NCBI GenBank assembly: GCA_022792815.1
Contig: JAAWBS010000016.1
Coordinates: 62,001-126,000 of the forward strand
DNA length: 64,000 nt
Direction of reading: 5' to 3'
Origin: Hungatella sp.
GTDB lineage: Bacteria; Bacillota; Clostridia; Lachnospirales; Lachnospiraceae
In this document: piece by piece, positions 1 to 64,000 of the stretch
How positions within the stretch are numbered: position 1 is the stretch's first letter
Layout of the letters: each line of letters begins with the position of its first letter
Program-made: the position numbers and the translations under genes
Notes under the pieces: model-generated
Seen by the model: only the letters and a program-made list of their open reading frames with translations
Databases searched by the model: none
Told to the model about the DNA's origin: nothing

Positions 1-33
1 ATCGGAGGCATTGGGTTTCATAATAATAATCAT
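1..33 (-). CDS. aroF: 3-deoxy-7-phosphoheptulonate synthase, N-terminal end only (partial)
   Basis: Only the first 11 codons lie in the window; the gene runs leftward off the edge. The residues read MIIIMKPNASD, which resembles the beta-strand that opens the N-terminal regulatory (ferredoxin-like) domain of the single-domain DAHP synthases of Firmicutes and Thermotoga. This enzyme joins phosphoenolpyruvate and erythrose-4-phosphate in the first step of the shikimate pathway. The start is supported by an AGAGGA ribosome site about 7 nt upstream and by a near-consensus promoter at 87-115 on the same strand. The family call rests on very few residues. Confidence 0.6.
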   Translation of the reverse strand, partial: MIIIMKPNASD

Positions 34-86
34 AGTCGTATCCTCTCATGAAAAACGATTTTCTGCCCTGGAGCAGATACGTCCTT

Positions 87-115
87 ATTGTAAGACAGAG
101 CCATGAATTTGTCAA
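87..115 (-). promoter_or_regulatory. Sigma-A promoter of the leftward DAHP synthase gene
   Basis: On the minus strand TTGACA (110-115) is followed after 17 nt by TACAAT (87-92). This gives a leader of roughly 45 nt before the start codon at 33. Confidence 0.7.
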
Positions 116-215
116 CGCTTTTTCACGTTGAACTTTTGCACTTTAACGTGAGATTTAAAGAGGCGGAGAACAGTAAGGTTTTTTGTGACAGCAGCAGATA
201 TTTTTCTAATATTAC

Positions 216-244
216 TTGTAAAATTCTGAATTTTTTAGTAAAAT
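216..244 (+). promoter_or_regulatory. Promoter of the EF-G-like gene
   Basis: TTGTAA (216-221), 17-nt spacer, TAAAAT (239-244). Transcription would begin near 251, giving a short leader with AGGAGG at 269-274. An inverted repeat, TCACGTT with AACGTGA, lies further upstream near 124-150 between the two divergent promoters. Confidence 0.5.
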
Positions 245-281
245 GTACCCATAGGCAAAAATATGTACAGGAGGAATGTTT

Positions 282-2381
282 ATGAACGTATATGGAACCA
301 AACAAATCCGCAACGTCGTATTAATGGGTCACGGCGGTGCGGGCAAGACGACTCTGGCAGAATCCATGGCGCTGGTGACCGGTGTTACCAAGAGAATGGG
401 TAATGTGGTGGACGGCTCTACCATCAGCGATTACGATAAGGAAGAGATCAAGAGACAGTTTTCCATCTCCACCTCCCTGATCCCGCTGGAATTTCAGGGC
501 GAGGAGGGGATGATTAAGGTCAATCTCCTGGACACCCCCGGTTATTTCGATTTTGTAGGCGAGGTAGAAGAGGCCGTCAGCGTAGCCGATGCCGCGGTGA
601 TCGTGGTGAACTGTAAGGCAGGCATCGAGGTGGGAACCGAGAAGGCGTGGGAGCTGTGCGAGAAATTCAACCTTCCCCGCATCATTTTTGTGACCAACAT
701 GGACGACGATCACGCCAGCTTCCGTGAGCTGCTCCTGAAACTGGAGACCAGATTCGGCAGGAAGATCGCACCCTTCCATCTGCCGATCCGTGAGAACGAG
801 AAGTTTGTGGGATTTGTCAACGTGGTAAAGATGGCAGGAAGAAGATTTACCACCAACAGCGATTACGTCGAGTGTGAGATTCCCGAGTACTCCAAGAAGA
901 ACTTAGGTATCGCCCGGGAAGCTCTGGTGGAGGCGGTTGCGGAGACCAGCGAGGAGTACATGGAGCGGTATTTCTCCGGCGAGGAGTTTACCTATGAGGA
1001 GATCTCCTCCGCTCTCAGGGAACATGTGATAGACGGAAGCATCGTTCCGGTTATGCTGGGTTCCGGGATCAACTGCCAGGGAGCCAGGATGCTTTTGCAG
1101 GGCATCGACCGGTACTTCCCGGCTCCGGACCATTTCGAGTGCATCGGCGTGGACGTATCCACCGGCGAGCGCTTTGTGGCCAAGTACAATGACGGCGTGT
1201 CCCTGTCCATGAGAGTCTTTAAGACCATCGTGGATCCGTTTATCGGCAAATACTCTCTGGTGAAGGTGTGTACCGGAACCTTAAAGCCGGACTCCGCCTC
1301 CTATAATGTAAACAAGGACGCCGAGGAGAAGATCGGCAAGGTCTACACCCTGAGAGGCAAGGAGCAGATGGAACTCAAAGAGCTCCATGCAGGCGACATC
1401 GGCGCCGTGGCCAAGCTGAATGTGACCCAGACCGGAGACACCCTGGCTGTGCGCACGGCTCCCATCGTGTACCACAAGCCCCAGATCTCCACTCCCTATA
1501 CTTATATGCGCTACACCACCAAGACCAAGGGCGACGACGACAAGGTGGCCAGCGCGCTGGCCAAGCTGATGGAGGAGGACCAGACTCTGAAGGCCGTAGG
1601 CGACAAGGAGAACCGTCAGACTCTGCTCTACGGCATCGGCGATCAGCAGCTGGAAGTGGTGGTCAGCAAGCTGTCTTCCCGCTATAAAGTGGAGATCGAG
1701 CTCTCCAGGCCCAAGTTCGCCTTCCGGGAGACCATCCGCAAGAAAGTGGAGGCCCAGGGCAAGTACAAGAAGCAGACCGGCGGACACGGACAGTACGGCG
1801 ATGTGAAGATGTCCTTCGAGCCATCAGGGGATCTGGAGACTCCCTACGTGTTTGAGGAGCAGGTATTCGGCGGCGCCGTTCCCAGAAACTACTTCCCGGC
1901 CGTGGAGAAGGGCATCCAGGAATGTGTTCTCAAAGGGCCTCTGGCTTCCTACCCGGTGGTAGGCTTAAAGGCAGTGCTTCTGGACGGATCCTATCACCCG
2001 GTAGACTCCTCCGAGATGGCCTTTAAGATGGCGGCCAGCCTGGCCTTTAAGAAGGCGTTTATGGAGGCCAACCCGGTTCTCTTAGAGCCCATCGCCTCCA
2101 TGAAGGTGACGGTTCCGGATAAATTTACCGGCGATGTCATGGGTGACTTGAACAGGAGAAGAGGACGTGTGCTGGGCATGAATTCCGACCACCACGGCAA
2201 ACAGATCATCGAGGCCGACGTTCCCATGTCCGAACTGTTCGGCTACAACACGGACCTGCGGTCCATGACCGGCGGCATCGGCATCTATGAGTACGAGTTC
2301 AGCCGCTACGAGCAGGCTCCCGGCGACGTGCAGAAGAGAGAGGTCGAGGCCAGGGCGGCTCAGGCCGAGGCAGATACATAA
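282..2381 (+). CDS. Elongation factor G paralogue (translational GTPase)
   Basis: A 699-residue translational GTPase with the full EF-G layout: G domain, domain II, domains III/V and the domain-IV region (GGHGQYGDV and following). It would act on the ribosome in translocation or a related step. P-loop GHGGAGKT and switch II DTPGYFDF are visible. The fourth GTPase motif reads T138-N-M-D instead of the usual N-K-M-D, typical of divergent second-copy EF-G proteins rather than the housekeeping FusA. An in-frame ATG at 276 sits only 1 nt after AGGAGG (269-274); the ATG at 282 has a 7-nt spacing and is preferred. No rpsL, rpsG or tuf is adjacent, also unlike the main fusA. A terminator follows, so it is probably monocistronic. 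Confidence 0.88.
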   Translation: MNVYGTKQIRNVVLMGHGGAGKTTLAESMALVTGVTKRMGNVVDGSTISDYDKEEIKRQFSISTSLIPLEFQGEEGMIKVNLLDTPGYFDFVGEVEEAVSVADAAVIVVNCKAGIEVGTEKAWELCEKFNLPRIIFVTNMDDDHASFRELLLKLETRFGRKIAPFHLPIRENEKFVGFVNVVKMAGRRFTTNSDYVECEIPEYSKKNLGIAREALVEAVAETSEEYMERYFSGEEFTYEEISSALREHVIDGSIVPVMLGSGINCQGARMLLQGIDRYFPAPDHFECIGVDVSTGERFVAKYNDGVSLSMRVFKTIVDPFIGKYSLVKVCTGTLKPDSASYNVNKDAEEKIGKVYTLRGKEQMELKELHAGDIGAVAKLNVTQTGDTLAVRTAPIVYHKPQISTPYTYMRYTTKTKGDDDKVASALAKLMEEDQTLKAVGDKENRQTLLYGIGDQQLEVVVSKLSSRYKVEIELSRPKFAFRETIRKKVEAQGKYKKQTGGHGQYGDVKMSFEPSGDLETPYVFEEQVFGGAVPRNYFPAVEKGIQECVLKGPLASYPVVGLKAVLLDGSYHPVDSSEMAFKMAASLAFKKAFMEANPVLLEPIASMKVTVPDKFTGDVMGDLNRRRGRVLGMNSDHHGKQIIEADVPMSELFGYNTDLRSMTGGIGIYEYEFSRYEQAPGDVQKREVEARAAQAEADT

Positions 2382-2419
2382 GGACAGAGAGCCGGTATAC
2401 AGGAGATCTTTAAAGCCAG

Positions 2420-2458
2420 ACAGGTGCAGTTCTTTTTAAAAGGGCTGCATCTGTTTTT
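2420..2458 (+). terminator. Rho-independent terminator after the EF-G paralogue
   Basis: CAGGTGCAG (2421-2429) pairs with CTGCATCTG (2445-2453), 9 bp with one G-U pair, followed by TTTTT. The rest of 2459-2600 shows no gene. Confidence 0.7.
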
Positions 2459-2600
2459 GGTTCTATAGGAACACGATTCCACGATAAAAAATGTATTGGC
2501 TGAATCGTACTGCGGCAAAGAGAAACGATGTCGTGAAAGCGCCCTGCCGCAGGCGGAGAATACAGGGGGGAGAGGAATGATACCGCCCGAAAAAAAGTAC

Positions 2601-2629
2601 ATGACAAATAGGGTTGATATAGGTATAAT
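2601..2629 (+). promoter_or_regulatory. Promoter of the CPBP-xpaC-telA group
   Basis: ATGACA (2601-2606), 17 nt, TATAAT (2624-2629), about 44 nt ahead of the CPBP gene start. Confidence 0.6.
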
Positions 2630-2672
2630 ATGAGAAACAGGATTACTATAAAAACTAAGAGGAAGAGTCGGA

Positions 2673-3677
2673 ATGGAGTATCAAACCCCAGATTTTCACA
2701 ATTCGGGATATGGCCCGGGGCCATGGTGGAATCCGGACCCGGATTATGAGAAGAGAGTTGTAAAAGAGACCAGAACATGTTTTTCACGGGTGGGACTGAT
2801 TTATACGATTTTTATCATCGTCGCCAATGGTTCCCAGTGGCTGGCGGCAGTGTTTCTGGCAGAGTCCGGACTGATGACCAGGATCAGCTGGAACCAGTAT
2901 ATGCTGATGAGCCTGTTTTCCATGTATCCGGTGGCAGTGCCTCTGACATGGCTCCTCATGAAGACCGTGCCTGCAAAGGGAAGGCCTGTCAGGGAGAGCT
3001 GGAGACTTGGAAAGCTGACAGGTTTCTTCGTGTTCTGCATGGGGGCTCTGTATGTGGGAAACTTTGTGGGCAGGGTGCTGATGCTGTTTGCGGGCCTCAT
3101 AAAGGGGGAGCCTATTCTCAACGATATGGAGGGGCTGATCACATCCATGGAACCGTGGATGATTTTGGTGTCTGCAGTCATCGCGGCTCCTGTGATGGAG
3201 GAACTGGTTTTCCGTAAATTCCTGCTGGATCGCATCGCAGGTTACGGCCATTGGACTGCCATGATGGTGTCAGGGGTCCTCTTTGGTATCGTCCACGGCA
3301 ATTTTTACCAGTTTTTTTACGCCTTTTTTCTGGGCGTGGTCTTTGCCTATGTCTATCTCCACACAGGGAAGATCCGCTACACCATAGGGTTTCACATGCT
3401 AATCAATTTTATGGGCAGCATTCTCCCCTTGGAGCTTTTAAAGATAGTGCAGAAAAACGCACTGATCGGCGGGATTTTGTCCACAGGCAATCTGATGCTT
3501 ATGATAGGATTTATAATCTGTGGAGTGATTTTGCTGGCGTACTATTGGAGAGACCTGTCCTTTCCTCCGGCAATGGACGGGATATCCACAAAGAAAAGAA
3601 TCGGCAGTGTGTGGCTCAATGTGGGGATGATCGCATTTTTGGCGTGCGGTCTGATTTTGTTTGCGATGTCGCTGTGA
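2673..3677 (+). CDS. CPBP family intramembrane metalloprotease (CAAX-protease-like)
   Basis: A 334-residue membrane protein with about eight hydrophobic segments. The CPBP/Abi signature is present: EELVFRKFLLDRI (paired Glu, Arg), a second motif FGIVHGNFYQFFYAF (His) and a third containing FHMLINF (His), which form the metal-binding active site in the membrane. Family members cleave membrane-embedded peptides, serve as immunity or maturation factors for peptides, or have no known substrate. A soluble Pro/Gly/Trp-rich N-terminus of about 35 residues precedes the first membrane helix. The stop codon is 16 nt upstream of the xpaC start, so the two are probably co-transcribed. No bacteriocin gene is visible nearby. 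Confidence 0.82.
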   Translation: MEYQTPDFHNSGYGPGPWWNPDPDYEKRVVKETRTCFSRVGLIYTIFIIVANGSQWLAAVFLAESGLMTRISWNQYMLMSLFSMYPVAVPLTWLLMKTVPAKGRPVRESWRLGKLTGFFVFCMGALYVGNFVGRVLMLFAGLIKGEPILNDMEGLITSMEPWMILVSAVIAAPVMEELVFRKFLLDRIAGYGHWTAMMVSGVLFGIVHGNFYQFFYAFFLGVVFAYVYLHTGKIRYTIGFHMLINFMGSILPLELLKIVQKNALIGGILSTGNLMLMIGFIICGVILLAYYWRDLSFPPAMDGISTKKRIGSVWLNVGMIAFLACGLILFAMSL

Positions 3678-3693
3678 GGGGAGGGATATCCAG

Positions 3694-4881
3694 ATGGATC
3701 ATCAGAACAAGTGGGATGGGGAGGAGATCGCCGGGCGTGTCAGGGGAGTGATCCTGGAGGTGATGGAGTCTCTGAAACTGGAGCAGCTGAACCGGACAGT
3801 TACGGAGGCGGCAGATTCTGTGCTGGACGAAACCAGGCGGCAGATGGAACAGTGCCGGAGGAAGGCGGAGGATACAAGGTGGCGGAGGAAGCCTGCCCCG
3901 GATACGCCCGGGCCGCCAAAGCCTAAGCCCTTGGAGATCGCAGTCAACTGGAAGGGGAGGGTGTCGGGAATCCTGTTTATGGTGTTTGGCAGTATGGGGA
4001 GCGCCGGATTTGGGATCCTGACTCTTGTGCTTCTCTTCTTCATGGCTGCCGGCGGCTGGTGGATGGCAGGCATAAGCTTTGTCATGGCCCTGGGGTTTCT
4101 CGGGATGCTCTGGACAGGAGTCCGCCAGAACGAGCGCATCGGACGTCTGAAACGATATGTGGCGGAGCTGAAGCGTCGCGGGAAGTCTTACTGTGAGATC
4201 GAAGATCTGAGCCGGAGCTGTGTGAGAAAGCCGAATTTTGTCAGGAGGGATCTGCGCAGGATCCTTCGGCTGGGTATGCTTCCCGGAGCCAGAATGGACC
4301 GGGAGGAGCGATGGCTGATTCTGGACGAGGAGACCTATCAGCAGTATGAGCAGTCCCAGCAGGCCTTGGAGGAGAGACAGACAGCGGTATCGAGAGAGAA
4401 GAGAGAACCGCTTCCCGGGACACGGGGAGTGGAGGAGCCTCCGGCCCAGGCTGCCCTTCGCCAGGGACAAGAGTACTTAAAGACCTTGGACGGCCTTTTG
4501 GAGTCTGTAGGCAGTGATCCTATGAGAGACAAGCTTTTGAGGCTTAAGGCGGTGCTGCTGCACCTGTTTGAGACTCTGGAGAAACATCCCGAGCAGTTGG
4601 ACGAGATGGAGAAATTCATGGAGTACTATCTCCCCACCACGGTGAAGATGGCAGAGACTTACCGGGAGTTTGCGGCGGTGAGATTTCCTGGAGAGAATAT
4701 CAAGGAGGCCAAGACGGAGATCCTGCAGGCCATGGACACCATCAACGGAGCCTTTGAAAAGCTGTTGGATGACCTGTATGAGGATGCGGCTTTCGACGTC
4801 ATAACCGATGCCAGTGTGCTGAAATCCATGTTGGCAAGAGAAGGGATGACGGAGGGAGATTTTATCAGAAACCACAGGTGA
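3694..4881 (+). CDS. xpaC: XpaC-like '5-bromo-4-chloroindolyl phosphate hydrolysis' family protein
   Basis: A 395-residue protein. Residues up to about 80 are soluble and charged, two adjacent hydrophobic helices follow (about 95-145), and a long helical cytoplasmic region contains a winged-helix-like stretch (LKRRGKSYCEIEDLSRSC) and a C-terminal four-helix part. This matches XpaC, named in Bacillus from a phosphatase phenotype; its biochemical role is not established, and the usual partner TelA follows here. The reading frame is open upstream to a TTG at 3661, but ATG 3694 has a GGGAGGG ribosome site about 8 nt away and lies after the CPBP stop. Confidence 0.75.
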   Translation: MDHQNKWDGEEIAGRVRGVILEVMESLKLEQLNRTVTEAADSVLDETRRQMEQCRRKAEDTRWRRKPAPDTPGPPKPKPLEIAVNWKGRVSGILFMVFGSMGSAGFGILTLVLLFFMAAGGWWMAGISFVMALGFLGMLWTGVRQNERIGRLKRYVAELKRRGKSYCEIEDLSRSCVRKPNFVRRDLRRILRLGMLPGARMDREERWLILDEETYQQYEQSQQALEERQTAVSREKREPLPGTRGVEEPPAQAALRQGQEYLKTLDGLLESVGSDPMRDKLLRLKAVLLHLFETLEKHPEQLDEMEKFMEYYLPTTVKMAETYREFAAVRFPGENIKEAKTEILQAMDTINGAFEKLLDDLYEDAAFDVITDASVLKSMLAREGMTEGDFIRNHR

Positions 4882-4930
4882 ATTTGCCGTTTTAATTTAT
4901 AAAGATCAAGTGAACATGGAGGAAAGAGTC

Positions 4931-6100
4931 GTGGAGCATGATTTTGATGGATATTTGGATAAGGGACCGCAGTTGACTTTAGAGCCCTTCGGGGAGGAGG
5001 AGCCGCGGGTCGAAGAGAAACAGCCTCCTGCACCGCCGCAGCCAGAGCCCATAGGGGTAGTGCTGACGCCGGAGGAGGAGAAGATGGTGGAGGAGTTTGC
5101 CTCCAAGATCGATCTGACCAACTCCGGCATGGTGCTTCAGTACGGAGCCGGGGCTCAGAAGAAGATCGCGGATTTCTCGGATTCAGCCTTGGAACACATG
5201 AAGACTAAGGATTTAGGTGAGATCGGCCAGATGTTGACTGAGGTGGTGGGAGAGCTGAAGACATTGGATGAGGAGGAGGAAAAGGGCATCTTCTCCATTT
5301 TCAAGAAGAACGGCAATCGGCTGGCCGGGATGAAGGCCAAGTATGAGAAGGCGGAGGCCAATATCAACAAGATCTGCAAGGTATTAGAGGGACATCAGCT
5401 TCAGCTTCTCAAGGACATCGCCTCTATGGACCGGATGTACGACATCAATCTGGCCTACCTAAAAGAGCTTTCCATGTATATTCTGGCGGGGAAGAGGCGG
5501 CTTAAGGAGACCATGGAGAAGAAGCTGCCGGCGGCGGTGGAGAAGGCGCGGCAGTCAGGGCTCCCGGAGGACACCCAGGCAGCCAATGACCTGGCCAACC
5601 TCTGCGACCGGTTTGAGAAAAAGCTCCATGACCTGGAGCTGACCAGGATGGTGTCCCTTCAGATGGCTCCTCAGATCCGTCTGGTGCAGAACAATGATAC
5701 GGTGATGTCTGAGAAGATCCAGTCCACACTGGTCAACACCATCCCTCTCTGGAAGAGTCAGATGGTGCTGGCAGTGGGGCTTAACCACTCCACGGAGGCG
5801 GCCAGGGCGCAGAGGCAGGTGTCCGATGCCACCAATGAGCTGCTGAAAAAGAATGCTCAGATGCTGAAGCTTTCCACCGTGGAGACGGCCAAGGAGGCCG
5901 AGCGGGGGATCGTGGATATAGATACCTTAAAAGCCACCAACCAGAGCCTGATCTCCACCCTGGATGAGGTGCTGAAGATTCAGGAGGAGGGGAGAACGAA
6001 GCGTAGAGAGGCAGAGGCAGAGCTTCGGCAGATGGAGGAGGATTTAAGGCTGAAGCTTCTGGAGCTGAGTCGGGAAAAACAGCAGAATCAGGCTCGCTGA
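4931..6100 (+). CDS. telA: TelA family toxic anion resistance protein
   Basis: A 389-residue, almost entirely alpha-helical soluble protein with the TelA/KlaA layout: an acidic Pro-rich N-terminus, then long coiled-coil helices. TelA homologues are linked genetically to tellurite and cell-envelope stress resistance; the mechanism is unknown. Starts at GTG 4910 and ATG 4916 are possible, but GGAGG at 4918-4922 is spaced 8 nt from GTG 4931, so that start is preferred. It follows xpaC by about 50 nt, the standard xpaC-telA order. No strong terminator follows; three short ATGGCGGAA-like repeats lie at about 6110-6140 before the leuS promoter. Confidence 0.82.
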   Translation: MEHDFDGYLDKGPQLTLEPFGEEEPRVEEKQPPAPPQPEPIGVVLTPEEEKMVEEFASKIDLTNSGMVLQYGAGAQKKIADFSDSALEHMKTKDLGEIGQMLTEVVGELKTLDEEEEKGIFSIFKKNGNRLAGMKAKYEKAEANINKICKVLEGHQLQLLKDIASMDRMYDINLAYLKELSMYILAGKRRLKETMEKKLPAAVEKARQSGLPEDTQAANDLANLCDRFEKKLHDLELTRMVSLQMAPQIRLVQNNDTVMSEKIQSTLVNTIPLWKSQMVLAVGLNHSTEAARAQRQVSDATNELLKKNAQMLKLSTVETAKEAERGIVDIDTLKATNQSLISTLDEVLKIQEEGRTKRREAEAELRQMEEDLRLKLLELSREKQQNQAR

Positions 6101-6153
6101 TCCGGGAACATGCCGGAATATGGCGGAAATATGGCGGAACATTCAGAAAAAAG

Positions 6154-6182
6154 TTGACAGAGTTTTTCAAATGTGATAGATT
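6154..6182 (+). promoter_or_regulatory. Promoter of the leuS T-box transcript
   Basis: TTGACA (6154-6159), 17-nt spacer, TAGATT (6177-6182). It starts transcription about 15 nt ahead of the T-box leader. Confidence 0.6.
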
Positions 6183-6204
6183 AGGGGATAGTTTAAATAC
6201 TGTG

Positions 6205-6465
6205 AAGAGGAAGAGTAGCAGAGGAAGACCATACAGAGAGCCGCCGGGTGGTGCGAGGCGGTTGGGAAGAATCTTGTGAACTGGCCTTGGAGTAGCGCGT
6301 CGAAATCTGCAGATTTGTCTGGGACAGTAGGCGGCAGCCGGTATCCGCCGTTACAGGGAGGGAATGAGAATTCCAAAAGTGCATGCACAGCATGAAGTAG
6401 AGTGGTACCGCGCAGGAGAGAGGAACCTGCGTCTCTATCGAGAGGAGATAGAGGCGCAGGTTTTT
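6205..6465 (+). promoter_or_regulatory. T-box riboswitch (leucine) with terminator, controlling leuS
   Basis: The leader has an AGAGAGCCGCCGGGTGGTG element (from 6235), the conserved Stem I apical region. A leucine codon CTG at 6281-6283 in the context GAACTGGCC is the likely specifier. The T-box core GAGTGGTACCGCG lies at 6400-6412. The terminator is CCTGCGTCTCTAT (6426-6438) pairing with ATAGAGGCGCAGG (6448-6460) followed by TTTTT. In known T-boxes uncharged tRNA pairs with the specifier and the T-box bulge, stabilises an antiterminator and allows read-through. An open frame from 6364 runs through the leader into leuS but is not its start. Confidence 0.93.
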
Positions 6466-6525
6466 AGCTTTGCAGATTCCTTTTCCAAAGGCCCGGCCGG
6501 TATCTCAGGAAGAAGGAGGACGATT

Positions 6526-8937
6526 ATGGCATCATACAATCACAGTGCGATTGAGAAGAAATGGAGAGAGAGCTGGGAGAAGAACCCCATCAACGTCAAC
6601 GACGGCAAGAAACAGAAATATTACTGTCTGGACATGTTCCCCTACCCGTCAGGCAGCGGTCTTCATGTGGGACACTGGAGAGGCTATGTGATCTCCGACG
6701 TGTGGAGCCGCTATCAGATCTTAAAGGGACATTATGTGATCCATCCCATGGGCTGGGATGCCTTCGGGCTTCCGGCGGAGAACTATGCCATCAAGATGGG
6801 CATCCACCCGTCCATCTCCACGGCGGAGAACGTGAAAAATATCAAGAGACAGATCAACCAGATCGCCTCCATCTATGACTGGGACATGGAGGTGAACACC
6901 ACGGACCCGGAGTTTTACAAGTGGACTCAGTGGATCTTCGTTCAGATGTTCAAAAAAGGCCTGGCCTATGAGAAGGAGTTCCCCATCAACTGGTGTCCCT
7001 CCTGTAAGACCGGCCTGGCCAACGAGGAGGTGGTAAACGGCTGCTGCGAGCGGTGCGGCGCCACGGTGACAAAGAAGAACCTGCGCCAGTGGATGTTAAA
7101 GATCACTGCCTACGCGGAGCGGCTTCTGCAGGATCTGGACAAGCTGGACTGGCCGGAAAAGGTCAAGAAGATGCAGAGCGAGTGGATCGGCAAATCCTAC
7201 GGCGCGGAAGTGGATTTTCAGGTGGACGGCAGGGAGGACAAGATCAAGGTGTACACCACCAGGCCTGACACCCTTTACGGAGCTACCTTTATGGTGCTGG
7301 CGCCGGAGCACGCCCTGGCAAAGAGCCTGTCCACACAGGACACGAGAGAGGCGGTGGAGAAATACATCTTCGATTCTTCCATGCGCTCCAACGTGGATCG
7401 GATGCAGGACAAGGAGAAGACAGGCGTGTTCACCGGAAGCTATGCCGTCAACCCCTTAAACGGGGCCAAGGTGCCCATCTGGCTGTCAGACTATGTGCTG
7501 GCTGACTACGGCACCGGAGCCATCATGTGCGTGCCGGCCCATGACGACCGGGATTTCGAGTTTGCAAAGAAGTTTGATCTTCCCATCATCCAGGTCATCG
7601 CCAAGGACGGAAAAGAGATCGAAGATATGGCAGAGGCCTACACCGAGGCCAGCGGGACCATGATCAATTCCGGAGAGTGGAACGGCATGGAGTCTGCAGT
7701 GCTGAAAAAGGAGGCTCCGGCCATGATCGAGGCCAGAGGGCTGGGGAAGAAGACGGTCAACTATAAGCTGAGAGACTGGGTGTTCTCCAGACAGCGGTAT
7801 TGGGGGGAGCCCATCCCCATCATCCACTGCCCCAAGTGCGGCAATGTGGCGGTCCCCGAGGAAGAACTTCCCTTAAGGCTTCCCGAGGTGGAGAGCTATC
7901 AGCCCACCGGTACCGGAGAGTCCCCTCTGGCTGCCATCAACGAGTGGGTCAACTGTACCTGTCCAAGCTGCGGCGGTCCGGCAAAGAGAGAGACCAACAC
8001 CATGCCTCAGTGGGCCGGTTCCTCCTGGTATTTCCTGCGCTATGTGGACAGCCATAACGACAGGGAGCTGGTGTCCAGAGAAAAGGCGGACAAGTATCTG
8101 CCGGTGGATATGTACATCGGCGGCGTGGAGCATGCGGTACTGCATCTGCTCTACTCCCGATTCTACACCAAGTTCCTCTGCGATATCGGTGTCATCGACT
8201 TCGACGAGCCCTTTACCAAGCTGTTTAACCAGGGTATGATCACCGGTAAGAACGGAATCAAGATGAGCAAGTCCAAGGGCAATGTGGTGTCTCCCGATGA
8301 CTTGGTGAGAGATTACGGCTGTGACTCTTTGAGGATGTATGAGCTCTTTGTAGGGCCGCCGGAGTTGGATGCAGAGTGGGACGACCGGGGGATCGAGGGA
8401 GTCAGCCGTTTCTTAAACCGATTCTGGAACCTGGTGACGGACAACAAGGACAAAGATGTGAAGCCCACCAGAGAGATGCTTCGCCTGCGCCACAAGCTGA
8501 TCTTTGACATCGAACAGAGATTCAACCAGTTTAATTTAAACACGGTGATCTCCGGTTTCATGGAGTACAACAACAAGTTTATGGATCTGGCCAAGAAAGA
8601 GGGCGGCATCGACAGGGAGACCCTTAAGACCTTTGTAGTGCTCCTGGCACCCTTTGCCCCCCATATCGGCGAAGAGCTGTGGCAGCAGCTGGGAGGAACG
8701 GACAGCGTGTTCCACGCCCAGTGGCCGGAGTGTGACGAGGAGGCCATGAAAGAGGACGAGATCGAGATCGCGGTCCAGATTAACGGCAAGACCAAGGCGG
8801 TGGTGTCCGTCCCGGCGGAGGCCTCAAAGGAGGAAGCCATCGCGAGAGGGCGGGAAGCCGTGGCCGATAAGCTGACGGGAACCGTGATGAAGGAGATCTA
8901 TGTTCCGAAGAAGATCGTGAATCTGGTAGTAAAATAG
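6526..8937 (+). CDS. leuS: Leucyl-tRNA synthetase
   Basis: An 803-residue class I synthetase of standard bacterial length that charges tRNA-Leu. The HIGH motif appears in YPSGSGLHVGHWRGY and the KMSKS motif begins at Lys579. Two zinc-finger-like Cys pairs are visible in the inserted domains (CPSCKTGL with CERCG; CPKCG with CPSCGG). The editing CP1 domain carries TTRPDTLYGATF, and the anticodon-binding region is complete to the C-terminal IVNLVVK. ATG 6526 is chosen because AAGGAGGA lies at the right spacing and because upstream codons overlap the T-box terminator. Expression should rise when leucyl-tRNA is short. A bidirectional terminator follows. Confidence 0.98.
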   Translation: MASYNHSAIEKKWRESWEKNPINVNDGKKQKYYCLDMFPYPSGSGLHVGHWRGYVISDVWSRYQILKGHYVIHPMGWDAFGLPAENYAIKMGIHPSISTAENVKNIKRQINQIASIYDWDMEVNTTDPEFYKWTQWIFVQMFKKGLAYEKEFPINWCPSCKTGLANEEVVNGCCERCGATVTKKNLRQWMLKITAYAERLLQDLDKLDWPEKVKKMQSEWIGKSYGAEVDFQVDGREDKIKVYTTRPDTLYGATFMVLAPEHALAKSLSTQDTREAVEKYIFDSSMRSNVDRMQDKEKTGVFTGSYAVNPLNGAKVPIWLSDYVLADYGTGAIMCVPAHDDRDFEFAKKFDLPIIQVIAKDGKEIEDMAEAYTEASGTMINSGEWNGMESAVLKKEAPAMIEARGLGKKTVNYKLRDWVFSRQRYWGEPIPIIHCPKCGNVAVPEEELPLRLPEVESYQPTGTGESPLAAINEWVNCTCPSCGGPAKRETNTMPQWAGSSWYFLRYVDSHNDRELVSREKADKYLPVDMYIGGVEHAVLHLLYSRFYTKFLCDIGVIDFDEPFTKLFNQGMITGKNGIKMSKSKGNVVSPDDLVRDYGCDSLRMYELFVGPPELDAEWDDRGIEGVSRFLNRFWNLVTDNKDKDVKPTREMLRLRHKLIFDIEQRFNQFNLNTVISGFMEYNNKFMDLAKKEGGIDRETLKTFVVLLAPFAPHIGEELWQQLGGTDSVFHAQWPECDEEAMKEDEIEIAVQINGKTKAVVSVPAEASKEEAIARGREAVADKLTGTVMKEIYVPKKIVNLVVK

Positions 8938-8950
8938 AGACAGAAAAACC

Positions 8951-8993
8951 GGCCTTCAGGCGGCGGCTTAGCCGCGCCTGAAGGCCAGTTTTT
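8951..8993. terminator. Bidirectional terminator between leuS and the convergent unknown gene
   Basis: GGCCTTCAGGCG (8951-8962) pairs with CGCCTGAAGGCC (8975-8986), extended by an inner GC pairing, with TTTTT on the plus strand (8989-8993) and an A-rich run upstream that serves the minus strand. The last codons of the leftward gene at 8968 lie inside this stem. Confidence 0.8.
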
Positions 8994-9252
8994 GTGATAG
9001 GGTCCGCAGCATATCTATCTTTCCCTTGTCTGCCGGGTTCATATGGGTGAGGAGAATCTCTGTGAGGAGTTTCGTCTCCTGGTCCGTGAAGGAGATATTT
9101 TTCTGGCTGGCCTCCGTGGAGAGGGAGAGAAAGCGGGCCATCATCTGGTCTTTCGGAGTCCGGTTCAGCTGTTCGGTAAAATCGGTGAGAAATTTAATCT
9201 TTTCCGGGTTCATGGATTTCAGTCTGGGATCCTGCTTCCAGGCATCATTCAT
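8968..9252 (-). CDS. Small unknown protein, probably sporulation-linked (94 residues)
   Basis: I do not recognise the family. The 94-residue protein is soluble, helical and charged, beginning MNDAWKQDPRLKSMNPEK, with no signal peptide or membrane segment. An in-frame ATG at 9288 has no ribosome site, while the ATG at 9252 has GGAAAGGAAG about 10 nt upstream and is preferred. It lies 81 nt downstream of the 211-residue gene on the same strand with no terminator visible between, so it is probably co-transcribed from the sigma-E-like promoter at 10001-10029. That association is the only functional hint. Its stop codon is inside the terminator shared with leuS. Confidence 0.6.
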   Translation of the reverse strand: MNDAWKQDPRLKSMNPEKIKFLTDFTEQLNRTPKDQMMARFLSLSTEASQKNISFTDQETKLLTEILLTHMNPADKGKIDMLRTLSQKLAFRRG

Positions 9253-9333
9253 AGGCGGGACACTTCCTTTCCTGTAATAGGGTTTCATGGGTGTTCGGGT
9301 ATTCTTGATCTGTCTTTGGTGTTTTGCGGTTTT

Positions 9334-9969
9334 TTAAGTCAGCTGCTGTAAGGTCTGCATGAGAAAGGCGGCCTGCTCCAGCCTGCTCTGCTGGTCAGGA
9401 GGCAGAAAATTTTTCAGCTGTCCAATGGCGGACGGCATGGGACCCGACTGCTGTGGGGAGGAGACAGGGGGAAATACGGAACTTCCATAGTGGCTGCTGC
9501 CAGTCTCTCCCATGTCCATGGAGCTGCTGTCAGGGGGAATGGTGCCGTTGGACACCGTGCCGTTTGATACGGGGCCGGGGGACAGGCTGGCCGGAGGCTC
9601 CGGATCAAAAGTCTGGGGTAAAGGGAAAAGCTCCTGGCGCTGATTTCCCGTGTAGACGTTCCGGATGAAATTGCAGACCATGTCAATCAGATCTTGCTCC
9701 TGGGTGTTGCCGTAGGGCTTGATGGCTTCCATCATATCCAGGGCAGACCCCTTCTGGGTCTCTGGAAGGGCGGAGATCCCCATAGCGGCCACTTCCTCCT
9801 CCTGGAACAGAGACATGGTCCGCTGCAGCTCTCTGATCTTCACCAGGACGGAGAGAAGGCGCTGCTGTGGGACGCTGACATAGGGGAGGGCGGCTTTGAT
9901 CATCTGCAGATGGTGATCACCGGTGAGATAATCAAAATCAGTAAGTTTCATGGTATGTTCATCTGTCAT
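9334..9969 (-). CDS. Unknown protein behind a sigma-E-like promoter (211 residues)
   Basis: Not a family I can name. Residues up to about 95 are helical and contain repeated Leu/Met heptad-like spacing (LPYVSVPQQRLLSVLVKIRE). The middle (about 110-175) is a low-complexity Pro/Ser/Gly/Asn linker, and the C-terminus is another helix, LRQQ/LEQAAFLMQTLQQL-like. No membrane segment or signal peptide is present. The start at 9969 follows a GGAAAG site; ATGs at 10002 and 9954 are alternatives, but 10002 overlaps the promoter -10 element. A close sigma-E consensus match just upstream suggests mother-cell expression early in sporulation. The downstream 94-residue gene is probably in the same operon. 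Confidence 0.6.
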   Translation of the reverse strand: MTDEHTMKLTDFDYLTGDHHLQMIKAALPYVSVPQQRLLSVLVKIRELQRTMSLFQEEEVAAMGISALPETQKGSALDMMEAIKPYGNTQEQDLIDMVCNFIRNVYTGNQRQELFPLPQTFDPEPPASLSPGPVSNGTVSNGTIPPDSSSMDMGETGSSHYGSSVFPPVSSPQQSGPMPSAIGQLKNFLPPDQQSRLEQAAFLMQTLQQLT

Positions 9970-10000
9970 AATTTGCGGCTTTCCAAATCTCTTTGATCTC

Positions 10001-10029
10001 AATGTATGAGGTGCTTTCGGAAATTATTC
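10001..10029 (-). promoter_or_regulatory. Sigma-E-like (mother-cell sporulation) promoter
   Basis: On the minus strand GAATAAT (10023-10029) is followed by exactly 14 nt and then CATACATT (10001-10008). The Bacillus sigma-E consensus is roughly KMATATT, 13-15 nt, CATACANT, so the -10 is a full match and the -35 has one mismatch. It sits about 30 nt ahead of the 211-residue gene. Sigma-E binding is inferred, not shown. Confidence 0.55.
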
Positions 10030-10072
10030 CGCATAGGATAAGAGTGTATAGAAAATTTATCTGGAGGGACTT

Positions 10073-10240
10073 ATGTCTGAGCGCTTGATTATAGATGGAA
10101 ACGCTGTGTATGAAATCGATGAGGACTGTCTGCGGCAGCAGGAAGCCAGGAGACAGATGGGAAGACTGAGGAGAATGGCAGGGGAGAGGCCTGTCTGCCA
10201 GGAGAAGAGAGGAGTGAGAGAGAAGAGACAGTCCGTCTGA
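10073..10240 (+). CDS. Small conserved-looking protein (55 residues)
   Basis: A short gene with a clear ribosome site, CTGGAGGGA, 7-8 nt before ATG 10073, and its own strong terminator at 10249-10277. The product begins MSERLIIDGNAVYEIDEDC, then becomes a very basic Arg/Gln/Glu-rich helix. I recall similar small proteins in Lachnospiraceae but cannot name a function. A sequence CATAGGATA (10032-10040), matching the sigma-K -10 form CATANNNTA, lies upstream, although the -35 dinucleotide at the expected place is GC rather than AC. It is divergent from the sigma-E-type operon to its left. Confidence 0.62.
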   Translation: MSERLIIDGNAVYEIDEDCLRQQEARRQMGRLRRMAGERPVCQEKRGVREKRQSV

Positions 10241-10248
10241 GAAAAGAG

Positions 10249-10277
10249 ACAGCCGCCGGGAGACCCGGCGGCTGTTT
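10249..10277 (+). terminator. Terminator of the 55-residue protein gene
   Basis: ACAGCCGCCGGG (10249-10260), loop AGA, CCCGGCGGCTGT (10264-10275): a perfect 12-bp stem ending in TTTT. Confidence 0.85.
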
Positions 10278-10305
10278 TGGAGAAAAAAGACATGTTGCAG
10301 ACAGA

Positions 10306-10566
10306 TTAGCAGCAGAAGCAGCTGTTATTGTTGCCGCCGCCGCAGCAGCACAGAAGGATCAGGATCCAGATGAAATCACAGCCAAAGCCGATTCCACAGG
10401 AAGTGCCGCAGTTATTATTGTTGCACCCGCAGCCGAAGTTGAATCCTCCGCCACCGCCACAGCAGCAGCACAGAAGAATCAGGATCCAGAGAATGTTGCC
10501 GCCTCCGTTGCCGCCTGTCGTACACTCACATCCGCAACCACAGTTTGTTGCTGCCAAATCACTCAT
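10306..10566 (-). CDS. Cys/Gly-rich repeat protein ('high-cysteine HCB' type), probable spore coat component
   Basis: An 86-residue protein made almost wholly of Cys, Gly, Asn, Ile and Leu. It holds an internal duplication: the unit (I/F)(L)WILILLCCCCGGG occurs at about residues 29-42 and again at about 66-78, separated by GCGCNNNNCGTSCGIGFGC, and the end is again Cys-rich. About a quarter of residues are Cys. Similar clostridial proteins are often labelled 'chorion class high-cysteine HCB protein' by resemblance only. A GGAGGAAC ribosome site precedes the ATG, and a sigma-K-like promoter lies at 10598-10625, which argues for a disulfide-cross-linked coat or crust protein made late in the mother cell. 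No leader-peptide processing genes are nearby. Confidence 0.78.
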   Translation of the reverse strand: MSDLAATNCGCGCECTTGGNGGGNILWILILLCCCCGGGGGFNFGCGCNNNNCGTSCGIGFGCDFIWILILLCCCGGGNNNSCFCC

Positions 10567-10597
10567 ATTTGTTCCTCCAGATATTTTCTTTACAGTC

Positions 10598-10625
10598 TAT
10601 CTTATGAGGGGCGGCTTGGCAGTGT
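10598..10625 (-). promoter_or_regulatory. Sigma-K-like (late mother-cell) promoter
   Basis: On the minus strand AC (10624-10625), 17 nt, then CATAAGATA (10598-10606). This fits the sigma-K consensus AC, 16-17 nt, CATANNNTA. The predicted start is about 10 nt upstream of the ribosome site of the Cys/Gly-rich protein. Confidence 0.5.
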
Positions 10626-10710
10626 TTCATAAAATTTGAAAAAAGGTGGGCGTTCGAAGACAAAGGGGGGCGTTTTTTTCGTCAAAGCCGCAGAGGGCCG
10701 CTCCCTCCGG

Positions 10711-10739
10711 TTGCACCAGATGATTAATTATGGTATAGT
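10711..10739 (+). promoter_or_regulatory. Promoter of the alanyl-tRNA editing gene cluster
   Basis: TTGCAC (10711-10716), 17 nt, TATAGT (10734-10739), with a TG dinucleotide that makes an extended -10. Confidence 0.6.
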
Positions 10740-10819
10740 TGTCAATACTGAGGGTAGATCCCTGCCTTTTGCGGCGGCGATCCTATCACCTATCATCTGA
10801 TAAAACCAGGAGGATTCCC

Positions 10820-11983
10820 ATGGAGAAACTATATGAAAAGAAACCGGATGTCAGAGAATTCGACGCAGTGGTCCTGTCCTGCAGCCGGGTCAGTGACAAG
10901 ATCTGCCATGTCACTCTGGATCGGAGCGCTTTTTACCCGGAGGGCGGAGGGCAGCCTTACGACACGGGGATGTTAGGGCAGGCTCGGGTGACAAAAGTCC
11001 ACGAGAAGGACGGCCAGGTCCTCCATCACACGGACCGGGAACTGGAGCCGGGGCTTAAGGTCCGCGGCGTCATCGACTGGGAGCGGAGGCAGTGCCACAT
11101 GCAGCATCACACAGGGGAGCACATCTTCTCCGGACTGGTCCACAGCCGGTACGGATACGACAATGTGGGATTTCACATGGGCCAGGACATGGTGACCATC
11201 GATTTCAACGGGATGCTGACCGCAGACCAGGTGAGAGAACTGGAGGAGGAGGCCAACCGGCTGGTCTGGGCCGACGTTCCCGTGGAGTCCTGGTACCCTT
11301 CCGAGGAGGAGTTACATAGGCTGGATTATCGGAGCAAGAAGGAGCTTTCGGGGCCGGTGCGCATCGTGAGGGTTCCGGGGGGAGATACCTGTGCCTGCTG
11401 CGGCACCCATGTAAGTCATACAGGCCAGATCGGCATGATCAAGATCACAGGGCTGAAGAAATATAAGGGAGGCGTTCGTCTGGATATGGTCTGCGGGCTC
11501 CGAGCTCTCGACGACTATGAGAAAAAACAGGAGGAAGTCATCCGGATCTCCAATCTTCTGTCAGCCAGACAGGGGGAGGTCTCGGCGGCAGTGGAGAAAC
11601 TGATGGGGGAGTCGGAGGCCCAGAAGGTCCGGATGAATCGGCTCTATGAGCAGATATTTAAGATGAGATGCCAGCAGCTGCCATCCGGCAGAGAGCCTCT
11701 TCTGATCTTTGAGGAGGAGCTGCCGCCAGCCAGACTTCGCCAGCTTTGCAACCAGCTTTGCCAGGAGGGAAAGGGCGAGCCGGTGCTGGTCTGTTCCGGC
11801 GGCGGCGGTCAGTTTTACTATGTGCTGGGAAGCGGGGAGGAGAAGGTGGATACTATAGTCAGAACGCTCAACGGGCTTCTCTTTGGCAAAGGCAGCGGAA
11901 AGGGCCTTATGGCTCAGGGGATGTTCGCCGCTTCCAAGGAGGAGATCTGCAGGGTCTGGGATGATCGGTTGTGGAAGGAGTAG
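10820..11983 (+). CDS. Alanyl-tRNA editing protein (AlaX-L type)
   Basis: A 387-residue free-standing relative of the AlaRS editing domain, which hydrolyses Ser- or Gly-tRNA-Ala mischarging products. An N-terminal beta-barrel includes EGGGQPYDTG; the zinc-binding editing core follows, with H97-TGE-H101 and C191-A-C-C-G-T-H197. The C-terminal third resembles the DHHA1 domain, giving the long form. ATG 10820 follows CAGGAGGA at good spacing. The next gene begins 3 nt after the stop, so this gene, the AI-2E exporter and the P1 peptidase form one transcription unit. No synthetase (alaS) is adjacent. Confidence 0.9.
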   Translation: MEKLYEKKPDVREFDAVVLSCSRVSDKICHVTLDRSAFYPEGGGQPYDTGMLGQARVTKVHEKDGQVLHHTDRELEPGLKVRGVIDWERRQCHMQHHTGEHIFSGLVHSRYGYDNVGFHMGQDMVTIDFNGMLTADQVRELEEEANRLVWADVPVESWYPSEEELHRLDYRSKKELSGPVRIVRVPGGDTCACCGTHVSHTGQIGMIKITGLKKYKGGVRLDMVCGLRALDDYEKKQEEVIRISNLLSARQGEVSAAVEKLMGESEAQKVRMNRLYEQIFKMRCQQLPSGREPLLIFEEELPPARLRQLCNQLCQEGKGEPVLVCSGGGGQFYYVLGSGEEKVDTIVRTLNGLLFGKGSGKGLMAQGMFAASKEEICRVWDDRLWKE

Positions 11984-11986
11984 ACA

Positions 11987-13183
11987 ATGGAACTGAACAG
12001 AGATAATTTGAAAAAGATCAGAGGGCTGATCGTGTTCACGGTGGCGGCAGCGGTTCTGGGGGTTCATTATCAGAAGGTTTTAATCTTTCTGGGAGAATGT
12101 GTGTCCATGATCTCCCCGTTTCTTCTGGGCGGAGCCATCGCATTTGTCCTCAATGTGCCCATGCGCACCGTCGAGACCCGGACTCCGCTCAAAAAGATGA
12201 AGAGATTCAGACGGCCTGTCTGTCTGATCTTGTCCGTCGCGTCGGTGACCGGAGTGCTGCTGGTGGTAATCTTCGTGGTGGGTCCGGAGCTGGTGAGTAC
12301 GGTCGTGGGTCTGCAAAAGAGTATTCCCCTGTTTTTCGAGGAGATCCAGACCCGGGCTCAGGAGCTTTTTGCCCGGAATCCGTGGATCCTTATGTACATC
12401 GAACAGATTGACATTGATTGGGAGGAGACGGGCAGGAATATTATGGAATTTCTATCCAGCGGGGCCGGCACCATGGTGGCCTCCACCTTCCATGCTGCGG
12501 CGTCCATCATCAGCGGGGTGGCCAATTTCTGTATCGGTTTTGTATTTGCGGTCTATGTGCTTTTGCAGAAGGAAGTGTTGGCGAGACAGACCGGGAAACT
12601 TCTTGAGGCCTATCTGCCGGACCGGGTGAGCGGAAAGATCATAAGGACGGCAGTGCTCACGGAGAAGACCTTCTCCTATTTCCTGGCAGGACAGTGTGTG
12701 GAGGCCGTGATCCTGGGGGCCATGTTTTTCGTCACTCTGACGCTGATGAGACTGCCCTATGCCCTTCTCATCGGAGTGCTCATCGCGTTTACGGCCCTGA
12801 TCCCCATCTTCGGCGCGTTTGTGGGCTGCGCCGTGGGAGCCTTTCTGATCCTGATGGTGAATCCGGTTCAGGCTCTTGTGTTTCTGGTGGTGTTCCAGGT
12901 GCTTCAGCAGGTGGAGGGCAACCTGATCTATCCCCATGTGGTGGGCGGTTCCGTAGGTCTTCCGTCCATATGGGTATTGGTAGCAGTGACTGTGGGAGGC
13001 AGCGCTATGGGAGTCCTGGGCATGCTGGTGTTCATCCCACTTAGTTCGGTTCTGTATGCTCTTATTAAGGAAGAAGTCCATGGGAGGCTGGAGAGAAAAC
13101 GGGGGAAGTCAGGTGAGAGCACCGGACATCAGGACCGGAAAGATGACGGAAGTCAGGAGGAGGAAGATGAACAAGAGGATTAG
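11987..13183 (+). CDS. AI-2E family transporter
   Basis: A 398-residue membrane protein of the PF01594 family. Two hydrophobic helices near residues 10-45 and 68-95 are followed by an amphipathic extracytoplasmic region, then a cluster of four or five helices. The family signature QQVEGNLIYPHVVGG precedes the last helices. Members export autoinducer-2 or act as sodium/proton antiporters; substrate cannot be decided here. The C-terminal 35 residues are very hydrophilic (Arg/Lys/Glu/Asp-rich). The stop codon overlaps the start of the P1 peptidase gene by 17 nt, implying translational coupling. Confidence 0.88.
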   Translation: MELNRDNLKKIRGLIVFTVAAAVLGVHYQKVLIFLGECVSMISPFLLGGAIAFVLNVPMRTVETRTPLKKMKRFRRPVCLILSVASVTGVLLVVIFVVGPELVSTVVGLQKSIPLFFEEIQTRAQELFARNPWILMYIEQIDIDWEETGRNIMEFLSSGAGTMVASTFHAAASIISGVANFCIGFVFAVYVLLQKEVLARQTGKLLEAYLPDRVSGKIIRTAVLTEKTFSYFLAGQCVEAVILGAMFFVTLTLMRLPYALLIGVLIAFTALIPIFGAFVGCAVGAFLILMVNPVQALVFLVVFQVLQQVEGNLIYPHVVGGSVGLPSIWVLVAVTVGGSAMGVLGMLVFIPLSSVLYALIKEEVHGRLERKRGKSGESTGHQDRKDDGSQEEEDEQED

Positions 13184-14204
13184 AGATTACGGGATCGTCA
13201 TCGGGATGGGAAATCCGGGTCCCCGCAACAAGATCACGGATGTGGCGGGAGTCACGGTGGGTCACTGCACGGTGGACACGGACCGAAACAAGACGGGGGT
13301 CACGGTGATCCTGCCCTGTACGGACAACCCGTTTTCCAGAAAACTGACGGCGGCTGTGTGCGTCCAGAACGGATTCGGAAAGAGCCAGGGGCTCATACAG
13401 ATCGAGGAGCTGGGAACCATAGAGACACCCATAGCCCTGACGAATACATTAAATGTGGGGATTGTACACGACAGTATCGTAGATTATATGCTGAAAGTGG
13501 GAGAAAGAGACGGTATTTTGATCACTTCTGTCAATCCGGTGGTGGGAGAGTGCAATGACGGTGTGCTCAATGACATCAGCTGCCGGGCTGTGGGGAGAGA
13601 GGAGGTCATGGAGGCTATCGCCTGTGCGTCACAGGATTTTGAAGAGGGAGACGTGGGGGCCGGAAAGGGAACGGTATGTTTCGGTCTGAAAGGGGGCATC
13701 GGCTCTGCCTCCAGGCTGGTATCTCTCGGCGGGAAGGACTACACGGTGGGAGTTCTGGTGCAGTCCAATTTCGGAAGCACGGAGAACCTGGTTATCAACC
13801 ATGTGCCGGTGGGGTGCAAGCTGTCCTCCATAGAGCCGGCGGTGACGGACAAGGGATCCATCATGATGATTTTGGCCACGGACCTTCCGGTGACGGATCG
13901 GCAGCTGAAGAGGGTATGCCGGCGTGCGCCGGTGGGGCTGGCCCGGTGCGGCTCCTTCTTTGGCCATGGAAGCGGCGACATTGTCATCGGATTTACGACG
14001 GCCAACCGGGTGGAGACCGGGAAGGAGCCGGCGGTCTGTTCCATGGAGGTCCTGAAAGAGGAGTTGCTGGACCAGGTATTTCACGCAGCGGCCCAATCCG
14101 TGGAGGAAGCGGTGCTGAATTCCCTGGCCATGGCATCCACGGTGACCGGGTATGACGGCACAAAAAAATACAGCCTGACAGACGTGTATCTCGGAGGGCT
14201 GTAA
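13167..14204 (+). CDS. P1 family peptidase (DmpA/L-aminopeptidase-type Ntn hydrolase)
   Basis: A 345-residue enzyme of the DmpA/BapA family, N-terminal-nucleophile hydrolases that remove N-terminal D- or beta-amino acids from short peptides and amides. The opening DYGIVIGMGNPGPRNKITDVAGVTVGH is typical. The autocleavage site is K-Gly230/Ser231-I-M-M-I-L-A-T-D-L-P; the new N-terminal Ser231 would be the nucleophile. ATG 13167 lies directly downstream of AGGAGGAGGA inside the end of the AI-2E gene; the open frame extends further upstream but lacks a ribosome site. The convergent PHP gene ends only 12 nt downstream. Confidence 0.88.
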   Translation: MNKRIRDYGIVIGMGNPGPRNKITDVAGVTVGHCTVDTDRNKTGVTVILPCTDNPFSRKLTAAVCVQNGFGKSQGLIQIEELGTIETPIALTNTLNVGIVHDSIVDYMLKVGERDGILITSVNPVVGECNDGVLNDISCRAVGREEVMEAIACASQDFEEGDVGAGKGTVCFGLKGGIGSASRLVSLGGKDYTVGVLVQSNFGSTENLVINHVPVGCKLSSIEPAVTDKGSIMMILATDLPVTDRQLKRVCRRAPVGLARCGSFFGHGSGDIVIGFTTANRVETGKEPAVCSMEVLKEELLDQVFHAAAQSVEEAVLNSLAMASTVTGYDGTKKYSLTDVYLGGL

Positions 14205-14215
14205 ATTTCGATGAC

Positions 14216-15061
14216 TCATCCGCAGTAATCGTTCTTGATATCTCTCAGGAGTGAGTAGGAGACTCGCAGGCCGCCCCGCCCCCGTCCGATCTCCACATCG
14301 GGTTTATTGGCTCCGTGGAAATCCGAACCGCCGGAGGGGAGAAGGCCAAGCTCTCTGGCGATGACCTGGAGCTGTGCGCTCTGGGACTGGCTGTGGGAAG
14401 AGTGGTAGACTTCCAGCCCACGCAGTCCAAGGCTTTTTAGATGGTCGGCAAAATCCCTGATCTCCCGATACTCCATATGGTACAGCATAGGATGGGCCAG
14501 GCAGGGCCACATCCTGTGGGAGGTCAGCAGTTCCATAATCTGTCCCGGAGTTACGTCTTTGGGGCGGATGCAGTAGCGCCCGCCGTACTGAAGATAGGTT
14601 TCAAATGCGTGGGAGGGGGAGGGAGCATAGCCTTTTTGGGACAGAACTCGGGCAAAATGAGCCCGGGTGATCACCGTGTCTGAGACTCCGTTTCTCAGAT
14701 CTTCCCAGGTGATGTCAAAACCGTCTTCCCGGAACCGGTTTAACATGTCTTCGTTGCGAAGATCCCGGATCTTTCGAAGGCTCTTTAAGTCGTCCAGCAG
14801 CTTCTGATCTGTCTCATCGGCAAAAAATCCCAGAATATGGATCTCGGTTCCCCCAAGGACACAGGAAAGCTCAATGCCGGGGATCAGTTCGATGCCACAG
14901 GTGGCGGAGGCCTTTTTGGCCCGTGAGATCCCGTCTATGGTGTCATGGTCCGTGAGAGCCATAGCCTGCAGACCCTTTAAGGAGGCGAGAGTCGCCACCT
15001 CTTCCGGGGATAGGGTGCCGTCAGAGGCAGTGGAATGAGTGTGCAGATCAACAAAATTCAT
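14216..15061 (-). CDS. PHP domain phosphoesterase (YciV/RNase AM-like)
   Basis: A 281-residue metal-dependent phosphoesterase of the TrpH/YciV group. The N-terminal VDLHTHSTASDG motif supplies metal ligands (His7, His9, Asp14), ALTDHDT gives further His and Asp ligands, and IPGIELSC, HILGFF, CLAHPM and GGSDFHGANK complete the PHP metal site. Characterised relatives dephosphorylate 3',5'-nucleoside bisphosphates and trim RNA 5' ends. Start ATG 15061 has an AAGGAAG site about 11 nt upstream. It is convergent with the P1 peptidase gene and divergent from the VanW gene. Confidence 0.88.
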   Translation of the reverse strand: MNFVDLHTHSTASDGTLSPEEVATLASLKGLQAMALTDHDTIDGISRAKKASATCGIELIPGIELSCVLGGTEIHILGFFADETDQKLLDDLKSLRKIRDLRNEDMLNRFREDGFDITWEDLRNGVSDTVITRAHFARVLSQKGYAPSPSHAFETYLQYGGRYCIRPKDVTPGQIMELLTSHRMWPCLAHPMLYHMEYREIRDFADHLKSLGLRGLEVYHSSHSQSQSAQLQVIARELGLLPSGGSDFHGANKPDVEIGRGRGGLRVSYSLLRDIKNDYCG

Positions 15062-15210
15062 AGCTTTTTCTTCCTTTTGAAATGTTTTGGTAACACTATA
15101 GTAACATGTTCTGGAAAATAAGTAAAATGGAAAAAAAAGATTCCATTTTCCACAAAGTATGGTATACTACATGGAGAAAGAATACACTATCATGTAAGAC
15201 AGGTGAAAAG

Positions 15211-17196
15211 ATGAGTACAGATAATTACTATGATCATAGAACAGCCCCAGGCCGGGGCCATGGAGAAGAAGGACATGGGACGAGGGCGGCGTCACCAAGG
15301 CAGACAGGAAGCAGAACTTCCCAGGGAAGTGTAAGGTCGTCTCAGGGAGGGGCAAGGACCTCCCAGGGGGCAAGAAGTCCTCAGGGTACCAGAAGCGCAC
15401 AGGGGACACGGGGGACATCCGCAGCAGGGCACAGGACCTCGTCGGCAGGGACGCCGAGAGGCAGGGCATCCTCGTCGGGGAGCAGCCGGACCTCTTCCGC
15501 AGGGAGGCCGCCGGGGTCCAGACCGAATCATTCCGGATATTCTTCTTCGGGAAGGCGGGGGAGAAAGCGGAGGAGATCATCGGTCAACTATCGGGTGATT
15601 GCCATCGTGGGAGTGATTTTGATCCTCGCCATAACTGCCGTGGTCTATGGCATGCAGCACAGCAAAAAGACCAATACCGATGCGGAAAGTCTGGCTGAGG
15701 AGACCACCTCAGAACCGGAGACCGAGCTGGAAAAACAGGTGGTAGTAGACGGGATTCAGATCACCGGTATGTCCAGGAGTCAGGCCAGAGAGGAGATTCT
15801 GAAGAAATATCACTGGGACATGAAGGCAGTCTACGGGGAAGAGACCTATGACATCGCCAATCTGATGGAGGAGAAATTAAACGGTCTCTTAGACGAGATC
15901 TATACAGGGGAGGCCAAGGAGAGCTATACCCTGGATACCACAGGACTTGAGGAGGCTGTAAAGGCCCAGGCGGCGGCAGCGGCGGCTAAGTGGGACAAGG
16001 CTCCCAAGAACGGTTCTATCTCCGGATATGACGCTGCCACAGACACATTTTTGTTCGACGGGGAGGAGACAGGCCTTTCCGTGGATCAGGAGAAGCTGGC
16101 CGCAGATATCCAGAGCGCCCTGACATCGAAAAAGTTTGATTCAGTGATTCAGGTTACAGCTCAACAGGTGGAACCGGAGATCTCCGCGGAGGCGGCAAAG
16201 GAAAAGTATAAGACCATCGGCTCCTATACGACCAAGACCACAGCCAATAAGAAGAGAAATACCAATATCCGTCTGGCGTCAGAGGCGCTCAACGGCACCA
16301 TCGTCCAGCCCGGCGAGGAGCTCTCTTTCAATGATACCGTAGGCGAGAGGACTGCCGCAAAGGGATATCAGGGGGCGGCTGCCTACAACAACGGTGAGGT
16401 GGTGGAGGAGATAGGCGGCGGTGTGTGTCAGGTCAGCACCACGCTTTACAATGCGGTTCTGAGAGCCGGACTCGAGATTTCCGTGCGCCGTTCTCATACC
16501 TTTGAGCCGTCCTACGTGACGCCGGGACAGGATGCCACCGTCAGCTGGGGCGGTCCGGATTTTAAGTTTATCAATAACTCCGCCACACCCATCGGCCTGC
16601 GGGCAAGCTACGCAGATCAGGTTGTGAAGATTTCGGTCTATGGGATCCCGGTTCTGGAGGAAGGGGTGGTCTACGAGCTGGAGTCCAAGAAGATCGCGGT
16701 CTTGGATCCGCCGGCCCCTACCTATGAGGAGGATCAGACCCTTCAGCTTGACGAGGAGGTGGTGAAGTCCGCCGGTTCCTCGGGCAGCCGCTGGGAGACC
16801 AGACTGGTGATTACCAAAGACGGGGTGGAGGTAAGCCGGGAGGTGGATCACACGGCCACCTATAAGGGGCATGCACCGGTGATAAGGAGGAATACCTCGG
16901 GTGTGGTTGTGACTACGGAGGGAAGCGAATCGGCGGCAGAGTCGTCGGATGCTTCGTCAGCCGGAGAGACATCGCCGTCCAGTCAGCCGGCGGGACCCGG
17001 AGAGCTGGGGCCGGGACAGCCGTCCACAGAGGCCTCCCAGCCGGAGACGTCCCCGCAGCCGCCTCAGCCGCAGCCGCCTGCAGAGACGGGAAATGGCGGA
17101 GGTCCGGGAGGCCAGCCCTCTGACACCATAGTGCCCGAGGGTCCGGGAGGCCAGGGCGGAGGCGCACCTTTGGTGGTGGAGCCGAAACCGGAATAG
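15211..17196 (+). CDS. VanW family membrane-anchored protein
   Basis: A 661-residue protein in five parts. Residues 1-120 are a Ser/Gly/Arg low-complexity region of imperfect TSQGAR/SAQGTR-like hexamers; a basic stretch and one membrane helix (about 127-147) follow. A peptidoglycan-binding-like YoaR region (about 180-320), the VanW domain (about 340-470, with GEELSFND, GGGVCQVSTTLYNA and a WGGPDFKF turn), and a Pro/Gly/Ser/Glu tail complete it. The orientation is cytoplasmic N-terminus with the rest outside. VanW proteins are found in glycopeptide-resistance clusters and widely in clostridia; the role is unknown. ATG 15211 is chosen over 15106 because of AGGTGAAAAG; a TATACT hexamer near 15172 may belong to its promoter. 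Confidence 0.85.
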   Translation: MSTDNYYDHRTAPGRGHGEEGHGTRAASPRQTGSRTSQGSVRSSQGGARTSQGARSPQGTRSAQGTRGTSAAGHRTSSAGTPRGRASSSGSSRTSSAGRPPGSRPNHSGYSSSGRRGRKRRRSSVNYRVIAIVGVILILAITAVVYGMQHSKKTNTDAESLAEETTSEPETELEKQVVVDGIQITGMSRSQAREEILKKYHWDMKAVYGEETYDIANLMEEKLNGLLDEIYTGEAKESYTLDTTGLEEAVKAQAAAAAAKWDKAPKNGSISGYDAATDTFLFDGEETGLSVDQEKLAADIQSALTSKKFDSVIQVTAQQVEPEISAEAAKEKYKTIGSYTTKTTANKKRNTNIRLASEALNGTIVQPGEELSFNDTVGERTAAKGYQGAAAYNNGEVVEEIGGGVCQVSTTLYNAVLRAGLEISVRRSHTFEPSYVTPGQDATVSWGGPDFKFINNSATPIGLRASYADQVVKISVYGIPVLEEGVVYELESKKIAVLDPPAPTYEEDQTLQLDEEVVKSAGSSGSRWETRLVITKDGVEVSREVDHTATYKGHAPVIRRNTSGVVVTTEGSESAAESSDASSAGETSPSSQPAGPGELGPGQPSTEASQPETSPQPPQPQPPAETGNGGGPGGQPSDTIVPEGPGGQGGGAPLVVEPKPE

Positions 17197-17259
17197 GCAC
17201 CTTCGGTCAGCCTGCGGGTCTTGTTCCCAAAATAGTACGCGGAAACGGCAGATTTTGGC

Positions 17260-17322
17260 TTTTCAAACTGATAAAAAATTGTTATAATAAAAGGCAGGTC
17301 AGTATGTGTATTCATACATACT
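17260..17322 (+). promoter_or_regulatory. nifJ promoter and 5'-UTR hairpin
   Basis: TTTTCA (17260-17265), 17 nt, TATAAT (17283-17288). Just after the start, AGTATGTGT (17301-17309) pairs with ATACATACT (17314-17322), which would place a hairpin near the 5' end of the message. The ATTGTTATAATAA stretch over the -10 partly resembles a Rex half-site; this is weak. Confidence 0.65.
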
Positions 17323-17360
17323 ACACTAAGCAACCTTTAAAATTGTAGGAGGAAAATCAA

Positions 17361-20300
17361 ATGGCGAGAAAAATGAAAACCATGGATGGTAATCAGGCTG
17401 CCGCACATGCATCGTATGCGTTCACAGAAGTAGCAGCCATGTATCCCATCACCCCTTCTTCCGTTATGCCTGAGCATGTAGATGAGTGGGCTACGGAGGG
17501 AAGGAAGAACATCTTCGGACGCACGGTTCAGATCACGGAGATGCAGTCTGAGGCAGGTGCCGCAGGAGCTGTTCACGGCTCTCTGACGGCGGGCGCCCTC
17601 ACGGCTACCTACACGGCTTCCCAGGGTCTTCTTCTGATGATCCCCAACCTGTACAAGATCGCAGGCGAGCAGCTGCCGGGCGTGATCAACGTGTCTGCCC
17701 GTGCTCTGGCCAGCCACGCGCTGTCCATCTTCGGCGATCACTCCGACGTGTACGCATGCCGTCAGACCGGCTGCGCCATGCTGTGTGAATCCAGCGTGCA
17801 GGAGGTTATGGACCTGACTGCCGTAGCCCATCTGGCTGCCATCAAGGGCAAGGTTCCCTTTATCAACTTCTTCGACGGCTTCCGCACCTCCCACGAGATC
17901 CAGAAGATCGAGGCGTGGGATTATGACGACTTAGCCGAGATGGCTGACTGGGATGCCATCGCTGAGTTCCGCAAGCACGCCCTGAATCCCAACCATCCCT
18001 GCCAGAGAGGTTCCGCTCAGAACCCGGACATCTTCTTCCAGGCGAGAGAGGCCTGCAACCCCTACTATGACGCTCTGCCGGCCATCGTGCAGGAGTACAT
18101 GGACAAGGTGAACGAGAAGGCGGGAACGGATTATAAACTGTTCAACTACTACGGAGCCGCAGATGCAGAGCACGTGATCGTTGCTATGGGTTCCGTCAAC
18201 GATACCATTGAGGAGACCATCGATTTCATGGCAAAGGACGGCGCCAAGGTAGGCGTTGTAAAAGTCCGCCTGTACCGTCCGTTCTGCGCCGAGGCTCTCA
18301 TCGCAGCCATCCCGGATACGGTTAAGAAGATTTCCGTTCTTGACAGAACCAAAGAGCCCGGTTCCTTAGGGGAGCCTCTGTACCTGGATGTGGTTGCAGC
18401 CTTGAAGGGCAGCAAGTTCAACGACGTGGAGATCTATTCCGGCCGCTATGGTCTCGGCTCCAAGGATACCACTCCGGCTCAGATCGTAGCCGTGTACGGC
18501 AACAATGAGAAGAAGAGATTCACCATCGGCATCGAGGACGATGTGACCAACCTGTCCCTGACCCTGGGCGCTCCTCTGGTAACCACTCCCGAGGGAACCA
18601 CCAACTGTAAGTTCTGGGGTCTGGGTGCCGACGGTACCGTAGGAGCCAACAAGAACTCCATCAAGATCATCGGCGACAACACCGACATGTACGCTCAGGC
18701 CTACTTTGACTATGACTCCAAGAAGTCCGGCGGCGTGACCATGTCCCACCTGCGCTTCGGCCATAAGAAGATCAAATCCACCTACCTGATTCACAAGGCA
18801 GATTTCGTGGCGTGCCACAACCCGGCCTATGTGAGAAAATACAACATGGTTCAGGAGCTGGTTGACGGCGGTACGTTCCTGCTGAACTGTTCCTGGAATG
18901 CGGACGAGCTGGAGACCCACCTTCCGGGCCAGATGAAGAAATTCATCGCTGACCACAACATCAATCTGTACACCATCGACGGCGTGAAGATCGGTATCGA
19001 GACCGGCATGGGCCCCACCCGCATCAACACCATCCTTCAGTCCGCATTCTTTAAGCTGACCGGAATCATCCCGGAGGAGAAGGCCATCGAGCTGATGAAG
19101 GATGCCGCTCAGAAGACCTACGGCCGCAAGGGCGAGGATGTGGTTAAGAAGAACTGGGCAGCCATCGACGCAGGCGCACAGGGCGTCGTCAAGGTGGATG
19201 TTCCCGCAAGCTGGAAAGACTGCGCCGACGAAGGCCTTGACTACAAAGTAGTGACCGACGGAAGAAAAGACGTGGTCGATTTTGTCAACAACGTACAGAC
19301 CAAGGTAAGCGCCCAGGAGGGCAACACCCTGCCTGTATCCGCGTTCAAGGATTATGTGGATGGCTCCACGCCGTCCGGCTCCTCCGCTTACGAGAAGAGA
19401 GGCATCGCGGTCAACGTGCCGGTCTGGAATCCAGACAACTGTATCCAGTGTAACTTCTGCGCCTACGTATGTCCTCACGCGGTAATCCGTCCTGTGGCCA
19501 TGACGGAGGAGGAGGCCGGCAAGGCTCCGGAGGGCATGAAGACTCTGGCCATGACCGGTATGCCTCAGTACAAGTTTGCCGTTACCATCTCCGCTCTCGA
19601 CTGTACCGGATGCGGCTCCTGTGCCAACGTATGTCCCGGCAAGAAGGGCGAGAAGGCTCTGGTTATGGACAAACTGGCAGATCATCTGGATGCACAGCCC
19701 GTATTCGACTTCGGCTGCACCGTACCGGTGAAGACCGACGTGGTGGAGAAGTTCAAAGAGACCACCGTAAAGGGCAGCCAGTTCAAGCAGCCCCTTCTGG
19801 AGTTCTCCGGCGCATGCGCAGGCTGCGGCGAGACTCCTTACGCAAAGCTGATCACTCAGCTGTTCGGCGACAGGATGTACATCGCCAACGCCACAGGATG
19901 TTCCTCCATCTGGGGCAACTCCTCACCGTCCACTCCCTACACGGTCAACGCCAAGGGACAGGGTCCTGCGTGGGACAACTCCCTGTTTGAGGACAACGCC
20001 GAGTTCGGTTTCGGTATGCTTCTGGCTCAGAACGCCATCCGCGACGAGCTGAAGGAGAAGGTGGAGAAGGTAGCCGGTGACGAGAGGGCGAGCGAAGAAG
20101 TAAAGGCAGCCTGCAAAGAGTGGCTGGATACCTTCGGCATCGGCGCCGTCAACGGCACTGCCACAGACAAGCTGGTTGCAACTCTGGAAGGCATCGACTG
20201 CCCGACCTGCAAGTATATCGTAGACAACAAGGCATTCCTGGCCAAGAAGTCCCAGTGGATCTTCGGCGGCGACGGATGGGCTTATGACATCGGCTTCGGC

Positions 20301-20897
20301 GGCGTGGACCATGTGCTGGCAAGCGGCAAGGACATCAATATTATGGTGTTTGACACCGAGGTTTACTCCAACACCGGCGGACAGTCCTCCAAGGCTACCA
20401 AGACCGGCGCTGTGGCTCAGTTCGCAGCAGGCGGCAAGGAGACCAAGAAGAAAGATCTCGCCAGCATCGCCATGTCCTACGGTTATGTATACGTAGCTCA
20501 GATCTCCATGGGCGCCGATATGGCTCAGACTGTCAAGGCTATCGCCGAGGCAGAGGCTTATCCGGGTCCGTCCCTGATCTTAGCTTACGCTCCCTGTATC
20601 AACCACGGCATCAAGAAGGGCATGAGCAAGGCTCAGACCGAGGAGAAGCTGGCTGTTGAGACAGGCTACTGGAACAACTTCCGCTACAATCCTGCTGCAG
20701 AGAACAAGTTCACTCTGGACAGCAAGGCTCCGAAGATGGAAGGATATCAGGACTTCTTAAAGGGTGAGGTTCGCTACGCATCCCTGGCTATGAAGAATCC
20801 TGAGAGAGCTGCCAAACTGTTCGCAAAGAACGAGGCTGAGGCCAAGGAGAGATACGAGTATCTGTCCAAGCTGGTGAAGCTCTACGGCAACGAATAA
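17361..20897 (+). CDS. nifJ: Pyruvate:ferredoxin (flavodoxin) oxidoreductase
   Basis: An 1178-residue single-chain PFOR, full length, which oxidises pyruvate with CoA to acetyl-CoA and CO2 and passes electrons to ferredoxin. Order of parts: N-terminal domain with YPITPSS and EAGAAGAVHG, domain II, a linker, the 2[4Fe-4S] ferredoxin domain with CIQCNFCAYVC and CTGCGSCANVC, and the thiamine-diphosphate domain with CAGCGETPYAKL (proximal cluster ligands), GGDGWAYDIG and ACKEWL regions. AGGAGG sits 8-9 nt before ATG. Codon choice is strongly biased (AAG, CTG, GGC, ATC), as in highly expressed genes, unlike its neighbours. It is monocistronic, with its own promoter and a 20-bp terminator stem. Confidence 0.98.
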   Translation: MARKMKTMDGNQAAAHASYAFTEVAAMYPITPSSVMPEHVDEWATEGRKNIFGRTVQITEMQSEAGAAGAVHGSLTAGALTATYTASQGLLLMIPNLYKIAGEQLPGVINVSARALASHALSIFGDHSDVYACRQTGCAMLCESSVQEVMDLTAVAHLAAIKGKVPFINFFDGFRTSHEIQKIEAWDYDDLAEMADWDAIAEFRKHALNPNHPCQRGSAQNPDIFFQAREACNPYYDALPAIVQEYMDKVNEKAGTDYKLFNYYGAADAEHVIVAMGSVNDTIEETIDFMAKDGAKVGVVKVRLYRPFCAEALIAAIPDTVKKISVLDRTKEPGSLGEPLYLDVVAALKGSKFNDVEIYSGRYGLGSKDTTPAQIVAVYGNNEKKRFTIGIEDDVTNLSLTLGAPLVTTPEGTTNCKFWGLGADGTVGANKNSIKIIGDNTDMYAQAYFDYDSKKSGGVTMSHLRFGHKKIKSTYLIHKADFVACHNPAYVRKYNMVQELVDGGTFLLNCSWNADELETHLPGQMKKFIADHNINLYTIDGVKIGIETGMGPTRINTILQSAFFKLTGIIPEEKAIELMKDAAQKTYGRKGEDVVKKNWAAIDAGAQGVVKVDVPASWKDCADEGLDYKVVTDGRKDVVDFVNNVQTKVSAQEGNTLPVSAFKDYVDGSTPSGSSAYEKRGIAVNVPVWNPDNCIQCNFCAYVCPHAVIRPVAMTEEEAGKAPEGMKTLAMTGMPQYKFAVTISALDCTGCGSCANVCPGKKGEKALVMDKLADHLDAQPVFDFGCTVPVKTDVVEKFKETTVKGSQFKQPLLEFSGACAGCGETPYAKLITQLFGDRMYIANATGCSSIWGNSSPSTPYTVNAKGQGPAWDNSLFEDNAEFGFGMLLAQNAIRDELKEKVEKVAGDERASEEVKAACKEWLDTFGIGAVNGTATDKLVATLEGIDCPTCKYIVDNKAFLAKKSQWIFGGDGWAYDIGFGGVDHVLASGKDINIMVFDTEVYSNTGGQSSKATKTGAVAQFAAGGKETKKKDLASIAMSYGYVYVAQISMGADMAQTVKAIAEAEAYPGPSLILAYAPCINHGIKKGMSKAQTEEKLAVETGYWNNFRYNPAAENKFTLDSKAPKMEGYQDFLKGEVRYASLAMKNPERAAKLFAKNEAEAKERYEYLSKLVKLYGNE

Positions 20898-20916
20898 TTA
20901 AGATTTACCGGGATAA

Positions 20917-20966
20917 AACAGGACCGGGCTGTGACAGATCTTCTTGTCACAGCCCGGTCCTGTTTT
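20917..20966 (+). terminator. Terminator of nifJ
   Basis: A perfect 20-bp stem, 20917-20936 with 20945-20964, ends in TTTT. The loop is GATCTTCT. Confidence 0.92.
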
Positions 20967-21006
20967 GGAGATTGGCAGCCAGGTTTTCAGACTGGTTAAA
21001 AAAGGA

Positions 21007-21058
21007 TTGACACATTCGGTTTCCTGTGCTATAACTGTATTAATCAAATTAATACAGT
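21007..21058 (+). promoter_or_regulatory. Promoter with palindromic operator for the GntR-ABC operon
   Basis: TTGACA (21007-21012), 17 nt, TATAAC (21030-21035). Overlapping the end of the -10 and the start point is a perfect inverted repeat with 11-bp arms, ACTGTATTAAT / ATTAATACAGT, and a 3-nt centre (21034-21058). This position and symmetry suit repression by the YtrA-type regulator encoded next. A leader of about 120 nt follows (21060-21180) with two AGGAGATCCG copies and no obvious attenuator. Confidence 0.78.
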
Positions 21059-21180
21059 AGTGACACTATTGGAAGCACAGAGTCTCGAGAGGAGATCCGG
21101 GGCCATAGAGCCGAATCAAAGGAGATCCGAAGGGATATCAGGATGGCCGCAGGGCCAAATAAAAGGGAAGGAGGTTTGAT

Positions 21181-21561
21181 ATGATTATTCTGGATTACAG
21201 AGACCGAAGGCCGATATACGAGCAGATCGTAGAGCGGTTTCAGGAGCTGATGGTTTCCGATGTTCTGGAGGAGGACAGTCAGCTGCCGTCCGTCCGGAGC
21301 CTGGCCATGGATTTATCCATTAATCCCAACACCATACAGAGAGCCTATGCGGAGCTGGAGCGGCAGGGATATATCTACTCGGTAAAAGGAAAGGGAAGCT
21401 TTGTTGCAGATAACAGCCACATCAGGGACAGCAAGAAGGAGATGGTTCTGAAAAAGCAGGAGGAGACTGCCACGGATGGCTGCCTTCTGGGGATAGAGAA
21501 AGAGAAACTGTACGGAATCATCGATCAGGTCTACAGCAGGGGAGGGAAGAGTGATGATTGA
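21181..21561 (+). CDS. GntR family regulator, YtrA subfamily
   Basis: A 126-residue winged-helix repressor. The N-terminal HTH (YEQIVERFQELMVS, then SQLPSVRSLAMDLSINPNTIQRAYAELERQGYI) is typical of GntR proteins. Only a short helical tail of about 50 residues follows, the hallmark of the YtrA group, which controls ABC exporters. The ribosome site is AAGGAGG. The gene overlaps the ATPase gene by 8 nt, so regulator, ATPase and permease form one operon. The palindrome at 21034-21058 is its probable binding site. What signal releases it cannot be read; YtrA relatives respond to cell-wall antibiotics. Confidence 0.9.
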   Translation: MIILDYRDRRPIYEQIVERFQELMVSDVLEEDSQLPSVRSLAMDLSINPNTIQRAYAELERQGYIYSVKGKGSFVADNSHIRDSKKEMVLKKQEETATDGCLLGIEKEKLYGIIDQVYSRGGKSDD

Positions 21562-22453
21562 GACCAGAAATCTGACGAAAAAATTTGACAATATCGTCGC
21601 GGTGGACCACATTGACGCGGTCATTAAAGACGGAAGTGTTTTCGGGCTGATCGGCACCAACGGAGCCGGCAAGAGTACCTTTTTAAGGATGCTCAGCGGA
21701 ATCTTAAAACCGGATGAGGGCTCGGTGACCATAGACGGCAGCGAGGTGTTTGAGGATACCACGATAAAGTCACGGTTTTTCTATATCTCGGATGACCAGT
21801 ATTTTTTCAGCAATACCACACCTGAGGAGCTGATGAATTTTTATTATACCGTGTACCCCGGTTTTGACAAAAAGCGGTTTCATCATCTGATGAAAAGCTT
21901 TGACTTAGACGAGAGAAGAAAGATCAATACCTTTTCCAAGGGCATGAAAAAGCAGGTGTCTGTGATCTGCGGTGTCTGTGCCGGCACGGACTATCTGTTC
22001 TGTGACGAAACCTTTGACGGGCTGGACCCGGTGATGCGCCAGACGGTGAAGAGCATCTTTGTGGGAGATATGGAGGAGCGGAATCTGACCCCTATCATCG
22101 CCTCCCATAATTTGAGGGAGTTGGAGGATATCTGTGACCATGTAGGCCTTCTCCACAAAGGAGGGATCCTGTTGTCGAGAGAGCTGGAGGATATGAAGCT
22201 GAATATCCACAAGCTCCAGTGTGTCTTTCTGCCGGGGACAGAGCCGGAGGACGTAAAGGAGCTGGAGATCATGAAGGTCGAGCGCAGAGGAAGCCTGTGC
22301 ACCCTGACTGTCCGGGGCGGCAGGGAAGAGATTCTGGCTGCAGTGGAGAAGTATCATCCGGTGTTTGCGGAGCTGATTCCCCTGACTCTGGAGGAGATAT
22401 TCATCAGTGAAACGGAGGTGGTCGGTTATGACATCAAGAAGCTTGTGCTTTAA
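21554..22453 (+). CDS. ABC transporter ATP-binding protein
   Basis: A 299-residue ATPase. Walker A is GTNGAGKSTFLR, the signature is the variant FSKGMKKQVSV, and Walker B is YLFCDETFDGLDP; an H-loop SHN follows. The C-terminal 80 residues are the accessory part seen in YtrB/BcrA-type exporters. GTG 21551 is in frame, but ATG 21554 has a better 7-nt spacing to GGAGGG. The start overlaps the GntR stop, and its end overlaps the permease start (22428) by 26 nt. Confidence 0.9.
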   Translation: MIETRNLTKKFDNIVAVDHIDAVIKDGSVFGLIGTNGAGKSTFLRMLSGILKPDEGSVTIDGSEVFEDTTIKSRFFYISDDQYFFSNTTPEELMNFYYTVYPGFDKKRFHHLMKSFDLDERRKINTFSKGMKKQVSVICGVCAGTDYLFCDETFDGLDPVMRQTVKSIFVGDMEERNLTPIIASHNLRELEDICDHVGLLHKGGILLSRELEDMKLNIHKLQCVFLPGTEPEDVKELEIMKVERRGSLCTLTVRGGREEILAAVEKYHPVFAELIPLTLEEIFISETEVVGYDIKKLVL

Positions 22454-24671
22454 ACTTATGAGAGAAGATCTGAAACGGCGGGTATGGACCATTGCACTGT
22501 CTGTCCTGGGCCTGGTCTTTACCCTGCTGGTCCCTGTAGCCTTAAAAAGCAGTGCTTATCTGGCTGCTCTGAAAGAAGGGATTAACAGTTACGAGAAGGC
22601 GGCTAATATCAGGAGACTTGTAAACATGCTGGGAATCAACGGAGCCGTGATTGCGGTTCTTCTGGTGTTGGCGGTGGTCTGGGCTGTATCCGGATTCCAC
22701 TACCTGCACATCAGCAGACAGGTTGATTTCTATCACAGTATCCCGGTGAAACGCCATGTGCTGTTTCTGTCTTCCTATTTTAACGGCCTGCTGGTTCCGG
22801 CAGCAATCTATCTGGTGATCCAGGCCGGATCAGCGGCTCTGATTTTAAGAACCGGTATCGGGGCTTCCGTCATCGGGACTCTGCCCTGGAAGATGTTTCT
22901 TCTCAATACGCTTTACTATGCTATGATCTACACCACCGCCATTATCGCTGTCATGATGACCGGCAATCTGATCATCTCTCTTTTGGGGACCCTGGTTTTT
23001 CTGGCATGGGGACCTGCCGTGACGGCTTTGATCGTGGGCTATCGGAGTATGTGGTTTCACACGATCTGTGAGACCACGAAAGAATCTATGATGTGGATGA
23101 GGATTATAAGCAATTCCTCCCTCTTTGCCAACTACATGTCTGCCCTGGAATACTTCCAGGAAGGGGAGCTGACGGCTTTGAGGATCATCGGTGCTGTGAT
23201 CGTGACCATACTTCTGACTGTTCTGGCAGGATTTTTGTATCGAATCCGCCCCTCCGAGGCGGCCGGAAGGGCCATGGCTTTTTCCAGGACTCAGACGCCC
23301 ATTAAACTTCTGATTGCTCTTCCGGTGGCAGTGGTGTTCGGGATCTTTTTCTACCAGCTGCGGAGCACACTGGCATGGGGGATTTTTGGAAGTATCTGCG
23401 GGTCCTTCCTCACCTGCTGCCTGATGGAAATCATCTACCATTTTGATTTCCGCAAACTGCTGTTCAACTGGATCCAGATGGCTGCCTGCGGGGCGGTGTC
23501 AGTCCTCCTTCTTCTGGCAGGTATCTATGACTGGTATGGCTTTGATTCCTATCTGCCTAAGGCGACAGACGTAAAGAGCGCATCTGTGAATATGGGATAT
23601 ACAGAGGACTGGGTGACATACGGCCAGCCCCGCCTTCAGGAAGACTACCAAGGGAGAACGACTTATAGCTGGAACTACGTCGGTCAGAGAGAGTACCAGT
23701 ATGAGAATATGGAGCTGAGCGACATCTACAGTGTGATGGAACTGGCAAAAAGGGGAGTAGATGCTGACAGAAATTATCGGAAGAATAAAAGAGAATCATG
23801 GCAGATCGGCTTGTACGATAACAGTGAGATGAGTATATTTGTCGTACATTTCCGGCTGAACAACGGCAGGGAGGTGCGGCGTCTGTATCGGATCCCTCTG
23901 GATATGGAAGGGATGCGGGACTTAATGACTGTCATTCACGACAGTAAGGAGTATAAAAAAGGTACCTATCCCATTCTGCTTCAGTCTGCGGCAGACACGT
24001 CATCGGTGTACTTCCAGCAGTACAACCAGGTGGAGAAGCTGGAGCTGGACAGCGAGGAGAGAGCCAGGTTGCTGGCCATCTACCAGAAAGAGTTGGAAGA
24101 ACTGACCATGGAGACGCGAAAGAAGGAGGTTCCTGCGGCAACCATCCAGTTTCGAACCTTAAGCTTGGATCAGGCCGTCGAAGTCAACAGAGCTGCGGCA
24201 GGCAATGTTTATGAGGGACTGGAGAACCGGTGCTTTTATCCCATCTATCCCTCTTTCACCAGGACGCTGGCGGCTCTTCAGGAGGCGGGGGTCCATGTGT
24301 CAGAGTTAAACGGAGATGTCCTTTCGGAAATCAATATCCAATATTATGCAGTTTTGGAAGATGAGACTGAAAGAGCGATATCTGCCTATGAGGAGCAGCC
24401 GGTGAGCTATGTGGAGAAGGAGGACATCGATGCTCTCGCCCCGGCGCTGCTGTTTAGAGACTATATGGATATGAATGCGTACTATGAAGCTGACTGTGCG
24501 GACAACGTGTATGTGACGGTGGTCTTTGCTGGCCCAAGGACGAACCAATATCAAGATAGAACCAGAACTATGGTCAACTGCCGGGTAGATTTAAATCTTC
24601 TCTCCCAGGAGGAAGTGCGGCGATTCGGCTTTCTCCGATATGAGGATCTGGAATCGGAAAGTAATGATTGA
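22428..24671 (+). CDS. ABC transporter permease with large C-terminal extracytoplasmic domain
   Basis: A 747-residue protein. The N-terminal half has about six to eight membrane helices (about 15-380), including FHYLHISRQVDFYHSIPVKR, a signature of YtrC/YtrD-like and lantibiotic-export permeases. The rest (about 390-745) is a soluble domain with no further membrane helix, probably outside the cell, of the type seen in DUF6449 permeases; I cannot assign its ligand. ATG 22428 is preceded by ACGGAGGTGG at 8 nt; the frame is open to 22407. It forms the operon GntR-ATPase-permease. The likely job is export or sensing of envelope-active peptides, by analogy with Ytr systems. Confidence 0.82.
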   Translation: MTSRSLCFKLMREDLKRRVWTIALSVLGLVFTLLVPVALKSSAYLAALKEGINSYEKAANIRRLVNMLGINGAVIAVLLVLAVVWAVSGFHYLHISRQVDFYHSIPVKRHVLFLSSYFNGLLVPAAIYLVIQAGSAALILRTGIGASVIGTLPWKMFLLNTLYYAMIYTTAIIAVMMTGNLIISLLGTLVFLAWGPAVTALIVGYRSMWFHTICETTKESMMWMRIISNSSLFANYMSALEYFQEGELTALRIIGAVIVTILLTVLAGFLYRIRPSEAAGRAMAFSRTQTPIKLLIALPVAVVFGIFFYQLRSTLAWGIFGSICGSFLTCCLMEIIYHFDFRKLLFNWIQMAACGAVSVLLLLAGIYDWYGFDSYLPKATDVKSASVNMGYTEDWVTYGQPRLQEDYQGRTTYSWNYVGQREYQYENMELSDIYSVMELAKRGVDADRNYRKNKRESWQIGLYDNSEMSIFVVHFRLNNGREVRRLYRIPLDMEGMRDLMTVIHDSKEYKKGTYPILLQSAADTSSVYFQQYNQVEKLELDSEERARLLAIYQKELEELTMETRKKEVPAATIQFRTLSLDQAVEVNRAAAGNVYEGLENRCFYPIYPSFTRTLAALQEAGVHVSELNGDVLSEINIQYYAVLEDETERAISAYEEQPVSYVEKEDIDALAPALLFRDYMDMNAYYEADCADNVYVTVVFAGPRTNQYQDRTRTMVNCRVDLNLLSQEEVRRFGFLRYEDLESESND

Positions 24672-24718
24672 CATTTATCTCCATACAGGATAAGATTAAC
24701 CTAAAGGAGGGATTGTCC

Positions 24719-25192
24719 ATGGCATTTTTAGATGATTTAAGCAGAACCCTGAGCGATAAGGGGAAAGAGGCAGCTTTGAAAGCCAGAGAAGCCGCGGAGT
24801 TACTGCAGATGAAGGCTCAGATCGGATCCGAGAAGAGCAAGCTGAAGGAACTGTACGGAGCAGTCGGTGTCCTCTACTACAAGAAACATCGGGACGACGA
24901 GGACAACGAATTTGGTGATCTGTTCCGGGAGATCGGCAACGTGCTGACCAATGTGGCGGCTCTGGAGGAAAAGGTCCAGGGGCTGGAGGGCAGTCTGGTC
25001 TGCCCCAACTGCAGGAAGGTGATGAAGAGAGATGCACTGTACTGCAGCCATTGCGGGACGGCACTTAAGTCGGAACCTGAGGAGGCAGCCGAGGAGTTTG
25101 TCCAGGAGGCAGCAGCCGAGGAGGAAGACGCCCTGCCAGCAGAGGAAGTTCTGACCGTGGAAGAAGACCTGTTTGAGACAGAAGAATCGTGA
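24719..25192 (+). CDS. Zinc-ribbon protein with helical N-terminus
   Basis: A 157-residue soluble protein. The first 85 residues are Ala/Lys/Glu-rich and predicted helical or coiled-coil. A zinc ribbon follows (CPNCRKVMKRDALYCSHCG, about residues 100-118), and the tail is very acidic (Glu/Ala repeats). Function unknown; similar proteins are common in clostridia. It lies 47 nt after the permease with its own strong AAGGAGGGA site, so it may be read from the same operon. A 17-bp terminator stem follows. Confidence 0.72.
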   Translation: MAFLDDLSRTLSDKGKEAALKAREAAELLQMKAQIGSEKSKLKELYGAVGVLYYKKHRDDEDNEFGDLFREIGNVLTNVAALEEKVQGLEGSLVCPNCRKVMKRDALYCSHCGTALKSEPEEAAEEFVQEAAAEEEDALPAEEVLTVEEDLFETEES

Positions 25193-25194
25193 CA

Positions 25195-25232
25195 GCAACA
25201 AAAAAATAGCCGTATGGCTATTTTTTTGTTGC
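25195..25232. terminator. Bidirectional terminator between the zinc-ribbon and DUF368 genes
   Basis: A perfect 17-bp stem, 25195-25211 with 25216-25232, loop GTAT. A7 and T7 tracts in the two arms let it work on both strands. Confidence 0.9.
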
Positions 25233-25239
25233 CAGGGGG

Positions 25240-26115
25240 TTAATCCCCCATCTTATAGGTGACGAACCCGAAGATCCCGGCCAGGACCAGTCCCACGACA
25301 ATGGAAAAGAAAGAAGGTATCTGATTCAGGGCTCCGGTGTTGTAGAAGATGGCAAAGGGAGAAGCGACAATCAGCCCCAGGATGGCACAGTAGGTCTGGA
25401 CACCGAATTTCTCAAAAAGGAAAGTGATCAGCTTGGCGATGAGGAAGATGCCGAGCAGGACTCCGATTCCGAAGGGGACAAGAAGGGCAAACCCGTGGGC
25501 AAGTCCGGCTGTGTCCAATGCTCTCAAGGCGTCCAGGAAGGATTTTATCGTATTAATGATGCCGTAATAGTATCCCAGGATCATCATCACCAGGGAGCCG
25601 CTGACTCCGGGAACCACCATGGTGGCAGAGGCGACGACCCCTACAAGGAACAGGGCGATCAGGGTGGCAGGAGTCACCGAAAATGTCTTGAGCACCTGAT
25701 CGTCGGTATGGACCATGGGCAGGGCTGCGGCTGCCAGAAACAGGACCACAAAGGCCAGGATGCCGGATATGCCTATGGGGGAGCCGCTTTTTTTCAGTTC
25801 CCCCTTTAAGGAGGAGAAGAGGACCGGAAGCCCTCCTAAGATCAGCCCCACGAAGGCCATACAGGTGACAAAGGTGTGGCGGCTCAGCAGATATTCGATG
25901 ATATAAGTGAAGCCTACGATTCCGATTCCGCACCCTAAGATGATGGGAAGGAGTGTGATAAGGCTTTTCTTCCAGTCCCTAAGCAGATTGGATACAGAAG
26001 AGATCAGTTTGTCATAGATCCCCAGAGAGACAGCCATGGTTCCGCCGCTGACTCCGGGGATGATGTTGGCGATGCCGATGAGCATGCCTTTTATCACATC
26101 CATCAGAAATGTCAT
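25240..26115 (-). CDS. DUF368 membrane protein (polyprenyl-phosphate transporter family)
   Basis: A 291-residue protein with about eight membrane helices and the DUF368 opening GMLIGIANIIPGVSGGTMAV; a second copy of the motif, ATMVVPGVSGSLVMMILG, comes later, showing the family's internal repeat. Characterised DUF368 proteins (PopT/UptA-like) recycle undecaprenyl phosphate or related C55 lipid carriers across the membrane. ATG 26115 with AAGAGGA is preferred to the in-frame TTG 26136. A near-perfect promoter lies at 26178-26207. The gene is divergent from the LytTR regulator. Confidence 0.88.
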   Translation of the reverse strand: MTFLMDVIKGMLIGIANIIPGVSGGTMAVSLGIYDKLISSVSNLLRDWKKSLITLLPIILGCGIGIVGFTYIIEYLLSRHTFVTCMAFVGLILGGLPVLFSSLKGELKKSGSPIGISGILAFVVLFLAAAALPMVHTDDQVLKTFSVTPATLIALFLVGVVASATMVVPGVSGSLVMMILGYYYGIINTIKSFLDALRALDTAGLAHGFALLVPFGIGVLLGIFLIAKLITFLFEKFGVQTYCAILGLIVASPFAIFYNTGALNQIPSFFSIVVGLVLAGIFGFVTYKMGD

Positions 26116-26177
26116 AGATAATCCTCTTTTCCGCAACCCTCGCCGGAGGCAGGGCCGCTGTCATAAAAACTGTAATC

Positions 26178-26207
26178 ATTATAGGAGTTTGTACCGCGGT
26201 TTGTCAA
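26178..26207 (-). promoter_or_regulatory. Promoter of the DUF368 gene
   Basis: Minus strand TTGACA (26202-26207), 18 nt, TATAAT (26178-26183). Both hexamers match the sigma-A consensus exactly. Confidence 0.85.
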
Positions 26208-26338
26208 GTGGGAAAGCCGTGCGTTAAAATCAGCCGGGTTGGATGTAAAAATTGGAGAAGTATTGCGTCAACTTTTCACCCGAATTTTGTCGAAATTTGT
26301 ATAAAATAGAGATATACAAAAAGAAAGGGATGAGAAGG

Positions 26339-27052
26339 ATGTGGGATATTGCTATCTGTGACGACAACAGGCGGGAGTGCTGTGAGATGGAAGAAATTTT
26401 GGAGGTATACTGTTGGGAGAGAAAGATTGCGGTGAAGCTGGAGGTCTTTCACGACGGTTATCTGTTGTATGAAACGATGAGAGACGGAAGACGTTATGAT
26501 ATTATATTTTTGGACATTTTGATGCAGGGGATGGACGGGATCCGGGCTGGCTGGGAGATCCGCAGACGGCTCCATGACGAGGAGGTGCAGCTGGTGTATA
26601 TGTCCTGTGTGACCGGTCACGCAGATCTGCTGGTTCAAAACCGCCCCATAGGATTTATCGGCAAGCCCATCCGCAAGGAGGAGGTGTATCGGGCGGCAGA
26701 TGACGCCAGAAGGCTGGGGCAGCAGAGAAAGAAATGGTTTCAGTATCGGTGGGACAAGATGATCTATCAGGTTCCCTACACGAAGATCCTGTATTTCCAG
26801 AGCCTGGGGAGGAAGGTGGAGATTCACACCGTGGATGGAGTCTGCGAATTTTACGGCAAGTTGTCTCAGATCATGGAGGAAGGGCTCCCGGAACAGTTTG
26901 TCCAGATTCATCAGTCCTATATCATCAATGGAAACTACATCGTCAGTCTGGGAAGGGACAGACTGTGCCTGCAGGGACAGAAGGGGTATTTTTCCATCAG
27001 CCACCCGTACCGTGATTCTGTTATGAGACAGCTGTGCCGGCTGTTTCCTTGA
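26339..27052 (+). CDS. LytTR family response regulator (orphan)
   Basis: A 237-residue regulator. The receiver domain (1-120) has the acidic pair Asp8/Asp9, phospho-acceptor Asp59 in FLDILMQGMDG, and Lys in FIGKPI. The LytTR DNA-binding domain (about 135-235) has YFQSLGRKVEIHT and FVQIHQSYIINGNYI. Relatives (AgrA, VirR, ComE) control virulence, bacteriocins or competence. No histidine kinase, peptide or exporter gene is adjacent, so it is an orphan here. ATG 26330 is an alternative start, but the AAAGGGA spacing favours 26339. A TATAAAAT sequence near 26300 may be part of its promoter. Confidence 0.85.
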   Translation: MWDIAICDDNRRECCEMEEILEVYCWERKIAVKLEVFHDGYLLYETMRDGRRYDIIFLDILMQGMDGIRAGWEIRRRLHDEEVQLVYMSCVTGHADLLVQNRPIGFIGKPIRKEEVYRAADDARRLGQQRKKWFQYRWDKMIYQVPYTKILYFQSLGRKVEIHTVDGVCEFYGKLSQIMEEGLPEQFVQIHQSYIINGNYIVSLGRDRLCLQGQKGYFSISHPYRDSVMRQLCRLFP

Positions 27053-27119
27053 AAGGCAGTGTGGTTTTTGACAAGTAACCCGCAAATTATGACAGGGGGA
27101 GATTTAGACTGGGAATTTA

Positions 27120-27243
27120 TGGTAGAATAGAGCTTGGCAGAAAGCCGGCGATTTTATGGAGACACCGCCTGTCCTCAGTTACTGAGACCGTCTCTGGCTG
27201 GCGGAAGCTAAAAAGTCCGGAATAGGGGTTTCCCGGACTTTTT
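27120..27243 (+). ncRNA. Candidate stand-alone small RNA with extended -10 promoter and terminator
   Basis: TGGTAGAAT (27120-27128) is an extended -10 element, placing a start near 27134. The following RNA can fold as one stacked hairpin: AGCTT/AAGCT (27131-27135 with 27205-27209), GCCGGC/GCTGGC (27144-27149 with 27197-27202), GGAGAC/GTCTCT (27158-27163 with 27190-27195) and CTCAG/CTGAG (27174-27178 with 27182-27186). A terminator then pairs AAAAGTCCGG (27211-27220) with CCGGACTTTT (27233-27242). The metY promoter lies wholly downstream, so this is not simply a metY leader. I could not match it to a known RNA family. Confidence 0.5.
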
Positions 27244-27266
27244 TCTTATCCGAATTTCCGTAGAAA

Positions 27267-27295
27267 TTGACTTTCTTTTCAGGTTTGTGTACAAT
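27267..27295 (+). promoter_or_regulatory. Promoter of metY
   Basis: TTGACT (27267-27272), 17 nt, TACAAT (27290-27295). The start point would be about 27302, so the metY leader is under 30 nt and contains no riboswitch. Confidence 0.75.
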
Positions 27296-27327
27296 AAGAT
27301 GAAAACTTGATTGAGGAGGAAGGATAT

Positions 27328-28605
27328 ATGAGCCGAAAAGAATCTCTTGATACGATCTGTATACAGGGAGGATGGCAGCCGAAGAACGGAGAGCCGAGAG
27401 TGCTTCCTGTGTATCAGAGCACTACCTTCAAATATGAGACCAGTGAGCAGATGGGACGTCTGTTTGATCTGGAGGAGAACGGATATTTCTATACCAGACT
27501 TGCCAACCCTACCAATGACGCGGTAGCGGACAAGATCTGTAAGCTGGAGGGCGGGGCGGCTGCCATGTTGACCTCATCGGGACAGGCGGCCAACATGTAT
27601 GCTATCTTGAACATCTGCTCCGCCGGAGACCATGTGGTCAGTGCAGCGACGATTTACGGAGGCACCTCCAACCTGCTGACGGTGACCTTAAAGCGGTTTG
27701 GCATCCAGTGTACCCTGGTGGATCCGGATGCCCCGGAGGAAGAACTGGAGAAGGCATTTCAGGATAACACCAGGGCTGTGTTCGGGGAGACCATCGCAAA
27801 CCCGGCTCTTGTGGTGCTTGATCTGGAGAAATTTGCCCGTCTCGCTCACCGTCACGGGGTGCCCCTGATTGTGGACAATACCTTTGCAACCCCCATCAAC
27901 TGCCGCCCCTTTGAGTGGGGGGCTGACATCGTGACTCACTCCACCACCAAATACATGGACGGACACGCCATGGCAGTGGGAGGCTGTATCGTGGACAGCG
28001 GCAATTTCGACTGGGAGGCCCACAGGGACAAGTTCCCGGGACTTACCACTCCGGACGAGTCCTACCATGGTGTCATCTACACGGAGAGATTTGGCAAAGG
28101 GGCTTACATCACCAAGGCCACGGCCCAGCTTATGAGGGATATGGGGTCCATCCAGTCGCCTCAGAACGCGTTTCTTCTGAATATAGGTCTGGAGACCCTC
28201 CATCTGAGGATGCCCAGGCACTGTGAGAATGCCCGGAAGGTGGCCGAATATCTGAAATCCAGGAGCGATGTGGCCTGGGTCTGCTACCCGGGACTGAAAG
28301 GGGATCGCTACTATGATCTGGCCAGAAAATATATGCCGGACGGAACCTGCGGTGTCATCTCCTTTGGCCTTGTGGGAGGCAGAGCGGCGGCAGCGGCATT
28401 TATGGACCGGCTGAAGCTGGCAGCCATCGTCACCCATGTGGCGGATGCCAGGACATCAGTGCTCCATCCGGCCAGCCACACTCACAGGCAGTTAAGTGAT
28501 GAGCAGCTTCGGGAAGCAGGCGTGGATCCGTCTATGATCCGCTTCAGCGTGGGCATCGAGGGGGTGGAGGATATTATCTCGGACATCGCCCAGGCCCTGG
28601 AGTGA
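27328..28605 (+). CDS. metY: O-acetylhomoserine aminocarboxypropyltransferase / Cys-Met metabolism PLP enzyme
   Basis: A 425-residue PLP enzyme of the Cys/Met metabolism family. MetY makes homocysteine from O-acetylhomoserine and sulfide; methionine gamma-lyase is the main alternative in this family. Visible features: TRLANPTNDAVADKI, SSGQAANMYAIL, VDNTFATP, the Schiff-base lysine in HSTTKYMDGH, and the C-terminal HPASHTHRQL and RFSVGIE. The insert around YHGVIYTERFG is typical of MetY rather than MetB/MetC. ATG 27328 follows GAGGAGGAAGG. It has its own promoter; ribU follows after 58 nt. Confidence 0.88.
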   Translation: MSRKESLDTICIQGGWQPKNGEPRVLPVYQSTTFKYETSEQMGRLFDLEENGYFYTRLANPTNDAVADKICKLEGGAAAMLTSSGQAANMYAILNICSAGDHVVSAATIYGGTSNLLTVTLKRFGIQCTLVDPDAPEEELEKAFQDNTRAVFGETIANPALVVLDLEKFARLAHRHGVPLIVDNTFATPINCRPFEWGADIVTHSTTKYMDGHAMAVGGCIVDSGNFDWEAHRDKFPGLTTPDESYHGVIYTERFGKGAYITKATAQLMRDMGSIQSPQNAFLLNIGLETLHLRMPRHCENARKVAEYLKSRSDVAWVCYPGLKGDRYYDLARKYMPDGTCGVISFGLVGGRAAAAAFMDRLKLAAIVTHVADARTSVLHPASHTHRQLSDEQLREAGVDPSMIRFSVGIEGVEDIISDIAQALE

Positions 28606-28663
28606 CCATGTTCTTGTTCCCAGAGAATTTTCCCAAAGGGAGAAAAGCAGGAGGATCGATAAG

Positions 28664-29269
28664 ATGAAGACAGAGAAACTGTTGAATGTAAAAAATGTGG
28701 TGCTTATGGCCATGTTCGGGGCCATCGGCGCGGTGCTGATGCTGTTTGAATTCCCGCTGCCGTTTATCGCGCCGCCCTTCTATGGCCTGGACCTAAGCGA
28801 GATTCCGGTTCTGGTGGGAACCTTTGCCATGGGACCTTTGGCGGGAGTGGTGACAGAGGTGGTAAAGATTCTGATCAAGTTGGTGTTAAAACCTACTTCC
28901 ACCGGGTTTGTGGGAGAGTTTGCCAATATCTGCATCGGGTGGGCCCTGGTTCTTCCGGCCGGTTTCCTCTACAAGTTTAAGAAGACCAAGAAAGGGGCCA
29001 TCCTGGGCATGGCGGTCGGAACCTGCTCCATGGCTGCAGTGGGAGCGGTTATGAATGCGCTGGTGATGCTGCCCTTTTATTCCAACTTTATGCCGCTGGA
29101 GGACATCCTGGCGGCAGGGGCTGCCATCAATCCGGCCATCGGAAACGTGTGGACCTTTGTACTTTTGGCCGTTGCCCCTTTCAATCTGATCAAAGGGGCT
29201 CTGGTATCCGTCATTACGGCTCTGGTGTACAAGAGAATCAGCGTGATCATACACGGCAGTTCCAGATAA
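28664..29269 (+). CDS. ribU: ECF transporter S component, probably riboflavin-specific (RibU)
   Basis: A 201-residue membrane protein with six helices, the size and topology of ECF-type vitamin-binding subunits. The sequence LDLSEIPVLVGTFAMGPLAG and the STGFVGEFAN segment match RibU, the riboflavin subunit, and the Ala-rich first helix (MAMFGAIGAVLMLF) suits docking to the EcfT subunit. It would work with a shared EcfA/EcfA'/EcfT module encoded elsewhere. No FMN riboswitch is visible in the 58-nt gap upstream. The ribosome site GCAGGAGGA is good. Confidence 0.83.
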   Translation: MKTEKLLNVKNVVLMAMFGAIGAVLMLFEFPLPFIAPPFYGLDLSEIPVLVGTFAMGPLAGVVTEVVKILIKLVLKPTSTGFVGEFANICIGWALVLPAGFLYKFKKTKKGAILGMAVGTCSMAAVGAVMNALVMLPFYSNFMPLEDILAAGAAINPAIGNVWTFVLLAVAPFNLIKGALVSVITALVYKRISVIIHGSSR

Positions 29270-29296
29270 AGCGTACAAGCCAGGAGGTTTTACTGT

Positions 29297-30859
29297 ATGG
29301 GAGAATACCAAAGAAAACTCAGGGGACTGCTGCGGATCGTCTTTGGGAGAACCGCCTATGTGATGCTGTTTCTTCTGATCCAGATCGGCGTTTTGTTTGG
29401 AGTGATCCGATGGCTGAGAGATTACTCCTTCTATGTCTATGCGGCGTTGATGCTGCTGGGGGGCGTGACCTGTGTCTATATCATCAATAAGAGGGAGAAT
29501 CCCAGCTTTAAATTAGGGTGGATTATCCCCATACTGGTCTTTCCCGTGTTTGGGACCTTGCTCTATCTTCTGATCGAGGCGGATTTAGGGAGCAGGCTGT
29601 ACGCCAAAAGGGCCAACCAGCTGACGGCGGACACGAGAGAGTACCTAAGGCAGGATAGTCAGGTGAGAGAGAGGCTGAGACGGGAGGATCCTCTGGCGGC
29701 CAATCTGTCGGTGTACGTGTCTGAGAGGGGCGGCTTTCCGGTCTATGAGAACACCAGTGTCACCTATTTCCCCTCCGGCGAGGCCAAATTCGAGAGGCTT
29801 TTGGAGGAACTGAAAAAGGCGAAGACCTTTATTTTCATGGAGTACTTCATCGTGGAGCGGGGATTTATGTGGGATTCCATCTTAGAGATTCTGGAACAGA
29901 AGGTGAAAGAGGGGGTGGAGGTCCGGTTTCTGTACGACGGCATGTGCTCCCTTGTGCTGCTTCCGTGGAAATACCCTGAGATGATGGAGGAGAAGGGAAT
30001 CCACTGCCGGACTTTCGCGCCCATCCATCCCATGCTTTCCACCCATCAGAATAACCGGGATCACAGAAAGATCGTGGTCATCGACGGCCATACGGCATTT
30101 ACCGGCGGAATCAATCTGGCGGACGAATACATCAACCGAAAGCCCAGGTTCGGCTACTGGAAGGACACGGCGGTGATGTTGGAAGGCGACGGGGTCAAAA
30201 GCTTTACGGTGATGTTTCTTCAGAACTGGAATATCTGGGAGAGGACTCCTCTGGCCTGTGAACCCTACCTGACAGCAGAGGTGGCAGCCAGGACAGAGGA
30301 AGAGATGTCTGACGGGTTTGTCATACCCTTTGGGGATTCCCCCTTGGATCATGAACCGGTGGGAAAGACCGTGTATATGAACATTCTCTATCAAGCCAAA
30401 AGGTATGTGCACATCATGACTCCTTACCTGATTCTGGATGACGAGATGATCAATGCCCTGGTGTCCGCAGCTAAGAGAGGGGTGGATGTCAAGATCATCA
30501 TGCCCCACATCCCGGACAAGAAATATGCCTTTTTCCTGGCTCACACCTACTATGAGGAGCTTCTGGACGGCGGCGTGAAGATCTATGAGTTTACGCCCGG
30601 TTTTGTCCACGCCAAGGTGTTTACCAGCGACGACGAGAAGGCGGTGGTGGGTACCATCAACCTGGATTTCCGCAGCCTGTACCACCATTTCGAGTGCGGA
30701 ACCTATCTGTTTCGCAGCAGGGCGGTGGAAGATGTGGAGGCAGACTATCAGAGTACACTGCAGCAGTGTGAAGAGATCACAAAGAGGACTTGCAGAGAAT
30801 ATCCCTTCTATCAGAAGGTGTGCGGGAGAGGGCTTCGGCTGATTGCACCGCTGATGTAG
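29297..30859 (+). CDS. cls: Cardiolipin synthase
   Basis: A 520-residue membrane-anchored phospholipase D family enzyme that condenses two phosphatidylglycerols into cardiolipin. Two N-terminal membrane helices (about 15-75, PLDc_N) are followed by two catalytic HKD motifs: HRKIVVIDGHTAFTGGINL (about 255) and HAKVFTSDDEKAVVGTINLD (about 435). Length is standard. AGGAGG precedes ATG 29297 by about 10 nt. It follows ribU by 27 nt and may be co-transcribed. The structured 30864-31073 region begins immediately after its stop. Confidence 0.92.
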   Translation: MGEYQRKLRGLLRIVFGRTAYVMLFLLIQIGVLFGVIRWLRDYSFYVYAALMLLGGVTCVYIINKRENPSFKLGWIIPILVFPVFGTLLYLLIEADLGSRLYAKRANQLTADTREYLRQDSQVRERLRREDPLAANLSVYVSERGGFPVYENTSVTYFPSGEAKFERLLEELKKAKTFIFMEYFIVERGFMWDSILEILEQKVKEGVEVRFLYDGMCSLVLLPWKYPEMMEEKGIHCRTFAPIHPMLSTHQNNRDHRKIVVIDGHTAFTGGINLADEYINRKPRFGYWKDTAVMLEGDGVKSFTVMFLQNWNIWERTPLACEPYLTAEVAARTEEEMSDGFVIPFGDSPLDHEPVGKTVYMNILYQAKRYVHIMTPYLILDDEMINALVSAAKRGVDVKIIMPHIPDKKYAFFLAHTYYEELLDGGVKIYEFTPGFVHAKVFTSDDEKAVVGTINLDFRSLYHHFECGTYLFRSRAVEDVEADYQSTLQQCEEITKRTCREYPFYQKVCGRGLRLIAPLM

Positions 30860-30863
30860 GAGG

Positions 30864-31073
30864 GGGAATCTCCTTCTGTGCATGAGAAGGAGTTGGTGCT
30901 GTTACAGCGGCCAGGGGCCGACGAGCTTCAAGCAGAGCAGGGCAACGTGCCGGTGAATCGTGGATTTCACCTCTACGAAATAAGCCCTCAATGGCTCTGC
31001 TTCGAGGCCTGTCGGCCCTTGGCCGTCTGTCTGTATCTTCTTCGGTTTCTTATGCACAGAAGGAAGGATTCCC
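30864..31073 (+). ncRNA. Long rod-shaped RNA candidate (6S-RNA-like architecture)
   Basis: The gap after cls folds into one long interrupted hairpin. Outer stem: GGGAATC (30864-30870) with GATTCCC (31067-31073), and TCCTTCTGTGCAT (30871-30883) with ATGCACAGAAGGA (31052-31064). A large internal bubble covers about 30887-30904 and 31029-31046. Upper stems: 30908-30922 with 31011-31025 (15 bp, one G-U), 30930-30938 with 30994-31002, and AGGGC with GCCCT (30939-30943, 30984-30988). Tip: GGTGAA with TTCACC (30952-30957, 30966-30971). Closing stem, central bubble and terminal stem-loop are the plan of 6S RNA, but I see no convincing promoter and only a weak CTTGAGTTTCAAG-TTT end. A 72-codon frame here is incidental. 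Confidence 0.5.
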
Positions 31074-31177
31074 TTGAGTTTCAAGTTTCCTTCTAATTTA
31101 CAAATATTGAACACAGAATGGACACAATTTACTGGTAAAGTAAGGGAAAATTGGGAGAGACTTGGAGGAAACTTTGT

Positions 31178-32275
31178 ATGAATCAAGTGAGAATGGCGGC
31201 CTGTGGGATGGCAGCAGCGGTGTTTGTGGTGGGGATGCCGTTTGCGGCGGAGGCAGCGGGGAACTATGAGCTGAGAAAGAAGGTCATCGGGCTGAGCGGG
31301 ATCATGAGTGTGACGGCGGAGGATGGGATGGTGACCAGGGGGGAGTTTGCTCAGATGCTGGTGAACGCAAGTCCTTATCGGTCCGTGGCTCTTCAGGTCA
31401 GCGCTACGGCTGTCTTCTCGGATGTTCCGGCCGGAGTTTCTTATGCATCGGCGGTGCGCCTCGCGGCGGAGAACGGCTGGATGAGCGGATATCTGGGAGG
31501 CGTGTTCCGCCCGGAGCAGCAGATCACCCTGCAGGAGGCGGTGAGAGGTCTTCTGGCGCTGTTGGGGTATACGGATGAGGACTTTACGGGCAATCAGATC
31601 AACGGGAGATGGGCCAAGTATCATTATCTGGAACTGGGGGAGAACGTGGCCAAGGAGCCGGGGGAGGTTCTGACCAGAGCCGACTGTGTCAACTTATTTT
31701 ATAATCTCCTCTGTACGGAGACATCTGCCGGGAAGGCCTATGCCACGGTGCTGGGATATGAGCTGTCTGATGACGGGGAGGTGAATCCTCTCACCATCGC
31801 GGACAATGAGCTGAAAGGGCCGAAGGTGGTGAAGAAGAGTTACAGCCTGGACGATGAGCTGCCTTTTAAGGTCAGCGAGGCCACCTTTTATCTGGACGGA
31901 CAGATGTCCACCTTGGAACGGGTGAAGCAGGCCAAGGCTAACGGGTTCGTTGTTATCTACTATAATGTCAATACCAAGACGGTGTGGGCCTACAGCATGG
32001 ACAATGAAAGCGGGCTGGAGGGCAACAACATGGTGGCTGTGAAGGGAGAGATAAGCGGGATCTTCTACAGCTCTGCCAATGTCATGACGCCCAGCATAGT
32101 CACCTTGGAGGAGTACGGGGATGCAGAGTTCCGTCTGAAGGACTCGGATGTCCAGTTTGCATTTTCGATCTACGGGGAGATGCAGGTGGGAGATCAGGTG
32201 ATTCTGATCTGCGAGAAGACCGGCGGCAGCGACGGCGTGGAATCCTATACGGTAACCGACTATATTGAGTATTAA
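31178..32275 (+). CDS. S-layer homology (SLH) domain protein
   Basis: A 365-residue secreted protein with a signal peptide ending near AEA-AGNYE (about residue 27). Residues 40-190 hold about three SLH-like repeats (VTRGEFAQML, AVRLAAENGWMSGYL...FRPEQQITLQEAV, VLTRADCVNLFYNLL), which bind wall polymers. The C-terminal half (200-365) is a beta-rich region I do not recognise. GGAGGAA lies 7 nt before ATG 31178. It heads an operon with the MacA-like adaptor (12 nt downstream) and the ABC exporter, which suggests a wall-associated part of that system. Confidence 0.78.
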   Translation: MNQVRMAACGMAAAVFVVGMPFAAEAAGNYELRKKVIGLSGIMSVTAEDGMVTRGEFAQMLVNASPYRSVALQVSATAVFSDVPAGVSYASAVRLAAENGWMSGYLGGVFRPEQQITLQEAVRGLLALLGYTDEDFTGNQINGRWAKYHYLELGENVAKEPGEVLTRADCVNLFYNLLCTETSAGKAYATVLGYELSDDGEVNPLTIADNELKGPKVVKKSYSLDDELPFKVSEATFYLDGQMSTLERVKQAKANGFVVIYYNVNTKTVWAYSMDNESGLEGNNMVAVKGEISGIFYSSANVMTPSIVTLEEYGDAEFRLKDSDVQFAFSIYGEMQVGDQVILICEKTGGSDGVESYTVTDYIEY

Positions 32276-32287
32276 GAGGACGTGACT

Positions 32288-34060
32288 ATGGCAGGCATAT
32301 TTGGAAAGAAGAGGCAGGGCGAGGAAGCAGCTGCGAAAGACGGAAAGAAGAAACGACGAAAATCAGGGCTTGGCGGCAGAGGGCTGGCGGTGAGGATCGT
32401 CATAGGGCTGGGGGCGGTGGGGCTGGCCGCGGCAGGTGTGCGCCGGTACCAGGCCAAGGAAGCCTTTCAGGGAGCAGAGGAGACACGGCTGAGGACGGCG
32501 CAGGTGGAACGAAGGAGCATCGTCTCTTCTCTGTCGTCCTCGGGAAGTTTGTCTCCGAAGAATACCTACAACATCACCTCCCTGGTGTCGGGGGACGTGG
32601 TGACGGCAGATTTTGAGGAGGGGGATCAGGTGACAGAGGGGCAGGTCCTCTATGTGATCGATGCCTCCTCCATAGAGACAGAGCTGAGCTCAGCCACACA
32701 TTCTGTGGAGCGTGCGAAAGAGTCCTATGATCTGGCTGTGGCGGACTATGAGCAGGTGCTGGCAGACTACAGCGGCAATACCTATAAATCGACAGAGACC
32801 GGTTTTATCAAAACGCTCTATGTGAAGGCGGGTGACAAAGTAAGCGGAGGGACAAAGCTGGCAGACATCTGCAATGACAGGGTGATGAAGCTGAAACTGC
32901 CCTTTCTGTCCACGGAAGCCGCGTGCATCGGGGCAGGCAATCAGGCGGTGATCACCATGTCCGATACCGGAGAACAGCTTGTGGGGACCGTCACGGCCGT
33001 CAGCAACATGGAGGGTACTATGACCGGAGGACGCTTGGTGCGGTATGTGACCATCCAGGTGGATAATCCGGGGGGACTTACCACGGAATCGTCGGCCACG
33101 GCTCAGGTGGGAGAATTCCTGTGCGCCCAGGAGGGCACCTTTGAGCCGGTTTTGGACACGGTGATGACCGCGGACATCCCCGGGACCGTGGAGATCAGTG
33201 CCATGCTGGTCAATGAAGGCGATTATGTGGGAAAGGGCGGTTCTTTTTTCAGGATGACGGACAAAACCGCGGAAAACCTGGTCAGGACCTACAAAAATTC
33301 CGTGGATCAGGCTCTGGAGAATTTGGAGTCCTCCCAGAGCAGGCTGGACACCACCCAGGATTCTTTTGAGAATTATACCATCACCGCGCCGATCTCCGGG
33401 ACGGTGATTACCAAGAATACCAAGGCAGGCGACAAGATCAGTGCAGGAGGCAACTCGGCAGTCACTCTGGCGGTGATCTATGATCTGTCGGAGCTGACCT
33501 TCGAGATGTCCGTAGACGAGCTGGACGTGCAGAGTGTCAAGGTGGGACAGTCTGTGGAGGTGGCAGCGGACGCTTTTGAGGGACAGATGTTTTCCGGGAC
33601 AGTGACCAATGTGAGTCTGGCCAGTTCCTACTCCAACGGGGTCACCAACTATCCGGTGACGGTCACCTTGGACACCACGGGTCAGCTTTTGCCCGGTATG
33701 AACGTGGACGGCAATATCATCCTGGAGGAGGCCCAGGATGCCATGGTGATTCCGGTGGATGCTCTCATGAGGGGCAACCGGGTCTATGTGAAGGATGACA
33801 CGGTCCAGGAGAGCGACGGACAGGTGCCTGCCGGTTTCAGGGCCATGGAGGTGGAGACAGGGCTGATCAATGACGATTATGTGGAGATCGTCAGCGGACT
33901 GGAGGAGGGACAGGAGGTCTATGTGTCCGAATCCTCTGTCAAAGAAGGATTCCAGATGATGCCGGGAGGCGGCATGGGCGGTCCTATGGGAGGCGGAAAT
34001 ATGGGCAATCCAGGCGGCAACCGGGGAGGCGGTATGGGCGGCCCCGGCGGCAGGCCATAA
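32288..34060 (+). CDS. MacA/HlyD-type efflux adaptor
   Basis: A 590-residue membrane-fusion protein. A basic cytoplasmic start and one membrane helix (about 35-57) lead into an unusually long extracytoplasmic part with two biotinyl-lipoyl regions (NITSLVSGDVVTADFEEGD and ITAPISGTVITKNTKAGD), a short helical hairpin, and beta-barrel repeats. The tail from about 560 is a Gly/Met/Asn-rich run. In monoderm bacteria such adaptors pair with MacB-like permeases (YknXYZ type). GTG 32282 is possible; ATG 32288 suits AGAGGA better. The ATPase gene starts 10 nt downstream. Confidence 0.88.
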   Translation: MAGIFGKKRQGEEAAAKDGKKKRRKSGLGGRGLAVRIVIGLGAVGLAAAGVRRYQAKEAFQGAEETRLRTAQVERRSIVSSLSSSGSLSPKNTYNITSLVSGDVVTADFEEGDQVTEGQVLYVIDASSIETELSSATHSVERAKESYDLAVADYEQVLADYSGNTYKSTETGFIKTLYVKAGDKVSGGTKLADICNDRVMKLKLPFLSTEAACIGAGNQAVITMSDTGEQLVGTVTAVSNMEGTMTGGRLVRYVTIQVDNPGGLTTESSATAQVGEFLCAQEGTFEPVLDTVMTADIPGTVEISAMLVNEGDYVGKGGSFFRMTDKTAENLVRTYKNSVDQALENLESSQSRLDTTQDSFENYTITAPISGTVITKNTKAGDKISAGGNSAVTLAVIYDLSELTFEMSVDELDVQSVKVGQSVEVAADAFEGQMFSGTVTNVSLASSYSNGVTNYPVTVTLDTTGQLLPGMNVDGNIILEEAQDAMVIPVDALMRGNRVYVKDDTVQESDGQVPAGFRAMEVETGLINDDYVEIVSGLEEGQEVYVSESSVKEGFQMMPGGGMGGPMGGGNMGNPGGNRGGGMGGPGGRP

Positions 34061-34070
34061 GGAGGTGTCT

Positions 34071-34778
34071 ATGGGAGAGCCTTTGATCGAGCTTAAGCAT
34101 ATCAGTAAGATTTATTCCATGGGCGCAGAGGAGGTGAGGGCCAGCGACGATGTGAGCCTGACCATCTGCCGGGGAGAGTTTGTGGCGATCGTGGGTAAGT
34201 CGGGAAGCGGCAAGTCCACCCTGATGAACATCATCGGAGCCCTGGATGTGCCTACGGACGGGGAGTATTTCCTGGGCGGGGAGGATGTGAGCCAGATGAG
34301 GGATGACCAGCTGGCCCATATCCGCAACCGGATGATCGGTTTTATCTTCCAGCAGTACAATCTGCTGCCCAAATTGACCCTTCTGGAAAATGTGGAGCTG
34401 CCTCTTCTGTACGCGGGGGTGGCTGCGGCCGAGCGGAGAGAGCGTGCACTTGATTCTCTGCGGAGAGTGGGCCTGGAGGAGAAATGGAAAAATCTTCCGT
34501 CTCAGCTGTCCGGAGGACAGCAGCAGAGAGTGTCCATCGCCAGAGCCCTGGCGGGGAATCCGTCCCTGATTCTGGCCGACGAGCCGACAGGAGCCCTGGA
34601 CTCCAAGACCAGCAGGGAGGTGCTGGACTTTTTAAAGAAGTTAAACCAGGAGGGCAATACCATTGTCATCATCACCCACGACAGTTCCATCGCTCTGGAG
34701 GCAAAGCGGGTGGTGCAAATCCATGACGGAAAGATTAATTTTGACGGAGATGTGAACGAGTATGCTGCAATCCTTTAA
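34071..34778 (+). CDS. MacB-type ABC transporter ATP-binding protein (LolD family)
   Basis: A 235-residue ATPase. Walker A GKSGSGKSTLMN, Q-loop FQQYNLLPKLT, signature LSGGQQQRVSIARAL, Walker B LILADEPTGALD and H-loop ITHD are all intact. The E-x-D-G-x4 and length match the LolD/MacB-N/YknY class. ATG 34071 follows AGGAGG; GTG 34065 is too close. The last codons overlap the permease start by 17 nt. Confidence 0.93.
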   Translation: MGEPLIELKHISKIYSMGAEEVRASDDVSLTICRGEFVAIVGKSGSGKSTLMNIIGALDVPTDGEYFLGGEDVSQMRDDQLAHIRNRMIGFIFQQYNLLPKLTLLENVELPLLYAGVAAAERRERALDSLRRVGLEEKWKNLPSQLSGGQQQRVSIARALAGNPSLILADEPTGALDSKTSREVLDFLKKLNQEGNTIVIITHDSSIALEAKRVVQIHDGKINFDGDVNEYAAIL

Positions 34779-35940
34779 ACTGGCGTTAAAGAGCATCAGA
34801 AGCAACAAGATGAGGTCTTTTCTGACCATGCTGGGCATCATCATCGGCGTGGCGTCGGTGATCATCCTGGTCAGTCTGGTCAACGCCTACATGTCCTACA
34901 TGACAGAGAGCTTTGCCAGCCTGGGCACCAACCAGATCAATGTAAATGTGGTCAATCTGTCCTCCCGCTCCGTGTCAGCGGATGAGATGTACGGGTTTTA
35001 TGAAGAGCAGCAGGAGCTGTTCGACAATATGACTCCCATAGTCAACGTATCTACGGTGGTAAAGCACGGCAGTGACTCTATGTCCTCCACTGCGGTCACC
35101 GGGGTCAGCGAGGAGTATCTGGATATCAAAGACTATGACTTAGTCCAGGGGCGGAACCTTCAATATTCCGACATTCTGTCCCGTCAGAAGGTCTGTGTGG
35201 TGGGGGCTTATGTGGCAAGTGAGCTCTACGGCAGCCCGGAGAAGGCTGTGGATGAGACCCTGAAGATCGGAGGTTATGCCTTTCGCATCGTGGGGGTGGC
35301 AGAGCAGCAGGCGGAGGATCGGATGGAGGACGGGGGGAGCGACGACTTTGTGTGGATCCCCTACAGCTGCGGAGTGAAGATGGCCAGAAATGCCAATATC
35401 AGCAATTATATCTTTACGATCCGAAACCTGGATACGGCTTCTGTGGCCACAGAACGAATCGAAGAATTTTTAGAAGAGATTTTTAAAAATGATGATCTGT
35501 ACCATGTGACGGCTATGAGCGAGATGCTGGACTCCTTAAATTCCATGATCGCCATGGTGTCCGCGGGGCTGGGCGGGATCGCCGGAATCTCCCTGCTGGT
35601 AGCCGGAGTGGGAGTCATGAATATCATGCTGGTGTCCGTGACGGAGCGAACTCGGGAGATCGGCATCCGAAAGGCCTTGGGAGCCAGAAAAAGCGTGATT
35701 TTACAGCAGTTTGTCATCGAGGCGGCAGTCCAGAGCGGCATGGGAGGGATCTTAGGGATCCTCTTAGGAAGCGGGGCCACTACGGCGGTGGGGGCCCTGG
35801 CGGGACTTCAGGCCACCCCCACCCCCTCGGCGGTGGTGATCTCTTTTACCGTGTCCGTCATGATCGGATTGTTTTTCGGGTATGCGCCGGCCAGACGGGC
35901 GGCTGCTTTAAACCCCATCGATGCCCTTCGGAGCGAATGA
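34762..35940 (+). CDS. MacB-like ABC transporter permease
   Basis: A 392-residue permease with the classic FtsX/MacB plan: one N-terminal helix (MRSFLTMLGIIIGVASVIILV), a soluble MacB periplasmic-core-like domain (about 50-265), then three C-terminal helices beginning SLLVAGVGVMNIMLVSVTERTREIGIRKALGA, the family signature. With the adaptor and ATPase it forms a tripartite exporter of the YknXYZ type, used for toxic peptides or self-protection. An SLH protein gene heads the operon. Confidence 0.93.
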   Translation: MLQSFKLALKSIRSNKMRSFLTMLGIIIGVASVIILVSLVNAYMSYMTESFASLGTNQINVNVVNLSSRSVSADEMYGFYEEQQELFDNMTPIVNVSTVVKHGSDSMSSTAVTGVSEEYLDIKDYDLVQGRNLQYSDILSRQKVCVVGAYVASELYGSPEKAVDETLKIGGYAFRIVGVAEQQAEDRMEDGGSDDFVWIPYSCGVKMARNANISNYIFTIRNLDTASVATERIEEFLEEIFKNDDLYHVTAMSEMLDSLNSMIAMVSAGLGGIAGISLLVAGVGVMNIMLVSVTERTREIGIRKALGARKSVILQQFVIEAAVQSGMGGILGILLGSGATTAVGALAGLQATPTPSAVVISFTVSVMIGLFFGYAPARRAAALNPIDALRSE

Positions 35941-35944
35941 AATC

Positions 35945-36116
35945 TTGACTTTTCGGCAAAATGGGGATACAATCAATAACGCATTTGCTACGGCGCCGCA
36001 ATGACGGAGAAATTGCGGCGCCTTATTTCGGTCAGGCATACCCTCCTGCCGCCAAACCGTGGGTTCCCCTGTTCACGGAGGGTACATAAGATAAAAGAAA
36101 AAGCCGGAGGATACGG
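35945..36116 (+). promoter_or_regulatory. Promoter and structured leader of the M19 dipeptidase
   Basis: TTGACT (35945-35950), 17 nt, TACAAT (35968-35973). The leader of about 135 nt starts near 35980. It contains a perfect 11-bp hairpin, GGCGCCGCAAT (35992-36002) with ATTGCGGCGCC (36012-36022), followed by only a weak T-rich stretch. A second structure pairs TACCCTC (36039-36045) with GAGGGTA (36078-36084) around CCGTG/CACGG (36057-36061, 36074-36078). This may be an attenuator or an unrecognised riboswitch; the first hairpin could also simply terminate the MacB operon. Confidence 0.5.
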
Positions 36117-37106
36117 ATGAAAGTATTTGATATGCACTGTGACACCATCTCTGAGATCCATGAAGATCGTAAAAAGGGAGGGGACGCGTGTCTTAGAAGC
36201 AATGGGCTTCATGTGGACCTGGAAAAGATGAAAAAAGGGGACTACGGCCTCCAGAATTTTGCCGTGTACGTTCATCTGGGGCGGGAGAAGAATCCGTTTT
36301 TGTGTGCCATGGAGATGATTGACACCTTCTATGAGGAGATGGAACGAAACAGGGAGATCATCCGCCCGGTGACCTCCTGTGAGGAGATCAGAAGGAATCT
36401 GGAGGAGGGAAGAATGTCCGCCATGCTCACCGTGGAGGAGGGGGGTGTCTGTCTGGGTGACGTAAGGCTTCTGAGGGATTTCTATCGGCTGGGAGTCCGG
36501 ATGATGACTCTCACCTGGAACTTTCCCAATGAACTGGGATATCCCAACCGGGTCGTGACCGAGGGGCCGGGGCGGGGGTGTTATCCGGATACCGAGCACG
36601 GACTTACCGAGCGGGGCGTGGAATTTCTGGAGGAGATGGAGCGGCTGGGAATCATCATCGATATCTCCCATCTGAACGACGCGGGGATCCGGGACGTGTT
36701 TGCCCACACGAAAAAACCTTTCGTGGCCAGCCATTCCAATGCCAGGGCTCTGGCCTCCCATCCCCGCAACCTGACAGACGACATGATCCGCGGGCTGGGA
36801 GAGCGGGGAGGCGTGGCAGGGATCAATTACTGTGCCGCCTTTCTCCATGACTGGAAGGACGGGGAAGAAAAGCGGAGCCGGCTCTCCCACATGACGGCCC
36901 ACATGAAGCACATGAAAGAGGTGGGCGGCATCGGCTGTGTGGGGCTGGGGTCGGACTTTGACGGCATCGTGGATGAGCTGGAGCTTAGAGACGCCTCCGG
37001 TCTGGAGCTTTTGGAGGCGGAGATGAGGCGTCAGGGATTCACTTCCTCGGAGATCGAGGCCGTATTTTACGGAAACGTGATGAGAGTGTACAGAGAAATT
37101 CTGTAG
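36117..37106 (+). CDS. Membrane dipeptidase (peptidase family M19)
   Basis: A 329-residue zinc dipeptidase of the renal-dipeptidase family, cutting L- and D-containing dipeptides. Metal ligands appear in the opening FDMHCDT (His7, Asp9), in LTVEEGG (bridging Glu), in FVASHSNARAL and in the HPRNLTDDMI region; GLGSDFDGI supplies the late Asp. Length is typical for clostridial members, which lack membrane anchors and act in the cytoplasm. The ribosome site is CCGGAGGA. No terminator is seen before the next promoter at 37158. Confidence 0.92.
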   Translation: MKVFDMHCDTISEIHEDRKKGGDACLRSNGLHVDLEKMKKGDYGLQNFAVYVHLGREKNPFLCAMEMIDTFYEEMERNREIIRPVTSCEEIRRNLEEGRMSAMLTVEEGGVCLGDVRLLRDFYRLGVRMMTLTWNFPNELGYPNRVVTEGPGRGCYPDTEHGLTERGVEFLEEMERLGIIIDISHLNDAGIRDVFAHTKKPFVASHSNARALASHPRNLTDDMIRGLGERGGVAGINYCAAFLHDWKDGEEKRSRLSHMTAHMKHMKEVGGIGCVGLGSDFDGIVDELELRDASGLELLEAEMRRQGFTSSEIEAVFYGNVMRVYREIL

Positions 37107-37157
37107 AGATCGGCACTTTACTGCGTTGAATTGTTTGGAATTTAAAGTTATATAAGA

Positions 37158-37186
37158 TTGACGTTCGGCGAATTTTGTAGTATGAT
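37158..37186 (+). promoter_or_regulatory. Promoter of the substrate-binding-protein transporter operon
   Basis: TTGACG (37158-37163), 17 nt, TATGAT (37181-37186), about 48 nt ahead of the start codon. Confidence 0.75.
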
Positions 37187-37233
37187 AACACCTGAGTTTA
37201 AAAAATAATCTTGAAAAAGGGAGTGTACGTATT

Positions 37234-38217
37234 ATGAAAAAAGCAGATAAGATCATAGCCATGATGCTTATGGGAGCCATGACGGCGTCCATGGCAGGAT
37301 GTTCCGGGTCCGGCTCAGGCGGCGGCACGGCAGATGGGAAAGCGGCCTACACCGTGGGAATCTGCCAGCTGGTGCAGCACGATGCCCTGGACGCGGCTAC
37401 CAAGGGATTCATGGATGCCTTAAAAGAAGAGCTGGGAGACCAGGTTGCCTTTGACGAGCAGAACGCTCAGGGCGATTCCAATACCTGTTCCACCATCATC
37501 AATAATTTCGTGTCCTCTGATGTGGACCTGATTTTGGCCAACGCGACTCCGGCCCTTCAGGCGGCTCAGGCGGGAACGACAGAGATCCCCATCCTAGGAA
37601 CCTCTGTCACCGAGTACGGCGTGGCGCTGGGGATCGAAAGCTTCGACGGTACCGTAGGGGGCAATATCTCCGGAACCTCCGACTTGGCGCCTCTCGACGA
37701 GCAGGCTGCCATGCTCCATGAGCTGTTTCCGGATGCCAAGAACGTAGGCCTTCTCTACTGTTCTGCAGAGGCCAACTCTCAGTACCAGGTGGACACGGTG
37801 AAGAAGGCACTGGAGTCCCTGGGATATACCTGTGAGTATTATTCCTTCTCCGACTCCAACGATCTGTCCACCGTTGCCACCAAGGCTGCGGCGGAAAACG
37901 ACGTGCTCTATGTTCCCACAGACAACACGGCTGCGGCTGCGGCTGAGACCGTGGACAACATCTGCCGCCCTGCGGGCATCCCCATCATCGCCGGCGAGGA
38001 GGGCATCTGCAAGGGCTGCGGTGTGGCCACCCTCTCCATCAGCTACTATGATCTGGGCGTGGCTACCGGCAAGATGGCAGCGAAGATTCTTAAGGGGGAG
38101 GCGGATATCTCCCAGATGCCCATCGAGTATGCGCCTCAGTTTACCAAGAAGTATAACAAGACGATTTGTGACGATCTGGGAATCCAGATTCCGGAGGGGT
38201 ATGTGGCGATCGAGTAG
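37234..38217 (+). CDS. ABC transporter substrate-binding lipoprotein (PF04392/TrpX-like)
   Basis: A 327-residue lipoprotein: signal peptide, lipobox SMAGC with lipid-modified Cys23, then a Gly/Ser linker. The mature part is a two-lobed periplasmic-binding fold of the PF04392 group (VGICQLVQHDALDAATKGF, NAQGDSNTCSTIINNFV, ILGTSVTEYG, LYCSAEANSQYQ). Relatives such as streptococcal TrpX bind aromatic amino acids; the ligand here is unknown. A terminator-like pair of hairpins separates it from the permease, so the binding protein should be made in excess. Confidence 0.87.
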   Translation: MKKADKIIAMMLMGAMTASMAGCSGSGSGGGTADGKAAYTVGICQLVQHDALDAATKGFMDALKEELGDQVAFDEQNAQGDSNTCSTIINNFVSSDVDLILANATPALQAAQAGTTEIPILGTSVTEYGVALGIESFDGTVGGNISGTSDLAPLDEQAAMLHELFPDAKNVGLLYCSAEANSQYQVDTVKKALESLGYTCEYYSFSDSNDLSTVATKAAAENDVLYVPTDNTAAAAAETVDNICRPAGIPIIAGEEGICKGCGVATLSISYYDLGVATGKMAAKILKGEADISQMPIEYAPQFTKKYNKTICDDLGIQIPEGYVAIE

Positions 38218-38221
38218 ATCG

Positions 38222-38271
38222 AAAAATCCGGCTGCCGGCTTTTTTAATCCCGGGCTGATATGCCCGGGATT
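38222..38271 (+). terminator. Intra-operon terminator and second hairpin between binding protein and permease
   Basis: AAAAA-T-CCGG-CTG-CCGG-C-TTTTT (38222-38244) forms a short terminator stem. Directly after, AATCCCGGGC (38246-38255) pairs perfectly with GCCCGGGATT (38262-38271). Partial termination here would lower permease and ATPase levels relative to the binding protein. Confidence 0.6.
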
Positions 38272-38343
38272 AAAGCCGATATGCCGGGAGTTTTTTGTGT
38301 CAGTGAAGAGACGGGTTATCATGGATGGCTAGGAGATGGAAGT

Positions 38344-39264
38344 ATGAATATTATGACTTTGGTTAATGCACTGCCAGGGGCGGCGGCCCAGGGACTGATC
38401 TGGGGGATTATGGCAATCGGTGTGTATCTCACCTACCGTATCCTGGATGTGGCGGATCTGACGGTGGACGGCTCTATGTGCACCGGCGGAGCCGTGTTTA
38501 TCATGCTGATGTTAAGCGGAAAAAATGTGTGGGTGTCCATGGCGGCAGCTTTTGTGGCAGGCATGGCAGCCGGCCTTGTGACCGGACTGTTTCATACCTT
38601 TATGGGGATTCCGGCTATTTTATCGGGTATTTTGACCCAGCTGGGGCTGTGGTCTGTGAATTTGAAAATAATGGGGAAGGCGAATCAGGCCATCAATGTA
38701 GACAAATACGAGCTGCTGGTGTCTCTGCGATTCATCAAAAATGTGCCTTTCTATAAAAATACAATCCTGGTGGTGACCTTCACCACGGTGCTCTTGATTC
38801 TGGCGCTGTACTGGTTTTTCGGCACGGAGTTGGGGTGTTCTCTGAGAGCCACGGGATGCAATGACAAGATGGCCAGGGCCCAGGGCATCAACACGGATCT
38901 GGGACGAGTTCTTGGGCTGATGATCTCCAACGGCCTGGTGGCATTTTCCGGAGCTCTCCTCACCCAGTATCAGGGCTTTGCGGACATCAACATGGGAAGG
39001 GGCGCTATCGTCATCGGACTGGCAGCGGTGATCATCGGCGAGGCGGTGTTCGGGAAGGTCTTCCGCAATTTCGGCTTTAAACTCCTGGCGGTGTCCCTGG
39101 GTTCCATCATCTACTATCTGGTGCTGCAGGTGGTGATCTGGATCGGCATCGACACGGACCTTTTGAAGCTTTTGTCTGCCCTCGTGGTAGCCGTCTTCCT
39201 GGCGATTCCCGTGTGGCAGGAGCGGTATGTCTCAAAGCCTGTTAAGAGGGGAGGGAATTCCTGA
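38344..39264 (+). CDS. ABC transporter permease (BPD_transp_2 type)
   Basis: A 306-residue permease with eight to nine helices; the sequence GVYLTYRILDVADLTVDGSMCTGG is the signature of permeases that pair with PF04392 binding proteins. LRATGCNDKMARAQGIN is the cytoplasmic coupling loop. The frame is open from 38260 but ATG 38344 follows AGGAGATGG. The ATPase start overlaps its stop region (39264). Confidence 0.88.
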   Translation: MNIMTLVNALPGAAAQGLIWGIMAIGVYLTYRILDVADLTVDGSMCTGGAVFIMLMLSGKNVWVSMAAAFVAGMAAGLVTGLFHTFMGIPAILSGILTQLGLWSVNLKIMGKANQAINVDKYELLVSLRFIKNVPFYKNTILVVTFTTVLLILALYWFFGTELGCSLRATGCNDKMARAQGINTDLGRVLGLMISNGLVAFSGALLTQYQGFADINMGRGAIVIGLAAVIIGEAVFGKVFRNFGFKLLAVSLGSIIYYLVLQVVIWIGIDTDLLKLLSALVVAVFLAIPVWQERYVSKPVKRGGNS

Positions 39265-40061
39265 TGTTGGAGATCAAGCATATTTCAAAGACCTTTCATC
39301 CGGGTACGGTAAATGAAAAGCAGGCCTTAAGGGACCTGAGCCTGGTGCTGAAGGACGGGGATTTTGTGACGGTGATCGGGGGAAACGGCGCGGGCAAGTC
39401 CACCCTGCTCAATGCCATCTCCGGGACCTGGAAGATCGATGAGGGACAGATTCTCATCGACAGGGTGGATGTGACCAGATATCCGGAGTACAAGCGGGCC
39501 GCCTTTTTGGGCCGTGTGTTTCAGGATCCCATGAACGGCACGGCGGCCACCATGGGCATCGAGGAGAACCTTGCCCTGGCTCTGAGGAGAGGGGACAGGC
39601 GGACTCTGAAAAAGGGGATCACCAAGGAGGAGCGGAAACTCTACCGGGATCTGCTGTCCAAACTGGGCTTAGGCCTGGAGAACCGTCTGACCAGCAAGGT
39701 GGGGCTGCTGTCAGGAGGACAGAGGCAGGCGCTGACGCTTCTGATGGCTACCCTGAAAAAGCCAAAGCTGCTGCTTTTGGACGAGCACACGGCAGCTCTG
39801 GATCCCAAGACAGCGGCCAAGGTGCTGGAGACCACGGAGAATCTGGTAAACCAGGATCACCTGACGACCCTGATGATCACCCACAACATGAGAGATGCCA
39901 TTCAGATCGGCAACCGGCTGATCATGATGAACAACGGGCGGATCATCTTCGACGTGGAGGGGGAAGAGAAGAAAAAGCTGACGGTGGAGGACCTGCTGAA
40001 GAAATTTGCCCAGGCCAGCGGAGAAGAGTTTGCCAATGACCGCATGATGCTGACCAATTAA
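39264..40061 (+). CDS. ABC transporter ATP-binding protein
   Basis: A 265-residue ATPase completing the transporter. Walker A GGNGAGKSTLLN, Q-loop VFQDPMNGTA, signature LLSGGQRQALTLL, Walker B LLLLDEHTAALDP and H-loop ITHN are intact. 'DEHTAALDP' in place of 'DEPTxxLDP' is usual in this transporter group. It is immediately followed by a TetR regulator, 21 nt downstream. Confidence 0.9.
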   Translation: MLEIKHISKTFHPGTVNEKQALRDLSLVLKDGDFVTVIGGNGAGKSTLLNAISGTWKIDEGQILIDRVDVTRYPEYKRAAFLGRVFQDPMNGTAATMGIEENLALALRRGDRRTLKKGITKEERKLYRDLLSKLGLGLENRLTSKVGLLSGGQRQALTLLMATLKKPKLLLLDEHTAALDPKTAAKVLETTENLVNQDHLTTLMITHNMRDAIQIGNRLIMMNNGRIIFDVEGEEKKKLTVEDLLKKFAQASGEEFANDRMMLTN

Positions 40062-40082
40062 AAAAGGTTGAGAGTTGGAGTT

Positions 40083-40673
40083 ATGAAAGAGACGGAGAGA
40101 AACCTGCAGGGAGAACTGGTGGAGGAAGCCGTCCGGCAGATGCAGAAAAACGGGGTATACGGATTTTCTGCCCGGGCGGTGGCTGAGGCCTGCGGGGTGT
40201 CCTGTGCGGCGCCTTTTAAATATTTTGACGGAAGGCGGGGGCTGTTTGTGGCCATGTCCGCCTATTTAGACCACATGCTTTTGAAAATCATGGAGGAGAT
40301 CGAGGAGAGGCTGGGGACAGAGTACAAGAAAGCCCATCTGGAGATGAACGTGGCTTATATCCATTTTCTATGCCAGAATCCTTTCCTGATCAGCGAGTCC
40401 TTCTGGAAGACCATCGACGAGAGGCAGGCGGGGATCCGAAAGTGGAAGAGCTTTCAGAAGATGGCGGCGCAGTTTCGGATGTACTGTCAGGAGAGACAGA
40501 TTCCGGAGGAGGTCTATAAGAGCTATTATTTCAATTTTCAGACCCTGGCATACGGAGCCGCGTTCGTCACGGTCAACGGACTGCTTTTAGAAGGCATCAA
40601 CCTGCAGAGCGGGATTGAGGATCTCCAGGAGCGCATCTACAGGAATTTGGAACAGACGATGGGGCTGGCCTGA
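40083..40673 (+). CDS. TetR family transcriptional regulator
   Basis: A 196-residue regulator. The HTH lies at about residues 10-55 (EEAVRQMQKNGVYGFSARAVAEACGVSCAAPFKYFDGRRGLF) and the all-helical ligand domain follows. It is the last gene of the transporter operon and is a candidate regulator of it, but no operator could be picked out. ATG 40083 with TTGGAG is preferred to TTG 40068. The stop codon is inside the loop of the following terminator. Confidence 0.85.
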   Translation: MKETERNLQGELVEEAVRQMQKNGVYGFSARAVAEACGVSCAAPFKYFDGRRGLFVAMSAYLDHMLLKIMEEIEERLGTEYKKAHLEMNVAYIHFLCQNPFLISESFWKTIDERQAGIRKWKSFQKMAAQFRMYCQERQIPEEVYKSYYFNFQTLAYGAAFVTVNGLLLEGINLQSGIEDLQERIYRNLEQTMGLA

Positions 40674-40687
40674 TGGCCGGCCTTTTT
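40663..40687 (+). terminator. Terminator of the transporter-TetR operon
   Basis: GGCTGGCC (40663-40670), loop TGAT (the TetR stop codon), GGCCGGCC (40675-40682), then TTTTT. Confidence 0.85.
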
Positions 40688-40732
40688 GGCAGCCTCTGAT
40701 GGCCGGCCCCAGACATCCTGGTCCGCGGTTAG

Positions 40733-42280
40733 TCAGACAAAATAGTCGCCATACTCGCAGGTCAGATATCGAATCATTTCTTCCTGGCTTTTCCCGGCCA
40801 GTGCCAGGACAAAGGAAGTGGTATGAAATCGGTGTTTTAAGGTGGTGAATCCCAGGCTTAAAAGGTGTTCGATCTCCGAGGGCGTGACGAAGAAATTAAT
40901 CTTTATCACAGGAAAGTTCTTGCCATGAAGAAGATTGTAAATACGTGTGGAGAAGCAGAAAATGTAATCATAGTCCATGGACTTTAGCCGGTGAATTTCG
41001 TTGATATTTAAGGTGCCGGTCCATTTCAGATTAATTTTGTCGTGGATCTGCTCCAGAAAGAAGCTGACGCGCTCAAAGTTAATGCTGGTGACAATCACCA
41101 CTTTTTTGTGTTCTCCGGTTATGGTCTGGTTGCGGAGAATATGCTTTTGGATTAAAAGGGTGAGAGTGGAAGTATGTTCTTCTGCAAAATTAAAGTTGTA
41201 GGCAGCTTTGAAAAGAACGGCATATTTTTCAATGGTCTGGTACAGACCGGGGAACTGCCCCCGTGTATTTTCCACAGTCTTGTCCACAAATGTGCAGTGA
41301 AAATGGGCCAGAGTGATTTCCCGGTAAAAATAGTTGTACAGCTCCAGAATAAAATCATCCCGGATGAAAAAGGGCTGAGGGAGGCTTGCTATGACATGTT
41401 CCACGAAATCTTCTGTGGTATACCATAAGCGGTAATCCACAGGAAAATCAAGACTCCTGGAAAAATTCATCATGCTGACCGCAACATTGCAGAACCAGTT
41501 TACCGGGGAGGAATCGGAAAAATAAAGGTTCATGGGGGCAAGGGGCAGGTGGGAAGAAAAGGTCATGTCCTTTGTCACGGGCCGTATAATCATAATACAG
41601 AAAAACAGGAGCAGGAACTTTTTGGAGGGATAGTTAATGGACAGGGAATGGTGTGCCAGAAAGCTTTCCAGATGCTCCACAGCCTGTGGGCTGACAGGCA
41701 GCAGGTAGGGCTCTGCCAGGGCATAGGTCTGGTTCTCTAACGGTGTGTTGGCAAAACGGGCTTCAATCTGGTTCTCGGCAGTAAATTCCAACAGGGGATG
41801 GAGAATATCAATGACCAGGAATCGAAGCATCAGTTCGTCTCCTACTATGGTGAGTCCCTTGGTCTTTACCGTTTGGAGAGTCAGCTTATAGTCTTTTAAA
41901 AATTGTCTGAGATGGGCCGTGTCCTGCTTCTTGGTAGTGAGGGAGAATCCCCACTGTTCATAGAGGGCGCTGGCGTTGACGCAGCCATGAAAGAATATGG
42001 CCACAATCATGACACGAATTCGCTCCAGCCAGGAGCTGGCATAGTCTTTCATGGATATATGCCTGGCAAAATCCACATAGTCACTGTAGCTTAACCGGCA
42101 GATACAGTGGCTTTTTTTGATTTCGATTAAAGGAGATTCGGAGTAGAGGTTGATCTGTTCAATGGCACGGCGGATGGAAATCTCATTTTTCCCAAACTGG
42201 AAGGCAACGGTTGAGAGCAGGGTTCGCTCCCTCTTTTGAATAAAGCGCAGCAGAATCAAGTCATTATAGCTGAGTCCCAT
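40733..42280 (-). CDS. PRD/Mga-type transcriptional regulator of the adjacent PTS operon
   Basis: A 515-residue regulator resembling BglG/LicR/Mga activators. The N-terminal helix-turn-helix (about 1-75; LLSTVAFQFGKNEISIRRAIEQIN) is followed by a second HTH-like region, a long helical part in the position of the PRDs (about 180-395), and an EIIB-like C-terminal fold (KVVIVTSINFERVSFFLEQI). The EIIB part lacks an obvious phosphorylatable Cys, so PTS control would fall on His residues in the middle. AAAAGGAG precedes the ATG at 42280. It is divergent from the EIICB operon and lower in GC than neighbours, which suggests acquisition together with it. Confidence 0.75.
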   Translation of the reverse strand: MGLSYNDLILLRFIQKRERTLLSTVAFQFGKNEISIRRAIEQINLYSESPLIEIKKSHCICRLSYSDYVDFARHISMKDYASSWLERIRVMIVAIFFHGCVNASALYEQWGFSLTTKKQDTAHLRQFLKDYKLTLQTVKTKGLTIVGDELMLRFLVIDILHPLLEFTAENQIEARFANTPLENQTYALAEPYLLPVSPQAVEHLESFLAHHSLSINYPSKKFLLLFFCIMIIRPVTKDMTFSSHLPLAPMNLYFSDSSPVNWFCNVAVSMMNFSRSLDFPVDYRLWYTTEDFVEHVIASLPQPFFIRDDFILELYNYFYREITLAHFHCTFVDKTVENTRGQFPGLYQTIEKYAVLFKAAYNFNFAEEHTSTLTLLIQKHILRNQTITGEHKKVVIVTSINFERVSFFLEQIHDKINLKWTGTLNINEIHRLKSMDYDYIFCFSTRIYNLLHGKNFPVIKINFFVTPSEIEHLLSLGFTTLKHRFHTTSFVLALAGKSQEEMIRYLTCEYGDYFV

Positions 42281-42322
42281 AGAATGCTCCTTTTCCTGTT
42301 ATTTTTCATAGCTATTTGAGAA

Positions 42323-42351
42323 ATTCAAAACTTAGCTGAATATTCTGACAA
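42323..42351 (-). promoter_or_regulatory. Promoter of the PRD regulator gene
   Basis: Minus strand TTGTCA (42346-42351), 17 nt, TTGAAT (42323-42328). The -35 lies inside the left 22-bp arm of the palindrome, so a protein bound there would affect this promoter. Confidence 0.5.
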
Positions 42352-42504
42352 TATATTCCAGGAAAAGCCATTACGCCATGGAGCTGAGACCATAAAAAAC
42401 AGGAGGGCCCTCTGCCCGAGTGTTTTTTGCTTTATTGGGCTCAGCGGAATGCTTGGCGTACGAAGGCTTTGTATGGAATATATTGTCAGAATATTCTCTC
42501 AGCT
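42334..42504. repeat. 171-bp near-palindrome between the divergent PRD regulator and PTS operon
   Basis: The left arm element 42338-42359 recurs perfectly inverted at 42475-42496 (22 bp; GAATATTCTGACAATATATT and on). Matching pieces continue outward (AGCTGA/TCAGCT) and inward: AAAGCC/GGCTTT, TACGCCA/TGGCGTA, GCTGAG/CTCAGC and AAAAAACA/TGTTTTTT around a GGAGGGCCCTCTG centre. It could be a pair of regulator sites, a decayed miniature transposon, or a cruciform-forming control element. No protein is encoded. Confidence 0.85.
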
Positions 42505-42585
42505 TCGACTTTCACAATTTCCTATATAGATTGATTATAAAATTGAGGGCAACTATATGCAATATTTTTTTAAACTTTTTTTGCC

Positions 42586-42614
42586 TTGAAGCACCCGGTA
42601 AAATCATGCATAAT
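42586..42614 (+). promoter_or_regulatory. Promoter of the PTS-lyase-GH4-NagA operon
   Basis: TTGAAG (42586-42591), 17 nt, CATAAT (42609-42614), about 55 nt before the EIICB start. The region 42505-42585 is AT-rich with T7 tracts and no other feature. Confidence 0.5.
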
Positions 42615-42668
42615 AAAATCAGTTCATGAAGCGCTTCAGGTTCAATCTAAAAACAAGAGGATGAAAAA

Positions 42669-44246
42669 ATGAATACAAAAAAATCCAGTTGGAAAGAAAG
42701 TATCCAGACATTTGGCCGCTCTCTTTTGCTTCCCATTGCCCTTCTTGCGCCGATTGGTATGGTAATGGGAATCTGCAGCGCATTAGGACAGTCCTATATG
42801 ATTGCAAAGTTTCCTGTTTTGGGAAATGAGACTCTTCGTCTGATCCTGTCCAGCCTTCAGACAATCACCAGTATTGTATTTAACAACATTCCTATTTTAT
42901 TTGCCATGGGTGTGGCTCAGGGAATGGCAAAGCATGAAAAGGGAATTGCAGTGTTTGCAGCTACGGTGGGATATCTGACGCTGAACGTGGTTATGAGCGT
43001 CTATTTAAAGGCCACAGGGACTCTGGCCGATCCGGCTGTGGCAGCCCAGGTAGGCCAGGGAACGGTTCTCGGAATTCAAACCCTTAAGATTGAAGCCCTG
43101 GGAGGCCTGATTGCAGGCATAGTGGCGGCCAAGGTAGCCGACAGGTTCTACCGTCTGGAACTTCCCCTGGCCTTTGCCTTCTTTGGCGGCAAGAAATCAA
43201 TCCCCATCATTACGTTTGCGGCCATGGTTCCCATCGGACTTGTGATCCCGGTTATTTGGAGTATCTTTACTTCCTTCCTCAACAGTATCTCCTTCATCTT
43301 TATGGCTCCTCACATCGGAAATGCCATTTATTACACGCTGAACCGGGCACTCATTCCTTTTGGACTTCATCACGTGTTGGCATCGCTGATTCGGTTTACG
43401 GAGGCAGGCGGTGTGTACATGATCAATGGAACAGAGTATGTGGGAATTTTGAATGCCATGAATGAGATCCAGTTTAATCTGGGACCGACCAGTGAATACT
43501 GGAGCCAACTTATGCCTATCTTGTCCAGTTACCTGGGCGGAGCTCAGATGCTGACGACACTGTTCCGGGTTCCGGCTATCGGTCTGGCTATGTATCACAC
43601 TTCTTATTTAAAGAACAGAAAAATCGCCAAGGGTGTTCTTCTTACCTGCTGTCTGACAGCCTTTTTGGGAAATATTACGGAACCTTTGGAATTCTCATTT
43701 TTATTTATTTCACCGTCCCTGTTTATTCTCTACTGTATTATGTGCGGCCTTGGTGCACTGCCTTACCAGATGTTAAAGATCAGTATTGGATATATCAGAG
43801 GAACTATCTTTGATTTTGGAATTTTCGGACTGCTGTATGAAAATACCCACTGGCCGGCACTGATTCTTTTGGGAGTCATCAATTTCGTGGCATTTTATGT
43901 AGTATTCCGCTGGTATATCGAAAAATTCAACCTGGAGACCCCAGGGCGTGAATCTTTTGAGGTGGAGGAATCTGCAAGTGTTCTGCTCAAGGAAAAGAAC
44001 TGGCCGGCTATTGCTGCCATTGTCATCGAGGGGCTGGGCGGAAAGGCCAATATTGTAAATGTAGAGAACTGCATTTCCAGGCTTCGTGTCGACTTAGTGG
44101 ACGGAGACAAGGTGGATCAGGTTAAGATCAAGGACTCCGGGTGCGCAGGTATTTTCTTCCCTTCCGAAAAGCATATTCATGTGGTGTTTGGACCTCATGT
44201 GGAGTTTGTCCGTCATGCGGTGGATGATGAACTGAAGAAATCATAA
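42669..44246 (+). CDS. PTS EIICB component, glucose/N-acetylglucosamine/alpha-glucoside family
   Basis: A 525-residue sugar phosphotransferase component. Residues 1-425 are the EIIC membrane domain (about ten helices) of the Glc-NAG family, with PFGLHHVLASLIRF and GNITEPLEFSFLF near the sugar site. Residues 440-525 are EIIB with the phosphocysteine Cys468 in NCISRLRVDL. There is no EIIA domain, so a shared EIIA must donate phosphate. The sugar enters phosphorylated at C6. The GH4 and NagA partners argue for an N-acetylglucosamine-containing or alpha-glucosidic conjugate. AAGAGGATG precedes the ATG. Confidence 0.9.
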   Translation: MNTKKSSWKESIQTFGRSLLLPIALLAPIGMVMGICSALGQSYMIAKFPVLGNETLRLILSSLQTITSIVFNNIPILFAMGVAQGMAKHEKGIAVFAATVGYLTLNVVMSVYLKATGTLADPAVAAQVGQGTVLGIQTLKIEALGGLIAGIVAAKVADRFYRLELPLAFAFFGGKKSIPIITFAAMVPIGLVIPVIWSIFTSFLNSISFIFMAPHIGNAIYYTLNRALIPFGLHHVLASLIRFTEAGGVYMINGTEYVGILNAMNEIQFNLGPTSEYWSQLMPILSSYLGGAQMLTTLFRVPAIGLAMYHTSYLKNRKIAKGVLLTCCLTAFLGNITEPLEFSFLFISPSLFILYCIMCGLGALPYQMLKISIGYIRGTIFDFGIFGLLYENTHWPALILLGVINFVAFYVVFRWYIEKFNLETPGRESFEVEESASVLLKEKNWPAIAAIVIEGLGGKANIVNVENCISRLRVDLVDGDKVDQVKIKDSGCAGIFFPSEKHIHVVFGPHVEFVRHAVDDELKKS

Positions 44247-44261
44247 GGAAAGAGGCGGAGT

Positions 44262-45626
44262 ATGGGTGGATTATGTGACTCAAAAAGCAAGCTGAATGAC
44301 CGGGGAATCAAGGAGTTGTTGAGCCCCAGGAATGAACTGGCCACATGGCTGAAAGTGGAGCAGGCTCTGGCCAGGGCCCAGGCTTTGGAGGGTGTGATTC
44401 CAAAAGAAGGGGCAGAGGATATCGGAAGGCGCTCTTTGGAAGAACTTGATTTGGAGGAAATGGAACGAATCAAGGAGAAGGTGGGCCATGGTTTCGTACC
44501 TTTTGTAAAGGTTTTGGTGAAGGCCTGCGGGGAAACAGGGGGACGGTATGTCCATTACGGAGTGACAACCCAGAATATTCAGCAGACATCACAGCTTTAT
44601 ATCGCCAAGGAGGTTACGGCTGTCTATAAGGACTTTCTGGCGGATATTCTCTCTCACCTCTCGGTTTTGGCAAAAGATCACGCAGATACGGTTATGGCCG
44701 GAAGGACCCATGGAAGGCACGCCATCCCCATTACCTATGGATATAAGGCGGCAGTGTGGCTGAGTGAGCTTTTAAGCGGTATTGAGCGGTTGGAAGAGTG
44801 CGAAAAGAGAGTGTTTGTGTGCATGATGGGGGGAGCAGCGGGAGGCTTTCACGCCATGGGGGAAGTGGGACCTAAGGTGCAGGCCCGTGTGGCGGAGGAA
44901 CTTGGCATGAAGCCCATGGATGTGCCAAGCCGCAATATGAGTCAAATGAAGCTGGAATATATGATGAATCTCTGCCTTCTGTGCAATGTGCTTCACAAGA
45001 TGGCGGAGGAGGTGTACTACACCGGCTTAGAGGAGTTCGGGGAGGTCAGTGAGGCATTTACTCCAGGAACCATCGGAAGTTCCACCATGCCTCAGAAGAT
45101 TAATCCCAAGCTGGCAAAGGGGATTATTGCAAATTCGCAGAAGCTTTATTCTCTTCCGGGCACGGGAATGTATTCTTCCTGCCGCATGTTCGAGGGGGAT
45201 TCCAGTTCGTATATGCTGTTTGATCATCTCATGAAAGAGGCTATGGAACTGACCTGTGAGGTTCTCATACGGGCGGAGGAGCTGACGAGAACCATTTATG
45301 TCAATAAAGAGCGGATGAAAGCCAATGCCAATAGGAATCATGGTCTGGATAACAGTGAGTATATTATGATGAATGTGGCGGCAAAGATCGGCAAGGACCA
45401 GGCCCATAAGCTGATGTATGAGAAGGCTATTGCCGCGGAGACGGAGGGAAGGGAGTATATCGAGGTTCTCATGGAGGATGAGACCTTAATGTCCATGTTC
45501 ACGGAGGACGAGATGAGAGCCATGCTGCAGCCGGAACATTATACGGGAATCTGCAATGTTTTGGCTGTGGAAATGGCAAAAAAGGGAGAGGCGAAAGCCA
45601 GAGAGATGAAGGGAGAAAGGTCATGA
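44262..45626 (+). CDS. Fumarase/aspartase-superfamily lyase (adenylosuccinate-lyase-like) in a sugar operon
   Basis: A 454-residue lyase. The signature loop GTIGSSTMPQKINP, the catalytic-base region AGRTHGRHAIPITYG and the substrate segment VHYGVTTQN are present, so the enzyme should be active. Superfamily members break a C-N or C-O bond beta to a carboxylate and release fumarate or an analogue. TTQN in place of TSQD/TSCD separates it from PurB and from carboxymuconate cycloisomerase, and no purine gene is nearby. Lying between EIICB (16 nt upstream) and GH4 (4-nt overlap ATGA), it probably acts on the non-sugar part of the imported compound. Confidence 0.82.
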   Translation: MGGLCDSKSKLNDRGIKELLSPRNELATWLKVEQALARAQALEGVIPKEGAEDIGRRSLEELDLEEMERIKEKVGHGFVPFVKVLVKACGETGGRYVHYGVTTQNIQQTSQLYIAKEVTAVYKDFLADILSHLSVLAKDHADTVMAGRTHGRHAIPITYGYKAAVWLSELLSGIERLEECEKRVFVCMMGGAAGGFHAMGEVGPKVQARVAEELGMKPMDVPSRNMSQMKLEYMMNLCLLCNVLHKMAEEVYYTGLEEFGEVSEAFTPGTIGSSTMPQKINPKLAKGIIANSQKLYSLPGTGMYSSCRMFEGDSSSYMLFDHLMKEAMELTCEVLIRAEELTRTIYVNKERMKANANRNHGLDNSEYIMMNVAAKIGKDQAHKLMYEKAIAAETEGREYIEVLMEDETLMSMFTEDEMRAMLQPEHYTGICNVLAVEMAKKGEAKAREMKGERS

Positions 45627-46945
45627 GAGAATCTCATGTGATTACCATAGCCGGAGCGGGAAGCGCCAGGGTGCCTGCCCTGGTTGGGACATTGGTGAAT
45701 TATAAAGAGCGTTTTCCGTTGTCCAGGATTATTTTTTATGATATTGACGAGGAACGGATGGGACTTATGGAGGCATATGACAGGCTGGTACTGAAATGTT
45801 TTTATCCGGAGTGTGAGGTTGTCTTCACCACAGATGAGGACGAGGCTTACAGGAGTACGGATTTTATCTTCTGTCAGATGCGGGTGGGAAAGACAGCCAT
45901 GCGCTCTCTGGATGAGAAGATCCCCCTGAAATACGGCCTGGTGGGGCAGGAGACCTGCGGTCCCGGAGGATTTGCCTATGGAATGCGTTCTTTAGGAGCC
46001 ATGAAGCGCATGGTGGAAAAGGTGCGTTCCTACTCAAAGGATACCTGGATTTTGAATTATACCAACCCGGCCGCTATTGTTGCCCTGGGACTGGATAAGA
46101 TGTTTCCTGATGATAAACGGATTTTGAATCTCTGCGACCAGCCTTATTCTCTGATGAAGAGCTACTCAAAGATCCTTGGAGTTCCCCAGGAGAAACTGAG
46201 AGCCCGGTATTTTGGTTTGAATCATTTCGGATGGTTTACCCAGCTAAAGGATACGGACGGGACGGATCATTTTGATACCTTAAGGACCTATCTGAGGGAC
46301 CATGACTTTAAGCCTTTTAATGCGGAGCAGCGTTCCAAGTCCTGGCTGGATACCTATGTGCGTGTCAACAAGTATATGAAGTACTTAGATGAGTATGTGC
46401 CCACCACTTATCTTCAATATTATATGTTCCCGGATGAGATTGCGGCGGAAAGCGACCCTGAGTACACAAGGGCGGATGAGTCCAGGGATTCCAGGGAGAA
46501 AGAGGTGTTTGAAGCCTGTCAAAGGGCAGTGGGGAAGGATTCTATGGACAGGGAGGATATGCTGACCAACAGCGTGTTCGGCAATCTCATGGTGGAGGTT
46601 GCAGAGTCCATTGCCTATGATTTGAACAGGGAGTTTATCGTCCTGGTTCGAAATGAAGGGATCATCAGCAATTTTGAGGAGGATGCCATCGTCGAGGTGG
46701 CGGGAACCATAGGGAAGGACGGGGCAAAGGGATATCCTTTTGGTCCCATCGGACCGTACTACAAGGGCCTTATGGAGGGGCAGTATGCCTATGAGCTTCT
46801 GACGGTGGAGGCATTTATGGAACAGGATTATCAGAAGGCGTTGATGGCGCTGATTCTGAACCGGACAGTGGTGGATCCTTCCAGGGCGAAGGCTGTTTTG
46901 GATGATCTTATGGAGGCCAATCGGGATTACTGGACACTGAGATAG
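45623..46945 (+). CDS. Glycoside hydrolase family 4, 6-phospho-alpha-glucosidase-like
   Basis: A 440-residue NAD- and metal-dependent glycosidase. The dinucleotide motif TIAGAGSARVPALV opens the protein. Cys171 (LNLCDQPYS) and His201 (FGLNHFGWF) match the metal ligands of GlvA-type enzymes, and length equals GlvA/MalH (about 440). GH4 enzymes oxidise C3 of a 6-phospho-glycoside, eliminate the aglycone, then re-reduce; they tolerate alpha or beta and unusual aglycones. Here the product is probably a hexose- or GlcNAc-6-phosphate that feeds NagA. It overlaps the lyase by 4 nt. Confidence 0.88.
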   Translation: MRESHVITIAGAGSARVPALVGTLVNYKERFPLSRIIFYDIDEERMGLMEAYDRLVLKCFYPECEVVFTTDEDEAYRSTDFIFCQMRVGKTAMRSLDEKIPLKYGLVGQETCGPGGFAYGMRSLGAMKRMVEKVRSYSKDTWILNYTNPAAIVALGLDKMFPDDKRILNLCDQPYSLMKSYSKILGVPQEKLRARYFGLNHFGWFTQLKDTDGTDHFDTLRTYLRDHDFKPFNAEQRSKSWLDTYVRVNKYMKYLDEYVPTTYLQYYMFPDEIAAESDPEYTRADESRDSREKEVFEACQRAVGKDSMDREDMLTNSVFGNLMVEVAESIAYDLNREFIVLVRNEGIISNFEEDAIVEVAGTIGKDGAKGYPFGPIGPYYKGLMEGQYAYELLTVEAFMEQDYQKALMALILNRTVVDPSRAKAVLDDLMEANRDYWTLR

Positions 46946-46953
46946 GAGGCATT

Positions 46954-48174
46954 ATGGTTCTCTATTCAAAAAATATTATTTTGGAACATGACACATTTGA
47001 CGGATTTCTTAAGATTCAGGACGGGAAGATCGAGGGACTGTACAAGGATTATGAGGGGCCATATGAGGATTTCTCTGATGAGATTGTCTTTCCGGGATTT
47101 ATTGATATCCATGTCCACGGATGGGCGACAGGTTCTTTCTGGTTTCAGAAGACCAGGGAATCTGTGAAGGAGATGTGCAGAACGCTTCCTTTTGGCGGAG
47201 TCACCTCTTTTTTGGCTACCTCAGGAGCCGATACCATAGGGGAGATCAAAAAATGCATCGGCGCGGCAGATGATGCATGGGAGGAGCTTGAGGAGGGAGA
47301 GATAGAGAAGAGGGGCGAGAAGGGGGCAGAGCTTTTGGGAGTCCATCTGGAGGGGCCCTTTATCAACCCTCAGTACCGGGGGATGCAGAAAGAGGAGTGC
47401 TGTATAGAGCCGGATCTTGAGGTGATGAAGGACCTGTATGGCAGCTTCCGCCACAGACAGCTGTGCCGTCATATGACCATTGCCGTAGAGCGCGGTCATG
47501 CCAGGGAGGTGCTGAATTTTTGCAGGGAACAGGGAATTCAGACCGCAATAGGCCACAGCGGAGCCACCTTTCAGGAGATTGCCTCCATAAGAGATGCGGG
47601 GGTAGGGGGAGTCACCCACATGTTCAGCGGAATGAGGGGATTCCATCACCGGGAGCCGGGAGTGGTGGGAGCTGCCCTGTATTTTGATGATCTGATGTGT
47701 GAGTTCGCCAAACAGACGGGGATGACAGTATCCCATGAAGCCTTTGACATCGCTTACCGCCTCAAGGGAAGTGAGAGAATAATCTTATCTACTGACTGCA
47801 GCGGTCTTGCCAGGACCCAAAGTCAGTTCGATCATTATGTGAGAAAAATCAGGTTTGTAAAGGATGGGGACTTGGTGCGGTTGGATCACTATGACGGCAG
47901 GCAGGAGTGGATTGATCCGGGAGATTATGAGGCAGTGAAAGAGCTGGAGATGAGTTATGGGAAGTCGGTAAAAAACATGGCGGAGCATACCAGGGTTACC
48001 TGGCATGACATCATGAGGATGACAAGTTTAAATCCGGCCAGGTATATTCATGTCAATGACAGAAAGGGGAGCATAAAGCCGGGTATGGATGCCGACCTTA
48101 CGATTATGGATCAGGAATTAAACCTGGTGAGCACATTCTGCAGGGGGTGGGAGATTAGGGATTACTGTCAGTAA
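46954..48174 (+). CDS. nagA: N-acetylglucosamine-6-phosphate deacetylase
   Basis: A 406-residue amidohydrolase. Motifs: PGFIDIHVHGW, the metal Glu in GVHLEGPFINP, AIGHSGATF, THMFSGMRGFHHREPG and the catalytic Asp in LSTDCSG; the C-terminal GSIKPGMDADLTI closes the barrel. It removes acetate from GlcNAc-6-P to give GlcN-6-P. It is longer than E. coli NagA (382). TAGGAGGC precedes the ATG, 8 nt after GH4. Its presence is the best evidence that the imported compound contains an N-acetylated hexosamine. No nagB is in the window. Confidence 0.87.
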   Translation: MVLYSKNIILEHDTFDGFLKIQDGKIEGLYKDYEGPYEDFSDEIVFPGFIDIHVHGWATGSFWFQKTRESVKEMCRTLPFGGVTSFLATSGADTIGEIKKCIGAADDAWEELEEGEIEKRGEKGAELLGVHLEGPFINPQYRGMQKEECCIEPDLEVMKDLYGSFRHRQLCRHMTIAVERGHAREVLNFCREQGIQTAIGHSGATFQEIASIRDAGVGGVTHMFSGMRGFHHREPGVVGAALYFDDLMCEFAKQTGMTVSHEAFDIAYRLKGSERIILSTDCSGLARTQSQFDHYVRKIRFVKDGDLVRLDHYDGRQEWIDPGDYEAVKELEMSYGKSVKNMAEHTRVTWHDIMRMTSLNPARYIHVNDRKGSIKPGMDADLTIMDQELNLVSTFCRGWEIRDYCQ

Positions 48175-48198
48175 TATTTGAAAAATTGTAAAAAGTGC

Positions 48199-48252
48199 TT
48201 GCAAAGACTGCCATGGAGTGATAAAATTTTGACAAGGTTAACACTGTTAACC
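48199..48252 (+). promoter_or_regulatory. Promoter with palindromic operator upstream of the flavoprotein gene
   Basis: TTGCAA (48199-48204), 17 nt, TAAAAT (48222-48227). Starting about 8 nt after the -10 is the perfect dyad GGTTAAC-ACT-GTTAACC (48236-48252), which would cover the transcription start and suits a repressor. So the flavoprotein has its own control as well as possible read-through from nagA. Confidence 0.65.
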
Positions 48253-48291
48253 GCATTTTTTGCAAAAAAGAAAAAAGGGAGAGATGCAAAG

Positions 48292-50889
48292 ATGAAAAAA
48301 AGCAACAGACGTTTGGCTGCCCTCTCGATGGCAGCAGTCATGGCAGCTTCTGCGACCGCTTGTCAGAGCCAGCCTGCTGAAACCTCTGCGCCGGAGACCA
48401 CTACGGCGGCACCGGAGACCACTACAGCGGCACAGGCAGAATCACTGTACACCGCAGGCACTTACTCTGCCTCCGAGCAGGGATTTGGCGGCCCTGTCAC
48501 CGTGACCCTTACGGTCAGCGACAGCGAGATCACCGATGTGGCCATCGAGGGTGAGGGGGAGACACCTACCATCGGCGGGGCGGCTCTTGACACCTTAAAG
48601 CAGGCCATTCTGGATGCCCAGTCCGGAGAGATCGATGCCGTGGCAGGAGCTACCATCACCTCCGAGGCAGTGAAGAAGGCAGCCGCAGGCGCTATCGCGC
48701 AGGCCAAGGGAGAGGCTCCTGCACAGGGAGGCGATCTGGCCTTTACAGCCGGAACCTATACCGGCACAGGGGAAGGTTACAACGGACCGGTGGAGGTCAG
48801 TGTAACATTTGACGATAAGGCGGTTACCGCCATCGAGATTACCTCCAGCAAGGAGACCGAACATGTAGGTGACATCGCATTTGAAATTATGATTCCTCAG
48901 ATGATCGAGGCCAACGGAACCGGAGTGGACGGCGTATCCGGAGCTACTTTCTCCAGCCGTGCCTTAAAGACTGCGGTCAACGCCGCTGCCGAGGCTGCGG
49001 GAGTCACCAATGCCTCTCAGTTTGCCGCCAATACCGTAGAGGTGCAGCCTCAGGCTCCCATCGAGGACACCTGGGATGTGGTAATCGTAGGCGCCGGCGG
49101 AGCCGGAATCAGCGCTGCGGCTCAGGCGGCCCAGGACGGCAACACGGTTCTGGTGCTGGAGAAGAATGCCGAGGTGGGAGGCAACACCCTCGTATCCGGC
49201 GGTCAGTATCAGAGCGTGATGCCCTATCTGGTATGGGATGAGAAGGATCCCGATGCCACCACAGGCACAGGCTTTGACGGCAATACATACAACAAGGTGA
49301 AATCCGTCAACGGATGTATCAACGAGTTAAAGATGATCTACGAGTGGTCCGAGGAGGAGTTTGATGCAGACTACTACAAGGATCATGAGTACGTGGCAGG
49401 AGATGCCGCAGAGCTATCTAAGCACGGTGTTCACGCGGACTATCTGCCCACGCTTCAGGCTCTGAAGAAAGAGATCAAGGCATACCTTGACTGGGCACAG
49501 CCGAAACTTGATGCAGGTACTCCGGAGTCGGAGCTGACCCTGTTCTCCACCCTGAACCTGCACATTTTCCAGACCTATTACGGAGGACTGCGTCAGAGTG
49601 CCGACGGTTCTGAGTGGATCTACGGCAATGTGGATCTGGTGAAGCAGTTCATCGAGGACGGCCAGGACATCAAGCCGTGGCTGGAGTCTATGGGAGCAAC
49701 CTTTGTGGAAGACACCCAGCCCACCCTCATCGGTGCACTGTGGTACAGAGAGAACGAGTTCATCGGCGCCAATGTGGATGCAGACGGAGACGGAACGCCT
49801 GAGGAGTATAAGGGCCGCTGGGGCACCTACTTCATGGCTCCTATGACCGAGTTCCTTCAAAAGGACGAGAAGAATCAGATCATGACCAGAACCACAGCCG
49901 AGGAGCTGATCGTGGAAGACGGCCGTGTAACCGGCGTGAAGGCTACCATGTATGACGGCACAGAGGTTACCGCCAAGGCGACCAAGGGTGTCATCCTGGC
50001 GACCGGCGGATACGCAGCCAACATCGACAAGGTTGTGGAGACCAACAACTACTGGTCACCGGAGTTTGTGACCAATGCCATCAAGACGACCAACCGGAAT
50101 TCTCTTACCGGCAGCGGTATTGAGATGGCTCAGGAAGTGGGAGCAGATGTGACAGGTGAAGGCTGGACTCAGATGATGCCCATCAGCTGGGTGGACAACG
50201 GAAACCTGGCATTCGGCGGCGGCAACTATGCCATCTACATCAACCCGACCACCGGCAAGAGATTCGTGGATGAAGGGTCCGAGCGTGACGTTCTCTCTCT
50301 CGGCGAATTCCAGAACGGTATCGAAGTCAACGGAACCAAGGGCGTATTCATGGAGATCTACAATGCCTCCGAGATGATCCCGGGTCCCATCCAGCTTGCT
50401 CCGGAAGGAGATTATGACGGCAGGTATTACAGAAGAAATGCCAACGAGGAAGAACTGGCTGCTCTGTTCGCCCAGATCGGCGTGACAGCAGATGCCAAGA
50501 CAGTTCTCGAGACCATCGAGAAGTACGACATGGCTGTCATGGGCCAGGGCGAGTTTGAGGATGCAGGAAAGGCCATCGCCTCCAGAACCATCGGCGATGT
50601 GGAGAAGAATGCGGACGGAAGCTACAACGTAGATTCCTACAAGCTGGAGGGCACGGCTCTCACCATCCGTCTCATGGCTCCTTCCACCCACCACACCATG
50701 GGCGGCCTCGTAGTCGACACGGAGCGCCATGTACTGGATGAAAGCGGCAACGCCATCGCAGGACTCTATGCGGCAGGCGAGGTAACCGGCGGCATCCACG
50801 GCGGCAACCGGCTTGGCGGCAACGCGATCACCGAGATCATCGTATCCGGACGCACCGCGGCAAAAGCGATCACTGCTGACAATCAATAA
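48292..50889 (+). CDS. FMN/FAD fumarate-reductase-like lipoprotein (flavocytochrome/urocanate-reductase family)
   Basis: An 865-residue extracellular flavoenzyme. Signal peptide with lipobox ATAC (Cys24); a Thr/Glu/Ala spacer; two FMN-binding domains with covalent-flavin motifs VAGAT (Thr121) and VSGAT (Thr219); then an FAD domain from about residue 262 (VVIVGAGGAGISAAAQA) and C-terminal HHTMGGLVVDT and NRLGGNAITE, which match the fumarate reductase/urocanate reductase/KstD fold. No haem motif is present; electrons would pass through the FMN groups. It would reduce an enoate (fumarate, urocanate, cinnamate-like) outside the cell. Flavin attachment needs an ApbE enzyme, not in this window. The start is set by the signal peptide. 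Confidence 0.88.
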   Translation: MKKSNRRLAALSMAAVMAASATACQSQPAETSAPETTTAAPETTTAAQAESLYTAGTYSASEQGFGGPVTVTLTVSDSEITDVAIEGEGETPTIGGAALDTLKQAILDAQSGEIDAVAGATITSEAVKKAAAGAIAQAKGEAPAQGGDLAFTAGTYTGTGEGYNGPVEVSVTFDDKAVTAIEITSSKETEHVGDIAFEIMIPQMIEANGTGVDGVSGATFSSRALKTAVNAAAEAAGVTNASQFAANTVEVQPQAPIEDTWDVVIVGAGGAGISAAAQAAQDGNTVLVLEKNAEVGGNTLVSGGQYQSVMPYLVWDEKDPDATTGTGFDGNTYNKVKSVNGCINELKMIYEWSEEEFDADYYKDHEYVAGDAAELSKHGVHADYLPTLQALKKEIKAYLDWAQPKLDAGTPESELTLFSTLNLHIFQTYYGGLRQSADGSEWIYGNVDLVKQFIEDGQDIKPWLESMGATFVEDTQPTLIGALWYRENEFIGANVDADGDGTPEEYKGRWGTYFMAPMTEFLQKDEKNQIMTRTTAEELIVEDGRVTGVKATMYDGTEVTAKATKGVILATGGYAANIDKVVETNNYWSPEFVTNAIKTTNRNSLTGSGIEMAQEVGADVTGEGWTQMMPISWVDNGNLAFGGGNYAIYINPTTGKRFVDEGSERDVLSLGEFQNGIEVNGTKGVFMEIYNASEMIPGPIQLAPEGDYDGRYYRRNANEEELAALFAQIGVTADAKTVLETIEKYDMAVMGQGEFEDAGKAIASRTIGDVEKNADGSYNVDSYKLEGTALTIRLMAPSTHHTMGGLVVDTERHVLDESGNAIAGLYAAGEVTGGIHGGNRLGGNAITEIIVSGRTAAKAITADNQ

Positions 50890-50908
50890 TCTGATACGAA
50901 AATGACTG

Positions 50909-50943
50909 ACAGGGGCTGGCCCATAGAGGCCGGCCCCTGTTTT
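50909..50943 (+). terminator. Terminator after the flavoprotein gene
   Basis: ACAGGGGCTGGCC (50909-50921) pairs with GGCCGGCCCCTGT (50928-50940), 13 bp with one G-U, ending in TTTT. Confidence 0.88.
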
Positions 50944-50991
50944 GCAGGATTTGTTTGGCTCCATGACCGGAAGGGCTTTTGGCACCTGAAT

Positions 50992-51060
50992 CCTATAGAA
51001 AAAAGAAATAGCGCTTATAGGAAAAAGATATATTGCGAAAAGGAGAAAATAGAGTATGAT
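50992..51060 (+). promoter_or_regulatory. Promoter and probable LysR sites of the chromate-transporter pair
   Basis: CCTATA (50992-50997) and TATAGGAAAAA (51016-51026) lie just upstream of TTGCGA (51033-51038), 16 nt, TATGAT (51055-51060). The 11-nt element is identical to half of the palindrome at 53227-53243. The start of transcription would be near 51067. Confidence 0.6.
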
Positions 51061-51118
51061 ATAGGATATGGCAACAGAAAGATACACTGGAAGACAAGAG
51101 AGAAGAGGATGGGGAGAG

Positions 51119-51718
51119 ATGGAGAGAGACAGGAAGAGATCTGACGATACAGAGTCCGGTTTCAGCCGGGCCGGTAGGCTGGCGATCATGTTTTGGACCA
51201 TGGCAAAGATCGGCTGCTTCACCTTCGGCGGAGGGTGGAGCATCATCGGACAGATACAGATCGAGTTTGTGGAGAAGAGGAAATGGATGACAGAGGAAGA
51301 GATCATCGACTTTATGTCCCTGGCCAAGTCATTTCCCGGGATCATGATTATCAACATGTCAGTACTGTGTGGGTATGCCATGGAGGGGGCGCCGGGGGCA
51401 CTGGCCGCAGCATTTGGCCTGGCGGCTCCGGCGGTGGCGGCCATCGGCCTGGTAACCTATTTTTACGATTCTCTAAAAAGCAACCTCTATGTGGAAAAAG
51501 TCCTTAACGGAGTTCGGTGTGTGGTGATTCCCATCATCCTGCAGGCCTCCTGGAAGCTGAAGGATAAATCTTTGACCGGAACGATCTCCTGTCTTTTGCT
51601 GGCCGTCTCCTTTGGGGTGTGCGCGTTTACCGATGTGAGCAAGCCGCTGGTGATGACCGCAGGGGCGCTTTTAGGGCTTTGGGTGTGGAGAGGAGGAAAG
51701 TCTCATGGTGCTGCTTGA
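51119..51718 (+). CDS. Chromate transporter family protein, first half
   Basis: A 199-residue half-size CHR protein with about five or six helices and the motif FTFGGGWSIIGQIQ at the first helix, then KSFPGIMIINMSVLCGY. In split systems two such halves pair as antiparallel subunits. Substrates are chromate/sulfate or, in many anaerobes, unknown anions. The frame is open to ATG 51068, but that codon coincides with the predicted transcription start; ATG 51119 with GGATGGGGAG upstream is preferred. It overlaps the second half by 14 nt. Confidence 0.83.
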   Translation: MERDRKRSDDTESGFSRAGRLAIMFWTMAKIGCFTFGGGWSIIGQIQIEFVEKRKWMTEEEIIDFMSLAKSFPGIMIINMSVLCGYAMEGAPGALAAAFGLAAPAVAAIGLVTYFYDSLKSNLYVEKVLNGVRCVVIPIILQASWKLKDKSLTGTISCLLLAVSFGVCAFTDVSKPLVMTAGALLGLWVWRGGKSHGAA

Positions 51719-52250
51719 GCTGTTTTGGTCCTTTATGAAAATCGGGTTTTTCAGCTTCGGGGGACTGACCATGATCCCGGTGATCAATGACGAGGTTCTG
51801 CTTCACGGCTGGATGACAGCAGATGAGGTGATGGACATCGTAGCTGTGGCGGAGATGACCCCCGGTTCCTTGGGAATCAACTGCGCCACTTTCGTGGGGC
51901 TGCGGACAGCAGGGCTGATCGGCGCCTTCAGCGCTACCTTGGGAGTGATGATGCCGTCCCTTACCCTGTGTATGGCGGCAGCCCATTTTATCCTGAAACT
52001 AAAGGGAAATCAGGTGATGGAGAGTGCCATGAAGGGAGTACGCCCGGTGAGCATGGGGATGCTTTTGGCGGTGGCGGTGACATTGAGTATCAGCACCTTC
52101 TGGACAGAGGGAGGGGCGGTGACCCTGTCAGGGGTTCAGTGGAATCTGGGACTGATTGCCTTCCTGTGCGCAGTGCTGCTGTTCCGCTTTAAGGTCAGTA
52201 TCCCAAAGACGATTCTCTTCGCGGCGGTCCTGGGGCTTCTCATCGGGTGA
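51705..52250 (+). CDS. Chromate transporter family protein, second half
   Basis: A 181-residue partner of the preceding gene with the matching motif KIGFFSFGGLTMIPVINDE and AEMTPGSLGINCATFVG. GGAGGAAAG lies 8 nt before ATG 51705. It ends in a convergent overlap: the last 123 nt are also covered by the C-terminal codons of the leftward LysR gene. An organic or dicarboxylate-type anion is as plausible as chromate, given the linked hydratase. Confidence 0.83.
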   Translation: MVLLELFWSFMKIGFFSFGGLTMIPVINDEVLLHGWMTADEVMDIVAVAEMTPGSLGINCATFVGLRTAGLIGAFSATLGVMMPSLTLCMAAAHFILKLKGNQVMESAMKGVRPVSMGMLLAVAVTLSISTFWTEGGAVTLSGVQWNLGLIAFLCAVLLFRFKVSIPKTILFAAVLGLLIG

Positions 52251-53192
52251 GACCACGTCCTGGACACCGCAGTATTCAGCCTTCATGCACCGGATAAAAA
52301 GCCGGCCGGCTTTGGACAAAAAGCCGTCCTCCAAGGTGGCGATGCACAGGTCCCACCAGGCCTCATAGCGGCTGTCGATGGACAGAAGCAGAGGGACCGA
52401 CTCCTGGGCTACCGTCAGGCGGGAGTACTGCAGGGGAACCATGGTGATGCCCAGGCCCTGAGCTGCCAGAAGCTGGGCAGTGGTGTGGTTCTTTAAGGTC
52501 ATGACCGTGGGAATCCGGAGGATCCCGGCCTTCTTTAAGACCGCATCGGTGACCTGGCGGATCCGCTGGTCGGGATAGAGGCGGATCATAGGCTCCCCCT
52601 TAAGAAGACGGATATCCAGCATCGGATATGGGCAGGTCTCTGTCCGGACGGCCTTGGAGGATAGGGGATGATCGGGGGCCATGACCAGGACAAAGGGATC
52701 CCGCTGGAGGGTCTCGTAGCGGATCTTGTCATACTGGGGTTCTGTTGGGGCGTGCATGACCACAAAGTCCAGTTCTCCTGTGACCAGCCGTTTCTCCAGG
52801 CCTGCCGAGGTGTCCTCCGTCACCGCCACCTCCACGAAGGGGCAGAGCTGACGAAAACGCTTCATGGTTCGCGGCAGAGTCAGGATTCCCAGATGATTGG
52901 TGATCCCCAGATGGATCCGGCCGGTCTTTAGGTTGTTGATATCACTGATCTCGCTCTCAAAATTTTCGTATAGCTTCAGGATCTGGGCTGCCATATGGTA
53001 GTAGCGCTCCCCAGCATAGGTGAGAGTCAGGCCGGCGGTGGTCCGGTTAAACAGAGGGGTGCCCAGCTGTTCTTCCAGCTTCTGGACGGCCTGGCTTAAG
53101 GAGGGCTGGGCCACATACAGTTTTCTGGCAGCTTTGGAGATGCTTTTTTCCTCGGCAATGGTTTTCATATAGAGAAGTTCCCGACTGGTCAC
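52128..53192 (-). CDS. LysR family transcriptional regulator
   Basis: A 354-residue LysR protein. HTH at about residues 1-60 (TIAEEKSISKAARKLYVAQPSLSQAVQKLEEQLGTPLF), then the two-lobed effector domain. GTG 53192 with AGGAAG is chosen; upstream codons to 53258 cross the promoter region. The family is usually about 300 residues; the last 50 or so are read antisense to the chromate-transporter gene and are probably a run-on after loss of the normal stop. Divergence from an aconitase-family gene recalls CcpC/CitR, LysR regulators of aconitase and citrate synthase in Bacillus. The sites at 53227 and 51016 are likely targets. Confidence 0.87.
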   Translation of the reverse strand: MTSRELLYMKTIAEEKSISKAARKLYVAQPSLSQAVQKLEEQLGTPLFNRTTAGLTLTYAGERYYHMAAQILKLYENFESEISDINNLKTGRIHLGITNHLGILTLPRTMKRFRQLCPFVEVAVTEDTSAGLEKRLVTGELDFVVMHAPTEPQYDKIRYETLQRDPFVLVMAPDHPLSSKAVRTETCPYPMLDIRLLKGEPMIRLYPDQRIRQVTDAVLKKAGILRIPTVMTLKNHTTAQLLAAQGLGITMVPLQYSRLTVAQESVPLLLSIDSRYEAWWDLCIATLEDGFLSKAGRLFIRCMKAEYCGVQDVVSPDEKPQDRREENRLWDTDLKAEQQHCAQEGNQSQIPLNP

Positions 53193-53224
53193 GGTTTTAT
53201 GCTTCCTTTCTGGTCTGATATCGC

Positions 53225-53294
53225 AGTATAGGAAAAACCTATATAAGTTATCAGGCAAATCGTATTTTACGATATTGTAACATGGTGGTATGAT
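53225..53294. promoter_or_regulatory. LysR-type operator and divergent promoters (lysR / hydratase)
   Basis: Perfect dyad TATAGG-AAAAA-CCTATA (53227-53243). On the minus strand a TATACT -10 for the regulator (53225-53230) overlaps the dyad, suggesting autorepression. On the plus strand TTTACG (53266-53271), 17 nt, TATGAT (53289-53294) serves the hydratase. An ATAA-TTAT-like element (ATATAAGTTAT) near 53241-53251 is reminiscent of CcpC boxes. Confidence 0.7.
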
Positions 53295-53331
53295 AAAGAC
53301 AACAAAAATACAGGATTACGGAGGGGAAAAC

Positions 53332-55623
53332 ATGATCAAGTTATACGACGGAGGCGCTTATCTGGTCAACGGAAAGGACATTGTGCCGGAGAAAGAGGCA
53401 GAGAAGGTCAAGGCGCTGACCGGGAGAGAGGCAGACAAGGACGAGGCGAGGCAGGGGACCATAGCCTGCCAGATCATCAAGGCACACAACATCTCAGAGG
53501 ATCTGGAGTCACTCAGACTGAAGTTTGATGCCCTCACGTCCCATGACATCACCTATGTGGGTATCATCCAGACGGCAAAGGCTTCGGGGATGACAGAGTT
53601 TCCCATCCCTTATGTACTGACCAACTGCCACAACTCCCTGTGCGCGGTAGGGGGAACCATCAATGAGGACGATCATCTCTTCGGACTGTCCGCCTGCAAG
53701 AAGTATGGCGGGATCTTTGTGCCGCCTCACATCGGTGTCATGCATCAGTACATGCGGGAGACCATGGCCGGAGGAGGAAGGATGATTCTGGGCTCAGACA
53801 GCCATACCCGCTACGGTGCACTGGGAACCATGGCCGTAGGAGAAGGCGGCGGGGAGTTGGTGAAGCAGCTGCTGGGAGACACCTACGATGTGGCCTATCC
53901 CCAGGTGGTGGGAATCTACCTGGACGGAAAGGTGAACCCGGGAGTAGGTCCTCAGGATATCGCCCTGTCCATTATCGGGACAGTGTTTAAAAACGGTTAT
54001 GTGAAGAACAAGGTGATGGAATTTGTGGGTCCCGGTATCTCGACGATGACCACGGATTTCCGCAACGGCATCGACGTGATGACCACGGAGACCACCTGCT
54101 GGACCTCCATCTGGAGGACTGATGAGGACACCAGGGCATTTCTGGCGGCTCACGGGAGAGAGGCGGACTACAGGGAGCTGAATCCGGCAGACGTGGCCTA
54201 CTACGACGGGATGGTCTATGTAGACTTGTCTGCGGTCAAGCCCATGATCGCTCTTCCCTTCCATCCCAGCAACACCTATGAAATCGACGAGCTGAACGCC
54301 AACTTGGAAGACATCTTAAGAAGTGTGGAGAAAGAGGCCCAAAAAGTGTCAGGAGGCAGAGCCCCATTCAGCCTGACGGACAAGATCGAGAACGGAAAGT
54401 TAAGAGTGCAGCAGGGAATCATCGCAGGATGTGCAGGCGGCAATTACACCAATGTCATGGAGGCCGCCCACATCCTCAGGGGAAAGAGCTGCGGAAGCGA
54501 TGTGTTCAGCCTGTCTGTCTATCCGTCTTCCCAGCCGGTGTATATGGAACTGGTGAGAAACGGAGCCATCGCCGATCTGATGGCCGCCGGAGTGGCACTG
54601 AAGACTGCCTTCTGCGGCCCCTGCTTCGGCGCGGGAGACACGCCCAGCCACAATGGGTTCAGCATCCGCCATACCACCAGAAACTTCCCCAACAGAGAAG
54701 GCTCCAAGCCGGGAGCAGGACAGATGTCCGCAGTGGCCCTGATGGATGCCCGTTCCATCGCCGCTACGGCTGCAAACGGCGGGATTTTGACGGCCGCCAC
54801 AGCATTGGCCGACGGATATCAGGTGCCGGAGTACCATTTTGACGGCACGGTATATGAAAACAGAATCTACCAGGGATTTGGAAAGGGAGATTTTGCCAAG
54901 GAGCTGATCTATGGCCCGAACATCAAGGACTGGCCCGAGATGGGGGCGCTGACAGACAACATCCTTCTGAGAGTCTGCTCCAAGATTATGGATCCGGTCA
55001 CTACCACCGATGAGCTGATTCCGTCCGGTGAGACCTCCTCCTACCGCTCAAATCCTCTGGGGCTGGCAGAGTTTGCCCTGTCCCGGAGAGATCCGGAATA
55101 CGTGGGACGGGCAAAGGAAGTGGACAAGATCGAGAAGGCCAGGAGAGAGGGGATCTGCCCCTGTGAGACGGACCCGGGGCTGAGAGAAGTGTTTGACAAG
55201 ATCCGTCAGATCCCCGGCAGCGAGCAGGTGAAGGCCTTTGACACGGAGATCGGCAGCACCATCTATGCGGTGAAGCCGGGAGACGGTTCTGCGAGGGAGC
55301 AGGCCGCCAGCTGCCAGAGAGTGCTGGGAGGGCTTGCCAACATCGTTCGGGAGTACGCCACCAAGAGATACCGTTCCAATGTGATGAACTGGGGCATGCT
55401 TCCCTTCCAGATGGCAGAAGAGCCTGAGGATATCCAGGTGGGCTGCTACATCTATGTGCCGGGAATCCGGGCGGCTCTTGACGCGGATAGGAAAGAGATG
55501 AAAGCCTATGTCATCGGCGAGGAGGTAAAGGAGCTGAAGCTGTATATCGCCGAGATGACGGAGGATGAGAAAAAGATTGTCAAGGCAGGAAGCCTGATCA
55601 ACTTTAACAGACAGAGACAGTGA
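53332..55623 (+). CDS. Aconitase-family hydratase (YbhJ-like)
   Basis: A 763-residue member of the aconitase superfamily resembling E. coli YbhJ, an uncharacterised hydratase. Cluster ligands are Cys367 ([10 protein letters not shown]), Cys428 and Cys431 ([14 protein letters not shown]), and the substrate-binding RNFPNREGS and [10 protein letters not shown] segments are present. The C-terminal swivel domain ends the protein. The substrate is a hydroxy-polycarboxylate; ordinary aconitase activity is not assured. GGAGGGG precedes ATG 53332. It is regulated from the shared lysR intergenic region. Confidence 0.85.
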
Positions 55624-55778
55624 TCGCTGTCACCCTTAAAGGGCCTGCCGGCCGCAAAAGAGCCGGCTTCCTTATCTCGATAGATCCGCTCTGCGGTTAT
55701 CCCTGAATATTGGCCGCGGACGAGTCTATAATAAACCACATTGTATCAGGTCCTCCGTTCCCTGCGGAGGGCAGGGAG

Positions 55779-55812
55779 AGCCGTCTTGTACACATGTACA
55801 GGGCGGCTTTTT
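55779..55812 (+). terminator. Terminator downstream of the hydratase gene
   Basis: AGCCGTCTTGTACA (55779-55792) pairs with TGTACAGGGCGGCT (55795-55808), with mismatches in the middle, followed by TTTTT. The 155 nt between the hydratase stop and this stem hold GCCGGC-type pairings, a TATAAT at about 55728 and a CTCCG/CGGAG hairpin, but no gene. Confidence 0.75.
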
Positions 55813-55863
55813 CCTGCGGTCTGCGGCGGTTTGCGGGGGCTCCAAAGAGAAGCGGGTGATTGA

Positions 55864-56958
55864 TTACTCCGGAAAACACTCCCCCGCAGCCTCCGCCACC
55901 TCCCCGTGAAGCCTCACATACCGGATCATGGACGCGTACAGGTACAGAAGGTCGTAGGAGTCCGCAAGATTTTTGCCGCACAGCTCCTGGATCCGTCTGA
56001 GACGGTAGGGGATGCTGTTGCGGTGGATGTGGAGAGATTCGCAGACGCTGCGGATGTCTCCGTTCAGATGGATGTAGGCCGCGGCGGTCTGGGCCAGCTG
56101 GGCCGCCTTTCCCTTCTGGGCCAGTTGGGCAAAGGATTCCTCCAGGCCGGGAAAATCCAGGCGGGACAGGGCGATGGCCAGCTTCATCTGTTCGTATTCA
56201 TGGACGCGGCGGCCGGGGAAAAGAAGCTTTCCCATGGCCAGGCTCTCCGCGGCGGCATGGTAGGCGGTGCAGAGATGGGTCTCCCGGCGGCAGACTCCTG
56301 TGTGACAGCCGGCCGCGGCGGAGAGGACCCGGTGATACTTTCTCTCAAAATGTTCATTTTCCCGGAGGATCAGGAGAAGCTGGCTGTGGGAGAGAGGCAG
56401 CAGGATGTCACAGGAGTCCAGCAGATTCTGGATCATGGAGGGGGAGGTATAGGAGTCCTCCGGCTTCCGGTTGATGACGAGGACGGCTAGGGCGGCTGTG
56501 ACGTCGATTCCCAGCAGTTCCCCCTCCTTCACAAAGTTGTCGGCGTAGCCGGACTGGAGGTGCAGCCATTTGTAGAGAAACTGGTTCCGTTCCTGGGACT
56601 GGTTTTTTTGTTTCCTGGCCAGATGGATCTCCTGGTAGAGAAGCTCGATGGTTTTGGCCAGAAGTTCTGTGAGATGAGCGTCCGGACTGGCTGCCTGCTC
56701 CACCACCACGGCGCCGATGCGGCGGCCATGGAGCGAGAGGGGCATGGCGGCTCCTCCCTTCTGAAACCGGCCGGCCGGCGAGGCGAACGCCACGGAGTTA
56801 ATGTCCAGGGCCTTGATGGCCAGAAGGTTTAAGTCTCCCACGGAGGAGGCATCGGTGGACGCCGTGACCCGGCCGCTTACATCGCAGATGCTTATGGGCA
56901 CGGAAAGCCCGTCTTGAAGCTTTTCTATGATCTCGTACATGATCTTATTTTCAAACAT
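55864..56958 (-). CDS. CdaR-family regulator (sugar-diacid / PucR-type HTH)
   Basis: A 364-residue regulator. Residues 1-135 match the CdaR diacid-recognition domain (MYEIIEKLQDGLSVPISICDVSGRVTAST), a GGDEF-like middle region follows, and the C-terminal 60 residues are the HTH_30 domain (SVCESLHIHRNSIPYRLRRIQELCG). Such proteins activate genes for diacids, purines or amino-acid derivatives. GGGAGG lies 6 nt before ATG 56958. It is divergent from the peptidase/YfcC/amidohydrolase operon, its likely target. Confidence 0.87.
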   Translation of the reverse strand: MFENKIMYEIIEKLQDGLSVPISICDVSGRVTASTDASSVGDLNLLAIKALDINSVAFASPAGRFQKGGAAMPLSLHGRRIGAVVVEQAASPDAHLTELLAKTIELLYQEIHLARKQKNQSQERNQFLYKWLHLQSGYADNFVKEGELLGIDVTAALAVLVINRKPEDSYTSPSMIQNLLDSCDILLPLSHSQLLLILRENEHFERKYHRVLSAAAGCHTGVCRRETHLCTAYHAAAESLAMGKLLFPGRRVHEYEQMKLAIALSRLDFPGLEESFAQLAQKGKAAQLAQTAAAYIHLNGDIRSVCESLHIHRNSIPYRLRRIQELCGKNLADSYDLLYLYASMIRYVRLHGEVAEAAGECFPE

Positions 56959-57005
56959 AGGGAACCTCCCAAATCTATGGAACAAACAGGGACAGAAACG
57001 CTTTT

Positions 57006-57034
57006 ATTATAAGTATTTTTACTAAAAAATGCAA
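57006..57034 (-). promoter_or_regulatory. Promoter of the CdaR-like gene
   Basis: Minus strand TTGCAT (57029-57034), 17 nt, TATAAT (57006-57011). Confidence 0.78.
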
Positions 57035-57091
57035 GTTTTAGATAAAAATATTGTGCAGACAACCAAAAAATGTCGGGGAATTTACAAATTT

Positions 57092-57119
57092 TTCACAATA
57101 GTATTTCTTAAAATAAAAT
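57092..57119 (+). promoter_or_regulatory. Possible promoter of the M20 peptidase operon
   Basis: TTCACA (57092-57097), 16 nt, TAAAAT (57114-57119) in an AT-rich region; other hexamer choices are possible. Confidence 0.4.
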
Positions 57120-57153
57120 GATAAAATATTCATAAACTATAGGAGGCGACAAC

Positions 57154-58344
57154 GTGATCTGCCGTTTCCTGCAGGAATCAAGACAGATCAGATGGCGGAC
57201 GGGAAGAGAGCGTCTGAGCGATGAAAAGGAAAAAGGAGGGATGGATGTAGAGAGAACGGCATCGAGATTCATGCGCTACGCAGACTGCGCCAGTGAATCT
57301 CACAGGGAAAAAGCATTTTGTGAATATATGGAGAGGGAGCTGGAGGCCATGGGGATCCCCTTCGAGAGACAGCTGCTGGGCAACGAGGTGGTGACGGACG
57401 GCTGGAACATCCTGGCCCGGGTTCCGGGAGACGAGGCGAGAAAGCCGCTTCTCTTCGTGTTTCATCTGGACACGGCCGCTCCGGGAAGTCCGGTAAAGAG
57501 CTATGTGGAGGACGGCCGGATCCAAAGCCGGGACAACTCGGTCCTGGGAGCCGACGGCAAGCTGGCCATCGCGGTGGTGCTGGAGGCCGTCAGCCGGTTG
57601 AGGGAGGCGAGAGAGACCCACCGCCCGGTGGAACTTCTCTTTACGGTGTGCCAGGAGCTGGGGCTTCACGGCTCCCGGTATGCGGATTATTCCGGAATTG
57701 AGAGCGAGGAGGCCCTGGTCATCGACCACTATGTCACGGGCGAAGTGCTGGTGCGCACTCCCTCCAGGCTGCGGATCGGGGTGGAGCTCATCGGGCGCTC
57801 GGCCCATGTGATCCGGAACGAGGAGCCGGGGATCAACGGGTTAAAGGCAGCGGTGGAGATCATCAGCCAGATTCCCACAGGCCGGATCAACGAGAATCTG
57901 ACCATCAACGTCTATGATCTGGTGGCCCTGTCCCCATCGAACGTGGTTCCCAAATACGCCCGCTTCGATGTGGAGATCCGCTGCTTTGGCGGCGACGTGC
58001 AGGAGGAGATCCGCAGGAAGATACACCGAACCGTGGAGGAGACGGCCCGGAGGCTGGGGTGTAAGTACAACTGCCGGGAAGAGGAGGATGTGCCGGAGGC
58101 CGACTTTGGCGAAAACACGGATATGCTGAGACGTCTGGAGGCCGTCTATGAGAAGACGGGGATCCCCATGGTGAAGGCCCGCTCCTTCGGAGTGCTGGAT
58201 GCCACCTGGACCCAGCGCCTGGGCATCCGGACCGTTCCCATAGGCTTTAATATCTATCATTCACACAGTGCGAGAGAGTATGTAGTAGCAGAAGATGTTG
58301 CAACCATGCTTCAGCTGACAGAAAATATCATCAGATACTTTTAG
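57154..58344 (+). CDS. M20/M42-like metallopeptidase (PepT-like) with altered active-site Glu
   Basis: A 396-residue member of the M20 PepT-like group, with catalytic and dimerisation domains. Zinc-site pieces: FVFHLDTAAPG (His, Asp), NSVLGADGK (bridging Asp; second Asp replaced by Gly), VIDHY, and the late His in YHSHSARE. The EE pair that carries the general base (as in TVGEESGL) reads Gln167-Glu168 in TVCQELGLHGS. GTG 57154 has a perfect AGGAGG at 7 nt; ATG 57241 directly abuts GGAGGG and is an alternative that fits the family start better. It heads an operon with YfcC and an M20 amidohydrolase. Confidence 0.82.
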   Translation: MICRFLQESRQIRWRTGRERLSDEKEKGGMDVERTASRFMRYADCASESHREKAFCEYMERELEAMGIPFERQLLGNEVVTDGWNILARVPGDEARKPLLFVFHLDTAAPGSPVKSYVEDGRIQSRDNSVLGADGKLAIAVVLEAVSRLREARETHRPVELLFTVCQELGLHGSRYADYSGIESEEALVIDHYVTGEVLVRTPSRLRIGVELIGRSAHVIRNEEPGINGLKAAVEIISQIPTGRINENLTINVYDLVALSPSNVVPKYARFDVEIRCFGGDVQEEIRRKIHRTVEETARRLGCKYNCREEEDVPEADFGENTDMLRRLEAVYEKTGIPMVKARSFGVLDATWTQRLGIRTVPIGFNIYHSHSAREYVVAEDVATMLQLTENIIRYF

Positions 58345-58386
58345 AGTTTTGCAAAATGAGTCTGATCTGCCATGAAAGGGGAAAGA

Positions 58387-59784
58387 ATGAACAAGAAAGA
58401 GAAAAAAACAAGCAGTTCCATGAATCCGTTTGTACCGCTTCTTCTGATGGTGCTGGCATGTGCCGTCGTATCCTATTTTGTGTCGCCCGGCGCCTATGAC
58501 CGGGAGACCATAGACGGGGTCACCCGGGTGCTGCCGGAGAGTTACCACGCGGTGGAGCGCACCCCCATTTCCTTCTTCAATCTGTTCCGCTCCATACCGG
58601 AGGGACTGACCGCCACGGCCAACATGATGTTCTGCGTCATGATCATCGGCGGAATCGTGGAGATCTACAAGAGAACGGACACCGTAGGCGCCGCCATCAA
58701 CAGCGTGCTGAAAGCCTCCGAGAAGATGAGCAGCCAGGTGATCATCGCCGTGGTCATGATCGTGTTCTTTATCTTCGGCGGAATCCTGGGCTGGAGTGAA
58801 CACATCATCCCCTTTGTGCCCATCATCATCTCTCTGGCCATCTCCCTGGGATATGATTCCCTGGTGGGCATGGCCATCTCCGGATTTGCCTGCCTCATCA
58901 GCTTTGCCGTGGCTCCCTTTAATGTATATACGGTGGGCATCTCCCACACCATCGCGGAGCTGCCCATGTTCTCCGGGTGGCAGCTGAGAATGGCTGCTTT
59001 AGTGACCATCTGGGCTCTGAGCCTGGCGTGGGTCATGCGCTATGCGAAAAAAATCAAGGCGGATCCCTCCAAGAGTCTGGTGAAAGATGTGGATACCTCC
59101 TCCCTGCGGATCCCTGTGGACAACAACTTAACCTTCGATCTGCCCAAGAAGCTGTCCTTCGTGGTGCTTGGCATCTCCATTCTCTGTACCATCTACGGCA
59201 TCCTGAAGCTGAGCTGGTCCTACACGGAGATGGCCACCACCTTCATGATCGGCGGCGTCATCGTGGCGGTGATCAATCGGGTGAAGTTTGAAAGCGCCAT
59301 CAATATGGTTCTGGACGGAGCCAAGGGCGCCTTCAACGGTGCGCTCATCATCGGCGTGGCCCGGGCGGTCCAGTGGACCATGACCAACGGCGGCCTCATC
59401 GACCCTCTGGTACACGGACTCTCCAGGCTCATGGGAAGCGCCTCCGCCTACATGAGCACCGTGGGCATGTTTATCGTCAATTTCTTCATCAACGCCCTGA
59501 TCCCGTCAGGGTCCGGGCAGGCCACGGCGGTGATGCCCATTATGGTTCCCCTGGCGGATATGCTAAATATCACCCGTCAGACGGCTGTGCTGGCCTTTCA
59601 GTTCGGCGACGGAATCTCCAACACCTTCTGGTTCACCAACGGAACCCTGCTGATCTATCTGTCGCTGGGCAAGGTGCCTCTCAAGAGCTGGTATAAGTTT
59701 ATTCTGCCTCTGCAGGGAATCTTCTTTCTGGTAGAATTTGTCTTCCTGTTTATCGCCGTGCAGACCGGGTATGGTCCGTTCTGA
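58387..59784 (+). CDS. YfcC family membrane transporter (C4-dicarboxylate/arginine-ornithine type)
   Basis: A 465-residue integral membrane protein with 11-12 helices and the YfcC/ArcD-like repeat of the IT superfamily: FVSPGAYDRE near the start, GGILGWSEHIIPFVPI, and the C-terminal LIPSGSGQATAVMPIMVPL with FQFGDGISNTFWFTN. Members carry peptides, basic amino acids or short-chain acids. AGGGGAAAG precedes ATG 58387. Placed between two hydrolases for peptides or N-acyl amino acids, it probably imports their substrate. Confidence 0.87.
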   Translation: MNKKEKKTSSSMNPFVPLLLMVLACAVVSYFVSPGAYDRETIDGVTRVLPESYHAVERTPISFFNLFRSIPEGLTATANMMFCVMIIGGIVEIYKRTDTVGAAINSVLKASEKMSSQVIIAVVMIVFFIFGGILGWSEHIIPFVPIIISLAISLGYDSLVGMAISGFACLISFAVAPFNVYTVGISHTIAELPMFSGWQLRMAALVTIWALSLAWVMRYAKKIKADPSKSLVKDVDTSSLRIPVDNNLTFDLPKKLSFVVLGISILCTIYGILKLSWSYTEMATTFMIGGVIVAVINRVKFESAINMVLDGAKGAFNGALIIGVARAVQWTMTNGGLIDPLVHGLSRLMGSASAYMSTVGMFIVNFFINALIPSGSGQATAVMPIMVPLADMLNITRQTAVLAFQFGDGISNTFWFTNGTLLIYLSLGKVPLKSWYKFILPLQGIFFLVEFVFLFIAVQTGYGPF

Positions 59785-59848
59785 TTCTGAAGAAGCCCGC
59801 TGGCGCCGTGCCAGAGAACCATAAAAACCGAAGAAGGGAAGAGCAATC

Positions 59849-61018
59849 ATGAATGTAATGGAGGAAGTTGCAAAATATCAGGATTACGCCGTGGCCATGA
59901 GGCGGGAGTTTCACCGGCATCCCGAGCTGAGCTGGCAGGAGGAGCACACAGCCTGCCGGATTCGGGAGGAACTGAAAAAAATGGGGATTCCCTGGGAGGA
60001 GGCGGCTAAAACCGGAACGGTCGGCACCATAAAGGGGAGCAAGGACGGCCCTGTCATCGGGCTGCGCTGCGACATCGACGCTCTGCCCATAAAGGAGGTG
60101 AAAGATCTTCCTTTCAAGTCCGGGGAAAACGGAGTCATGCACGCCTGCGGCCATGACGGCCATATGAGCATGCTTTTGACTGCGGCCCGGGTGCTGGCGG
60201 ACCACCGGGAAGAGCTGGAGTGTACGGTAAAGCTGATCTTCCAGCCTGCGGAGGAGAAGACGGACGGGGCCCTGAAGGTCTTGGAGTCCGGGAAGGTGGG
60301 AGCACTTGACACGGTGGCAGGCATGCACCTTCTGCCCATGCTGGAATGCGGCACCATCTCCGTGGACCCGGGGCCCCGCTATACCTCGGCCTCGTTTATG
60401 AACATTAAGATCATCGGAAAAAGCGGCCACGGGGCCATGCCCCATTTTGCGGTGGATCCCATCTATGTGGGGGCCAAGGTGGTGGATGCCTTACAGAGCA
60501 TCGCCAGCCGGGAGGCCAGCCCCATGGACACGGTGGTGGTCAGCATCTGCACCTTCCACTCAGGCACTATGGCCAATATTTTTGCCGAGACGGCAGAGCT
60601 TAGCGGCACGGTGCGGACCTTTAACCCCAGGCTTCAGAAAGAGCTTCCGGGCATCATCGAGCGGATCGTGAAGAACACCTGCGAGGCCTACCGGGCGGGC
60701 TATGAGTTTGACTACTACTCGGACATTCCCGCCACCATCAACGACGAGCGCTGCAGCCGCATCGCGGCGGAATCCGTGAAAAAGATTCTGGGGGAGAAGG
60801 GCCTGGTGAAGTACGCGGGCACTCCGGGCGGGGAGGACTTCGCCTATTTCCTGGAGAAGTTTCCGGGGGTGTACGCCTTCGTGGGCTGCCGGAACGAGGC
60901 AAAGGACTGCTGCTACTCCCTTCACCACGAGCGGTTTGACCTGGATGAGGACGCTCTGGCATGCGGCGCGGCCTTCTATGTGCAGTATGTTCTGGATGCC
61001 CAGAAAGAGTTCGGATAA
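59849..61018 (+). CDS. M20 family amidohydrolase (N-acyl-amino-acid / IAA-conjugate hydrolase type)
   Basis: A 389-residue dimetal amidohydrolase. RREFHRHPELSWQE opens the catalytic domain; the metal site is formed by VMHACGHDGHMSML (Cys, His), the FQPAEE general-base pair (intact) and a late His in SLHHERFD. A dimerisation domain sits between (SGHGAMPHFAVDP). It releases a carboxylate or indole acid from an amino acid. It is the third gene of the operon and ends convergent with yolD. Confidence 0.92.
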   Translation: MNVMEEVAKYQDYAVAMRREFHRHPELSWQEEHTACRIREELKKMGIPWEEAAKTGTVGTIKGSKDGPVIGLRCDIDALPIKEVKDLPFKSGENGVMHACGHDGHMSMLLTAARVLADHREELECTVKLIFQPAEEKTDGALKVLESGKVGALDTVAGMHLLPMLECGTISVDPGPRYTSASFMNIKIIGKSGHGAMPHFAVDPIYVGAKVVDALQSIASREASPMDTVVVSICTFHSGTMANIFAETAELSGTVRTFNPRLQKELPGIIERIVKNTCEAYRAGYEFDYYSDIPATINDERCSRIAAESVKKILGEKGLVKYAGTPGGEDFAYFLEKFPGVYAFVGCRNEAKDCCYSLHHERFDLDEDALACGAAFYVQYVLDAQKEFG

Positions 61019-61048
61019 AGAAGTTTCAGATGCGCGTTAAGAAGCACG

Positions 61049-61384
61049 TCAAGACGCACTGCACGCCCACAGAATCTCATCAAAGGAGATCTTTGTATCC
61101 ACGATCTGAAGAAACCGGCTGGTTTTGTCCACACGAGAAACCATGCCGGTAATTTTTATGGTTTCCCCCGCCCGGACATACACGACCTGGGCCATGCTTC
61201 CCCGGCGGAGGTTCTCCATATTCCGGTTCAGCTCCCCCGCCGCGTCCTCCGTCAGTTCCGGCCTCGGCGCCGGCACGTGCTCCTGCCGCGCCAGGGCTTC
61301 TGCCAGCTCCGGCAGGGCGGAGAAGGGGAGAAACTGCTTGGCCCTCTGGGACAGGGGCATTTTCGGTCTGGTCTTACTCTCCAC
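61049..61384 (-). CDS. yolD: YolD-like protein
   Basis: A 111-residue small protein of the YolD family, commonly encoded next to UvrX/UmuC-like polymerases in Firmicutes and suggested to act with them in damage-induced mutagenesis. RAKQFLPFSALPELAEALARQE and the C-terminal beta-rich part (YVRAGETIKITGMVSRVDK) fit. The start is GTG 61384 with AGGAGG at about 8 nt; it overlaps the end of the polymerase gene by 11 nt, so the two are co-translated. Confidence 0.85.
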   Translation of the reverse strand: MESKTRPKMPLSQRAKQFLPFSALPELAEALARQEHVPAPRPELTEDAAGELNRNMENLRRGSMAQVVYVRAGETIKITGMVSRVDKTSRFLQIVDTKISFDEILWACSAS

Positions 61385-62639
61385 GTCTGTGACCTCCTAT
61401 CTGTTGGCTGCGCTGTCTCGCCGTGGCGTCTTCCAGCAAATCCACGCCTTTCATGACTGCGCCTTTCCCGTATTTATCCCTGATCTCCAGGACTGCCTGC
61501 TGGAGTTTTCTCGCCCGCTCCAGAGACTTTGGGGAATCGAAAAGGCTGTACTGGAGGCAGGTTTCGGGGACCACATGGTTGCAGGAGATGTTGATCCGGC
61601 GGATGGGGGAGCCGGGGGTTGCGATCTTCTCGTACAGCCTTAAGATGGAGGGGATCATCACGGCATCCGCGTTGGTCTCCATGGGGAGGGAGGCGGTGCC
61701 TCTGGCAGGGTCTGTGGAACAGGCCCGGGAATAGCCGATGTTGAGGGTGAGGGAATCCGTCACCAGGTTTTTGCGGACCAGGTCAAGGCAGAGCTGGTCC
61801 ATCATTTCCTTTACGATCAGTTTTCCGCTCTCATAGGAATAATCCTTCATCAGCACCTGGCCGCTGGTGAGATGCCGGGATTTTGGGGCGTAGGCTTTGA
61901 TGTCCGCGATGGTCACAGGCTCCCGGCCCCAGGCATGGTCCATGAGGAGCTCCCCGTCGATGCCGAACATCTGATAGAGGACGTCCTCGTCGAAATGGGC
62001 CAGCTCCCCCATGGTGGTGACTCCCACGGCCGCCAGCTTTCTGGCGGTCCCTGTTCCGATTCTCCAGAAATCCGTGAGAGGGCGGTGGTTCCACAGAATC
62101 TCCCGGTAGGTCTTCTCGTCCAGGCAGCCCAGGAAATCCCCGGAGTGCTTGGCGGTGAGGTCCAGGGCCACCTTTGCAAGGTAGAGGTTGGTCCCCATTC
62201 CGCAGGCCGCCGGAATCCCGGTGGAATCCAGGATGTCCTTCATGATGGTCCTGGCCAGCTCCCGGGAAGTCATCTGGTAGAGGGACAGGTAGGGGGAGAC
62301 GTGAAGGAAGGCTTCGTCCACGGAATAGACGTGGATGTCGTCCCTGGAGAGGTATTTTAAGTAGATGCCGTAGATCCGGGCAGAGCAGTCCAGATACCGC
62401 TTCATGCGGGGTCTGGCCACAATGTAGTTTATGCTTCCCGGGATCTCCTGGAGGCGGCAGCGGCCTGGAACTCCCAGTTTCTTCATGGCCGGGGTGACGG
62501 CCAGACAGAGAGGGTTCTTTGACCGGTCCGGGTCGGCCACCACCAGGTTTGCCGTCATGGGGTCAAGGCCCCGCTCCACACATTCCACGGACGCGTAGAA
62601 GGATTTCAGGTCAATGACCAGGAATGGATAGGATTCCAT
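61374..62639 (-). CDS. Y-family DNA polymerase (UvrX/UmuC-like)
   Basis: A 421-residue lesion-bypass polymerase. Palm carboxylates are in VIDLKSFYASVEC and SVDEAFL; an HhH region (RIGTGTARKLAAVGVTTMGEL) and the C-terminal little-finger domain follow. The combination with YolD marks the UvrX/YqjW group rather than DinB. ATG 62639 fits the family start; the frame is open to 62714 without a better ribosome site. I looked for a LexA box and found only a CGAACGTG half-site near 62682. Confidence 0.9.
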   Translation of the reverse strand: MESYPFLVIDLKSFYASVECVERGLDPMTANLVVADPDRSKNPLCLAVTPAMKKLGVPGRCRLQEIPGSINYIVARPRMKRYLDCSARIYGIYLKYLSRDDIHVYSVDEAFLHVSPYLSLYQMTSRELARTIMKDILDSTGIPAACGMGTNLYLAKVALDLTAKHSGDFLGCLDEKTYREILWNHRPLTDFWRIGTGTARKLAAVGVTTMGELAHFDEDVLYQMFGIDGELLMDHAWGREPVTIADIKAYAPKSRHLTSGQVLMKDYSYESGKLIVKEMMDQLCLDLVRKNLVTDSLTLNIGYSRACSTDPARGTASLPMETNADAVMIPSILRLYEKIATPGSPIRRINISCNHVVPETCLQYSLFDSPKSLERARKLQQAVLEIRDKYGKGAVMKGVDLLEDATARQRSQQIGGHRRGE

Positions 62640-62807
62640 CAGATGTCGGTTCCTTTCATAAATTGAGGCGGCCGGGCGGTTGCGAACGTGGAAGAAAAGA
62701 GAATAATCGGACAAGATCTTCCATGCAGAGCCTGGCCGGGTCAGGGATTAGTATGTCCGAAACCGGCGGTTGTATGACGGAAATGGGGAAGACAATTTTA
62801 CAGGGAG

Positions 62808-62996
62808 GACGGCGCCCCGGTGGCCACCGCGGGCGGGACTTATGCCAAGGCCATGCCAAACATGGCTCCATTTGGCCCCGGTTTTCCGGGACAGAAGGGC
62901 AGCGGCCACAACCCCGATGAGTGGATGACCGTGGGGGATCTGGTGAAAATCGGAAAAATTTACGCGCTGGCACTGTACCAGATGGGAAATCTGTGA
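62808..62996 (+). pseudogene. C-terminal remnant of a PepV/Sapep-like M20 dipeptidase
   Basis: A 62-codon stretch with no start reads DGAPVATAGGTYAKAMPNMA, continues APFGPGFPGQKGS-GHNPDEW and ends LVKIGKIYALALYQMGNL before TGA. This is the conserved end of PepV-type dipeptidases (GGTYAKALPN, FGP.FPG, a metal-binding His and the H..DE segment). The other 400 or so residues are absent; upstream codons in frame do not continue the family. The rest of the gap 62640-63057 holds no intact gene. Confidence 0.7.
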
Positions 62997-63057
62997 TAGT
63001 CTCATAGCAGAGGATCCGAGAGGAAGAGGAAATTTCAGGAGAACGGAGGGAGAAGAG

Positions 63058-63807
63058 ATGAGTCCTGTTGTGGAGATCTGCTGCGGAAGTTATTATGACG
63101 CCAGGCAGGCGGCGCTGGGAGGCGCGGAGCGAATCGAGTTAAATGCGGCTCTGATGCTGGGGGGACTGACCCCCACGGCGGCCACGGTCCGCATGGTGAA
63201 GGAGAATCTGGAGCTGAAGGTGGTGGCCATGGTGCGGCCAAGAGGAGCCGGGTTCTGCTATCTGGAGGAGGAGTTTGCCGTCATGGAGCGGGAGTGCCGG
63301 GAGGTCCTTGAGGCCGGGGCCGACGGGGCTGCCTTCGGCTGCCTCCTGGAGGACGGCTCCCTGGACGAGGAGAAGACCAAAAGACTTCTGGACGTCGTGA
63401 AGGGCGTGGGGCGGGAGGCGGTGTTCCACCGGGCCTTTGACTGTGTGGAGGATCCCTTTGGGACGATGGAGCGGCTTGTAGGCCTGGGGGTGGACCGGGT
63501 GCTGACCAGCGGCCTGAAGCCCACGGCCGTGGAGGGGAGGGACATGATCCGGACGCTTCAGGAGCAGTACGGTGACAGGATCCAGATTCTGGCGGGAAGC
63601 GGAGTAAACACCCAAAACGCCAGGGAACTGATGGAGTACACGGGGATCCGTCAGGTCCACAGCTCCTGCAAGGCATGGCTCAGGGACTCTACCACGGTGA
63701 GGAACGGGGTTTCCTACAGCATGGCCGGGGGAGATCGGGCCATGTGCTATGACGTGGTCTCAAGAGAGCTGGTGGAGAGTCTGGTAAGACGAGGTCAGGG
63801 ATTCTGA
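63058..63807 (+). CDS. cutC: CutC family protein
   Basis: A 249-residue TIM-barrel protein. VEICCGSYYDARQAALGGAERIELNAAL opens it, VRPRGAGFCYLEEEF and AVFHRAFD follow, and VDRVLTSGLKPTAVEG with LAGSGVNTQN are family motifs. CutC was linked to copper tolerance in E. coli, but that role is disputed and the enzymatic function is unknown; it is distinct from choline lyase CutC. A GGAGGGAGAAGAG ribosome site precedes the ATG. It is flanked on both sides by gene remnants. Confidence 0.92.
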   Translation: MSPVVEICCGSYYDARQAALGGAERIELNAALMLGGLTPTAATVRMVKENLELKVVAMVRPRGAGFCYLEEEFAVMERECREVLEAGADGAAFGCLLEDGSLDEEKTKRLLDVVKGVGREAVFHRAFDCVEDPFGTMERLVGLGVDRVLTSGLKPTAVEGRDMIRTLQEQYGDRIQILAGSGVNTQNARELMEYTGIRQVHSSCKAWLRDSTTVRNGVSYSMAGGDRAMCYDVVSRELVESLVRRGQGF

Positions 63808-63917
63808 AGAACCGATATTTGACCGTGGCCCTGAAAGCCATCGACCCGGCGGTGATCGTCAACGTGATGCCCACGGAGTCTTTTGTGGGGTCCTTTTATC
63901 AGAAGCCTCTGGACTGA
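63807..63917 (+). pseudogene. C-terminal remnant, possibly YitT/DUF2179
   Basis: Starting at the cutC stop, an open frame reads KNRYLTVALKAIDPAVIVNV, continues to GSFYQKPLD and stops at 63915. The pattern 'aIDP-a-x-V-x-V ... G-x-F' is like the end of DUF2179 domains of YitT proteins, though the match is short. It has no start or ribosome site. The remaining 83 nt show nothing I can name. Confidence 0.35.
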
Positions 63918-64000
63918 AGAGGCGGCTCTCTGCGCGCAGGACCGCCCCTTAATATTGATACTGTTTTCGATATTTCACCAACATCCGCGCGGACAGGACC

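Follow-up and report, generated by a model that had tools for sequence, protein, structure and literature searches.

N-Acetylmuramic acid is catabolised by the MurP-MurQ route together with MurR, in which MurQ, an etherase of the SIS fold, releases lactate. The operon described here would share with this route a PTS importer and one lyase that removes an acid side group from a phosphorylated amino sugar, along with an RpiR-type regulator at many of the lyase loci and delivery of the products to NagA/NagB; its lyase, in contrast, belongs to the fumarase/adenylosuccinate-lyase fold and most likely yields fumarate. The chb operon of E. coli, which encodes the GH4 enzyme ChbF and the deacetylase ChbG, likewise combines import by a PTS, a GH4 enzyme and deacetylation of a phospho-glycoside that is still intact, but it serves beta-linked chitobiose, has no lyase and uses another PTS family. 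In the L. casei alf-2 operon, the permease AlfH is of the MFS type. This operon resembles the proposed route in that an amino sugar and a C4 amino acid are catabolised by enzymes for both halves, whereas it differs in having AlfH, a glycosylasparaginase and a decarboxylase, the section titles of its description naming neither a PTS nor a lyase (PMC6960285). No description of an operon such as the present one was found in open-access full text, a coverage that leaves out preprints and most subscription papers.

The window analysed here is a stretch of 64,000 nucleotides from Hungatella sp. An ORF check returned four tightly packed genes with intergenic distances of 15, −4 and 8 nt (Table 1), in exact agreement with the genes, coordinates and gaps of a preliminary description. 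The EIICB contains PTS_EIIC and PTS_EIIB domains; its nearest NCBIfam model is of the MalX type (TIGR02004), whose cut-off of 632.2 bits is not reached at 405.6 bits, placing the protein outside MalX. Both the N and C domains of Glyco_hydro_4 are present in the GH4 protein. None of the six proteins scanned from the window is a SIS-fold etherase of the MurQ type, and the lyase belongs to another superfamily.

Table 1. Operon genes and upstream elements in the window.
Feature	Position	Strand	Description
Divergent transcriptional regulator, Mga HTH	40733-42280	-	Pfam Mga 23.8 bits; beside operon
Sigma-70-type promoter, putative	42586..42614	+	TTGAAG, 17 nt, CATAAT; read from sequence
Palindrome TGAAGCGCTTCA	42627..42638	.	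Shortly 3' of -10
PTS EIICB	42669-44246	+	525 aa; MalX/glucose/GlcNAc superfamily; separate clade by identity
Lyase, fumarase/adenylosuccinate-lyase superfamily	44262-45626	+	454 aa; putative fumarate release from imported sugar 6-phosphate
GH4 NAD-type 6-phospho-glycosidase	45623-46945	+	440 aa; alpha-type by CDQP motif
NagA-like deacetylase (NagA*)	46954-48174	+	406 aa; clade confined to these operons

Loci were collected with the lyase as bait. The search for relatives was seeded with two conserved peptides and 80 of 119 were kept, so that the sample tilts to close relatives; the addition of three records from the plasmid collection (L008-L010) and of the window brought these to 84 loci. 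A lyase match was present in 22 Lactobacillales genomes, from which 17 regions were taken. Once L157 and L163-L167 had been dropped as duplicates, 11 of these were new, giving 95 loci, many of them near copies. Three further genomes (G773, G210 and G211) were already represented by L043, L031 and L052, and two were left out, G864 because its match lies at the coordinates of plasmid locus L009 and G566 because of two stops within the match. Low-identity plasmid matches do not form part of the 95 loci. Lactobacillales account for 25 loci, assigned by name or search order. Genes were counted as neighbours when on the same strand and no more than a few genes and 5 kb away, and ten neighbour clusters were taken into family searches.

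An EIICB of this type lies directly upstream of the bait lyase in 89 of the 95 loci (in four as EIICB fragments), with a median gap of 14 nt, in hosts that include Lachnospiraceae, Erysipelotrichaceae, Bacillaceae, Lactobacillales and Enterobacterales. These EIICB orthologues are 52-100% identical, MalX-type transporters about 37%. On Klebsiella plasmid pC9_001 and in Proteus, the locus consists of regulator, EIICB and lyase and nothing more, and 63 of the 95 loci lack all five of GH4, NagA, YdjC, fumarase and malic enzyme. EIICB, lyase, GH4 and NagA occur together in eight loci including the window, L019 having an EIIA inserted after the lyase; in a ninth with GH4 and NagA (L025), an EIICB fragment precedes lyase, EIIA, GH4, NagA and malic enzyme. 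Since 89 of 95 loci pair EIICB with lyase, the core of the operon is EIICB plus lyase, to which GH4 and NagA are add-ons, jointly present in nine loci. The recurrence of the EIICB-lyase-GH4-NagA order bears out the conservation anticipated in the preliminary description and rules out an arrangement unique to this genome or due to chance. The pairing of EIICB with lyase tells against a reading in which the lyase is an unrelated hitch-hiker in a standard alpha-glucoside or GlcNAc PTS operon: although EIICB, GH4 and NagA do resemble known transporter and enzyme families, it is GH4 and NagA* that vary, and among the EIICB matches listed above 50% identity in the plasmid collection there are lyase-bearing loci only. 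We therefore regard hitch-hiking as highly implausible.

Outside the 95 loci, a more distant relative (41% identity, Cereibacter L011) has TRAP and ABC transporters rather than a PTS as neighbours. The DNA of the Citrobacter lyase had no match at blastn sensitivity in 20,395 E. coli records. In two plasmid records the annotation goes no further than an adenylosuccinate lyase family protein with a PTS protein nearby. Some lyases have aldo/keto reductases (cluster 13) or HAD phosphatases (clusters 8 and 28) in their vicinity.

The divergent Mga-type protein is probably the regulator of the operon. Its homologue in locus L021 contains PRD and Mga domains, and a homologue of it or an RpiR regulator is close to the lyase in 85 of the 95 loci. 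The TTGAAG block is invariant across six aligned Lachnospiraceae upstream regions, and together with CATAAT it probably acts as a sigma-70-type promoter. At the position equivalent to the window palindrome, aligned relatives carry AAGCGCTT or AAGGCGCCTT; we propose that this element is either cre-like, a resemblance that we assume, or an operator.

The lyase contains Lyase_1 and ADSL_C domains. Lyase_1, a conserved C-terminal GSSxMPxKxN loop and the superfamily fold of its predicted structure place it in the fumarase/aspartase superfamily, the structure giving the fold class only and not distinguishing C-O from C-N cleavage. For none of the NCBIfam models matched does the protein reach the cut-off, the best scores being 296.5 (XcbD), 286.3 (PRK08937) and 240.1 bits (purB). 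The purB cut-off is 326.2, and a different protein of the same genome scores 396.3; against argH the lyase reaches 76.1 (cut-off 279.5), and it reads TTQN where the ArgH of its own genome has SRND. A separate ArgH-like ORF with an SRNDQ motif is found in L002, and PurB, ArgH-like and AspA proteins are encoded elsewhere in the genome. These sub-cut-off scores and separate genes rule out that the lyase is the PurB, ArgH or AspA of the cell, in line with the earlier proposal, for which identity with a bona fide purine or arginine enzyme had been named as fatal. The closest known lyases are PurB, CMLE, Tad1, CreD and Mesorhizobium 3c8t, from which the window lyase differs by sitting behind a PTS.

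A class II fumarase is encoded in the same strand run as the lyase in 13 loci, all of them Lactobacillales (13 of 25), and a malic enzyme in 10, nine of them Lactobacillales; in the nine loci with both, the two genes overlap or are separated by no more than 66 nt. All four fumarase proteins scanned had the class II fumarase model as top match; two score above its cut-off of 664.75 (673.3 and 687.7) and two below (659.4 and 642.3), and the copy of L171 also clears the cut-off of an aspartate ammonia-lyase subfamily model (519.3 vs 510). That relatives carry fumarase and malic enzyme in the operon suggests that the lyase reaction yields fumarate, the product already named in the preliminary description. 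With 63 of the 95 loci lacking the five accessory enzymes, this suggestion stands on a minority of loci, and the elimination itself is deduced.

Taken together, the operon probably serves the catabolism of an amino-sugar conjugate with a four-carbon dicarboxylate, from which the lyase would give fumarate and hexosamine-6-phosphate. The EIICB would import the conjugate, a hexosamine bearing a malyl- or aspartyl-type unit, and phosphorylate its sugar, presumably at O6. The lyase, acting like adenylosuccinate lyase or fumarase, would deprotonate the carbon adjacent to a carboxylate and expel the sugar as the likely leaving group. The resulting hexosamine-6-phosphate would enter glycolysis through NagB and, in many Lactobacillales, fumarate would be converted to pyruvate by the operonic fumarase and malic enzyme. 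In the window lineage, an N-acetyl group would be removed by NagA* before C1 loses its substituent, and GH4 would offer an alternative opening of the alpha-glycosidic bond.

The window NagA* scores 232.1 bits against TIGR00221 (cut-off 225.65), and seven of 16 operonic copies of relatives fall below the cut-off at 217.8-223.5. NagA* is found beside the lyase in 18 loci, YdjC/ChbG in seven. All of 17 copies examined share with ordinary NagA the metal ligands, the catalytic Asp (general base) and the phosphate Arg. However, the DGxH histidine is missing from 18 of 18 operonic copies (17 aligned together plus L170), KQ[TS]G[MLI]T standing in place of that stretch, and present in 24 of 24 other NagA homologues (22 of 25 non-operonic matches, three being without a retrieved locus, and two from the window's own genome). 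Moreover, 17 operonic copies form one clade (support 100/99), and another, better-scoring NagA homologue is encoded elsewhere in the window's genome and in each of 16 genomes searched. In ordinary NagA this histidine (E. coli His251) presumably binds the free C1 hydroxyl, and its loss suggests that the substrate of NagA* is substituted at C1. The free GlcNAc-6-P intermediate once read from the presence of NagA is thus not required.

That the sugar is an amino sugar is supported by the occurrence of two unrelated deacetylase families, NagA-like and YdjC/ChbG, beside the lyase. The two YdjC proteins scanned score 194.3 and 218.1, under the ChbG cut-off of 227. Loci L031 and L052 have both NagA* and YdjC, which is hard to reconcile with a single acetyl group. 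NagB is present in 52 of 52 lyase genomes tested (43 over the cut-off) and NagA in 41 of 41 and 16 of 16. Such co-occurrence does not discriminate and was discarded as proof of an amino-sugar product, since NagB is likewise found, under an identical E-value limit, in 146 of 148 Lactobacillales in general (61 of 148 over the cut-off vs 43 of 52 for the lyase genomes, which come from mixed groups).

The closest solved chain to GH4 is the 6-phospho-alpha-glucosidase 6vc6 (399 bits), and GH4 forms a tight clade with 78-93% identity in nine other loci. Its GH4 domains are accompanied by CDQP, which fits the CDxP rule (CDMP) that we take to mark alpha-type members. By motif and match, the enzyme is predicted to be of the 6-phospho-alpha-glucosidase type, and its glycone may be glucose (C2-OH) or an amino sugar. 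Should the lyase suffice to free the sugar, GH4 is left without an explained role despite its retention in Lachnospiraceae. That retention favours an order in which the first step falls to GH4, or to a chromosomal glycosidase, and the lyase attacks only the freed aglycone, a succinyl-, malyl- or aspartyl-type remainder from which it releases fumarate. So does the different, CDMP-type GH4 in Companilactobacillus/Ligilactobacillus (L009, L042 and L080), where the lyase lies in an alpha-glucoside PTS operon without NagA. GH4, however, accompanies the lyase in 11 of 95 loci by the neighbour rule (14 with GH4 anywhere), and its absence from most EIICB-lyase loci ties the lyase to the transporter and not to a glycosidase, making the order improbable. 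Because the core is EIICB plus lyase and 63 of 95 loci do without accessory enzymes, the probable target of the lyase is the sugar phosphate as imported rather than, as first proposed, what GH4 leaves behind.

The favoured, though unproven, substrate is N-acetylglucosaminyl-alpha-O-malate (GlcNAc-alpha-O-malate), a bacillithiol precursor, or its deacetylated form. GlcNAc-malate is a real metabolite, as BshA joins UDP-GlcNAc and L-malate (PMC4360819), and the alpha linkage is named in the title of a reference cited there. On a tentative reading, imported GlcNAc- or GlcN-alpha-O-malate would be phosphorylated, deacetylated as the intact conjugate by NagA* or YdjC, and split to glucosamine-6-phosphate and fumarate by a new 6-phospho-glycosyl-malate lyase. 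The source would be bacillithiol-making Firmicutes, and the users gut, food and soil bacteria. If true, this would to our knowledge be the first catabolic route for the backbone of this thiol.

Alternatively, the C4 unit may be N-linked, the substrate being an aspartate glycation product; this we consider rather unlikely. A Heyns-type compound, with aspartate on C2 of glucose, would give glucosamine-6-P and fumarate, whereas an Amadori-type fructosyl-aspartate would give 1-amino-fructose-6-P and fumarate. Several C-N lyases (PurB, CreD) are among the closest solved relatives of the lyase, some hosts are by name fermented-food or tobacco organisms, and the Heyns type needs EIICB, lyase and NagB only, which fits the two-gene loci. 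Fructose-aspartate itself is no more than mentioned in passing in one paper (PMC12675984). An N-linked substrate nevertheless leaves NagA*, YdjC and the alpha-type GH4 unaccounted for, which an N-acetylated alpha-glycoside fits better, and no deglycase was recognised in the ten neighbour clusters annotated. Catabolism of the glycosyl-asparagine GlcNAc-Asn, whose natural linkage is beta whereas the GH4 is alpha-type, is very improbable. Free fumarate is not expected from elimination on Asn, and the same ten clusters yielded no recognisable asparaginase-type gene, although the alf-2 operon for glycoamino acids, which has a glycosylasparaginase and an aspartate 4-decarboxylase, follows a similar logic (PMC6960285).

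Of the preliminary description, a conserved operon, a lyase other than PurB or ArgH, fumarate and an amino sugar have stood, while GH4 preceding the lyase is improbable and free GlcNAc-6-P is not required as an intermediate; the substrate is still conjectural. A two-gene PTS-lyase cassette in many genera, including gut and food bacteria, implies a nutrient that we have not found named. Should this be a malate or aspartate conjugate of an amino sugar, the operon would allow bacillithiol debris or glycated aspartate to be used in the gut and fermented foods, and would comprise a new fumarase-superfamily reaction and a NagA clade with changed specificity.

Four closely spaced genes make up the operon, and their products were placed by family searches, supplemented for GH4 by structure-chain searches. 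The CDQP motif of GH4 is of the alpha type. The lyase falls under the cut-off of each NCBIfam model that it matched. PurB, which scores above the PurB cut-off, an aspartase, above the cut-off of one aspartase subfamily, and an ArgH-like protein are all encoded elsewhere in the same genome, the last by a separate gene.

Features of the operon and its surroundings
Feature	Position	Orientation	Description
Regulator gene	40733-42280	divergent from operon	ORF reading
MITE-like element	42338-42496		~160 bp, 32-nt imperfect terminal inverted repeats; between regulator and operon promoter
Operon	42669-48174	+	four genes, intergenic gaps 15, -4 and 8 nt; ORF reading
EIICB	42669-44246	+	PTS type, MalX/glucose/GlcNAc group
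Lyase	44262-45626	+	Lyase_1 and ADSL_C domains
GH4	45623-46945	+	nearest to 6-phospho-alpha-glucosidases
Operonic NagA	46954-48174	+	NagA-type deacetylase
Flavin reductase	48178-50889		lipoprotein-like; two FMN_bind stretches and FAD_binding_2; directly after operon
Membrane protein pair	51068-52250		two short adjacent genes, resembling a split chromate-transporter pair; by eye
LysR-like regulator		divergent	after the membrane pair; by eye

A putative promoter (TTGAAG-17-CATAAT) lies 5' of EIICB with a palindrome just downstream; six aligned Lachnospiraceae regions share the TTGAAG block and have a palindrome at the same spot. The genome holds 25 or more nearly complete copies of the MITE-like element, this one included, and the element is missing at the equivalent position in L012, a locus whose lyase is 90% identical.

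Lyase loci were compared across genomes in a set of 95, comprising the window, 80 retained from 119 relatives in a scan of GTDB contigs, 11 additional Lactobacillales loci and three from a plasmid collection; since many are near copies from one genus, locus counts do not equal independent events. Neighbouring genes were labelled by clustering and BLAST, with a family-library check for ten cluster representatives and a few other proteins. EIICB lies immediately 5' of the lyase in 89 of the 95 loci (85 intact, four fragments), at a median gap of 14 nt and with 52-100% identity (median 55) to the EIICB of the window. Among the other six, an alpha-glucoside PTS takes its place in L009, L042 and L080, EIICB is interrupted in L020 and L168, and it occupies the opposite strand in L171. 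A PRD/Mga or RpiR regulator is close to the lyase in 85/95 loci, and the Klebsiella plasmid and Proteus loci consist of regulator, EIICB and lyase, nothing more. The lyase was found in 3/200 genomes of the family and, at E ≤ 1e-90, in 2/392 of the order, this genome included in both counts; the other two family members have short loci with the EIICB-lyase-GH4 order of the window. Such patchiness is as expected of a catabolic cassette.

Under the neighbour rule, accessory genes among the 95 loci were the operonic NagA (18), EIIA (17), fumarase (13), GH4 (11), malic enzyme (10) and YdjC (7), and 63 loci had none of GH4, operonic NagA, YdjC, fumarase or malic enzyme. GH4 and NagA occur together as in the window in eight loci, the window included; L025 has this set plus malic enzyme, and the Citrobacter and Kluyvera loci (L086, L088, L089) read EIICB-lyase-NagA.

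In nine Lactobacillales loci (L028, L043, L068, L155, L156, L158, L159, L161, L162) EIICB and lyase are followed by malic enzyme and fumarase, with YdjC, a regulator or both interposed in some of them; in L031, L040, L052 and L171 fumarase is present but malic enzyme is not. All four fumarases scanned scored higher as fumarase than as aspartase, two above the class II fumarase cut-off of 664.75 (673.3, 687.7) and two below (659.4, 642.3); the L171 copy also exceeds an aspartase subfamily cut-off (519.3 vs 510). The malic enzyme label is backed by a Pfam match for L068 and by partial matches to NCBIfam models for L068, L155 and L028. Because fumarase followed by malic enzyme would take fumarate to pyruvate, we infer from this gene content, which is hard to read otherwise, that fumarate is the product of the lyase.

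The substrate appears to be an amino sugar, since two unrelated deacetylase families, NagA and YdjC/ChbG, adjoin the lyase in family searches. A second, better-scoring NagA homolog is present in each of 16 genomes with an operonic copy, and likewise in the genome of the window, where it lies outside the operon; ordinary GlcNAc-6-P is therefore probably not the purpose of the operonic enzyme, which falls under the NagA model cut-off in 7 of those 16 relatives. The first 17 operonic sequences to be aligned group as a single clade (support 100/99), and their metal ligands, general-base Asp and HHREP Arg are intact. The DGxH histidine is absent from these and from L170 (18/18), and is retained in the alignment by 24/24 other NagA homologs. 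From the E. coli NagA structure we take this histidine to contact the alpha C1 hydroxyl and the Arg the 6-phosphate; if these roles hold, loss of the one and retention of the other point to a 6-phosphorylated sugar with C1 other than a free hydroxyl. ChbG of the chb route likewise deacetylates a sugar phosphate that lacks a free C1 hydroxyl. A third NagA-like protein of the genome (L094, G000:C34:35656-36753; 204 bits) sits on a long branch and keeps the histidine, with DLNH replacing DGxH. In L031 and L052, by genus Atopococcus and Alkalibacterium, the operonic NagA and YdjC flank EIICB-lyase, and fumarase is also present.

In its presumed logic the operon resembles MurP-MurQ-MurR, for MurNAc, combining an importer with a single lyase and passing the sugar phosphate on to NagA/NagB. 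As described in the available portions of the respective accounts, the L. casei alf-2 operon handles fucosyl-GlcNAc-Asn through glycosylasparaginase and aspartate decarboxylase (PMC6960285), and the L. paracasei diacetylchitobiose route uses a PTS, GH170 and NagA (PMC12791066). No fumarase-superfamily lyase was found in those portions for the alf-2 or diacetylchitobiose routes.

Taken as a whole, catabolism of an amino-sugar/C4 conjugate with release of fumarate is a rather likely explanation. Our favoured candidate is N-acetyl-alpha-glucosaminyl L-malate, produced by BshA in bacillithiol makers (PMC4360819), because its alpha bond, N-acetyl group and malate ether match the add-on enzymes: the first would suit the alpha-type GH4, the second the operonic NagA or YdjC, and from the third a fumarase-like lyase could eliminate the sugar. 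Weak points of glucosaminyl malate are that GH4 and lyase would be redundant, that L031 and L052 have both deacetylases, and that the lyase accompanies an alpha-glucoside PTS in Companilactobacillus and Ligilactobacillus. The main rival is glycated aspartate (Heyns or Amadori type), in which the C4 unit is N-linked. In the Companilactobacillus and Ligilactobacillus loci (L009, L042, L080) the lyase is the last gene of an alpha-glucoside PTS operon whose GH4 is of the CDMP type, and two of them also have GH13; these operons suggest a glucose version of the substrate.

The flavin reductase encoded directly after the operon resembles flavocytochrome c/fumarate reductase and has no cluster partner among the proteins of the other compared loci. 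An extracellular fumarate-type reductase at this position would, if true, be an interesting neighbour.
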